From: Nitrosarchaeum sp. | GTDB lineage: Archaea; Thermoproteota; Nitrososphaeria; Nitrososphaerales; Nitrosopumilaceae | Assembly (NCBI GenBank): GCA_016844465.1 | Contig: JAERMO010000004.1 | Span: 18,619-57,586, forward strand | Length of the DNA stretch: 38,968 nt | Direction of reading: 5' to 3' | Part shown: positions 1 to 38,968 of the stretch, in pieces | Layout of the letters: each line of letters begins with the position of its first letter | Numbering within the stretch: position 1 is the first letter of the stretch | Notes under the pieces: generated by a model | What the model was told of the DNA's origin: nothing | The model's input: only the letters and a program-made list of their open reading frames with translations | The model's database searches: none | Made by a program: the position numbers and the translations under genes

Positions 1-2
1 GT

Positions 3-479
3 AAAGCAAAATTAAGAATGATCACAGGCAATAGATTCAAAATATCAGATCTTAGTGTACTTACAAAACTTTTTTCAGAAAGATACACTAAACGCTTTGA
101 TGTAAAACTAATCAGAGACAGTAAAATTAAGAAACTGCAAGATTTTATTAATAATGGTCAAATTGAATTAAAAATCGCAATTACAAATTCGGAGGAAATC
201 ACTAATTTATTCTCGGAGAGAATTGGGATATTTAAAGATGAAAATGATGACGCTGTTGCTTTTACTGGAACATCATCATCGCTCTCAACTAATACGCGAG
301 ACTTTGAATCAGTTGATGTTTTCACATCATGGAATGACAAGTCAAGAGTTGAAAGAAAAATAAGAGATTTTGATGATTTGTGGAAAAATAAAACAAAATA
401 TGTCGAAGTATATGATTTTATGGAAGCAGAAAAAAATAATCTGTTAAAATATTCATCAGAGTGGATTTACAACATCTAA
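3..479 (+). CDS. PLD-like nuclease domain of a DEAD/DEAH-type helicase, partial at the left edge and lacking its helicase part
   Basis: The reading frame is open to the window edge (K-A-K-L-R before the first ATG at 18), so the true start lies upstream. The pattern GIFKDENDDAVAFTGTSSS followed by RDFESVDVFTSW and FDDLWKNKTKYVEVYDF is characteristic of the N-terminal PLD-like domain carried by many helicases of restriction and defence loci. The family normally has H-x-K before GIF; here it reads S-E-R, so the HKD-type site looks degenerate. Relatives continue into a RecA-like helicase after the 'VYDF' segment, but this one stops about 22 residues later, overlapping endA by 4 nt. I infer a remnant of a defence helicase. 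A stand-alone domain protein is the alternative. Confidence 0.6.
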   Translation, partial: KAKLRMITGNRFKISDLSVLTKLFSERYTKRFDVKLIRDSKIKKLQDFINNGQIELKIAITNSEEITNLFSERIGIFKDENDDAVAFTGTSSSLSTNTRDFESVDVFTSWNDKSRVERKIRDFDDLWKNKTKYVEVYDFMEAEKNNLLKYSSEWIYNI

Positions 480-1039
480 AGTTCAATCAAGTCATCTATT
501 CTTGATTTATTCTCATAAAAATTCATCCGATTAATTTTATAATAGATTACTTCACCTCTTCTTTCAATTACTGCTATTACTGGCTCTTTTCCCATTTGAG
601 TAATTTGTTCAATTTTTTTCTGGAGATTTCCCATTTTTTCTTGTTGACCTTCATTGAGACCAAAAATTAGAAATTTTGCCGCCTTTTCACCAAATTGCCC
701 TCTTTCATACACTCGAAAATCAGAACCAAATCCAAATCCATCTTTTACCACATAACCTCTAGTTCTCAAATCCCTATAAATCAAAAATTTTGTAAGAGTT
801 TCAGAATCATTCTTTTGATAGATAATTAGTAAGTCATCAAAATTAATTTGCTTCTTGTTTTTTCGTAGTATTAATTTATCAGCAAATAACAAATAAAGAG
901 ATTCAAAGGGTTTTAAAAATAATTTCTCTTGTTCAATTTCCCCGTATCCCTTGAGTTCAAGTTCGTGAATCATTTCTTTATCGGAAATACAAGCCCGTTC
1001 AAAGATCAATTCACCTTTCACTAAAGGAGTTTCTTCCAT
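476..1039 (-). CDS. endA: tRNA-splicing endonuclease subunit (EndA-like), catalytic His apparently missing
   Basis: This 187-residue protein has the usual length for archaeal EndA, which cuts the bulge-helix-bulge motif in pre-tRNA. The C-terminal core is clear: YRDLRTRGYVVKDGFGFGSD then FRVY, and near the end VIAVIERRGEVIYYK. Aligning to the known Tyr-His-Lys triad (His ten residues after Tyr, Lys about 31 further), Tyr111 and Lys151 are present but the His position is Ala121. This suggests either the structural subunit of a heterotetrameric enzyme, whose catalytic partner would lie elsewhere, or an altered active site. It is divergent from the phasin-like gene and converges with the left-edge gene. 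Confidence 0.82.
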   Translation of the reverse strand: MEETPLVKGELIFERACISDKEMIHELELKGYGEIEQEKLFLKPFESLYLLFADKLILRKNKKQINFDDLLIIYQKNDSETLTKFLIYRDLRTRGYVVKDGFGFGSDFRVYERGQFGEKAAKFLIFGLNEGQQEKMGNLQKKIEQITQMGKEPVIAVIERRGEVIYYKINRMNFYENKSRIDDLIEL

Positions 1040-1213
1040 GATGAAGAGAAATTCAATGGTTTTCCATATTTATGTTGACCAAAGTCACGGTTTTCTATTA
1101 TTCCTACCATGAGATTCTAGAAAAATAAAATATGGAAAAATTATTTTGGGGTGGTTCTTTGGCGTGATTAAACAATAAATTCTAAATTTAAAAAATTACC
1201 GTCTTAGCCAATA

Positions 1214-1239
1214 ATTACCAATTATTACCGTTTATTACC
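1214..1239 (+). repeat. Three 10-bp tandem repeats of the TTATTACC type
   Basis: ATTACC occurs at 1214, 1224 and 1234, exactly one helical turn apart, in units ataattacca / attattaccg / tttattacca. A fourth ATTACC lies at 1195. The array ends directly before a TATA box, so proteins bound to it would stack on the same DNA face next to TFB and TBP. I infer an operator or activator site for the downstream gene. Confidence 0.6.
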
Positions 1240-1241
1240 AT

Positions 1242-1253
1242 TAGTATATATAA
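1242..1253 (+). promoter_or_regulatory. TATA box of the phasin-like gene
   Basis: The sequence agtatatataac is a strong archaeal TATA element about 26 bp upstream of the ATG at 1274. Transcription would start at or a few bases before the start codon, giving a leaderless or near-leaderless mRNA. Confidence 0.6.
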
Positions 1254-1273
1254 CCAGATAAATACCCTTGATC

Positions 1274-1684
1274 ATGAGTACCCCTCAAGAAACAAAAGAC
1301 GTCTTTACAGTGTGTAAAAAAAGTGTTGCAAAATTTTTTAATGAAATTGAAAAATCAGCGCCATTATATCAACAATTAGCATCCAATATTCAACAAAATT
1401 ACCATGAAGCATGGAAAAATGTAATTAATTCATCAATTGCTTTAGAACAGGAATATGCAACCAAGGCAGGTTTGAAAACTGACGTGCCAGAAGGAACTTT
1501 GAAAGCTATTCAGGATATTACTGAGCAGGCTATCGCAGTATATACTGCTCAAAATAAGATTGCTTTTGATGCTACTGATTCAACGAAAAAGGCATTTGAT
1601 GCATTCAATGAGAATACAAAATCATTTGCTACATTGAATAAAAATATGATGCAATTGATGATGTCTGTATTTACACAGAAATAA
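1274..1684 (+). CDS. Small all-helical phasin-like protein
   Basis: I chose ATG 1274 over the TTG at 1268 of the ORF track because it sits at the right distance from the TATA box. The 136-residue product has no Cys, no signal peptide and no membrane segment. It consists of amphipathic helices rich in Ala, Lys, Gln and Phe, for example AIAVYTAQNKIAFDATDST and KKAFDAFNENTKSF, ending in a Met-rich tail. This resembles phasins, the coat proteins of polyhydroxyalkanoate granules, and ammonia-oxidising archaea are reported to carry PHA synthase genes. No pha gene is visible here, so the role is an inference. The strong promoter and tandem repeats suggest a well-expressed, regulated gene. Confidence 0.5.
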   Translation: MSTPQETKDVFTVCKKSVAKFFNEIEKSAPLYQQLASNIQQNYHEAWKNVINSSIALEQEYATKAGLKTDVPEGTLKAIQDITEQAIAVYTAQNKIAFDATDSTKKAFDAFNENTKSFATLNKNMMQLMMSVFTQK

Positions 1685-1849
1685 TAAAGTAACTGATGAG
1701 TCTCTTTTCAAAATATTTTTCTAATTTTTATTCCTAATTGAAAATATTTCACAGTGATTTAATTCATAAATTATTATTTCTCTGTACCTAACTTGCAACA
1801 AACGATGATTCTATTGTTACTATTTTGGAAACTCATTACTTTTGATTTT

Positions 1850-2039
1850 TTACAAAAGATTTCCTTTATATTTTCTTGATCTTGGCCTAGTTCTCAAAGA
1901 CATGCCACAACATGGACACCAATGACTAGCCCACTTTACGAATAATTCACATAAATTGCATCTTTTTTGATCACTAGCATTCTGAATTGATGTGCATCCC
2001 ATTTAACCTTGAATTTAGTCAAATTCCCTTACATGACAT
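1850..2039 (-). pseudogene. Decayed thaumarchaeal zinc-ribbon protein, copy 1
   Basis: Too short for the ORF track. From an ATG at 2002 the frame reads MGCTSIQNASDQKRCNLCEL...HWCPCCGMSLRTRPRS to a TAA at 1850 (50 residues). This keeps the C-terminal half of the small 'CxxC...WCPCC..LRTxPR' zinc-ribbon family. The family's N-terminus is still visible upstream in another frame as ATG TCA TGT AAG GGA ATT TGA (M-S-C-K-G-I-stop), where relatives have CKGIC. The gene therefore carries a stop and a frameshift. A short protein from ATG 2002 with both CxxC pairs remains possible. It is paralogous to the next copy, sharing a near-identical tgcatcttttttga segment. Confidence 0.6.
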
Positions 2040-2063
2040 TTCATGATACCTCTTTTTTGCAGG

Positions 2064-2267
2064 CTATACATCAAGAAATTTTCTCTTGTGAAATCCATTA
2101 CGCGGTGATGATCGCAGTCTGCAATTACAACATGGGCAGAAAACTCCATCTCATCTAATAAAAATTTTACACAAATTGCATCTTTTTTGACCTACCGTAT
2201 ATCTTTCATTGTTCACAGGTTTTGTCACAATGTATCTACGACAAATACCGTTACAAATTTCAGACAT
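2064..2267 (-). pseudogene. Zinc-ribbon protein, copy 2, with TGA in place of a conserved Trp
   Basis: Read from ATG 2267 the frame gives MSEICNGICRRY...GQKRCNLCKIFIR, then TGA, then DGVFCPCCNCRLRSSPRN to a TAG at 2064: 67 codons plus stop. This matches the complete small zinc-ribbon family (CNGIC, CxLC, FCPCC, LRxxPRN). The interrupted position follows 'FIR' and precedes 'DG', where relatives have Trp, so TGG to TGA is the simplest change. Everything after the stop is still well conserved, so the change is recent or the stop is read through. The ORF track missed the gene because of the stop. Confidence 0.65.
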
Positions 2268-2269
2268 TA

Positions 2270-2428
2270 TTAATAAATCTCATCTAAAATTGTTGGAGAA
2301 ATCAATGGATCATGTTTGTTGTATTCAAAAAGACTTTTCAATGTATCATTGTTATGAAATTTAATCAGGTGACTCTTTGTTAATACATAAATTAATTTAG
2401 AATATGACAGATTTCTGCTATGACTCAC
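2270..2428 (-). pseudogene. Possible small ORF or gene remnant upstream of the zinc-ribbon gene
   Basis: A GTG-started frame reads VSHSRNLSYSKLIYVLTK... for 52 residues and ends 2 nt before the ATG of zinc-ribbon copy 2. Just upstream in another frame is a short piece, MFFNHDDVENK, ending in TGA, so the original gene may have been longer and frameshifted. I do not recognise the product. The remainder of the spacer, 2429-2646, shows only AT-rich sequence. Coding status is uncertain. Confidence 0.25.
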
Positions 2429-2649
2429 TTATTTTCAACATCATCATGATTGAAAAACATTATCAATTCTTGTATTCTATATCTGCTCTCATTGACAATT
2501 AAGGGAAATTAAAAAATTATGATATTTTCAAGTTTTTTCTAAACATCTTTTTAAGATAAATTCAAAGAAGGGATTCTCCTTAAATGATCTTCAGAATATT
2601 TCAAGAAATTATCAAGTTTTTAAAATTAAATCTAGATGTAATCAATTTT

Positions 2650-2661
2650 TTAAAACTTTAT
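2650..2661 (+). promoter_or_regulatory. TATA box of the first DUF6659-type gene
   Basis: ttaaaactttat lies about 30 bp upstream of the ATG at 2687. This spacing gives a leaderless transcript and supports that ATG rather than the GTG at 2675. Confidence 0.45.
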
Positions 2662-2686
2662 CATCTAGTACACTGTGTATCTGTAT

Positions 2687-3040
2687 ATGGATTATCAAAG
2701 TCTTTATGACAAAGCTATGAAAATTAGTCCTGCAATTCGTTATGCAACCATCACTGACATGAATGGAAAAATAAAACAAAGCGGCCACAGGAAAGGGGTA
2801 AAAAGTCTTTTAACATCTAAAGAGAGTCTGAAATCGCTAAAATTATCTGCAAATATGTGGAAAGCACGAAATGAACTCTCAAGCAAGATAGGAAATGGCA
2901 AATATGCTCTTGCCGAGTATGCAAACATCAAACGTATTGTGATACCTCTTAACGATGCACATCTACTCTATCTAACTACTAGTGCTAGAGCCGATCACAC
3001 TAAAATCATCAGTAAGGCCATTAGATTGAGGCTAAAATAG
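2687..3040 (+). CDS. DUF6659-type thaumarchaeal protein, copy 1
   Basis: ATG 2687 is preferred to GTG 2675 because it aligns with the starts of the other two copies (MDYQSLYDKAMK / MIYKSIFDKVLD / MLYTEKYEKLLN). The 117-residue protein follows the family pattern: I-RYATITDMNGKI, then RKGVKSLLTSKESLKSL, a W-x-x-R-x-x-L stretch, GKYALAEYANIKRIVIPL, LLYLTTSARADH and a basic helix. I recognise it from memory as the DUF6659 family, which is multicopy in these archaea. The alternating beta/alpha layout is compatible with a roadblock/LC7-like fold, but that is a guess. No catalytic residues are apparent and the function is unknown. A T-rich tract at 3060-3075 may terminate transcription. Confidence 0.75.
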   Translation: MDYQSLYDKAMKISPAIRYATITDMNGKIKQSGHRKGVKSLLTSKESLKSLKLSANMWKARNELSSKIGNGKYALAEYANIKRIVIPLNDAHLLYLTTSARADHTKIISKAIRLRLK

Positions 3041-3131
3041 CAAGATAGGTAAAGAATTCTGCTTTTCTTTTTATAAGCCATATTTCTGAATACTAAATCA
3101 CTGTCAATTATTTTACCTAGATTTTAGTTCC

Positions 3132-3145
3132 AGTAACTAGTTACT
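3132..3145. repeat. Perfect 14-bp palindrome AGTAACTAGTTACT
   Basis: The 14 bases equal their own reverse complement. The site lies about 70 bp before the start of the HD hydrolase gene in an otherwise AT-rich spacer. A dimeric regulator site is the simplest reading. Confidence 0.4.
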
Positions 3146-3215
3146 ATGAGAGACTTTACAAATATAATTACTCGTGATAAACAAGTTTTTGAATGACGAA
3201 CTATAGTAATAGATT

Positions 3216-3890
3216 GTGAATATTCAAAAAGCAACAAAAAATGATTTGTTCAAAATTATAGAAAGTGAGGGACATGTTAGAATCGATAGTTTTGTTGAGA
3301 GCGCAGTAGAGTTAGCTGAGGAGGTTCACGGTGATCTTAAAAGAGAAGATGACCAATCATCCTTTTTGGAGACACATATCTGGCCAGTAACAATTGATGT
3401 GATCAGACATTATAAATCTGCAGGAAAATTACTTACTACTCTACAAATTGTTTCATCTATTTTACATGATGTATTGGAAGATGATGAAAAAATATTGGAT
3501 CAATACGCCTCAAAATCATATGGTTTTGACGCGTATTTTCGGCATAGATTTGGAGAATACACATATAATGTTGCAATAAATTTAAAGGCAATCCCACTTG
3601 AAACATACCAACAATATGATGAAAAAATTGGCGAACATACTAGATTTCAAGAATATTGTACCAAACTTGTAAGATCATCATATGATGTAAAAATAATCAA
3701 ACTCGCTGATAGATTAAACAACATGGCTTTTGTTTCCCAATTACCAAAAAATGACAAAATTAAAAGATATATCCGAGAAGCAGAGGATTTTTACATTGCA
3801 TTTACACTAATTCCTCCATCTACAGATGAATTTTATTTTAGAATGAGACAGCTGTATGACGAACTAAAGAGCATAATTATTACAGCCTAA
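3216..3890 (+). CDS. HD-domain phosphohydrolase of the SpoT/MESH1 type
   Basis: The 224-residue soluble protein has the metal-binding HD signature of ppGpp hydrolases: His54 in THIWPV, His84-Asp85 in SILHDVLEDD with the ED pair at 88-89, and Asp165 in KLADRLNNM. These match the H...HD...D arrangement of RelA/SpoT hydrolase domains and of MESH1, including the 'KLADR.xNM' block. No synthetase, TGS or ACT domain follows, so it resembles a small alarmone hydrolase. Archaea usually lack the full stringent response, so the substrate may be ppGpp-like, NADPH (as for human MESH1) or something else. It starts with GTG and converges on fixCX with a 12-nt gap. Confidence 0.75.
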   Translation: MNIQKATKNDLFKIIESEGHVRIDSFVESAVELAEEVHGDLKREDDQSSFLETHIWPVTIDVIRHYKSAGKLLTTLQIVSSILHDVLEDDEKILDQYASKSYGFDAYFRHRFGEYTYNVAINLKAIPLETYQQYDEKIGEHTRFQEYCTKLVRSSYDVKIIKLADRLNNMAFVSQLPKNDKIKRYIREAEDFYIAFTLIPPSTDEFYFRMRQLYDELKSIIITA

Positions 3891-3902
3891 TTCAAGAAAA
3901 AA

Positions 3903-5777
3903 TTAACCGTATTGATAATGGATTCCCTTTTCTCCACGAGGATGTCGCCATTCTGTTTCTTGTGAACAAGTACCACAATCTAGACAGCCTTCATGTTGTA
4001 TCACAACTTTTTCTCCTTCTTCACTGTAACACTTTGCGGGGCACAGTGTTACCATCTCTTTCATAAATTCACTATTAGAATTTAAAACCTTTATGTGAGA
4101 TTTATGATCGTCATTGTAATTTAACTTTGCAATACGATCTGCAATTGAAGGAATACTTGGAGAATATGAAGATGAGACGGATGTTCCTAATCGTTCAGCC
4201 AGTCGCATTGGGACCTTTACGTAAGTATCTTCTGATTCAATAATTGGTAGAAGCCGTTCATATCCAAGAATGTTTGCAAACTTGATAGCAATACCCCTTA
4301 AAGTTCCACTTGACATCATTTTTAAAATTGGGCCATAACGTGAACCAATAATGTCTCTTGGAACATCTTTTGCTGCATCAAGGAAAATCTTAAGATAATC
4401 CTTGTCAATTTGCTTCATATCTATAGTATACGGACTTTCCTCTACTAATTGAGAATAATATTCACCAAGATATTTTTCTGAAAAGTCATCTTTATCAAGA
4501 GCTCTTGCTATAGCATTAGCTGCCCGCACTCCATCATCAATTCCAACATTTAATCCCTCAATTCTTGGACCTACAAAAACTCCCCTTCCAGCGGCATCTC
4601 CTATAAACAAAATGTTTTTGAAGAATGGTTTTTTCATTCTGCATCTCTTGCCATCTGGAACCAATTTTGCACCATATTCCATTTCAACATAATCGGTTCC
4701 AAAAGTAACGCCATACGTTTTAGACATTTGGTCTTGAGTGGACAATAATGCGGTTTGTATATCCTCGACAGTTTTATATTTGCCAGAATTGATTAGACGT
4801 TCCCTTCCACTAGAAGAAAGATATGCTCCTCTGATCTCATTCCAATTTTTAATTAGTTTGGCTACTGCAAAACGAATTCGAAGTTGCTCTTCTTGTGGTA
4901 AACCCTTATTGATTTCTCCTTTAACTGGAACTTGATCTTTGATAAACTCACTTACCATTGGATTTTTTAGTAATGCATCAATCAGATTGTATGGTTCTGT
5001 TGGATTTGATAATAGTGAATCAAAATGATATACAGCTCCTACCGAAAGTGTTTCACGATTTGTGTAAAGGAATCCACCACCAATATGATTTAGTGTTACA
5101 TCGCCTGCAAAAAGGTGAGCGGCTCCTTCGTCAACACCTATTCCAAATCTTTTGTTTATCTCATCTTCAGGGAGTTTAATGATTACTTTGACTCCTTGAT
5201 ACAATTGTGTGGGGGTGAATTTTGGTCTAGCACCAACCATATCTGCAACTTCAGAATTCACTCCATCAGCTGCAATTATTGCTTTAACTTCAAACTCTTC
5301 TAATTCGTCAGTTTGAATGATTGACGTTCCTTTTTGTTCATTCCATGTGATTGAGTGTACATGGACTCCGGGTATTATCCCACCACCAAGTTTTTGAGAA
5401 CTCTCAACTGCTTGTTTGGCAAACCATGAATTGAGTTTGTTTAGTAAAACTGTACAACCAAAATTAGATTGATAGTCATGTGCGGCAGTAAGATCCATCG
5501 AATACACCTTATCTTTTGATGTTGAATGAAGAATGTATTTTGTAATCTTTCTTTCAAATGGAGCATCATTAAGAAAATTTTCGTATATTTCTTCAACGTT
5601 GATTACTCTGCCGTTATTTGGTTTTTTTGAATAAAGAATTCCTCCAGAGATGTTTTTTGCACCAATTTTGGTTCCTGCCTCTAAGAGAATGGCTTGTTTT
5701 CCAAGATTTGATAACTGTTTTAGAGCAGCCAAGCCCGCAGACCCGCCCCCAATAATTGCCACATCGTATTTTTCCAA
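3903..5777 (-). CDS. fixC: ETF:quinone oxidoreductase, FixC fused to FixX-type ferredoxin
   Basis: Third gene of the fixABC(X) operon, starting 6 nt after fixB. The N-terminus VAIIGGGSAGLAAL is an FAD-binding Rossmann fold. The middle is typical FixC/ETF-QO (GCTVLLNKLNSWFAKQA, then NILFIGDAAGRGVFVGPRIEG, which contacts FAD). The last 46 residues are a FixX-like ferredoxin with Cys579, 583, 598, 601 and 604 (CPAKCY ... GCLDCGTC), enough for one [4Fe-4S] cluster. At 624 residues it is longer than bacterial FixC and resembles the ETF-QO fusion. It should take electrons from the ETF and pass them to membrane quinone, likely menaquinone in this lineage (inference). Confidence 0.9.
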   Translation of the reverse strand: MEKYDVAIIGGGSAGLAALKQLSNLGKQAILLEAGTKIGAKNISGGILYSKKPNNGRVINVEEIYENFLNDAPFERKITKYILHSTSKDKVYSMDLTAAHDYQSNFGCTVLLNKLNSWFAKQAVESSQKLGGGIIPGVHVHSITWNEQKGTSIIQTDELEEFEVKAIIAADGVNSEVADMVGARPKFTPTQLYQGVKVIIKLPEDEINKRFGIGVDEGAAHLFAGDVTLNHIGGGFLYTNRETLSVGAVYHFDSLLSNPTEPYNLIDALLKNPMVSEFIKDQVPVKGEINKGLPQEEQLRIRFAVAKLIKNWNEIRGAYLSSSGRERLINSGKYKTVEDIQTALLSTQDQMSKTYGVTFGTDYVEMEYGAKLVPDGKRCRMKKPFFKNILFIGDAAGRGVFVGPRIEGLNVGIDDGVRAANAIARALDKDDFSEKYLGEYYSQLVEESPYTIDMKQIDKDYLKIFLDAAKDVPRDIIGSRYGPILKMMSSGTLRGIAIKFANILGYERLLPIIESEDTYVKVPMRLAERLGTSVSSSYSPSIPSIADRIAKLNYNDDHKSHIKVLNSNSEFMKEMVTLCPAKCYSEEGEKVVIQHEGCLDCGTCSQETEWRHPRGEKGIHYQYG

Positions 5778-5783
5778 ATTTCT

Positions 5784-6965
5784 TTAAGCCTCAATAATGT
5801 GTATTTGTTTTCTGATTTCTTCAATCAACATAGGAATCACATCTTCCATCCTTCCTTTTATGAAAATATCACATTCGTCTTTAATAGGAGCATTCTCGTC
5901 AGGATTAATTGCCACCACAAATCCAGAATCTTTCATTCCCCACACATGCTGCATTGCCCCACTTACTCCAGCTGCGATATAGAGCATAGCACTTGTTTTA
6001 TGGCCGCTGGTTCCAATTACTCTGTCTGGAATCATATATTTTAAATCTAGTGCTTGACTAACTAAAAATGGCTTTTTTGATATTGGAAGAGTAATGCCAA
6101 TTTCTGCATTCAATTCTTTTGCCAATTGTTCTAAAAGCTTAATATTTTGTTCTGGTTCATCCTTAACTCCTCTTCCAAAACTGACAATTGTTCTTGGAGT
6201 CTCAAAATCAACTTCACTCTGGATAACCTTACGGCTGAGAATTTTAACCCTGAGATCTCTCTCATCAATTTTGGGAATAAATTCAATTATTTTTCCCTCC
6301 CTTTTTGGATCTTGTTTTAGTGGTTCAAAAACTCCGGGTATAATACTACAAGCTTGTGGATGGTAATCTCGCTTAAAGGCAGGATTACGATTATCAAGAC
6401 AAAGAATAGTAGTCCATAAGAATCCTGAAAAGTCAGGCCTGTACATCTCTAGAGTTTTTGCATAGATTTCCTTACTGCCCCCTGTTTTTTGTTGATGTGA
6501 CATTTCAATGTCTTCGATTACTAGTTGATTGATATCTGAAGCTAGACCAGATTCTAATTCTGTTAGAACAGTTGATGAAAGGTGTCTTCCTATACTATCT
6601 GCTGCAAAAAACATGTATCTTGGCCTTTTTATTTCACCTGCATATAGCGGCTCTATCTCGTCTAGAGTTTTCTTGTCCTGAGCAATCTGACTAATGACTT
6701 TGGTGTAAATAGTATTTCGTATATCTTTTAGTTCAGGATGATCAGAATAGATTACAACGTCAGCCCCATATTCGATTAATTGTTTAGACATATCCTTTAT
6801 GTTATATCCAAGTATTACTGCAACTACTTTCTCATTTGAAGAATACTTTGAATTAAAATCATCTAAAAGACGTCTTGCCTCTCCAATCATTTCAAGGCTT
6901 ACCTGAAGAAACTCTCCGTCTATATGCTCAATTACAACATACAAGTGTCTATAATTTTCGGCCAT
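5784..6965 (-). CDS. fixB: Electron transfer flavoprotein alpha subunit
   Basis: 393 residues. The C-terminal FAD domain is diagnostic: RVIGTSGHKTSAMLYIAAG then SGAMQHVWGMKDSGFVVAIN and NAPIKDECDIFIKGRMEDVIPML, as in ETF alpha. Most relatives have GQTG where this has GTSG. The N-terminal domain is longer than in mitochondrial ETF alpha, and no ferredoxin insert is visible. The ATG overlaps the fixA stop by one base (TAATG), indicating translational coupling. It works as a heterodimer with FixA and donates electrons to FixCX. Whether this ETF bifurcates cannot be settled from the sequence alone. Confidence 0.9.
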   Translation of the reverse strand: MAENYRHLYVVIEHIDGEFLQVSLEMIGEARRLLDDFNSKYSSNEKVVAVILGYNIKDMSKQLIEYGADVVIYSDHPELKDIRNTIYTKVISQIAQDKKTLDEIEPLYAGEIKRPRYMFFAADSIGRHLSSTVLTELESGLASDINQLVIEDIEMSHQQKTGGSKEIYAKTLEMYRPDFSGFLWTTILCLDNRNPAFKRDYHPQACSIIPGVFEPLKQDPKREGKIIEFIPKIDERDLRVKILSRKVIQSEVDFETPRTIVSFGRGVKDEPEQNIKLLEQLAKELNAEIGITLPISKKPFLVSQALDLKYMIPDRVIGTSGHKTSAMLYIAAGVSGAMQHVWGMKDSGFVVAINPDENAPIKDECDIFIKGRMEDVIPMLIEEIRKQIHIIEA

Positions 6966-7843
6966 TATTTTATCACCATTGCCGATAAGGCCTCCTTCAT
7001 TCGTGCAACAACTTTTTTTATCTGTTCGTGATTTGAACCGTCGACAATTTCTGCTTGTCTTGTAGCTGTTGACTTTGGAACTTTTTCAACTTTGTATACA
7101 ATTGTAGGAGAACCTGGAAGCCCCACAAGCGTTTTATCTACACCTAATTGTTGAGCATCAAAAACTTTGAAATATTCCTTGTAGTTTTCTGCACGTCCCG
7201 TTGCCTCTTTTTGATATTTTTGAAAAGATAATCTTTGAGAAACTGTATCAAAACTAGATTTGTAGGTAGGATCAATTGAGATAAAAACTGGAAGTGGAGC
7301 TTCAACTTCTTCTATGACATCAGGAACTCCCTGTAAACTAATCAAACGTTTTGCACGAATCATTCTAGTCTTTAAATCTACATTATAGCTAATTACATTA
7401 CCCAGAAATGTAAAACCAAGCTTCCATCCAGTCTGCGGTCCAGTTTGCCCTGTCTCACCATCAGAAGCTCTGTGTCCAGAAAAAACAATATCCATCTTTC
7501 CCTGCATTTTTTCAATTCCAGTCTTGAGAACTTCCGCAGTTCCCAAAGTGTCAGCTCCTGCAAAAAGCCTATCACTATAAAGATGGAGTTCTTCAGCATC
7601 GGAGATTTGTTGAGCTTGTTGAAGCGCCAGATCAGCCATTGGAGGGCCCATAGTTCCAATGGAAACTTTTGCATCATACATGACTTTGGCATAAAATGCC
7701 GCATGAGCTGCAATTGCACTGTGTGGGCCAAGAGTATTTTTTGTCTCAACTCGATTTAGAGTTCCATCCGGATTATAGCTAACATTTCCTTCAGAAAAAT
7801 CAGGTTCTAGTTTGATTATTACAGCTACGTTAAGTTCGCCCAT
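6965..7843 (-). CDS. fixA: Electron transfer flavoprotein beta subunit
   Basis: First gene of the operon. The ORF track starts at 7894, but the leader MVFNIKSINSELILLII is unlike any ETF beta. The internal ATG at 7843 (MGELNVAVIIKLEPD) fits the family and lies 34 bp after the TATA-like ttaatataaaat near 7870-7882. The 292-residue protein carries ETF beta hallmarks: SIGTMGPPMADLAL, LYSDRLFAGADTLGTAEVL and SGHRASDGETGQTGP, the nucleotide-binding loop. FixABCX complexes can couple NADH oxidation to quinone and ferredoxin reduction. The ferredoxin at 17.8 kb and KorAB at 37 kb are possible partners, but that link is inference. Confidence 0.9.
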   Translation of the reverse strand: MGELNVAVIIKLEPDFSEGNVSYNPDGTLNRVETKNTLGPHSAIAAHAAFYAKVMYDAKVSIGTMGPPMADLALQQAQQISDAEELHLYSDRLFAGADTLGTAEVLKTGIEKMQGKMDIVFSGHRASDGETGQTGPQTGWKLGFTFLGNVISYNVDLKTRMIRAKRLISLQGVPDVIEEVEAPLPVFISIDPTYKSSFDTVSQRLSFQKYQKEATGRAENYKEYFKVFDAQQLGVDKTLVGLPGSPTIVYKVEKVPKSTATRQAEIVDGSNHEQIKKVVARMKEALSAMVIK

Positions 7844-8190
7844 AATTATTAACAATATTAGTTCACTATTAATAGATTTTATATTAAAAACCATGTATGA
7901 TCAAAAATAATCAATTATTGTCAAAATCTTCCTTCGTTGTATGAAATAGTATTGATACATGATTGTTCATGTTTTCAAAGTCATCCATATAATTTCAAAA
8001 ATCAATAGTGCAGATTTTAATGATAAAATCAACTGTAAATTATGCAGTTAAGAGAAAGGACTAGCTAGAGTTATCTAATAAACATGAAAGTGGATCGTAT
8101 ATTTTACAAACCGGATTAGAATTGTGTTGCGATTCCTAAAAAAAATCATGACAAATATAAAATGATTTAGTTTTATTTTACAGAAGACTA
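7844..8190. other. Spacer upstream of fixA without a convincing gene
   Basis: AT-rich. It holds the fixA promoter on the minus strand and a 30-codon plus-strand frame at 7959-8051 (MIVHVFKVIH... ending CKLCS) that has no recognisable family or promoter, so I do not call it. No tRNA or clear box C/D element was seen. Confidence 0.4.
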
Positions 8191-8331
8191 TTAATCTAGA
8201 TTCCAATGAATCGGCATTAGATTACATTTACAATCGTTTCGTTTACCACATTTTGGACAATTGCAGTCACAGTGTAATAGTGGTGCGTCACAACTTACAC
8301 ATTTTGTATATTCTGCAAAATCTTCCCTCAA
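8191..8331 (-). CDS. 46-residue cysteine-rich zinc-binding protein
   Basis: Too short for the ORF track. From a TTG at 8331 the frame reads REDFAEYTKCVSCDAPLLHC, then DCNCPKCGKRNDCKC and ends NLD-TAA. An in-frame stop lies three codons upstream, so TTG is the only sensible start. The pattern KCxSCxAPLLHCDCxCPxCGKRxxCxC is one I recognise from small zinc proteins of Nitrosopumilus-like archaea. There are nine cysteines and a histidine in 26 residues, enough for two metal sites. No function is known to me. It stands alone between fixA and the palindrome cluster. Confidence 0.6.
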   Translation of the reverse strand: MREDFAEYTKCVSCDAPLLHCDCNCPKCGKRNDCKCNLMPIHWNLD

Positions 8332-8441
8332 GCCATTTTATTACTAGCTTTTAATTTATTTTACTTAAAATTCATATATTTTGCAAATAAAACATGTACA
8401 AATGTTAATTAAAATAATTTTGTATCGTTTCAAACTTGAAT

Positions 8442-8460
8442 ATTTTGTTCAGAACAAAAT
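8442..8460. repeat. 19-bp palindrome ATTTTGTTC-A-GAACAAAAT
   Basis: Two 9-bp arms around a single central base form a perfect inverted repeat. It lies 159 bp upstream of the DUF6659 copy 2 start and about 110 bp upstream of the minus-strand zinc ORF. It has the geometry of a dimeric winged-helix or Lrp-type operator. Confidence 0.5.
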
Positions 8461-8518
8461 GACAATTTAGTCGGATAAATTTGCAATGAGGGCAAAAATT
8501 TTTCTGATTTGCATAAAT

Positions 8519-8538
8519 AACCCAAAAATTTTAGGGTT
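8519..8538. repeat. Near-perfect 20-bp palindrome around AAAATTTT
   Basis: AACCCAAAAATTTTAGGGTT is symmetric except for one position in each arm (A opposite A). It is the second symmetric element in the spacer before DUF6659 copy 2. Confidence 0.4.
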
Positions 8539-8551
8539 TGCTTATTGTCAT

Positions 8552-8572
8552 ATGTCAAAATCTGTCTGACAT
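8552..8572. repeat. Inverted repeat ATGTCA-N9-TGACAT
   Basis: Perfect 6-bp arms nine bases apart, immediately before the TATA-like ttttata at 8572-8578. The TATA element is about 45 bp upstream of the ATG at 8619. Binding here would overlap the promoter, so repression is plausible. Confidence 0.4.
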
Positions 8573-8618
8573 TTTATAGTTTCATAATTACAGCAATTCT
8601 TTAATATTTCTATTACAA

Positions 8619-9062
8619 ATGTTGTATACGGAAAAATATGAAAAACTGCTTAACATGTTGATGGATTTTGATGATTCCATTAGATTTGCAGCAGTATCTG
8701 ATAAAGATGGTGAAATATTGTGGAACAGTCAAAGAAATGGAGTAAAAAATATTGTCCCTTTGAATGATACCAAAAAATCGCTAAAGAGAGCAGTAAATGC
8801 ATGGCATGAACGATCTACTATCACAGATAAGGTTGGACGAGGTCTGTATGTAATAGCAGCTTATGAAAAAATTAAACGAATCACTATTCCACTAGGCAGC
8901 AATAATCTCCTATTCATAAGTGTGGATAATACACCACTGAAAGCTAGTAAGGGGAAGAGCTATGGTCATTTGGTAGATATGGGTAAAATAATGTCTATTG
9001 TGGATTTTACAGTAACCCAATTCCAATCGTTGTCTAATTATTTAATGTACAATCTAAATTAG
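8619..9062 (+). CDS. DUF6659-type protein, divergent copy 2 with C-terminal extension
   Basis: The first 110 residues follow the family layout: SIRFAAVSDKDGEILWNS, NGVKNIVPLNDTKKSL, a W-H-E-R stretch and GLYVIAAYEKIKRITIPLGS. After the last strand (LLFISVD) the sequence departs from copies 1 and 3 and adds about 35 residues, including a segment VDFTVTQFQSLSNYLMYNLN. The ATG is flanked by TACAA/TTGTA. The spacer upstream holds three palindromes, so this copy is probably under specific control. Function unknown. Confidence 0.65.
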   Translation: MLYTEKYEKLLNMLMDFDDSIRFAAVSDKDGEILWNSQRNGVKNIVPLNDTKKSLKRAVNAWHERSTITDKVGRGLYVIAAYEKIKRITIPLGSNNLLFISVDNTPLKASKGKSYGHLVDMGKIMSIVDFTVTQFQSLSNYLMYNLN

Positions 9063-9178
9063 ATTGAATCTAGGTTTGAATTCGCTTAGATAAATGGTTT
9101 TATTTGGATCCATGTTCTCAGAATCGATCATGATAATAAAGGAGTATTTTTTATTACCAAATCAAATTCTATTGAACA

Positions 9179-9997
9179 ATGTCACAGTTAGAAAATTTAA
9201 TTAGTATTCCGATAACCATAGACAAAAAGTCCAGGGTAGCAGATGTTATAAAAATAATGCTTGGTAAAAAAATTGGCAGAGTGTTAGTTACAGAAAATGA
9301 AAAAATAACATCAATTGTGACAGAAAAAGATCTGGGACTATTTCTTCTTAAGGATAAATCAGATAGAACATTACAACAAATTCCATTAAGCGAACTAACA
9401 AAATCAGTATTAACAATTTCTCAGTTGGAGGACATTCAAAAATGTGCAAAAAAAATGCTTGAGAATAGTATTGGTTCGCTTGGAGTAATGTCACAGGGAA
9501 AAGACATTGTAGGCATTATAACAAAAACTGATTTAGTAAGAGATTTTGCACAAAACCATCAAAATGAGAAAATAGTTGGAGAGTTCATGTCTGCCGATTA
9601 TTATTGGGTTTATTGGGATGCGATACTGAGCAAAGTTGTTTCAAAAATGTCAGAAAATAGAATATCTCGTCTAATTGTAAGAAATAAAGATGACATCCCC
9701 ATAGGCATCATAACATTTCGAGATTTATTCAATCTTGTAATGTCCATGGGATCTCAAAGAGACACAATATTTCCAAAAAGCTTTGAATCAGAACAAGGAC
9801 TGGGAAAAACTCTTCAAGCTGACGAAGTAATGAGAAACGAGATCATTACTGTAAGTTATTACGATGATCTTGCAAAGGCATGTCAGTTACTTCTTAGCAA
9901 TAAAATAAATGGTGTTGGAGTTTTATCGGATAAAGGAGATTTGATTGGAATTTTAAGCAAAACAGACATAATCAAAGCAATCTCGACTCTAAACTAG
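9179..9997 (+). CDS. Protein of four CBS domains
   Basis: 272 residues made almost wholly of four CBS repeats at about 1-62, 68-125, 130-190 and 208-272. Each ends in the typical turn and helix: SIVTEKDLGL, VGIITKTDLVR, PIGIITFRDLF and IGILSKTDIIKA. CBS pairs form Bateman modules that bind adenine nucleotides such as AMP, ATP or SAM. No enzyme, DNA-binding or membrane domain is attached, so it is likely a stand-alone energy or redox sensor acting on a partner protein. It appears to be a single-gene unit, with an ATG start and spacers on both sides. Confidence 0.85.
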   Translation: MSQLENLISIPITIDKKSRVADVIKIMLGKKIGRVLVTENEKITSIVTEKDLGLFLLKDKSDRTLQQIPLSELTKSVLTISQLEDIQKCAKKMLENSIGSLGVMSQGKDIVGIITKTDLVRDFAQNHQNEKIVGEFMSADYYWVYWDAILSKVVSKMSENRISRLIVRNKDDIPIGIITFRDLFNLVMSMGSQRDTIFPKSFESEQGLGKTLQADEVMRNEIITVSYYDDLAKACQLLLSNKINGVGVLSDKGDLIGILSKTDIIKAISTLN

Positions 9998-10131
9998 GCA
10001 TGGAGATGTAATACTAACTAAAGTAATAAAGTGAGTTAATTTGTTGGAAATTTTCTAAATAATAAAAATAATAATTTTTCTTATCACGCTGATATGCTCT
10101 AAAAATCATTACAACATCAAATTCCTAAAAG

Positions 10132-10138
10132 TTTATGG
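10132..10138 (+). promoter_or_regulatory. TATA-like element of DUF6659 copy 3
   Basis: tttatgg lies about 26 bp before the ATG at 10161, the spacing expected for a leaderless archaeal transcript. Confidence 0.35.
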
Positions 10139-10144
10139 CTTACT

Positions 10145-10165
10145 ATCATGTAAAATATACATGAT
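10145..10165. repeat. Inverted repeat ATCATGTA-N5-TACATGAT spanning a start codon
   Basis: Perfect 8-bp arms. The right arm contains the ATG of DUF6659 copy 3. A protein bound here would cover the transcription start of a leaderless gene. As RNA, the stem would enclose the start codon. Confidence 0.45.
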
Positions 10166-10541
10166 TTACAAATCAATATTTGACAAGGTGTTGGATATTG
10201 ATCCAAAAATTCGTTTTGCTACAATATTTGATATGAATGGAAAGGTTTTGTTCAGTGTGCATCGAGAAGGTGTACAGAACTTGCTTTCAACAGAAGAGAG
10301 TCAGAAATCATTACAACTTGCAATTAACGCATGGAAATCTAGAAATGAGGTTTCTGATAAAATAGGAGCTGGAAAGTATGCGTTAGTAGAATATGAAAAA
10401 TTAAAACGAATCACACTACCTTTGGATTCAGAACACATACTCTACATTACAACAGATGTGGAAGCCGATCACGCTCCAATAATTACAAGGGCATTGAGGT
10501 TAAAGCATGATTTACTTCATTCACCCGAAGGAATGCCCTAA
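10161..10541 (+). CDS. DUF6659-type protein, copy 3
   Basis: 126 residues, the closest relative of copy 1: KIRFATIFDMNGKVLFSVHR, EGVQNLLSTEESQKSLQLAI, W-K-S-R-N-E, GKYALVEYEKLKRITLPLDS, ILYITTDVEADHAPII. A short acidic/proline tail (HSPEGMP) follows the last helix. The ADH motif near the C-terminus is shared with copy 1 but lost in copy 2. The promoter and palindrome overlap the start. Function unknown; three members within 8 kb suggest local duplication. Confidence 0.75.
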   Translation: MIYKSIFDKVLDIDPKIRFATIFDMNGKVLFSVHREGVQNLLSTEESQKSLQLAINAWKSRNEVSDKIGAGKYALVEYEKLKRITLPLDSEHILYITTDVEADHAPIITRALRLKHDLLHSPEGMP

Positions 10542-10680
10542 TAGGTCAAATTACATAATAATCATTAACTTAAGAATTTACAAAATCAGAAACAGTTTCG
10601 AATCTAATTTTCATCTATGCTGAGATTATTTTTCTAATTTTACCGATCGTTCCACGTTCTCAAAAGGTAATTTCATTACA

Positions 10681-10809
10681 CTATGTATTTCCATTATTTT
10701 CTACCCAACAGTCGCATTGCGTCCAAGTACAATTAGGACAATGATATGGTGTATCGCTGGTTCTGCATTCTGAAGGAAGGCAATTACAATGTGGACATCT
10801 AATTTCCAT
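10681..10809 (-). CDS. 42-residue cysteine-rich protein
   Basis: Too short for the ORF track. ATG 10809 gives MEIRCPHCNCLPSECRTSD, then YHCPNCTWTQCDCWVENNGN to a TAG. Nine cysteines form CPHC-C, CPNC and CDC groups typical of zinc ribbons. A TATA-like ttataaaat lies about 40 bp upstream on the minus strand, with an ATGTTTT/AAAACAT inverted repeat in the leader. I do not recognise the exact family. Size, strand-specific promoter and dense Cys pattern make it a probable gene. Confidence 0.5.
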   Translation of the reverse strand: MEIRCPHCNCLPSECRTSDTPYHCPNCTWTQCDCWVENNGNT

Positions 10810-11117
10810 TGATGTTTTTAGAAAACATGTTTTGGATATATTTACATTTTATAACAAAACGGCATGATTTTTCTTAAATCTACCAAACTGAATGAGGCTA
10901 GATTCTGCCATTTTCTAGTGTTTATGTCAAATTTTGAGTTGAGGTATTCCTTTCTAATATTGGTATCTGGGATGTAAGACATACAGTTAGTCTAGGAAAT
11001 CATAGCAATATGAAACGGTAGAGTTGAAGTTTATTTCTAATTTGCATATAAGTATTGGAGGACATGAATGAAAAATGACTAACCGTTAAAATAAGGGCAT
11101 TTTAGTTTGAATTTATC
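10810..11117. other. Spacer before rpl10e
   Basis: It holds the minus-strand promoter for the Cys-rich ORF and the rpl10e promoter (taaaataa near 11085-11092, about 28 bp before the ATG). A 37-codon plus-strand frame at 10864-10977 is hydrophobic and unsupported. No RNA gene was seen. Confidence 0.4.
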
Positions 11118-11624
11118 ATGCATGGTGCTAATTATAGAGTTGGAAATGGACAACCATTCTGTAGAAAAGAATACATCAAAGGTAACCCTCAGATAAAAAT
11201 TGCAAAATTTCAAGGTGGAAAAAGAGCCAATTATGATTTTTGTGTCCAATTACTCATAAATGAAAAAATCCAGATTAGGCATATGGCCATAGAGTCATGT
11301 AGATTATCTGCAAATAAATTACTTGAACAGGCAACTGGAGAAACAGGATACTTTGCAAGACTCAGAATTTATCCTCACGTTCTTCTTAGAGAAAACAAAA
11401 TGGTAGCAACAGCAGGTGCAGATAGAATTTCAGAGGGGATGCGAAGAGCATGGGGGAAAGCTACTAGTTTAGGTGCTAGAGTGAAACAAGGACAGTGCAT
11501 CATGGAGTTTTATATTAATCAAGCACATTTAGAGAATGCAAAAAAAGCCCTCAGAAGCGCTTGTGTAAAATTACCAGGAACTGCAACAATCAAAGTGATT
11601 CCTTGGGGACAAATGTCACCATAA
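11118..11624 (+). CDS. rpl10e: Large-subunit ribosomal protein L10e (uL16)
   Basis: 168 residues matching archaeal L10e/uL16: NGQPFCRKEYIKGNPQIKI, LSANKLLEQATGETGYFARL, RIYPHVLLRENKMVATAGAD, RISEGMRRAWGKATSLGARV and a C-terminal KLPGTATIKVIPWG. It binds 23S rRNA near the peptidyl-transferase centre and the A-site tRNA. An in-frame stop lies five codons upstream of ATG 11118. It is a single gene with its own promoter. Its 3' end overlaps the opposite-strand gene by 9 nt. Confidence 0.95.
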   Translation: MHGANYRVGNGQPFCRKEYIKGNPQIKIAKFQGGKRANYDFCVQLLINEKIQIRHMAIESCRLSANKLLEQATGETGYFARLRIYPHVLLRENKMVATAGADRISEGMRRAWGKATSLGARVKQGQCIMEFYINQAHLENAKKALRSACVKLPGTATIKVIPWGQMSP

Positions 11625-11879
11625 ATCTACCAATTCAGACTTCTTACTTTTAATAAATTCTAAAAATTCTTTAAATTCAGATTCCGTTGGCTCTCGATTC
11701 AAAATTCTTTTTGTTTGATAATAAAAGGCATTATAGATTCGCCCTACAATAATTCCAAGCGCAAATGATTTTGAATCATCGATGTTTGAAAGTGATTGAA
11801 CAAGTTGTCTCAGTTCCTCCTTATTTGAAATAGATTCGTGGACTTTTTGCTTTAATTTCTCCATTAGTATTTTATCCAT
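11616..11879 (-). CDS. Small conserved helical protein, function unknown
   Basis: 87 residues, two long charged helices around a hydrophobic stretch (FALGIIVGRIYNAFYYQTKR) that is too polar to be a clear membrane segment. The C-terminal part, TESEFKEFLEFIKSKKSEL, is amphipathic. I do not recognise a family. Good codon structure and the tail-to-tail placement with rpl10e (9-nt overlap) support a real gene. Its start lies about 60 bp from tRNA-Gly on the other strand. Confidence 0.6.
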   Translation of the reverse strand: MDKILMEKLKQKVHESISNKEELRQLVQSLSNIDDSKSFALGIIVGRIYNAFYYQTKRILNREPTESEFKEFLEFIKSKKSELVDLW

Positions 11880-11942
11880 GGTTTACCTTGCACGAAATAG
11901 TTAAAAACAGTTTAATATCCAAATTCAGACCTTAGGATTGTT

Positions 11943-12019
11943 GCAGTTATAGTACAGTTTGGTTAATATTCGAGCTTGCCAAGTTCGTGACCCGGGTTCA
12001 AATCCCGGTAACTGCACCA
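11943..12019 (+). tRNA. tRNA-Gly (anticodon GCC), CCA encoded
   Basis: Acceptor GCAGTTA pairs with TAACTGC. The anticodon stem CGAGC/GTTCG encloses loop TTGCCAA, giving anticodon GCC. The variable loop is 4 nt. The T arm is CCGGG-TTCAAAT-CCCGG. A73 and an encoded CCA follow. The D stem is weak (one G-U and one C-A). No intron is present. A TATA-like tttaatat at 11911-11918 lies about 28 bp upstream. Confidence 0.95.
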
Positions 12020-12020
12020 T

Positions 12021-12452
12021 TTATTCTTGATTGTTTTGCATCAATCCCTTTTGAATAATATTTAACGCATCTTCAGCTTTTTCAGGTCGAGGTAGCTGAA
12101 TCATAAAGACATTATCTTTTCCATAATGAGATTTGGGTGATGAAAGTGCAAGCATTGAATTTTTTGCAAGAGATTGAAAAAAGAATAGATCCTTGTTCGC
12201 ATTGATTAGCAGTTTTTCAACAATTCCACCTTGAGAAAATGTTAAAAAAATCTCCACAAAAACATGACCCAATCCATCTTGCAATATGTTAAGATCAGTA
12301 TTAATTGAAAGAGGCTTTCCTACAACTTTGGATATTATTTCATCATATTTTCTTTCATCTAAAATTATACATGGAATATCCTTACCATCAAAATCAAATG
12401 TGGTCACACCATCATGAACTTGTTCAGATAATTTTTCTAGTTCGTCAGACAT
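12021..12452 (-). CDS. Conserved hypothetical protein next to the antiporter
   Basis: 143 residues, soluble and acidic, with alternating strands (TTFDFDGKDIPCIILDERKYD, GHVFVEIFLTFSQGGIVEKL, LFFFQSLAKNSMLALSSPKS). There is no recognisable catalytic motif and a single Cys. The start overlaps the end of the antiporter gene by 8 nt, so both are probably translated from one mRNA. A regulatory or accessory role for the transporter is possible but unproven. Confidence 0.6.
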   Translation of the reverse strand: MSDELEKLSEQVHDGVTTFDFDGKDIPCIILDERKYDEIISKVVGKPLSINTDLNILQDGLGHVFVEIFLTFSQGGIVEKLLINANKDLFFFQSLAKNSMLALSSPKSHYGKDNVFMIQLPRPEKAEDALNIIQKGLMQNNQE

Positions 12453-13779
12453 TTTTCTTTTCTAATATTGGAACCACTTTATCACTTGCCTTTATCATAA
12501 ATGGTGAAAGAAATGCAGTAATGATAGAAATTACACCTACTAGTGGGAATAAAAATGCACTTACTGCACCAATATCAACTCCGGTTTTTATTATAACGAT
12601 TGAAAATTCGCCCCTGGGAGCAGCTAAAGTAAATGCAGAGCGAATTGCTTTGTCACGTTTTTGACTGAATAAAAAGTTGCCAAGCAAGTTTCCTCCAAAT
12701 TTCATCCCTATGGCAACTGCAATTAGCACAATAGTTACCCAGATATAATTTTGAAGTTGTGATACATCCATCAGAGCACCAACTGATATAAAGAATATAG
12801 CTACAAACATGTCTTTAATTGGACTTGCCAAAAGTTTAGAAACTTCAGATGATTTGGATTCAGCAACTAAAACCCCTGCAAGAAATGCCCCTATAGCAAC
12901 GGACAACCCAACTATATTTGCCAATAGTGCATATCCAAAACATACACCAAGAACACTCAATAATAAAATTTCATGATGTTCAGATGCAGCGACTCTATCA
13001 ATTAAGGGTGGAATTATTCTTGTTCCAATGGTGAATGTGCCAACAATCAAGCCTGTTGCAACAATGACTACAATCAGAATAGACTCTATAGATACAGTTC
13101 CGACTAAAGCAATTGATTGTAAAGAGGAAATTAAAATGACAGCAATTACATCTTCTACAATTAATATTCCCAATACAAGAATTGTTGATTCTCTTTTTAT
13201 TCGTCCCATTTCTTCTAAAATTTTTGCAATAACAGCAGTACTGGAAATTGAAAGAGCTGCAGCAATAAATAATGAATCCATTGAATTCATTCCAAGAGCA
13301 TTTGCAGCATAAAATACTGCACCCAAGGTTGCGAACAAGCCAATAGATCCTATACCAATTGCTATTCTTCCAATGCTTTTAATTTTTGCATAAGGAAATT
13401 CAATTCCAATTATAAAAAGAAGTAAAATTACACCTATTTCGGAAAACAGATTCAATGCAGACATGTCAGTTAAAATTCCTACACCTTCAAGCATGTCAGA
13501 AGGACGACTTCCGGGAGGAAGAATCCAAGACCAAAGAGGCGATAGAGGCCCCAACAGCATACCTGCAAAAAGATAGCCGATGATCAACGGCTGTTTTATT
13601 TTAAAGAAGGCAAGAGTCACAATTGCACCAATAATCATGATAAAAGCTAAATCAGTAACAAATGAAGTGCGGGGAATGTGAGTTATCTGATCAATTAAAC
13701 TAGTCACAATTTGATTCAAAATAGTAGTAATTTCGGATGAATCAATCTGAAGTACAGAGTTATCCACAAGATTATTCAA
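12445..13779 (-). CDS. CPA2-family cation/proton antiporter (KefB/NapA type)
   Basis: 444 residues with about a dozen hydrophobic segments between residues 42 and 435. The family signatures are visible: QPLIIGYLFAGMLLGPLSP, LFSEIGVILLLFIIGIEF, SISSTAVIAKILEEMGRI, GILIVEDVIAVILISS (Glu209-Asp210 in the ion-binding helix), GLSVAIGAFLAGVLVAES and AAPRGEFSIVI. The ED pair rather than DD suits electroneutral or K+-type members, though ion choice cannot be fixed by sequence. There is no TrkA-N/RCK domain at the C-terminus. The first 40 residues are polar and outside the core. Confidence 0.88.
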   Translation of the reverse strand: MNNLVDNSVLQIDSSEITTILNQIVTSLIDQITHIPRTSFVTDLAFIMIIGAIVTLAFFKIKQPLIIGYLFAGMLLGPLSPLWSWILPPGSRPSDMLEGVGILTDMSALNLFSEIGVILLLFIIGIEFPYAKIKSIGRIAIGIGSIGLFATLGAVFYAANALGMNSMDSLFIAAALSISSTAVIAKILEEMGRIKRESTILVLGILIVEDVIAVILISSLQSIALVGTVSIESILIVVIVATGLIVGTFTIGTRIIPPLIDRVAASEHHEILLLSVLGVCFGYALLANIVGLSVAIGAFLAGVLVAESKSSEVSKLLASPIKDMFVAIFFISVGALMDVSQLQNYIWVTIVLIAVAIGMKFGGNLLGNFLFSQKRDKAIRSAFTLAAPRGEFSIVIIKTGVDIGAVSAFLFPLVGVISIITAFLSPFMIKASDKVVPILEKKNV

Positions 13780-13904
13780 CCAATTTGTTTAAAAACAGTT
13801 GCGAACAGGTCTAACAAACAAAAATAGATTTTTTAATTTAACGGATCTTTGAAAAATTATTAGATGTTGAACCTCTTTATGCCTAGTTATCTTCAATCTA
13901 ATTA

Positions 13905-13965
13905 CAGAATGATGAGTAGGTCAGCTGAAAATAGTGTAGAAAAATGACCTGGGGTATCTGACTGT
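13905..13965 (+). ncRNA. Candidate C/D box sRNA
   Basis: A C box ATGATGA (13909-13915) and a D box CTGA (13958-13961), 53 nt end to end, are flanked by complementary ACAG and CTGT, the short terminal stem of a kink-turn. An internal CTGA at 13925-13928 fits D'; TGTAGA at 13935-13940 is a degenerate C'. The D-adjacent guide would be gacctggggtat. The D' guide of 9 nt is slightly short and the C'-D interval of 17 nt is long, so this is a candidate only. It lies just upstream of the small CxxC gene. Confidence 0.4.
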
Positions 13966-13998
13966 ATAATTGGTAAGGTCATAATTACCTGAATACTA

Positions 13999-14023
13999 AT
14001 AGTACGGTACCATACCGTACTAT
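13999..14023. repeat. Perfect 11-bp inverted repeat abutting a start codon
   Basis: ATAGTACGGTA-CCA-TACCGTACTAT ends exactly one base before the ATG at 14024. A TATA-like tgtataat lies at 13963-13970. The element could be an operator just downstream of the transcription start, or an mRNA hairpin that occludes initiation. Confidence 0.6.
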
Positions 14024-14131
14024 ATGATTCAATGCGAATACTGTCCAAGAGGCTTCATTGATACGGCAAATGGACTGGCTGAAAAGACATTTCATGAATT
14101 ACTTCATGAGCCAGAAGTTGTCAACAAGTAA
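14024..14131 (+). CDS. 35-residue CxxC mini-protein
   Basis: Too short for the ORF track. ATG 14024 reads MIQCEYCPRGFIDTANGLAE and continues KTFHELLHEPEVVNK to TAA. It has one CEYC pair plus two histidines (FHELLH) that could complete a zinc site. Codon use is normal, a TATA-like box lies about 55 bp upstream and a strong palindrome precedes the start. I do not know the function. The dedicated control element argues for a regulatory peptide or DNA-binding zinc finger rather than noise. Confidence 0.5.
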   Translation: MIQCEYCPRGFIDTANGLAEKTFHELLHEPEVVNK

Positions 14132-14192
14132 CTCTTTACATTTTTTATTTTAGACCTAACTTTTTTATCATTAGAGTTTCCTCCAAATAGAT

Positions 14193-15722
14193 ATGGCTGT
14201 TAAAGAAATAAAGAAGAAAATAGACAAAATTGAAGATAAAACAAAAAAAATCACAAAACGTGAACCTACATCCGCGGCATTGTTGAAAAAGGTAGCATCA
14301 GTATCAGACTCTAGCAAAGCATTACAAAAAGAGATCAAAGTAATGTCAAAGATTTTCGGAGATAATCAAAAAGTGCTTGTTTCCATGAAAGAAATGATTG
14401 ATACTTTGACCTCAACTCTAGAAAACATACAAAGGCAATCAAAACAAATCAATATTCTTGAAGACGATACACAAAAACTGTATGCAGGGTTAAATCAAGT
14501 AAGAGCACAATCCAACATAGTTACAAAAATTCATGAACAAACCACAAAACTTCAAGAAGAAGTAAACAAAATAAACGAATTACAAAAATCATCACCAAAG
14601 ACACAGGAATTATCACACCAAATAGAGGACAGTGCAAATTCTATAAAAAATAATTCACAAATGATAATAAAAATAGCACAAAGAATTGATGAAGTAAGAG
14701 ATGATTTAAGAAAAGTATCTGGGAAATCAGATTCATTTTTAGATATAGGTAATGAAATTGATAACCTAAAAAACAGCATTCAAGAAATAGCCAAAAAAAC
14801 AGACAGTTTAGAAATAAATTCTCAGATAATCTCCAGCTTTAAACAAGAACTGGTAAAAATCACAGACAATGTAAATTCTGCATCAAAACTAAGTTCAGAA
14901 TTAGCTGCGATAAAAGTTACAATTGATGCAATTTCTGGAAAAGCATCAAAAATTGATTCTCTTGGAGGAGTTATAGATGGACTAAAACGACAATTTGACA
15001 CTGTTGCCACAAATGCAGATTCTGCATCCAATTTGAGTATAAATACAATCAAAAGTATTTCAGGGAAAGTAGATAAAATTGAAACTGAAATTAATTCACT
15101 TTCACATAGGGCAGATTCTACCGCATTTGTAGGAGAAGGTTTAAAATCAGTACAAGAGGATTTTTCAGATTTCAAACAAAATGTATTTGAGAAGACAAAC
15201 ATAATTGAAGAAAAAATTTCATCCGTCTCGGATATATTAAAACGACAAGATGCATCTGTAGTAGAGTTTCACAGAAAATCAGATAAAATTTTTGAAGAGA
15301 TGCAATCCGTCAAAAATGTTACAAACAAGGCATCTAAAGATTCATCAAAGGAGGTCATGGCATTACTAAAGCTATCAGAATATCAATCAAATATTAGAAT
15401 GCATTCTGAATCAAAATATGGAGATGTAAAAGATCTTGAAAACATGGCATCACAAACAGCAAATATTGTAAATCTATTTGACAGATTATCAATAGAATCG
15501 GGGGAGAAAATACCATTACCACATGAAGTTAGACAATGGGCAGTAAGCAAGATTTTGGACTGCGCAGACAAGTGGGAAATCAGATTTAGCGACATATTTA
15601 CAATTTTGACAAATGCGATAGGTAAAGAATTATTAAAAGAGGCAATTAGAATTCAACAAATTAGAGATATTTATGGCATCAGAGCTGTAGATGAAATACG
15701 AAAAGAGTTGAATATTGCCTAG
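14193..15722 (+). CDS. Long coiled-coil protein with tandem 24-residue repeats
   Basis: 509 residues with no signal peptide or membrane span. Residues 1-60 are Lys-rich; 60-420 are predicted continuous helix with few prolines. Four exact 24-residue repeats run at 179-202, 203-226, 227-250 and 251-274, of the form xDSxxxxxxxIxxLKxxhxxIAxK. The C-terminal 100 residues are different: a compact domain (LPHEVRQWAVSKILDCADKW, FSDIFTILTNAIGKELLKEA, IYGIRAVDEIRKEL) that looks conserved and could bind a partner. Function unknown; SMC-, MCP- or laminin-like hits would only reflect the coiled coil. It converges on the glycosyltransferase with a 4-nt overlap. Confidence 0.75.
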   Translation: MAVKEIKKKIDKIEDKTKKITKREPTSAALLKKVASVSDSSKALQKEIKVMSKIFGDNQKVLVSMKEMIDTLTSTLENIQRQSKQINILEDDTQKLYAGLNQVRAQSNIVTKIHEQTTKLQEEVNKINELQKSSPKTQELSHQIEDSANSIKNNSQMIIKIAQRIDEVRDDLRKVSGKSDSFLDIGNEIDNLKNSIQEIAKKTDSLEINSQIISSFKQELVKITDNVNSASKLSSELAAIKVTIDAISGKASKIDSLGGVIDGLKRQFDTVATNADSASNLSINTIKSISGKVDKIETEINSLSHRADSTAFVGEGLKSVQEDFSDFKQNVFEKTNIIEEKISSVSDILKRQDASVVEFHRKSDKIFEEMQSVKNVTNKASKDSSKEVMALLKLSEYQSNIRMHSESKYGDVKDLENMASQTANIVNLFDRLSIESGEKIPLPHEVRQWAVSKILDCADKWEIRFSDIFTILTNAIGKELLKEAIRIQQIRDIYGIRAVDEIRKELNIA

Positions 15723-17761
15723 ACGCCAGTTACTTGATCAAAGGAAGTTAGTTGATCTTTCTTTCGTTTTAGAGCTGCGAATATTCCTAAAATTGCAGCT
15801 ATCCAAATTGTGCTAAAAAGAATGTTAGATACGCTGACATACATATATGGAGTAGCATCCATTATATTTTTACTAAGTGCTATAGAGCGTTCTTGAATGT
15901 TAGTCATTCCAGTCTGAAATGCAGAACTGTCATCAGATACTCTTGAAATTGTTTCAATGTTTGCAATCATAGTATTAACATCACGTTCTATTCGGTTAAA
16001 GTTTGTAGATTCTGTTGGAAATATCCATACAGGATTTTTACTTTCAGGTAATTTATCCAAAATTATTGTTAAATCTTGTTTAATTGCAGTTAAATGAATT
16101 TTAATTGCAGTAGGATCAGAGGAACCCATTATTCCATCCAAATTTCCACGTATTCTATCAAGAGGGTAGATATCGTCATTATAGCCATTAATTGCCATAA
16201 ATCCTCCAAAAATCACAATTGCAGCTATTCCAATCATTGAAAATTGATAGATTCGTTTTGCCATTTTTTCCCCCTTTGTTAAAAGTGGAATGACGCTGGA
16301 TTTATTTCTTTTAAATCTGGTATGAGAGAGGCTCATATAGGCAATATAAAAAAACCCAACTGTCTGCAACCCTATAATTGGAGCAAAAATAGGATTATTT
16401 GAAAATATTGAAATTAAAATTCCCATCAATCCATAAATGCCGAAAAAGATCTCAAGCAAGGTAGTTTTTGTAAACGGCAGATTGTACGCCTTATCTCTCC
16501 AGTCATCTTCTTTGTTAATAATTCCATATTTTGGAGTTCTCAAGAATTCATTTTTCTTTCCAAAAATTGCATCAAATACAGCGACGCTGTTATTTACAGA
16601 CATTCCTGCATTGAAAACAAGTAATGCAGGTAAAATTTTTGCCTTTGATTTCCAAGAGTTGTGATACATGCTTTGAATAATAATTATGTACGCCCCAGGT
16701 CCCATAGCAAGATATGTGGCAATTGTCAATGCTGGAATAACACTGACTAGATAGAGATTCATGTTTGCAGCCAAGAGAACAGGTAGTGCAAGAAATTGTA
16801 CTAGGATTAATGGATAGACAATATGACGGGTGAGTTGAATAAATGCTTGAATTTTTGCTTCTATTGCAACTTTGCGTTTGATTATAATCTCTGCCAATAA
16901 TTTAATTGCGCATTGTATAGAACCTTTTGCCCAACGAAATTGTTGTCTTTTAGCTGCATTCATTTGGACTGGAAGTTCTGCATTAACTACAATATCGGGA
17001 AGAAAGATACATTTCCATCCTTTCATTTGTGCCCTGTAGCTAAGATCAAGATCTTCAACAAGGGTAGCTGTATGCCATCCACCAGCATCCTCTATACATT
17101 TACGTTTCCAGATTCCAGCAGTACCATTAAAGTTCATAAATAAATGAGAGTTACTTTTGGCCTTTTGTTCAATCAAAAAATGAAAGTCAAGACTAAGTGC
17201 TTGTGCTTGAGTGATTGCAGAATAGTTTTCATTTACATGTCCCCAACGACACTGAATGAATCCAATATTAGATTTAGAAAAATGAGGAATCGCTCTTTTT
17301 AAAAACCAATTAGGTGGGATAAAATCAGCATCAAAAATTGCTACGAATTCAGTATCAGTAGTTTGCATTGCATGTTTTAAAGATCCTGCCTTGTATCCCT
17401 TTCTAGTACCGCGCCGTATATGCTCAATTTGAAATCCTTGTCTTTTGTATTCATCAACAGCATCATCAATAATCTTTACAGTGTCATCATCAGAGTCATC
17501 TAAAACCATAATTCTCATCTTTTCTTGTGGATAATCCATTGCACAAACTGCATCAACTAATCTCTTTGCGACATACTTTTCATTGTATATTGGTAGCTGA
17601 ATAGTAACTGTTGGGGTACCTACATCAATGGTAGTAAAAATTTCCTTTCTTTTTATTGAAAGATATGTCAGGTAATAGAAATTGCAAGTATATGCAGTAA
17701 TTATAATAGCTGATAAAATAAACAGATCAAAAACAAATTGAGTGAATGAATTAAGAGCCAT
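15719..17761 (-). CDS. Membrane GT2 glycosyltransferase, BcsA/cellulose-synthase-like
   Basis: 680 residues. TM helices at about 9-33, then a cytosolic GT-A domain with Asp88/89 (VLDDSDDD), DAD at 144-146, the acceptor-site VEDLDL at 235-240 and QQFRW at 273-277, the complete set for processive family-2 synthases. Six or so membrane helices follow (315-510). Unusually, an external helical region of about 130 residues (roughly 515-645) sits between the last helices, ending in TM 650-668. It probably makes or exports a polysaccharide or glycan for the cell surface; the product is unknown. The start is 53 bp from the ferredoxin gene's end. Confidence 0.88.
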   Translation of the reverse strand: MALNSFTQFVFDLFILSAIIITAYTCNFYYLTYLSIKRKEIFTTIDVGTPTVTIQLPIYNEKYVAKRLVDAVCAMDYPQEKMRIMVLDDSDDDTVKIIDDAVDEYKRQGFQIEHIRRGTRKGYKAGSLKHAMQTTDTEFVAIFDADFIPPNWFLKRAIPHFSKSNIGFIQCRWGHVNENYSAITQAQALSLDFHFLIEQKAKSNSHLFMNFNGTAGIWKRKCIEDAGGWHTATLVEDLDLSYRAQMKGWKCIFLPDIVVNAELPVQMNAAKRQQFRWAKGSIQCAIKLLAEIIIKRKVAIEAKIQAFIQLTRHIVYPLILVQFLALPVLLAANMNLYLVSVIPALTIATYLAMGPGAYIIIIQSMYHNSWKSKAKILPALLVFNAGMSVNNSVAVFDAIFGKKNEFLRTPKYGIINKEDDWRDKAYNLPFTKTTLLEIFFGIYGLMGILISIFSNNPIFAPIIGLQTVGFFYIAYMSLSHTRFKRNKSSVIPLLTKGEKMAKRIYQFSMIGIAAIVIFGGFMAINGYNDDIYPLDRIRGNLDGIMGSSDPTAIKIHLTAIKQDLTIILDKLPESKNPVWIFPTESTNFNRIERDVNTMIANIETISRVSDDSSAFQTGMTNIQERSIALSKNIMDATPYMYVSVSNILFSTIWIAAILGIFAALKRKKDQLTSFDQVTGV

Positions 17762-17814
17762 TACTTTGATTCTAAAAATAGTTAGTCGCTATTTATACTT
17801 GCAAAATAAATTAA

Positions 17815-18765
17815 TCATTTTTGTTCAAAAATCTTTATTGCTTGTGGCGGACAAACGCCTTCGCAAGCAAGACAAAATATGCAATCGGGCTCTTTTGACA
17901 TTAAGGGTTTTTTCCCAGATGCCGGATTTCCAGGAGTATCAAACCATTCGTAAACTCCAACTGGACATGCTTCAATACATCCACCATCTGCAATACAAAT
18001 ATCATAATCAACAGATACAAATTCGCCCCATACGCCAAGGATTCCATTATTGGCGCCTTTTCTACCCCAAGTCTTGATTGTATACCCATTTGCATCAAAT
18101 GGAACAGATAGTTTCATTTTAGATTTGTAGGCTACATCAATTGGACCAGGTTTTGCCCCATCGGGAATTTCAAATTCTCCACCTTCGTCTTCGGCAATTT
18201 CATCAGCCCCAGCTTCAATTGGTTTTGGTTTGGCATTAAGAACAATTTTTGCGAGGGGTGTAAGTTCTTCTAGTCTCTGTATTGCTTCGTATTGATTGAG
18301 TTTCTCTGCTTTTGCAAGATAAGAAATCATTTTGTCTGCTAAGATAGTATTACGTAAAATAGTATCAATAACCATTTTTGCAAAATGATCTGCTTTTTTT
18401 CGATAATCTTTAACCCAATTTGGATCGCCAAATTTTTCAATTGGAAAAATTTGATAAATAATATCAACTACTTCACCGCTAACAATTTCGACTGTGACCG
18501 ATAACTTTACTTCTTCATATCCTTTGGCATCTGGATTTTTCATATTCTGTTCTTTCCACCTATATGTTGCAAAGATTCGATCAGCATAAGCATCCATTTC
18601 AAATGCCTTTTTCAAACCATCATGTACGGATTTAATTTCTAAAGGATCTTCAAGTTTTATTGGCAATCTATAAAGTCCAAGTTTGAATCCATGTAGAGGA
18701 TACACACCCCGTTTTGCAGTTGGCGCCTCCATTGTCCAGACTCGATCTTTTAGAAGTAATGACAT
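17815..18765 (-). CDS. Sulfolobus-type 7Fe ferredoxin with a large N-terminal domain
   Basis: 316 residues. The last 65 form a ferredoxin: CIADGGCIEACP (Cys257, 263, 267, with Asp260 in place of a Cys) and CIFCLACEGVCP (Cys295, 298, 301, 305). This is the [3Fe-4S][4Fe-4S] pattern of Sulfolobus ferredoxin. The preceding YTIKTWGRKGANNGILGVWG also resembles its N-terminal extension, which holds zinc in Sulfolobus. Residues 1-210 are an extra domain I do not recognise. Probable role: electron carrier for KorAB-type enzymes and the ETF, soluble in the cytosol. Confidence 0.88.
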   Translation of the reverse strand: MSLLLKDRVWTMEAPTAKRGVYPLHGFKLGLYRLPIKLEDPLEIKSVHDGLKKAFEMDAYADRIFATYRWKEQNMKNPDAKGYEEVKLSVTVEIVSGEVVDIIYQIFPIEKFGDPNWVKDYRKKADHFAKMVIDTILRNTILADKMISYLAKAEKLNQYEAIQRLEELTPLAKIVLNAKPKPIEAGADEIAEDEGGEFEIPDGAKPGPIDVAYKSKMKLSVPFDANGYTIKTWGRKGANNGILGVWGEFVSVDYDICIADGGCIEACPVGVYEWFDTPGNPASGKKPLMSKEPDCIFCLACEGVCPPQAIKIFEQK

Positions 18766-18801
18766 GTATTTTCAATGAATTGAATTTATTTAAAAAGGTT
18801 A

Positions 18802-19113
18802 TCAGTCATTGTCGTCTGGGCATGTAAGTTCCCGAATTTCGACATACTTTTTTTCCATGTTTTCTGCGTATTCTGAGATCGTTTTTAGATCAAATAGGTT
18901 TTTTGAAAAATACCAACGAATTGGAACCCAATGACCTATTCCGTCCATATCGTGGATCATTCCTTTATCTGATTGTACATTTAGTTTTTCGTCAATTGAT
19001 GTGTCCTTTACGGTAAGACCTCTTTTCGTCTTATCTTCCAAAACAAAATGAGTATTAGCATCTTTAATGTAATAAAATGATCCTTGCTGTATCACAGGAA
19101 AGTCTAATGACAA
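18802..19113 (-). CDS. Conserved hypothetical protein downstream of a rhodanese
   Basis: 103 residues starting 1 nt after the rhodanese stop, hence probably cotranscribed. The order of strands (SFYYIKDANTHFVLEDKTKR, GLTVKDTSIDEKLN) and a tryptophan-rich patch (GHWVPIRWYF) suggest a small beta barrel. One Cys near the C-terminus. No family recognised. Linkage to sulfurtransferase and ferredoxin hints at sulfur or iron-sulfur handling, an inference from position only. Confidence 0.6.
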   Translation of the reverse strand: MSLDFPVIQQGSFYYIKDANTHFVLEDKTKRGLTVKDTSIDEKLNVQSDKGMIHDMDGIGHWVPIRWYFSKNLFDLKTISEYAENMEKKYVEIRELTCPDDND

Positions 19114-19114
19114 T

Positions 19115-19960
19115 TTATTTTTCTACTGGGTTTCCGATCATGTTACCCCATTCAGTCCAAGAACCATCATAGTTTCGAACCTTAGAATAACCAAGAAGGT
19201 ATTTTAGAACAAACCAACTATGCGATGATCTTTCACCAATTCTACAATAGCATATAACATCTTTATCAGGCGTCACGCCTTTTTGTTCATAATTTTGTTT
19301 AAGAATTTCTACAGACTTGAATGTTCCATCAGCATCATTTACAGCAGTTGCCCATGGAATATTATTTGCTCCAGGAATATGTCCACCTCGCTGTGCATGT
19401 TCCATCGGATATTCAGGTGGTGCTGTAATTTCACCAGTGAATTCTTTGGGTGATCTTACATCAACCATTACAGAGTCTTCTCGCCCCAATGCTCTACTAA
19501 CATCAAACAAGTAAGCACGTAATCCTTCATCAGGAGGCTGTGCCTTGTACGCGGTGAAAGAAATTTGAGGTTCTTCTGTGATGTATCCTTTATTTTCTAA
19601 TTCCCATTTTTTTCTTCCACCATCCATAATTTTTAGATTTTCATGGCCATAGAATTTGAAAACCCAAAAAACAAATGCTGCAAACCAATTATTAAAATCA
19701 CCATAAAGGATTACTTCAGTGTCTTCACTTATACCGTTTTTTGACATTAATGCTTCAAATTGTTTTTTATTAATTATATCTCGAGTTATTGGATCATTGA
19801 CATCACGTTTCCACCAAATTAAGCTGGCTCCTTTAATGTGGCCTTTATGATATCCGTTTACGGGATCATAATCTACTTCAACTAATTTTCTATTCTTATT
19901 TGGCGGATTATTGTATACCCAATTGGTATCTACTAAAACTTCAGGATGTGCGTAATTCAC
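19115..19960 (-). CDS. Two-domain thiosulfate/3-mercaptopyruvate sulfurtransferase (rhodanese)
   Basis: 281 residues, the usual size for tandem rhodanese. The N-terminal domain (about 8-125) lacks a catalytic Cys: the loop reads ILYGDFNNWFAAF. The C-terminal domain (about 155-275) has the active loop CYCRIGERSSHSW, with Cys239 as persulfide carrier. GGHIPGANNIPW and EWGNMIGNPVEK are standard family features. The CRIGER loop resembles thiosulfate sulfurtransferases more than mercaptopyruvate enzymes. It heads a small minus-strand unit with the 103-residue gene. Confidence 0.92.
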   Translation of the reverse strand: MNYAHPEVLVDTNWVYNNPPNKNRKLVEVDYDPVNGYHKGHIKGASLIWWKRDVNDPITRDIINKKQFEALMSKNGISEDTEVILYGDFNNWFAAFVFWVFKFYGHENLKIMDGGRKKWELENKGYITEEPQISFTAYKAQPPDEGLRAYLFDVSRALGREDSVMVDVRSPKEFTGEITAPPEYPMEHAQRGGHIPGANNIPWATAVNDADGTFKSVEILKQNYEQKGVTPDKDVICYCRIGERSSHSWFVLKYLLGYSKVRNYDGSWTEWGNMIGNPVEK

Positions 19961-20340
19961 ATTATTTTATAAATTTGTATTCATACTTAATTGTTTTCAC
20001 ATTGTATTGACTAAATGGTCATTATATCAAATTTTTATTGTTCTTAAATATGGTATCTTCACTAGCCTCACCTTCGAATTTAAAATCGATGAACATATAA
20101 TTTTCCATCACCATTAACGTCACAGAAAAGAAAAAAGAGAAAAGAAAAATTCGTTGTTGAATTTGAACCAAATCATTTTGGAGTGTGTAGTTGATTTTAG
20201 TATCTGAATATTGTTTTATTATTGAACATATTTGATCCTACCAAGTGCTCACTTGGACTTGTTTGTAGAGAATTTCCATTATATAGTTGACAATAATTTA
20301 AAAAATATCCTTTTAACTAAATGAGATTTAGGAGAACTGT
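19961..20340. other. Divergent spacer between the rhodanese and nadK
   Basis: 380 bp without a supported gene. It holds a purine-rich tract (about 20123-20150), a 16-bp symmetric element at 20241-20256, and a TATA-like ttaaaaaatatcc near 20298 for nadK. No tRNA or C/D box pair was found by eye. Confidence 0.4.
20241..20256. repeat. Inverted repeat CCAAGTG-CT-CACTTGG
   Basis: Perfect 7-bp arms with a 2-nt centre, 85 bp before the nadK start codon and about 50 bp before its TATA-like element. The position suggests a regulator site. As RNA the loop would be too tight for a good hairpin. Confidence 0.45.
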
Positions 20341-21156
20341 TTGAAACTTCAAAAAGTAGCAGTAGTTAGTAAGGTGGGTTCAAAAGAATCAGAAGAGGCA
20401 GCAAAAACTGTAGCAAAAAAATTTCTAGCAATAAAATCCAAAGTATTTACGATTTCCCCCATAGATGTAGAGGGTGCAGAAAAAGTAGAATCATTGGAGG
20501 ATTTAAAAAAAGAAAAACTTGATCTTGTAGTTACCTTGGGTGGAGATGGAACAACCCTTAGAGTTTTCAGGTATCTGGAAAATGAGACTCCAATTCTGAC
20601 AATTAATGTTGGTGGAAATAGAGGGATATTATCTGAGATAACTATTGATGAAATAGATGATGCGATAAATAAAGTTCTAAAAGACGAATTCTTTTTGGAT
20701 AAACGAACTAGGGTTGTTGCATCTTGTGGAGGTAAAGAATTTCCACCAGCATTAAACGAAATTTACATTTGCAGAACCAATCTTACAAAAACTGCAGAAA
20801 TTGAAATTAAATTTCAAGATGATACAGTAAAACAAAAAATGGACGGAGTAATTATTGCCACACCAAGCGGTTCAACAGGGCACTCATTTTCTTTAGGTGG
20901 TCCTATCCTTCATGAAAGTTTAGATGTTTTGATCATCACACCAGTTGCTCCAGTTTACAGATTAGAGTCAATCGTGGTACCAGATGAAAAAATAGAAATA
21001 ATCTCATCTCATGATTGCAGTATAGTCATGGATGCGCAAGTAGTTAAATCAGCAGGCTATGGAGAACCAATAATTATAAAGAAATATACAAAACCAGCAG
21101 TCTTTGTTAGATTAAAGAAACGGGGATTGAGACAGATGAGTAAGCTTGGATTTTAG
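20341..21156 (+). CDS. nadK: NAD kinase
   Basis: 271 residues. The diagnostic GGDGT is at 67-71 (VVTLGGDGTTLRVFRY), followed by INVGGNRGIL, the NEIY motif and DGVIIATPSGSTGHSFSLGG. It makes NADP from NAD with ATP or polyphosphate. The start is TTG: an in-frame TAG lies four codons upstream and a Shine-Dalgarno ggaga sits six bases before the TTG. Its last 11 nt overlap nob1, so the two are probably cotranslated. Confidence 0.95.
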   Translation: MKLQKVAVVSKVGSKESEEAAKTVAKKFLAIKSKVFTISPIDVEGAEKVESLEDLKKEKLDLVVTLGGDGTTLRVFRYLENETPILTINVGGNRGILSEITIDEIDDAINKVLKDEFFLDKRTRVVASCGGKEFPPALNEIYICRTNLTKTAEIEIKFQDDTVKQKMDGVIIATPSGSTGHSFSLGGPILHESLDVLIITPVAPVYRLESIVVPDEKIEIISSHDCSIVMDAQVVKSAGYGEPIIIKKYTKPAVFVRLKKRGLRQMSKLGF

Positions 21157-21652
21157 AATATTAGATGCGAGTGCATTTTATGCAGGAGTCCCGTTTGGAT
21201 CATCTGATGATTGTTATACAACATCTCTTGTTTATGAGGAGATAAAACACATTAAAAAAAATCATGATGCACTAGGAACATTGTTGGAAACTAATAGGTT
21301 AAAAATAATGGATCCAGACAAGGAGTCAACAGATAGGGCAATAATTTCAGCCAAAGAAACAGGTGATTTTCAACAATTATCAAAGCAAGATATTTCCATA
21401 ATTGCATTATGCATCAATCTTAATGGTGAGATTATTTCAGATGATTTTGCAATTACAAATGTTTCAAAAAATCTAGGATTGAAGATATCACCAATCATGA
21501 CTAACAATTTTCAAGATGTTGGAAAATGGGTTCATTATTGTCCCGGCTGTCGTACAAATCATACAACTGGGAAAGAGTGTCCAATGTGTGGTACCCTGCT
21601 TAAGAGAAAATTACTCAAGGGACAATCGTCTACCATACCAATCAACAAATGA
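21146..21652 (+). CDS. nob1: Nob1, rRNA maturation endonuclease (PIN domain plus zinc ribbon)
   Basis: 168 residues. The PIN domain begins ILDASAFY with catalytic Asp7; further acidic positions include Asp82 (KQDISIIALC) and Asp99-100 (EIISDDFAIT). The C-terminal zinc ribbon has Cys132, 135, 145 and 148 (YCPGCRTNHTTGKECPMCG). Nob1 cleaves the 3' end of pre-16S rRNA. Its start is TTG inside the end of nadK (11-nt overlap). The 3' end overlaps the interrupted rhodanese on the other strand by 42 nt, the longest such overlap here. It ends in TGA, so TGA is a normal stop in this genome. Confidence 0.92.
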   Translation: MDFRILDASAFYAGVPFGSSDDCYTTSLVYEEIKHIKKNHDALGTLLETNRLKIMDPDKESTDRAIISAKETGDFQQLSKQDISIIALCINLNGEIISDDFAITNVSKNLGLKISPIMTNNFQDVGKWVHYCPGCRTNHTTGKECPMCGTLLKRKLLKGQSSTIPINK

Positions 21653-22372
21653 TCCATCATACAATTTCACATCACGGTAACCTGCAATCATTAGTTGTAA
21701 AAATAAGCTAGATGCCCTATGGCCATGCATGCAATAACAAACAATTTGATCATCTTTAGATATTTTATTTTGAGAAAATAAATTTTGTAAAAAGATTTTG
21801 TTTTGAAACAATTTTCCATCATATCCTATTCCTTCAGTAAATGGAATTAGTTTGGAATTAGGTAAATGTCCACCCATAAATTCTTGAGGTGTCCGTGCAT
21901 CTAAAATAATAAAATTATTTAAATTTTCTTTAAGATGAACAGCTTCTATTCGAATCATTGAGTTGATTTTTGGAATAAACTTTGTTGTTTTAGGAATGAA
22001 TGATTTTTTCGTTAATTCAAAACCATTATTTTGCAAATCGATTATACTTGCATCAAGTAGATGTATTTTATCGTGTCCAAAGTACAAAAAAGTTCAAGCA
22101 ATCCTAGCAGCTGATGGATCCATAGAATCTCCGACAATAATGACAGTTTTAGAATCATCGATTCCAATTGAACTAAAAAGTTCAGTAATTTTTTCTGGAT
22201 CAATAACTAAATTTGAACCGTATTGATCAAATTGAATAACTTGTTCTATTGTTAGTGATTGAGATTTTGTTAAATGACCATAGAGAAATAATGTTTTAGG
22301 ACGTGTGTCCAAAATAATAATATCCTGATCAGAAAAATGATCTTTTAGCCAATCTATTGAAACTAACATCAA
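21611..22372 (-). pseudogene. Two-domain rhodanese interrupted by an in-frame TGA at a Trp position
   Basis: The track splits it into 92 and 158 residues, but both are in one frame: PSAARIA, then TGA at 22094-22096, then TFLYFGHDKIHLLDAS. Rhodaneses carry Trp in that place (RIAW.FLYFGH), so one G-to-A change explains the stop. The distal half keeps an intact active loop, CYCMHGHRASS, and family features such as LDARTPQEFMGGHLPNSK. The restored length is about 253 residues. Restart at the TTG (Leu-Tyr-Phe-Gly-His) could give a catalytic single-domain protein. It is last in the sbds operon, 31 nt after xpf. The second rhodanese at 19.1 kb may make it dispensable. Confidence 0.82.
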
Positions 22373-22403
22373 TGAGATGGATTTGCCAATTTATTTAATA
22401 GTA

Positions 22404-23093
22404 TCATGTATCATGCAAGGTTTTTTGGTTAGATTCCTTGAGATGCTTGCTTTGAGATTCAAGTATCGTTTTTATTTTTTTGGCCCTTGCATTTCCAAGA
22501 CCTTCAATTTTTGCAAGTTCGGTAGTTGTCGCAGTAAAAACTTTCAAAGGGGTCCCAAATTTCTCAAGTAATCTAACAGCAAATTTTTCCCCAACTCCAG
22601 GTAAACTACACAAAGAGGATAGTTGTTGTTTTTCTAAATCATTTGATTTTTTTATTTTTTTTAGGTATGGGCCTTTTGGAGATTCATTTCTAGAACACAT
22701 TGAAACAAGTAATTTTGCAGTATGAGTTGCATTAGGGGTAGGAATTATTGGAATTTTAAAATCAATCACTATAGTAGAAATGGCACCATAGAAAATCAAT
22801 GGATTATCAGTGATTTCCTCAATTTCATCGACATTTCCTTCGATTAGAACTATAGGAAATTGAAAATGTTCTTTTAGTCTAGAGCATTGATCAAAAAGTC
22901 TACCGTCAAAAACAGAAGACACTAAATCACGAATACTTTTTCTCTCCACAACTGTTTCAGGTGCAACAATATAATCTCCAACAGGGAGTGTTTTCATTTC
23001 AAGGTTTATTCCTATAGATTTTAGTAGATCTGGGATTCCGCTTTTGCGTTCTCGTTCATCTACAATAATTCGTAAATTTTCTAATTTCATCAA
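22404..23093 (-). CDS. XPF/ERCC4-type structure-specific nuclease
   Basis: 229 residues, the short archaeal XPF form without helicase. The ERCC4 nuclease site is complete: VDERERKSG at 11-19, GDY at 39-41 and VERKSIRDLV at 49-58 (the ERKxxxD motif). The C-terminus is a helix-hairpin-helix pair: LPGVGEKFAVRLLEKFG and IEGLGNARAKKI. It should cut 3' flaps or branched DNA in repair and fork processing, possibly with PCNA, although no clear PIP box ends the protein. It starts with ATG ATG, 52 nt after pfdB, in the sbds operon. Confidence 0.93.
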   Translation of the reverse strand: MMKLENLRIIVDERERKSGIPDLLKSIGINLEMKTLPVGDYIVAPETVVERKSIRDLVSSVFDGRLFDQCSRLKEHFQFPIVLIEGNVDEIEEITDNPLIFYGAISTIVIDFKIPIIPTPNATHTAKLLVSMCSRNESPKGPYLKKIKKSNDLEKQQLSSLCSLPGVGEKFAVRLLEKFGTPLKVFTATTTELAKIEGLGNARAKKIKTILESQSKHLKESNQKTLHDT

Positions 23094-23145
23094 ATGTAAT
23101 TTGGTTAATTTGTTAATATTTTATTTGATTTCTAATCGTTATTTG

Positions 23146-23553
23146 CTATTTTCTCGGATTATCATCAGAAATGGTAGTGTTCGTCATTTTTGCACCTCCA
23201 GATGCTGGTCCCCTCATCATTTCAGTGATTTTTGCTTCTTGTTCTTTAAGAGATTCTTTCATTCTAGTTTCCTGTTTTTCAAGAACAGTTGAACGTGTTT
23301 TTCCCATCTCTTTTCGTTCTTCTAATTCATCAATTAGTTGTTGTTTTGTAGATTTTATCAAAATTGAACCAGCTTGCTTGTATACATTATCATCAGTAGT
23401 AATTTTTTTTAATTCATCTAGTGCCTTGTCAGTCTCAATTTGTTCCATTTCAAGATGTTGTTTTTGGGTAATTATTGATTGAAGATTTTGTTGAGATTGT
23501 TGCAATTTCATGAGTTGTTCTTGAAGCCATGGTGGCATTTGTCCTGATGACAT
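23146..23553 (-). CDS. pfdB: Prefoldin beta subunit
   Basis: 135 residues with the beta-prefoldin pattern: N-terminal helix PPWLQEQLMKLQQSQQNLQS, the two-strand turn VYKQAGSILIKSTKQQLIDE, and a second long helix up to residue 115. The last 20 residues are a disordered Gly/Ser/Asn tail. It assembles with alpha subunits (not in this window) into the jellyfish-shaped hexamer that hands unfolded chains to the thermosome. It lies 24 nt after pcc1, which is usual for archaea. Confidence 0.92.
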   Translation of the reverse strand: MSSGQMPPWLQEQLMKLQQSQQNLQSIITQKQHLEMEQIETDKALDELKKITTDDNVYKQAGSILIKSTKQQLIDELEERKEMGKTRSTVLEKQETRMKESLKEQEAKITEMMRGPASGGAKMTNTTISDDNPRK

Positions 23554-23577
23554 GCTAGTTCAATGTTTTTGATTTCA

Positions 23578-23823
23578 TTATATCTTTACCGATTCAATTG
23601 AGTCGTAACTTGCCTGAATTAATCTCAAAGTTGAATTAAGATTTGCTCGTAAGTGTTGAATATGTTCTGAATCTATTGAGATGTGGATTTTATCATTTAA
23701 TGAAATAGTGGTTTTGGTAGGGTTTTCTGGATAAAATTGATTATCAATGTGGATTGAATCAAATATTGCTTTTGTCTTTTCTTTAGCATCAACATTAATT
23801 TTAGCATTAAAGATTAATGTCAT
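23578..23823 (-). CDS. pcc1: KEOPS complex subunit Pcc1
   Basis: The track begins at 23904, but the first 27 residues are an extension inside rpl37ae. ATG 23823 (MTLIFNAKINVDAKEK) gives an 81-residue protein, the normal Pcc1 size, with KIHISIDSEHIQHLRANLNS followed by TLRLIQASYDSI, the helix used for dimerisation and Kae1 binding. KEOPS makes the t6A modification of ANN-decoding tRNAs. It overlaps rpl37ae by 17 nt and precedes pfdB, a common archaeal order. Confidence 0.85.
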   Translation of the reverse strand: MTLIFNAKINVDAKEKTKAIFDSIHIDNQFYPENPTKTTISLNDKIHISIDSEHIQHLRANLNSTLRLIQASYDSIESVKI

Positions 23824-24013
23824 ACGCGGTTCCAGCAATCTTGAAACTACATTTCTTACAAGACCAAATGCCAACTGCATCTCTACTAAATTGTTTTGAA
23901 CCACATTCAGGACAAGATCTTTCTGCTTTTAGTTGAAAGTGAATTTTGGCATATTGTTTTCTGATTTTAATACCATATCGTGCGCCTAACCCTTTTAGGG
24001 ATTTCTTTGCCAT
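23807..24013 (-). CDS. rpl37ae: Ribosomal protein L37ae (eL43)
   Basis: 68 residues: MAKKSLKGLGARYGIKIRKQ, then the zinc ribbon CPECGSKQFSRDAVGIWSCK-KC, with four zinc-binding Cys. Typical size is 70-90, so this is a short but complete form. Its ATG follows, by one base, the TAA that ends the displaced rrp42 tail, showing that rrp42 originally ran right up to this gene. The spacer of 85 nt to the present rrp42 stop is therefore old coding sequence. Confidence 0.93.
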   Translation of the reverse strand: MAKKSLKGLGARYGIKIRKQYAKIHFQLKAERSCPECGSKQFSRDAVGIWSCKKCSFKIAGTAYDINL

Positions 24014-24014
24014 T

Positions 24015-24098
24015 TTATTTTCTTGCTCCCATTACTTGTTTTAACTTTTCTCTTATTTTTGCTCCTACCTTAACAGATGTTTTTCAACATTGTATAAC
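24015..24098 (-). other. Displaced C-terminal coding tail of rrp42 behind two in-frame stops
   Basis: In the same frame as rrp42, after its TAA at 24099-24101, the codons read VIQC, TGA, KTSVKVGAKIREKLKQVMG-ARK and TAA. Aligned from memory with Sulfolobus Rrp42, whose chain continues about 28 residues beyond the same Gly-rich segment (a helix ending in EELKKHLG), this tail matches in length and character. It therefore encodes the missing last helix. Confidence 0.75.
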
Positions 24099-24833
24099 TT
24101 AGTCAAATGTAAATCCTCCGTTTCCTCCTTTTTGTAAAGCGCAAATATTTCCATTAGAATCAGTAGTAATTGTAATTCTTGCCTCCATACTATCCCACTC
24201 ATCACCATTTGGATCAACAATTATATGATTTCCAATTTTGCCCATAGTGACAGAGACTGGAATAGTGGTGATTGGAATATCCAACTCTACGCCTTCAATT
24301 AAAGTTGGTACATCATTTTTCATTTCCCATTTTGGGGTTTTAGAAGAAAGGATCGCAGCCGTTGCAGCATAAGCACATGTATCAAACAGGTTACCATCAT
24401 AATCAACTACAACATTATCAGCAAAAACTCCAACAACTGATTTATTTTTTTCAATTACCAATTGAGACAAATCGATCATGTGACTTTCTCTAATGCCTCT
24501 GTCAACCACTCTTGCCAATTCAATAACATCTGGGCCAGGAGGTCCTGTTTCAACACTAGGGTGTGAAAATGGTAAAAGTTCAGCTGTGCAGATGAAAATA
24601 CCCTTGTCACCCATATCTGGAAAAGGTCTATCTGGTTGAATTTTAATGCCACAAATTACTTCGCTATCACCCAATCTTACTCGTGCAGAACCATTTGCTT
24701 TTGGAATTGCATTTGGTTCAATTACTAATTTTCGAGGTTCATCAAATGCCCTTCCATCAACTCTTTTTCCTTGTTCTAATAATTCAAGGATTTGAGATTT
24801 TTTTAGTTCATCAATTACAGATGTAGTTGCCAT
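24099..24833 (-). CDS. rrp42: Exosome subunit Rrp42, lacking its C-terminal helix
   Basis: The 244 residues follow the RNase PH fold of Rrp42: GKRVDGRAFDEPRKLVIEPN, NGSARVRLGDSEVICGIK, PFSHPSVETGPPGPDVIELA-RVVDRGIRES, VVVDYDGNLFDTCAYAA. Rrp42 has no catalytic site of its own but pairs with Rrp41 to form the hexameric ring. It ends at FTFD followed by TAA. About 28 residues expected at the C-terminus lie beyond, in frame (see the adjacent entry). The start follows rrp41's stop directly. The lost helix packs on the ring surface in known structures, so truncation could be tolerated. Confidence 0.92.
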   Translation of the reverse strand: MATTSVIDELKKSQILELLEQGKRVDGRAFDEPRKLVIEPNAIPKANGSARVRLGDSEVICGIKIQPDRPFPDMGDKGIFICTAELLPFSHPSVETGPPGPDVIELARVVDRGIRESHMIDLSQLVIEKNKSVVGVFADNVVVDYDGNLFDTCAYAATAAILSSKTPKWEMKNDVPTLIEGVELDIPITTIPVSVTMGKIGNHIIVDPNGDEWDSMEARITITTDSNGNICALQKGGNGGFTFD

Positions 24834-25568
24834 TTATTTTTCTCCGTTTCCAAAATATTTGTCAGTTAATGCTTTCTTTTGTAATTCATAAACAATTTTG
24901 CAACCTTTAATTCCAGTTTCAACACATTTTTTAAATTCTTCTGGAGTTAATACCCCATCTAATTGTAATAATGTAATTTTATCCGTACTTGGCATATAGC
25001 CAATAGGCATATCAGCTTGACCTGCTTGATCTTCTTCATTATTAACATCAAGAATAATGGTGTCAGCAGCTTTACCTGCAGCGCATGCAGCAACCATGTC
25101 CCTCATTGGGATTCCAGCATCAGCTAAAGCCACCGATGCAGCAGATAGTGCAGCACAACGAGTGCCACCATCAGCTTGGAGAACTTCAATATAGACATCA
25201 ACTGCAGTTCTTGGAAATTTATCTAACATTATTGCAGGCTCTAGTGCTTCTTTGATAACTTTGGAAATTTCAATTTCTCTTCTAGAAGGTGCAGGATTTT
25301 TTCTCTCAGTTACAGAAAAAGGTTCCATGTGATATCTAACTCTTAAAATTCCGGTATCAGTGTTTGACATGTGTTTTGGATGTACATCTCGTGGACCAAA
25401 AACTCCAACTAAAATTTTATTGTCACCGAATTCAATATATGCCGAACCGTCGGCATTTTTCAATCCACCTGCCTTAATCATAATTCGTCTTGGCTCATCA
25501 ACTTTTCTACCATCACAGCGAATCCCATTTTCATCTAGTAACACTATCTCTGTATCTCTTCCACCCAT
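24834..25568 (-). CDS. rrp41: Exosome subunit Rrp41, catalytic RNase PH-like
   Basis: 244 residues. RCDGRKVDEPRRIMIKAGGL, NADGSAYIEFGDNKILVGVF-GPRDVHPKH, RREIEISKVIKEALEPAIML, VYIEVLQADGGTRCAALSAAS and the acidic pair in the EDQAGQADMPIGY segment mark the phosphorolytic subunit. It degrades RNA 3'-5' with phosphate, or adds A-rich tails. The ATG overlaps the rrp4 stop by one base. Unlike rrp42, the reading frame is intact to the usual C-terminus. Confidence 0.95.
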   Translation of the reverse strand: MGGRDTEIVLLDENGIRCDGRKVDEPRRIMIKAGGLKNADGSAYIEFGDNKILVGVFGPRDVHPKHMSNTDTGILRVRYHMEPFSVTERKNPAPSRREIEISKVIKEALEPAIMLDKFPRTAVDVYIEVLQADGGTRCAALSAASVALADAGIPMRDMVAACAAGKAADTIILDVNNEEDQAGQADMPIGYMPSTDKITLLQLDGVLTPEEFKKCVETGIKGCKIVYELQKKALTDKYFGNGEK

Positions 25569-26248
25569 TATGATTCACCTTTTGATTCTAACATTTCTTT
25601 CACTTGGTCAGTTAAGTTAGCAACATGTGCTTTTTCATCTACCATTTGTATTGCTTTTTTAGCCTTTAATAATCCCTCGGGGCTCTCACATGAAACTACT
25701 ACCCAACCGTTTTGACCAATAGTTATAGCAGCATTCGTAGCCATCTCAATAGTTTGAATCATAGTGCCCTTTTTGCCAATCAAACGTGGAACCTTGCTAG
25801 GCGAAATTTTGATCAAGTCTCCAGAATCAATTTTACCAAGATCCCTATCAGCTATGGTAACAAGTGGATCCCTTGTTCTATCAAAATTAGCAATTCTGGC
25901 TGCTACGAGATCGCCTGATTTCAACTTTGAGGAAAGCTCATCAGCATGTGCTGAAAAATCCCTTCCAAAAACATCTTGAGCAGGTAAAAATCCCACATAA
26001 CATGAATTGATATCCAATTCCCAGGATAATGATGTATGAGATACGACTTTACCAATTACAAGATCGTTGATCTTTGGAATGTATTTTCCAGTTAACGGAA
26101 TTACTTTAACAGAATCATCATAAATTTCTGAAATTCCTATGGTAGTAGAGATAATTTTGTTACCATCAAGGATCACATTTTGTTCAGGTCTGTAAGGTCC
26201 AGTTGTCACTACATCGCCAGGAATAACATACTTTCTTTTGTTCTCCAT
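25568..26248 (-). CDS. rrp4: Exosome cap subunit Rrp4 (S1 plus KH domains)
   Basis: 226 residues: N-terminal domain (KYVIPGDVVTTGPYRPEQNV), S1 domain at about 60-135 (INDLVIGKVVSHTSLSWELD-INSCYVGFLPAQDVFGR), and KH domain with the GXXG loop in VPRLIGKKGTMIQTI. It forms the RNA-binding cap on the Rrp41/42 ring. One-base overlaps with sbds and rrp41 show tight translational coupling. The SBDS-Rrp4-Rrp41-Rrp42 order is a conserved archaeal superoperon. Confidence 0.95.
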   Translation of the reverse strand: MENKRKYVIPGDVVTTGPYRPEQNVILDGNKIISTTIGISEIYDDSVKVIPLTGKYIPKINDLVIGKVVSHTSLSWELDINSCYVGFLPAQDVFGRDFSAHADELSSKLKSGDLVAARIANFDRTRDPLVTIADRDLGKIDSGDLIKISPSKVPRLIGKKGTMIQTIEMATNAAITIGQNGWVVVSCESPEGLLKAKKAIQMVDEKAHVANLTDQVKEMLESKGES

Positions 26249-26934
26249 TACTTCATAACCTCAACTGTAGCAGAACCTTTTGTTATAGAACCTAATCTAT
26301 CAATCACGTTTGGCCTTGCTCCAGCGGGTATTTCAAGTATTGCTTTTAAGGAACCATTATTTTGCCATTCTTCTTTTTTTAGAGACCCTATAGATTTTAG
26401 AACAGCATAAGATTGAGAAGCATATTGTGCAGGTATAGTTATTTCAAGATCAAGATTTTCAGATTTCATAGGTATGATTGAACGCAATTTTTCTACAATA
26501 TCTTTTACCTGCTCATCTACACTTTTTTGTGGGTCTACTGTGATTCTCCCATCCTTTAATGCTTGTTCAATTCTCACTGGTGGATGAGGTAAATGAGTTC
26601 TAGGATCAACAAAAGTCTTGGCGATATATGAAACAATTTGTTTTCTCTTCTCCTCGACCATCTTACGTCGTTGATCAGTGGTAAGATTTAGATCACCTTT
26701 TCGAAGCATTATCTCAGCGATCTCTAGGACGTCTTCAGTTTTGAAAGCCTTGAGTAATTTTTCTGTTGACGGTTTAGTCCCCTTTCCAGAATCGGTATAA
26801 ATCTCATCAGAAACCAAGATTGTAGAAATATCTTTTTTCTTTCCAAGTTTGTAATCAAGTGCAGGATCAGGCTTTACCAAAATCTCAAATTTTTCACCTT
26901 CGTGAGAATACCTCACTATTGTAACATCAGTCAT
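26248..26934 (-). CDS. SBDS/SDO1 ribosome maturation protein
   Basis: 228 residues. Domain I: VTIVRYSHEGEKFEILVKPD and the helix with VSDEIYTDSGKGTKPSTEKL; domain II: TTDQRRKMVEEKRKQIVSYI-AKTFVDPRTHLPHPP; domain III, a ferredoxin-like fold to the C-terminus. SBDS with EF-2-like GTPases releases the anti-association factor aIF6 from the 50S subunit. It is the first gene of the operon; the promoter lies in the 89-bp spacer shared with divergent rpoD. Confidence 0.94.
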   Translation of the reverse strand: MTDVTIVRYSHEGEKFEILVKPDPALDYKLGKKKDISTILVSDEIYTDSGKGTKPSTEKLLKAFKTEDVLEIAEIMLRKGDLNLTTDQRRKMVEEKRKQIVSYIAKTFVDPRTHLPHPPVRIEQALKDGRITVDPQKSVDEQVKDIVEKLRSIIPMKSENLDLEITIPAQYASQSYAVLKSIGSLKKEEWQNNGSLKAILEIPAGARPNVIDRLGSITKGSATVEVMK

Positions 26935-27023
26935 TTCTAAAATATCATAGGATAATTTGGTATTTATCTTAACGTAAAACCAGCTAGATTTTTATGTGGA
27001 CTTCGAAAATTTTCTTCTAGGAT

Positions 27024-27662
27024 TTGTCTTCTTTAGAGATTGTTAACAAGGATAATCAAAAAATTTCAATCAAGTTAAAAGGGATTTCTTTGCAGTATGC
27101 AAATGCACTTAGACGTATCTGTTTAAACGGTATTCCGGTATTTGCCATAGATACAGTAGACATTATAGAAAATTCATCAGTATTACCTGATGAAGGTTTG
27201 GCACATAGATTAGGTTTAATTCCAATTAAGACAGATCTTTCAAGGTTTAATGAACCATCAAAATGTGATTGTCAAAGTGAAACAGGCTGTTCTAATTGTA
27301 AAGTTATGTTGGTTCTAGATTCTGGAGACTCTGATGTTACAAGAACGATCTTATCAAATGAATTAACATCTGAGGATGAGTTGGTAAAGCCAACTTCAGA
27401 TAAAATTCCAATTGTTCAACTGGCACCAGGACAGAGAATCAAAATCGAATGCTATGCAAGACTCGGCAGAGGTACAGAACATGCAAAATGGAATTCATCA
27501 AACATTGCAGTTCTCACCGAAACTAACAAAGAAGATGAGAGAATTCTCACAGTAGAGTCAACTGGAGCATTAAAACCAGAACAAATAATCCTTGCAGGAG
27601 TGGATGAACTCAGTAATAGGTTAGTAGAGTTTAAAGAAATTATTGGCAAATTAGAAGAATAA
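27024..27662 (+). CDS. rpoD: RNA polymerase subunit D
   Basis: 212 residues; TTG start. LQYANALRRICLNGIPVFAID is the alpha-like dimerisation motif that pairs with subunit L. The inserted domain has CDCQSETGCSNCKVM, four closely spaced Cys consistent with the iron-sulfur cluster found in some archaeal RpoD proteins. GRGTEHAKWNSSNIAVL is also typical. It begins the RNA polymerase/ribosomal operon rpoD-rpl18e-rpl13-rps9. A TATA-like tttttatg lies about 30 bp upstream. Confidence 0.95.
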   Translation: MSSLEIVNKDNQKISIKLKGISLQYANALRRICLNGIPVFAIDTVDIIENSSVLPDEGLAHRLGLIPIKTDLSRFNEPSKCDCQSETGCSNCKVMLVLDSGDSDVTRTILSNELTSEDELVKPTSDKIPIVQLAPGQRIKIECYARLGRGTEHAKWNSSNIAVLTETNKEDERILTVESTGALKPEQIILAGVDELSNRLVEFKEIIGKLEE

Positions 27663-27707
27663 ACTAAGCATAGACATTATATTTGGGTTTTAAGTCGGAT
27701 TATTCAC

Positions 27708-28055
27708 ATGGTTAATCAAGTTGTCATACGTATGGCAAAAGATCTAAAAAAAGCATCAGTCAAAAATGAAGCGCCTATTTGGGCAAAGTTGGCAGAATAT
27801 GCATTAAAACCATCCCGTGCCAGACGAAATATCAACTTGAAACGAATTGGTCAACTAACAAAGGATGCCGACACAGTAGTGTTTCCTGGAAAAGTATTAG
27901 GAACCGGTGATATTCATCATAAAATTACACTTTGTTCATTTTCAATTTCAAATTCTGCTGCTACAAAAATTTTAGAAAGTGGGGGGAAAATCATTAGTTA
28001 TTCAGATTTGATAGTGAAACACCCAACGGGAAAAGGAGTGATGATACTTGGCTAA
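27708..28055 (+). CDS. rpl18e: Ribosomal protein L18e (eL18)
   Basis: 115 residues, typical length. WAKLAEYALKPSRARRNINL, VVFPGKVLGTGDIHHKITLC and KHPTGKGVMILG match archaeal L18e (rpL15 superfamily). ATG start 45 nt after rpoD. An internal ATG at 27732 (MAKDLKKASVKN) is an alternative start. The last 8 nt overlap rpl13. Confidence 0.94.
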   Translation: MVNQVVIRMAKDLKKASVKNEAPIWAKLAEYALKPSRARRNINLKRIGQLTKDADTVVFPGKVLGTGDIHHKITLCSFSISNSAATKILESGGKIISYSDLIVKHPTGKGVMILG

Positions 28056-28509
28056 TCAAGAAAATGTTGTATCAATAGATAAACCAATTGTTGTAGATGC
28101 TACAGACCACATAGCAGGACGATTATGTTCAAATGTTGCTAAACTATTGTTAAACGGAAACCGAGTATCAGTTGTAAATTGTGAGAAAATCATGTTGAGT
28201 GGAACAAGATCAAATATAATTAGTGAGCAAAGAGCATTTTTAGAAGTTAACAGTGTAATTCATCCAAGGCATGGTCCAGTACATCCAAGAAGACCAGACA
28301 CAATTATGAAAACAATGATTCGTGGAATGTTGCCAAGGAAAAAACCTTCAGGCGTGGCAGCTCATAAAAGATTAAGAACATACATTGGTTCGCCTAAAGA
28401 ACTAGGCGCGTTTAAAAAAATTCAATTTGAAAACGCAAAAATTAAAAGATCTTCTGCCAACTATACAACAGTAGGCGAGATTGGTAAGTTAATAGGGTGG
28501 ACAGAATGA
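28048..28509 (+). CDS. rpl13: Ribosomal protein L13 (uL13)
   Basis: 153 residues. VVDATDHIAGRLCSNVAKLL, IMLSGTRSNIISEQRAFLEV and TIMKTMIRGMLPRKKPSGVA-AHKRLRTYIG are uL13 signatures. The start is TTG within the end of rpl18e. It ends in TGA, with the rps9 ATG inside (ATGA). This is another gene showing that TGA terminates normally here. Confidence 0.95.
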   Translation: MANQENVVSIDKPIVVDATDHIAGRLCSNVAKLLLNGNRVSVVNCEKIMLSGTRSNIISEQRAFLEVNSVIHPRHGPVHPRRPDTIMKTMIRGMLPRKKPSGVAAHKRLRTYIGSPKELGAFKKIQFENAKIKRSSANYTTVGEIGKLIGWTE

Positions 28510-28955
28510 CAACACCAAAAACAGAAATTTATTTTGCAACTAGAAAAACATCTAGTGCACATGTTTACATTACAAAAGGACAGGGCAAGGTTAGAATAAA
28601 CAATGTACCTGTTGAAATGATTCCACAGGAAACTGCTCGCGAGATTATGTTAATTCCATTAGAAATTACAGGGGATTTAAGAGACAAGATAGATATTTCA
28701 GTCAGAGTACGAGGAGGCGGATTTATGGGACAAGCAGGTGCAGTATCCACTGGAATTTCTAGAGCACTTATAGGATGGACTAAATCCAAAAAAGAACCTA
28801 AAGATCATCCATTTCCAAAATCCACAAGAGAAGACCTAAGACAGAGAATTACAGATTTTGACAAGTATCTGATTAGCGGCGATGCCAGAAGAAAAGAACC
28901 AAAAAAGTTTGGCGGACCTGGTGCTAGAAGAAGAAAACAAAAATCATATCGTTAG
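28506..28955 (+). CDS. rps9: Ribosomal protein S9 (uS9)
   Basis: ATG 28506 (MTTPKTEIYFATRKTSSAHV) is preferred to the track's GTG 28497, because it makes the usual ATGA overlap with rpl13. 149 residues; VRVRGGGFMGQAGAVSTGIS and the basic tail ending RRRKQKSYR, whose last residues reach the P-site tRNA, are diagnostic. In many archaea rpoN and rpoK follow; here a nucleotidyltransferase does. Confidence 0.95.
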   Translation: MTTPKTEIYFATRKTSSAHVYITKGQGKVRINNVPVEMIPQETAREIMLIPLEITGDLRDKIDISVRVRGGGFMGQAGAVSTGISRALIGWTKSKKEPKDHPFPKSTREDLRQRITDFDKYLISGDARRKEPKKFGGPGARRRKQKSYR

Positions 28956-28958
28956 ACT

Positions 28959-29687
28959 GTGAAAGCCATAATTCTAGCTGGTGGTAAGGGAACTAGGGGT
29001 AAGCCATATACAGAATATTTTCCAAAAGCAATGACACCAATAAACGATAAACCGTTAATTGACTATATTGTAAGATATCTAAATTCATTTGATTTCATTA
29101 AAGAAATCATTATAATTTCAGACTTTGAAGGATTGGGGGGTCAAATTAGAAATTATTACAGCAATTTCAAAAATAAAAAAAGGATTACATTTGTTCAAGA
29201 TACACAGAGTGGAACTGGGGGTGATCTTTTACATATTGAAAATAAACTCAAGGAAGATTCAGAATTTTTGTTATGGTTTGTAGATAACTTATGCGCCATT
29301 GATTTAGCCGAGATGAGAAAAGTGTTTAAAGAAAAAAATAGTATAGCATGCATTGCAACCAGAACAAAAAGAAATGAAGAAACAGGATTTGCAGTAGTAG
29401 AAAATGGCATAATTAAGGAATTCAAAGAAAAACCAACTATGAAATTACAATTTTCAGAGTGTCTGGGTATTTACATTCTCGGAAAAGATATCATCAAAAG
29501 AATTAGAGTAAAAGAAAAACAAAAAGAGATCAATCTCTCATTTGACATTTTACAACAATTATCCAAAGAAGGAAAAATTAGTGCCTATGACATTCAAGAT
29601 ATAGAATGGATAGATGTCGAGTCACCAATGGTTTTAGAAAGACATAAAAAAACTGTAAAAAAAATTATAAAACAGATGGGGTTTTAG
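28959..29687 (+). CDS. NDP-sugar pyrophosphorylase-like nucleotidyltransferase
   Basis: 242 residues; GTG start 3 nt after rps9. LAGGKGTRGKPYTEYFPKAM is the nucleotide-binding loop (GGxGTR...PK), followed by NDKPLIDYIVRYL, TQSGTGGDL and FVDNLCAIDL, where relatives have a GD or DN metal site. It lacks the C-terminal left-handed beta helix of GlmU-type enzymes, so it should simply activate a sugar-1-phosphate (glucose or mannose type) for surface glycans. The tail converges on leuD with a 23-nt overlap. Confidence 0.85.
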   Translation: MKAIILAGGKGTRGKPYTEYFPKAMTPINDKPLIDYIVRYLNSFDFIKEIIIISDFEGLGGQIRNYYSNFKNKKRITFVQDTQSGTGGDLLHIENKLKEDSEFLLWFVDNLCAIDLAEMRKVFKEKNSIACIATRTKRNEETGFAVVENGIIKEFKEKPTMKLQFSECLGIYILGKDIIKRIRVKEKQKEINLSFDILQQLSKEGKISAYDIQDIEWIDVESPMVLERHKKTVKKIIKQMGF

Positions 29688-30249
29688 ATTGTTTTTCAAA
29701 TTCGGAGATTTTTTTTTCGTATTGTAAAGTTTGAGATATATCATCCAATCCCTCTAAAAGAATTTTTTTCTTGTGTAAATCAATATCGAATGGAATTTCT
29801 TTAGAACTTGTTTTAATTATTTGATTTTCCAGGTCTATTTCTATTATCCCTGTTTCGCGCTGTAATTTTTCTACTATTTTTTCTTCCAAAACAATCGGTA
29901 AAAGACCATTTTTGAAACAATTACTGTAAAAGATATCAGCAAAAGAAGGAGCGATAATTACTGAGAAACCATAGTCTTGTAATGCCCATACTGCATGTTC
30001 TCTGCTAGAACCACATCCAAAATTATCTCCTGCAACAAGAATTTTAGAATTTTTGTATTTTTCATCATTTAAGATAAAATCAGATTTTAGATTTTCTTGA
30101 TCATCATATCGCCAGTCATAGAAAAGAAATTTACCAAAACCAGATTTTTGTACTAATTTTAAGAATTGTTTTGGCACAATTTGATCTGTATCTACATTCA
30201 CTTGATCTAATGGAGTTATTACAGTTTTTACTTTTTTGAAAGATTGCAT
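29665..30249 (-). CDS. leuD: Bacterial-type 3-isopropylmalate dehydratase small subunit
   Basis: 194 residues, the length of bacterial Leu[41 protein letters not shown] and IIAPSFADIFYSNCFKNGLL are the swivel-domain motifs. It follows leuC by one nt. With LeuC it interconverts 2- and 3-isopropylmalate in leucine synthesis. Compared with the other small subunit here (163 residues, [14 protein letters not shown]), it is longer and belongs to the bacterial branch, implying separate origin. Confidence 0.9.
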   Translation of the reverse strand: MQSFKKVKTVITPLDQVNVDTDQIVPKQFLKLVQKSGFGKFLFYDWRYDDQENLKSDFILNDEKYKNSKILVAGDNFGCGSSREHAVWALQDYGFSVIIAPSFADIFYSNCFKNGLLPIVLEEKIVEKLQRETGIIEIDLENQIIKTSSKEIPFDIDLHKKKILLEGLDDISQTLQYEKKISEFEKQSKTPSVL

Positions 30250-30250
30250 C

Positions 30251-31666
30251 TTAATTCAGATCCATTTTTCTAACATCGACAAAACGCCCCTCTATTGCAG
30301 CGGCAGCGGCCATGACTGGACTTACCAAATGAGTTCGCCCCCCAGTTCCTTGTCTACCTTCAAAATTTCTATTAGAAGTACTTGCACATCTTTCACCAGG
30401 AGATAAAATATCAGGATTCATTCCCAAACACATACTACAGCCTGATTCTCTCCATTCAAAATTAGCGTCTATGAAGATTTTATCAATACCAAGATCTTCA
30501 GCTTGTTTTTTCACCATTTGAGAGCCAGGGACCACCATAGCTCTAACATGTGGAGATACTTTTTGTCCCTTGATAATTTTGGATGCTTCAATTAGATCTT
30601 CCAATCTAGCATTTGTGCATGATCCTATAAACACCCTATCTATTTTAATTTCAGTAATTAGAACTCCAGGTTTTAGATCCATGTATTCAAGTGCTTTTTC
30701 AGCACCCTTCTTTTGATTATGATCACCTTTAGAAAAGTCTTCTGGTGATGGGACTGACTCTGTGACATCGCAAGTCATACCAGGATTTGTGCCCCAGCTA
30801 ACTTGGGGTGCAATATTATCAATATGTAAGGTATAATTTTTTTCAAATTTTGCATCGCTATCTGTTTTAAGATGATCTTTCCAATAGTCTACTAGTGATT
30901 CGTAATTTTTTGGAGTGTATTGTCTATCTCGAAGATAGTCAAATGTTTTCTCATCGGGAGCAATTAGACCTGCACGTGCACCTGCTTCAATTGACATGTT
31001 ACAAATGGTCATTCGCTGTTCCATTGAAAGATCACTAATTCCATCTCCTCTATATTCAATGACTGTACCAGTACCGCCAGCAGTACCAATGTTTTTAATT
31101 ATTGATAGTATGATATCTTTAGCTGTTACAGCGTGAGGATTCTTACGTTTACCTTCCACCCTAATTTCAAAAGGTTTTGGCTTGTCTAACCAAAGTGTCT
31201 GTGATGCTAAAACATGTTCTACTTCACTGGTGCCTATTCCAAATGATAATGTCCCAAAGGCACCATGAGTGGAAGTGTGGCTATCTCCACAAACTATTGT
31301 GGTTCCAGGTAATGTAATTCCCAACTGAGGTCCAATGACATGAACAATTCCTTGATTAGGACTTGTAATGTCAAATAATTGAATTCCAAAATCCTTGCAA
31401 TTTTTTTCAAGTGTTTGTATTTGAATTGCAGAAGTTTGATCTAAAATGGGGAGAGATCTATCATTTGTTGGAACGTTATGATCCATTGTAGCAATTGTTA
31501 GGTCAGGTCGCCTTACAGATCTATTATTCATGCGAAGTCCATCAAACGCTTGAGGTGAAGTTACTTCATGAATAAGATGTCTGTCAATATAGATTAAAGA
31601 TGGATTATTTTTTTTTTCTACTACTATATGATCCTCCCAGATTTTTTCAAAAAGTGTTTTTCCCAT
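30251..31666 (-). CDS. leuC: Bacterial-type 3-isopropylmalate dehydratase large subunit
   Basis: The track starts at 31711 inside the preceding gene; ATG 31666 ([20 protein letters not shown]) gives 471 residues, the normal LeuC length, and leaves 1 nt after the previous stop. [4Fe-4S] ligands are visible in [12 protein letters not shown] and in [52 protein letters not shown] and the T-N-R-N-F segment are also standard. It forms the enzyme with the downstream leuD. Confidence 0.92.
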
Positions 31667-31667
31667 G

Positions 31668-32159
31668 TTAATCATAGATGGGTTTGTACTTGAATAGGCC
31701 ACCAGATTCAATTATTTTTCCAATGATTTCTGAAAATGGTTTCATCTTGTAAGTTTGTTTTTTTGTAAGATTTTTGATGGTATTATTACTAATATCAATA
31801 TCAATTTCATCACCTTCAGAAATATTCGAGTAGGCATCCCTTTCAATTTCTATAGGTAGTAAAAATGCCCCATCTACGGCATTTCTATAAAATATTCTTG
31901 CAAATGAAAGGGCAAGAACTGCCTTTATTCCAGAATGAGAAAGTGCAATTGGTGCATGTTCGCGAGATGAACCACAACCAAAATTTCGTCCAGATAAGAT
32001 AAAATCACCCTCCTTAACCTTTGAGTGAAAATTAGGATCCAATCCCTCCATAGCATGTAACGCAAGTTCAGCATAATCATGTATTTTGAGATATTGTCCT
32101 GGGATAATGACATCGGTGTCAATGTTGTCTCGTTCATATTTTATGACGTTTCCTTTCAT
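31668..32159 (-). CDS. Archaeal-type isopropylmalate/homoaconitate isomerase small subunit
   Basis: 163 residues, the compact archaeal form: [40 protein letters not shown] and [20 protein letters not shown]. The YLK-loop that decides substrate (isopropylmalate versus homoaconitate) is present as QYLKI, so specificity is unresolved. It overlaps the large subunit by 4 nt. With the second isomerase pair downstream handling isopropylmalate, this pair is a good candidate for homoaconitase of the alpha-aminoadipate lysine pathway (inference). Confidence 0.82.
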
Positions 32160-33427
32160 TCCAAATCCCTCGGATCGGTAATTTTACCTGTAACTGCAGA
32201 TGCTGCTGCTACAAGCGGTGATGAAAGATATGTTTGTGAATCAATATGTCCCATTCGTCCTGGAAAATTTCTATTTGTTGTACTGATACAAATTTCATCT
32301 TTTGCCAAGACTCCCATATGAGCTCCACAACATGCGCCACATGTTGGAGGCCCAACTGTCGCACCAGCATCTAGAAATATTTTAAGCAATCCATTTTCCA
32401 TCGCCCGTTTGTAAATAGAAATTGCAGCAGGCAAAATTTCGGTTCTAATCTTTACTTTTCGTCCCTTGAGAATTTTGGCAGCTGCTTCCAAATCTTCGTA
32501 TTTTGCACCAGTACAAGAACCAATGTATGATTTATCCAAGTCTACAGATGGAGCTTCTCGTACAATTGAAATATTTTCTGGAGAAAATGGTTTTGCCACA
32601 ATTGGTTCCATTTCTGAACCTTCGTATTCGTATATTTTTTGATATTGAGCATCATCATCTCCTTTAATTAATGAAATGCCCGTAGCACCTCTACTTGTAA
32701 GATAGTCTACAACTTTTTGATCGGGCTCTACTATTCCATTTTTAGCTCCTGCTTCTGTAGTCATATTACATAAAGTCAATCTACTTTCAACTGACATTTC
32801 ATTTATTCCACCTCCACCAAATTGCATAGTTTTGTATGCACCTCCTTCAGTGCCAATATCACCAATTATTTTTAAAATAAAGTCTTTGGCCATTACATAT
32901 TCTGGAAGTTTTCCATTTAGCTTAAAGTATAATGTTTCAGGAACCTTGAACCAAATTTTTCCATTCAATAAAACATAAGCAACGTCAGTATGACCTAGTC
33001 CACAAGCAAATGATCCTAAAGCGCCAGTAGTGTTAGTATGCGAGTCACCTCCAACATAGACCTCTCCAGGCATTACCAATGCTTCTTCATGAGATAACGT
33101 GTGACATATTCCATATTGTCCCATTCCATACTTGAAGTGTTTTTCAATGCCGTAATTTTTTGTGAAATTTGATAATTTCACGATATTTTCAGCAGAGATC
33201 TTATCTGGAGAAGGGACAAAATGATCTTCGGCAACCCAGACTTTTGATGGGTCCCACAATTTGTCAACATTAATGCCTTGTTTCTTTAATTTATCAAATA
33301 CTTTGATTACACCTGGACCAGACACATCATGAATCATAACTTTATCCACATTTGCAAAAACTACATCGTCAGGAGATACTTGTGCCCTACTTGAAGCGCG
33401 TGCAAGTATTTTCTCAGTAATATTCAT
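32156..33427 (-). CDS. Archaeal-type isopropylmalate/homoaconitate isomerase large subunit
   Basis: 423 residues, the archaeal HacA/LeuC length. [4Fe-4S] ligands appear in SYIGSCTGAKYEDLEAA and GPPTCGACCGAHMGVLA. EVYVGGDSHTNTTGALGSFA and NRNFPGRMGHIDSQTYLSSP complete the aconitase-superfamily pattern. It is first in the four-gene operon, divergent from cofE across 73 bp. Its sequence differs widely from the LeuC two genes on, so this is not a recent duplication. Confidence 0.88.
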   Translation of the reverse strand: MNITEKILARASSRAQVSPDDVVFANVDKVMIHDVSGPGVIKVFDKLKKQGINVDKLWDPSKVWVAEDHFVPSPDKISAENIVKLSNFTKNYGIEKHFKYGMGQYGICHTLSHEEALVMPGEVYVGGDSHTNTTGALGSFACGLGHTDVAYVLLNGKIWFKVPETLYFKLNGKLPEYVMAKDFILKIIGDIGTEGGAYKTMQFGGGGINEMSVESRLTLCNMTTEAGAKNGIVEPDQKVVDYLTSRGATGISLIKGDDDAQYQKIYEYEGSEMEPIVAKPFSPENISIVREAPSVDLDKSYIGSCTGAKYEDLEAAAKILKGRKVKIRTEILPAAISIYKRAMENGLLKIFLDAGATVGPPTCGACCGAHMGVLAKDEICISTTNRNFPGRMGHIDSQTYLSSPLVAAASAVTGKITDPRDLE

Positions 33428-33500
33428 AATCGAAAAAACGAGTATTACAGATTAAAAGCTTTTCAGAACAGTAAAAAAGAAAAGAATCATCAGACATGAT

Positions 33501-34268
33501 GTGCCTCTAACCGTATTACCCCTATTTTCAGAAAGAAAAAGAGAGCGATTCGATATCTTTGAGGCATTGACAGAGACGTTAGATAAAAACAATGAAAGGT
33601 TACAAGAGGGAGACGTCATAGTAATATCAACAAAATACATCTCCAATGCTCAAGGAAGGATAATTGATCTAAATAATGTCAAGGCATCAATAAAAGGAAT
33701 AGATATTTCTAAGAAATTTCAAATAAAAGCTGAAATTGCAGAAATAATTTTAAGAGAATCAGACAAAATTTTTGGTGGGATTTCAGGTTTTGTTATTACT
33801 TCAGCAGACAACATAATGGCTCCGAATGCAGGAATTGATAAATCAAATGTTAAAAAAGGAAAAATAGTTCTTTATCCAAAGGATCCATATCTTATTGCAG
33901 AACAAATTAGGAGGAAAATATTTTTAAAATTCTTAATACACATAGGAGTTATTTTGGTGGATAGTAGATTGATGCCAGTTCGTATTGGAACATCAGGGGT
34001 GGCAATTTCATGTGCAGGAATTGAGCCAGTATTAGATATGAGGTCTGAAAAAGATCTTGACGGAAATCCATTGAAAGTAACTTTTCAAGCAGTAGTGGAC
34101 AATCTTGCAACAATTGCAAATCACAAAATGGGTGAGGGTGCAGAATCCAAACCGTTTGCAATTATTAGAGATTCAGGAGCAAAGTTGACAGACAGAAAAA
34201 TTAATCCAAAAGAGACAGCAATATCTCCAGACCAGTGCGTATATGTTAGAGGTCTAACAAATCCATAG
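33501..34268 (+). CDS. cofE: Coenzyme F420-0:L-glutamate ligase
   Basis: 255 residues with a GTG start. GDVIVISTKYISNAQGRIID, SGFVITSADNIMAPNAGIDK, LYPKDPYLIAEQIRRKI and VILVDSRLMPVRIGTSGVAI, followed by RDSGAKLT, are the GTP- and metal-binding segments of CofE. It adds gamma-linked glutamates to F420-0. Ammonia-oxidising archaea are known to carry F420 genes. No other cof gene lies in the window. No Shine-Dalgarno is clear before the GTG. Confidence 0.92.
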   Translation: MPLTVLPLFSERKRERFDIFEALTETLDKNNERLQEGDVIVISTKYISNAQGRIIDLNNVKASIKGIDISKKFQIKAEIAEIILRESDKIFGGISGFVITSADNIMAPNAGIDKSNVKKGKIVLYPKDPYLIAEQIRRKIFLKFLIHIGVILVDSRLMPVRIGTSGVAISCAGIEPVLDMRSEKDLDGNPLKVTFQAVVDNLATIANHKMGEGAESKPFAIIRDSGAKLTDRKINPKETAISPDQCVYVRGLTNP

Positions 34269-34325
34269 AATTATTAGAATTTTAACGGGTTCTGCTTTAA
34301 ATAGAGGTTTTAGGGGGACAAATTA

Positions 34326-34874
34326 ATGGAGTACCTAACCAGATATCCCAAAACAATTTCATTTCGTGATGGATTAAGACATAGTATTGATGTAGATAGC
34401 AAGGGAGTTGAACAACTTCACATTGTAGTTAAAAAGAGCTTTGACGAATTAATGAAAATTTTTACTAGGGAAGGTTTTACTAAAGTTAAATTTGAGCATA
34501 AGCAACCAGATCAAATTGGAAATGGTTTGAATCTCAAACTCAAGAAACCTTGGGAAATGCATGTTAGATTAGTAGATCTCAAAAAAGGTTTAATCGGAAT
34601 CCATGCAGAAGTTGAAGTTTCAAGAGATTATCTTCAGCACTTAGTATCGCAAAGAACACCTGTAGTATACGAAGTTGAAGAAATATTGAAAAAATATCAA
34701 GTCGATTATAAGATTTGGCACGATAAAATCAAAAAAAGCGTTCATACAATTGTTGATAATTATAAAGTAAAGCTTGCAACACCTAGCATCCCAGTATTCG
34801 CGTGGAAACCAATGTTATTTGTAATTGGAACAATATGCGTATTCTACCTATGGAAATTCATCAATACCATCTAA
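34326..34874 (+). CDS. Tail-anchored conserved protein, function unknown
   Basis: 182 residues. Residues 1-155 are soluble, with an alpha/beta pattern (EQLHIVVKKSFDELMKIFTR, KKPWEMHVRLVDLKKGLIGI). A single hydrophobic helix at about 163-178 (PMLFVIGTICVFYLWKF) ends the protein, so it is probably tail-anchored in the membrane facing the cytosol. An ATG with a strong purine ribosome site (agggggac) nine bases upstream supports the start. I do not recognise the family. Confidence 0.65.
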   Translation: MEYLTRYPKTISFRDGLRHSIDVDSKGVEQLHIVVKKSFDELMKIFTREGFTKVKFEHKQPDQIGNGLNLKLKKPWEMHVRLVDLKKGLIGIHAEVEVSRDYLQHLVSQRTPVVYEVEEILKKYQVDYKIWHDKIKKSVHTIVDNYKVKLATPSIPVFAWKPMLFVIGTICVFYLWKFINTI

Positions 34875-34904
34875 AATAATTAAAAAAAAGAGAAAAGAGA
34901 TTGA

Positions 34905-35231
34905 TCATATACCCAAAGTTTCTTCTTTGGTTAGTTCAAGAAAGACTTTATCACCTACAGACAAACCCATTTCTTTGTATTCATGCATCTCTAGTTTTAG
35001 CTGAGTAACTCCACTTTGCATGCCCATTCCACCCATTCCAGAAAACATTTTGTTGAGATCCTTCATCATATCATTCATGTTAGTAAATCCCATTACTTTT
35101 GGACTGCCAAAAGGAGACGGTGTAGATGTATTTCCTTCTTTAAGGTCTTTAATTGATGATAGCGAGACTACAACATACGGTGAACCTTCAGGTGAAGCAT
35201 CAATACTTCTTACTACAAATTCTTTTTTCAT
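34905..35231 (-). CDS. Small conserved protein with Gly/Met-rich linker
   Basis: 108 residues: a beta-rich N-terminus (EFVVRSIDASPEGSPYVVVS), a flexible middle (MMKDLNKMFSGMGGMGMQSG), and a C-terminal strand-loop-strand ending in LSVGDKVFLELTKEE. The ends resemble an OB- or AbrB-like small barrel split by the Met-rich insert, but no family is recognised. Single-gene unit; its promoter faces the next gene in the 100-bp spacer. Confidence 0.6.
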   Translation of the reverse strand: MKKEFVVRSIDASPEGSPYVVVSLSSIKDLKEGNTSTPSPFGSPKVMGFTNMNDMMKDLNKMFSGMGGMGMQSGVTQLKLEMHEYKEMGLSVGDKVFLELTKEETLGI

Positions 35232-35331
35232 TAGTTACTCGCTTTTTCTCTATAATTTTAATTTTGATGAGAATTTTGGGCTAGGAGACTAGATTTGAAG
35301 ATTTAATTACAATTTTTGTGATTTTTAATTA

Positions 35332-35868
35332 ATGATTGAAGATAATCTGAAAATATCATTACAGTATTACGGGATATCACCTTGGGAGATTGAAGTAATT
35401 TACGGATATTTGAATTCTAGATTTACGATAATTCAAGAAGAAATCGAATCAAATGATGAAAATTTCGTCAGTTTCTTGAATTTAGATATACCGCTTGCTT
35501 TTAACGAAGAATTTTTCAAATGGTTTGATTTTGGACGTTGGGAGAAAATGAAAGATGTTTTCAAAGAAATGAAAAGGCGGAGAGGCAGTGGAAATGCTTT
35601 AAAGATTAAAATAAATTTTTTAGGAAAGCCAAAAATAATTTTTGACATAGATATTGCTAATAAGCAATTGTACAATAATGCAATTGAAAAAATAGATTTT
35701 GTTTTAGAGTTACTCCCTTATCACCTAGATCCAGAAAAACTACCCTCAGGTATTTTGGAAGTAATTTACAAATTTGATCCGGAGTCAATAAGATGGCGTC
35801 TCAATTCTGCAGTTTCTGAAAATAAAAAATATATTTTCAAAGGAAATACTTGGAATGTGACTACTTGA
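35332..35868 (+). CDS. Hypothetical protein
   Basis: 178 residues, soluble, charged, with Trp/Phe-rich stretches (EEFFKWFDFGRWEKMKDVFK) and an ordinary alpha/beta pattern. No Cys motif, signal or membrane helix. I do not recognise it. ATG start with a TATA-like tttttaatta immediately before it, so the promoter may lie further upstream. Converges on the next gene with an 8-nt overlap. Confidence 0.55.
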   Translation: MIEDNLKISLQYYGISPWEIEVIYGYLNSRFTIIQEEIESNDENFVSFLNLDIPLAFNEEFFKWFDFGRWEKMKDVFKEMKRRRGSGNALKIKINFLGKPKIIFDIDIANKQLYNNAIEKIDFVLELLPYHLDPEKLPSGILEVIYKFDPESIRWRLNSAVSENKKYIFKGNTWNVTT

Positions 35869-36301
35869 GATCTTTTTGAAGTGGTTCAAGTAAACCGTGT
35901 AGTTCTTTGTATTTTAATTCTAAAAATTCCAACGCATTATCAAGTTTTTTTGATTTGCCGTATTTGTAACGAATTAATTCACGATGATGCCAAAATTTTT
36001 TCCCATCTTCAATTGAAATGGTAGTAAAATAATCAGGTCCTTTCAAGCTATCTGGAAGTTTAACATCGTGAGGAAAAAATAATTCTACAATAAACCATTC
36101 ATCACCATCAGGATAATCAGACCCAGTATCCACATCAAAAAATATATGAAGTAAATCAGATTGCATTAAACCATCCTCGTTTATGAAGGGATGTTTAACT
36201 CCAGATTTTTTAAAATCAAGATTAAGAAGTTGAGGCTCAAAAAATCCTTTGATAATAGATTTTCTAAATATTTTATTTGCCTCGTTTATGTTCAACAGCA
36301 A
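35861..36301 (-). CDS. Hypothetical protein
   Basis: 146 residues, soluble. SDLLHIFFDVDTGSDYPDGD-EWFIVELFFPHDV is acidic and aromatic; the C-terminus is a basic helix (LEFLELKYKELHGLLEPLQK). No known motif. The tail-to-tail overlap with the preceding gene suggests both frames are real. It starts 48 bp from the korB stop and may belong to the korAB transcript. Confidence 0.55.
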   Translation of the reverse strand: MLLNINEANKIFRKSIIKGFFEPQLLNLDFKKSGVKHPFINEDGLMQSDLLHIFFDVDTGSDYPDGDEWFIVELFFPHDVKLPDSLKGPDYFTTISIEDGKKFWHHRELIRYKYGKSKKLDNALEFLELKYKELHGLLEPLQKDLK

Positions 36302-36349
36302 GGTGATCTACAAATAAACTAGTCTATAACTCATTAGGTTATTCATGTT

Positions 36350-37312
36350 CTAAATTCTGAGAGAATCAAGTATTTCTGAAACATCAGTAACAGGTAATCC
36401 GTTTTCAGAAATTTTTTGTTTTGCGGGAGGATTTTCAAGGTAATTGGGAATTCTGTCAGTTAGTCTAGCGGAATATTGAGAGATTATTTCATTTTGATAA
36501 AACACACCTATAGGAATTTTTTGTCCCCATTCTAGGGATTTAATCAAAGCTTGAGACAATTTTTCATTAACTTCTGACTCATCATCATAATGTACCATAG
36601 GGTCAAAATGCATATCTTCAAGTTTATAGATTCTAGAGTGTCTTTCCATAGATTCTTGCGCTAAATCTACTCCAGCATACCAATCTCTTGTATTGATATC
36701 ATTGTAAGTTGGACATGGTTGTAACACATCAAGGAAAGAAAGACCTTTGTGACGAACAGCTTTGATGATCAGATCTTTCAGATGTCGAACATCATAAGAA
36801 TAGCCCCGCGCTACAAATGTAAACCCACTGGCTACTGCCAATCCAATAGGATTTACGTTATAGTTGGTGTTTGGAGATGGAAGTGATTTTGTTTTCTCAC
36901 CGAGCCTTAAGGTTGGGGAAGCTTGCCCTTTAGTTAAACCATATACACCGTTATCAAATATTATGTAGGTCATGTCGATATTGCGTCTTCCAGCTGCAAC
37001 AAAATGGCCAGCTCCTATTCCTAATCCGTCGCCATCACCACCAACTGCTACAACGGTCATCTCAGGATTTGCAAGTTTTCCACCTTGGGCAAAAGTCAAA
37101 ACTCTTCCATGTAAGGTATGAACACCATATGTGTTGATAAAGTGAGACGTCTTTCCAGAACAACCTATACCAGAAAAAATTGTTGCCTTATCCCGTTCTA
37201 TTCCCATTTCCGCCAATGCCATTTGTAATGCATTAACTATTCCAAAATCCCCACAACCAGGACACCAATCATTGTGCACTTCAGTTTTGTAATCAGCTAG
37301 TTTAAGCGCCAT
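36350..37312 (-). CDS. korB: 2-oxoacid:ferredoxin oxidoreductase beta subunit
   Basis: 320 residues. [20 protein letters not shown] and [12 protein letters not shown] supply Cys of the single [4Fe-4S] cluster. [20 protein letters not shown] with the following [12 protein letters not shown] is the thiamine-diphosphate/Mg motif (GDG...N-x-x-Y). It oxidises 2-oxoacids such as 2-oxoglutarate or pyruvate to acyl-CoA, reducing ferredoxin, or works in reverse for carbon fixation. It overlaps the korA 3' end by 11 nt. Confidence 0.94.
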
Positions 37313-38968
37313 GACTTAGAACCTCCCTTTTGTTTGCTTTATTTTCAACTATCTTTTTTAATGAATCATAAATTTCTGTGCTTGTCATTCCTCTTCCGGT
37401 ATATTTTAGTATAAAATAATCAATTTCTCGAGAGATGTTTTGCTTGAAAATCTTGCCTAACTGACCTGAATGATTTGCTTCAATGTCAATGATAATTTTT
37501 GTATTTTTTAAAAGAGATTTGACATAATCAGATGGGAAAGGATGAATTAATTTAATTTGAATAAATCCAACATTAATTCCCTCTTTTTTAAGCATGGAAA
37601 TAGCATCCAAAATTGGACCCTTGGTAGAACCCCAAGAAATTATAGTGTAATCATGGACACCAAATGAAACAACCTGTTCATCATCAGGTATTCTTTTTAT
37701 CACCAAGTCTAGTCTGGACATTCTTTTATCCATCATTTTGATGCGAATCTGAGGATCTTCTGTAATATGACCAAATTCATCGGATTCATCTCCAGTATTC
37801 CAAAAAATACCATTATCCAATCCTAATCTAGAACGTGGGGAAATTCCATCATCAGTAAAAGCAAACCGCTTGTATTCCCCATCTACTTTATCTAACAATA
37901 GACCTCTATCAATAGAAATCTTTTGAGGATCAAATGATAAACATCTGCATAATTAAAACATCTTCCAGTGTCATAGAAACTTTCTTCAATATCACCAGAG
38001 GCATAAACAATTTTTGGAAAATCACCATGTCCAGCATGTACTGCAAAGAGCAAGTCATCTTGTCCATGCCTTGTAGGAAGACCTGTTGAAGGACCACTTC
38101 TTTGATACAAAGTAATTACAATTGGAACTTCGTTAATTCCAGCCCAACCAAGTGCTTCAGTCATTAATGCAAATCCAGGTCCAGAAGTAGATGTGGAAGA
38201 ACGCGTGCCAGTTAATGCAGCGCCAATCATCATGCCCATTGCAGATATTTCATCTTCAGTTTGAATCACAATAGTTGAACCAGGTCTATCATTTTGAATT
38301 TCTAAAAGTTCATTGGATTCAAGATAGACGCTTTCATCAGAAGCAGGAGTAATAGGATAGTATGACTGAAATCTACAACCACTGACCATTTTTCCTATCG
38401 AAGTTCCAAAATGACCTTGGACAAGAATAGTATCAGGTTGTTTAGTAGTACCAGTTAAAGCATATGAAAAATTATCAAATTTTGATTTAGCGTAATCATA
38501 TGCAAAATTTGCTGCTTGTTTATTAATTTCTGCTATCTGAGGTTTTTTTGAAAATATAGAATCAATGGATTGAAGTAAAGGATCAAGTGGCATTTTGACT
38601 AGCCCTAACGATAAAGAAACCGCAAGTACATTAAACAATCTAACTAATCCTTTTAGTTTCGGATTTTCTGTCTCTTCAGCAAGATTTGACAATATTTCTC
38701 GAAAAGACACAGGGTAAAGATTAACACCTTTCTCTTTTGCAATCTCAAGAACTCCTGTAATTGTAAAAGGTTTGTTTTTAGATTCTAATTCTTTGTGTAA
38801 TCTTGCTTTAAAATAATTATCAAGTGTAAGTACTTCATCAGTGGTTGTTTTATCCAAATCAGAATCATATATTATTCCACCATCTTTAGGAACTTCATTA
38901 AAATGTCTGAAAATTGTTTCAGCATCAAAAGAAGCCATTAAAGTAACATCATTTACATTTGAATGAAT
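37302..38968 (-). pseudogene. korA: 2-oxoacid:ferredoxin oxidoreductase alpha (gamma-alpha fusion), frameshifted and open at the right edge
   Basis: The track shows two ORFs (37892-38938 and 37302-37898) that belong to one protein. The first frame stays open past its ATG to the window edge (IHSNVNDVTL-MASFDAE), so the start and part of the gamma domain are outside. It has the pyrimidine-binding segment FQSYYPITPASDESVYLESN and GTRSSTSTSGPGFALMTEAL. After YADVYHL the frame jumps: the next frame reads DPQKISIDRGLLLDKVDGEY on to HGA. In relatives about 20 residues lie between these two pieces. An internal deletion of 3n+1 nt, with TTTG/TTG microhomology at the join, explains both loss and frameshift. 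korB is intact. Confidence 0.85.

Follow-up and report, generated by a model that had tools for sequence, protein, structure and literature searches.

Does the exosome subunit Rrp42 of this Nitrosarchaeum strain end one helix short of its orthologues, or have two stop codons entered an intact gene in the course of sequencing and assembly? The window, by which we mean the whole stretch of 38,968 nucleotides that was analysed, presents the locus as follows:

24099..24833, minus strand: rrp42 reading frame, 244 codons plus TAA, whose best match, below the model's cut-off, is the NCBIfam exosome complex protein Rrp42
24101-24099, minus strand: first in-frame stop, TAA (GAA, Glu, in the nearest relative, G012)
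24086-24084, minus strand: second in-frame stop, TGA (GGA, Gly250, in G012)
24015..24098, minus strand: what is left of the Rrp42 C-terminus (last helix), in unchanged frame, with its closing TAA at 24017-24015
23807..24013, minus strand: rpl37ae, the next gene downstream, whose ATG at 24013 lies one base past the final TAA of the tail

The letters are as a preliminary description of this DNA had given them: upon translation, the minus strand from 24131 to 24015 reads KGGNGGFTFD, a TAA stop, VIQC, a TGA stop, KTSVKVGAKIREKLKQVMGARK and a last TAA one base before rpl37ae. Both alternative frames are closed across the tail stretch and no indel separates it from the nearest relative, which removes a single frameshift slip as the origin of both stops.

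The printed frame lacks a complete RNase_PH_C domain and the C-terminal helix, yet the gene is an rrp42 orthologue. It adjoins rrp41 and rrp4 in the usual archaeal cluster rrp4-rrp41-rrp42-rpl37ae (the identity of rrp4 in the window was assigned from its open reading frame and position), and in this gene order it agrees with archaeal Rrp42, a protein of the RNase PH fold; its product is 84-95% identical to the orthologues of the genus. The best model is that of NCBIfam for Rrp42 (NF003282; 6e-79, 264.8 bits against a cut-off of 280), the profile being covered only to position 242 of 267 by the window form. RNase_PH_C breaks off at profile position 53 of 67, compared with 66 of 67 in an intact relative, and the C-terminal helix sits past the first TAA. 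Where the window departs from archaeal Rrp42 is in a frame broken twice within the last 28 codons, whereas the other complete copies listed are open. No second rrp42 copy was found in the assembly.

The preliminary description had taken the tail for the last, barely eroded helix of Rrp42 and had predicted a form of about 270 residues in close relatives, and the comparisons bear it out on both counts. The tail aligns residue for residue with the Rrp42 C-terminus of same-genus genomes and of about 80 public loci, and solved archaeal Rrp42 chains, for instance 8xie and 2ba0, match it as well; as judged from these alignments, it is homologous to the true C-terminal helix and not a chance translation. 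The structure model of an intact relative places a terminal helix at residues 243-269 with low confidence (mean pLDDT 44.6) and would thus lend weak support to such a helix. All 18 genomes of the genus, that of the window included, carry rrp42; of the 17 besides the window's own, 16 have a complete gene, each with an open frame of about 270-272 residues, and in the last only residues 1-115 are present, at a contig end. The public loci examined likewise carry an intact Rrp42, and the relatives compared retain the tail throughout, none of them ending at FTFD. Gly250, the site of the second stop, is invariant in alignment A2, and the first base of its codon is common to 82 of 83 other loci. Beyond the two stops, the 28-codon tail differs from that of G012 by four amino-acid and two silent changes, is free of indels and keeps the conserved SVKVG-x-KIREKLKQ core. 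Since the tail has suffered neither frameshift nor decay, the stops, if real, would have to be extremely recent.

What separates the window from its relatives is slight at the level of the bases. The window's GAC-TAA-...-TGT-TGA corresponds to GAC-GAA-GTT-ATA-CAA-TGT-GGA in G012, which is 95% identical, and L032 (JAEMQG010000115.1) is the same sequence as G012 here. Both stops are single substitutions (GAA to TAA and GGA to TGA) lying 15 nt apart, and each replaces a coding-strand G by T (C by A on the window strand). Around rrp42, about 25 kb are otherwise clean and evenly related to G012 (about 95% identity). Near rrp42, the window genome has only six unique changes at otherwise invariant sites (the relative has two), which argues for a low background error rate. 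Two broader interpretations of the substitutions were tried and rejected. Relaxed selection on the tail was suggested by a nonsynonymous excess over the body of the gene (6:2 vs 7:22, p 0.013), which loses significance when the stops are excluded (p 0.06) and which counts one change that is derived in the relative and not in the window. A global oxidative-damage signature was set aside as there is no excess in the raw differences and only a modest one after polarisation: when every difference from G012 is counted across the genome, G>T or C>A changes show no excess over their reciprocals (135 vs 119), polarised coding-strand G>T is modestly raised (15 vs 4, Fisher p about 0.01), and the same count over all shared genes gives 34 vs 20 (p 0.10).

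Whether such stops occur elsewhere in the assembly was judged from a survey in which the proteins of the complete same-genus genome G001 were compared with about 354 kb (about 23%) of the window's assembly, covering 263 genes and 68,193 aligned residues, with hits at gene ends, alternative starts and gapped alignments left out. Five mid-gene stops were found in four genes, rrp42 holding two of them, and another falls within the window:

21611..22372, minus strand: rhodanese-type (two-domain) sulfurtransferase, with TGG (Trp92) changed to TGA near 22096-22094

In the 24 other sequences compared, the codon base concerned does not vary. The remaining stops are a TAA in a T2SS-F-type membrane protein, at a Glu codon of G001, and an in-frame TGA in seryl-tRNA synthetase, at a Gly codon of G001 (G000 contig C25, L188, at about 403). 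Seryl-tRNA synthetase is indispensable; the interrupted gene begins at a contig end, is the sole copy found in the assembly, and is intact in the same-genus genomes that hold this part of it. A coding-strand G to T change fits four of the five stops, the original codon in the T2SS-F-type and seryl-tRNA synthetase genes being deduced from the G001 residue (the G012 contigs compared miss both sites). Given the lineage's own polarised substitution spectrum, in which G>T is expected to make up about 9% of stop-making changes, the binomial probability of four in five is 2.6e-4, or 2.4e-3 for three in four if the rrp42 pair is one event, and with equal rates for all changes the enrichment stands at 0.008, or 0.03 with the pair counted once; drawn from just five stops, these statistics are suggestive only.

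Ten further genes of the same 354 kb are split when aligned to the complete genome, among them those for SecY, TrpRS (tryptophanyl-tRNA synthetase), LeuA, RlmN, HMG-CoA synthase and the alpha subunit of 2-oxoacid:ferredoxin oxidoreductase. The splits comprise deletions of 65, 61, 46, 32, 17 and 1 nt, insertions of 31 and 32 nt, and two genes with several gaps, 61 and 62 nt among them; runs of N lie at two of the breaks. The last-named gene lies in the window:

37302..38968, minus strand: 2-oxoacid:ferredoxin oxidoreductase alpha subunit, with a 61-nt deletion at about 37913-37952

Where the deletion lies, identity to G012 goes down from 94.7% to 89.2%, a coincidence which suggests a join between different strains, and the break is a probable mis-join at the contig end. 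At the other end, just before window position 1, contig C159 carries six N at 18613-18618 and misses 17 nt; the gene split by this gap continues into the window at 3..479.

Against this background, the contention of the preliminary description that two independent stops make a sequencing slip less likely does not hold, because the two are of the same change type and close together, and because such stops occur elsewhere in the assembly, where a G to T change would account for two other mid-gene stops, one of them in an indispensable gene, and where many genes are split by apparent mis-joins. As a control, the same neighbourhood was compared in 80 public loci, whose 134,105 aligned residues held a single internal stop, located near a C-terminus, along with three splits; in 21,175 residues of two better genomes neither occurred. 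Relative to the control loci, splits are clearly in excess in the window's assembly (p about 4e-4) and internal stops moderately so (p about 0.03). According to a published study, inflated numbers of internal stops flag poor assemblies, their source being low coverage or low read quality (PMC11017572). The present assembly resembles the spurious pseudogenes of that work in its surplus of internal stops and frame breaks, indispensable genes included, and differs from them in that the spurious status of its own broken genes is deduced from sequence comparison. As would be expected of an artefact, orthologues are intact in close relatives, no decay accompanies the stop changes, and breaks in indispensable genes exceed the rate in the comparison loci.

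Because the relatives are intact and essential genes are broken in this draft, the cut in rrp42 is most likely an error and not biology. We thus regard as the probable explanation of the double stop an artefact of base calling or assembly, a read that was damaged or came from a minority strain included. The letters are read correctly, but the double stop is most likely not a feature of the organism; the case would be an ordinary one, and the organism's rrp42 most likely encodes an ordinary exosome subunit of about 270 residues. Two nearby miscalls (G to T, or C to A on the window strand) may have arisen in a thinly covered stretch of the draft, with one poor, oxidised or minority-strain read as their putative source; we infer both that these particular bases are wrong and what physically caused the miscall. 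Error covers the intact tail, the uniqueness of the stops, the shared type of change and the broken essential genes. Counted against it are that two miscalls 15 nt apart are improbable unless errors cluster, that G to T is not globally in excess in the raw differences, that unique changes near rrp42 are few, and that the contrast with the comparison loci in internal stops is only moderate. Among the options named in the preliminary description, error is accordingly the leading one, with real truncation second and readthrough remote.

A real truncation would consist of a very recent nonsense allele, such that the strain makes a 244-residue Rrp42 devoid of its last helix, the first stop having been harmful or tolerated and the second neutral afterwards. 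It would suit this explanation that both stops are plain substitutions and that the 25 kb around them, about 95% identical to G012, are otherwise clean. In the archaeal exosome, the catalytic centre lies in aRrp41 and not in Rrp42 (PMC7667871), so that a shortened Rrp42 might be partly tolerated. The allele would nevertheless cost the protein the conserved Gly250 and the SVKVG-x-KIREKLK helix and would cut into RNase_PH_C; it would be unique among the matches listed from 250 family genomes, 228 of them with rrp42, where no other internal stop in the gene was seen; and it would have to be reconciled with an undecayed tail, with one rare type of change behind both stops and with an assembly that has stops in indispensable genes. 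We consider it unlikely, if the most serious of the alternatives, and that a living ammonia-oxidising archaeon survives a real, recent loss of the last helix of Rrp42 seems more doubtful still. Were it true, a core exosome subunit would tolerate the loss of its C-terminal helix, and the strain would offer a natural test of the need for that helix in the hexameric ring.

Within the artefact explanation itself, a mixed population forms a special case, in which an allele that is damaged or rare in the population entered the consensus although the gene is intact in most cells. Some contigs do look chimeric or unevenly related, at 89% as opposed to 95% identity to the same relative, and the 61-nt deletion coincides with such a drop; around rrp42, however, identity is even, and the missing second copy of the gene also speaks against a mixture, which we hold to account for a minor share of the case for artefact. 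Programmed readthrough or recoding of the UAA and UGA to yield a full-length protein was discarded as highly improbable for want of a conserved stop at the site in relatives: the conserved tail sequence is the sole point in its favour, two different stop codons would have had to replace unrelated sense codons (Glu and Gly), a stop at either site is found in no relative among the genus genomes, public loci and family matches listed, the relatives' tail is intact without any stop so that nothing conserved calls for readthrough, and TAA, TAG and TGA all terminate genes in the complete genome G001 (839, 372 and 343, respectively).

With a consensus error as the preferred explanation, the main import of the locus is one of caution. 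The draft holds spurious-looking stops and splits in essential genes, and apparent gene losses in it are therefore not to be read as biology without the reads. Frame breaks were also observed in rrp4, SBDS or rrp41-region genes of other draft genomes (L047, L042 and L033), where they are probably sequencing errors. In the G012 draft, codon 14 in the orthologue of the window's open reading frame at 33501..34268 is an in-frame TGA (L202, at about 5759), given which this draft may be error-bearing too.
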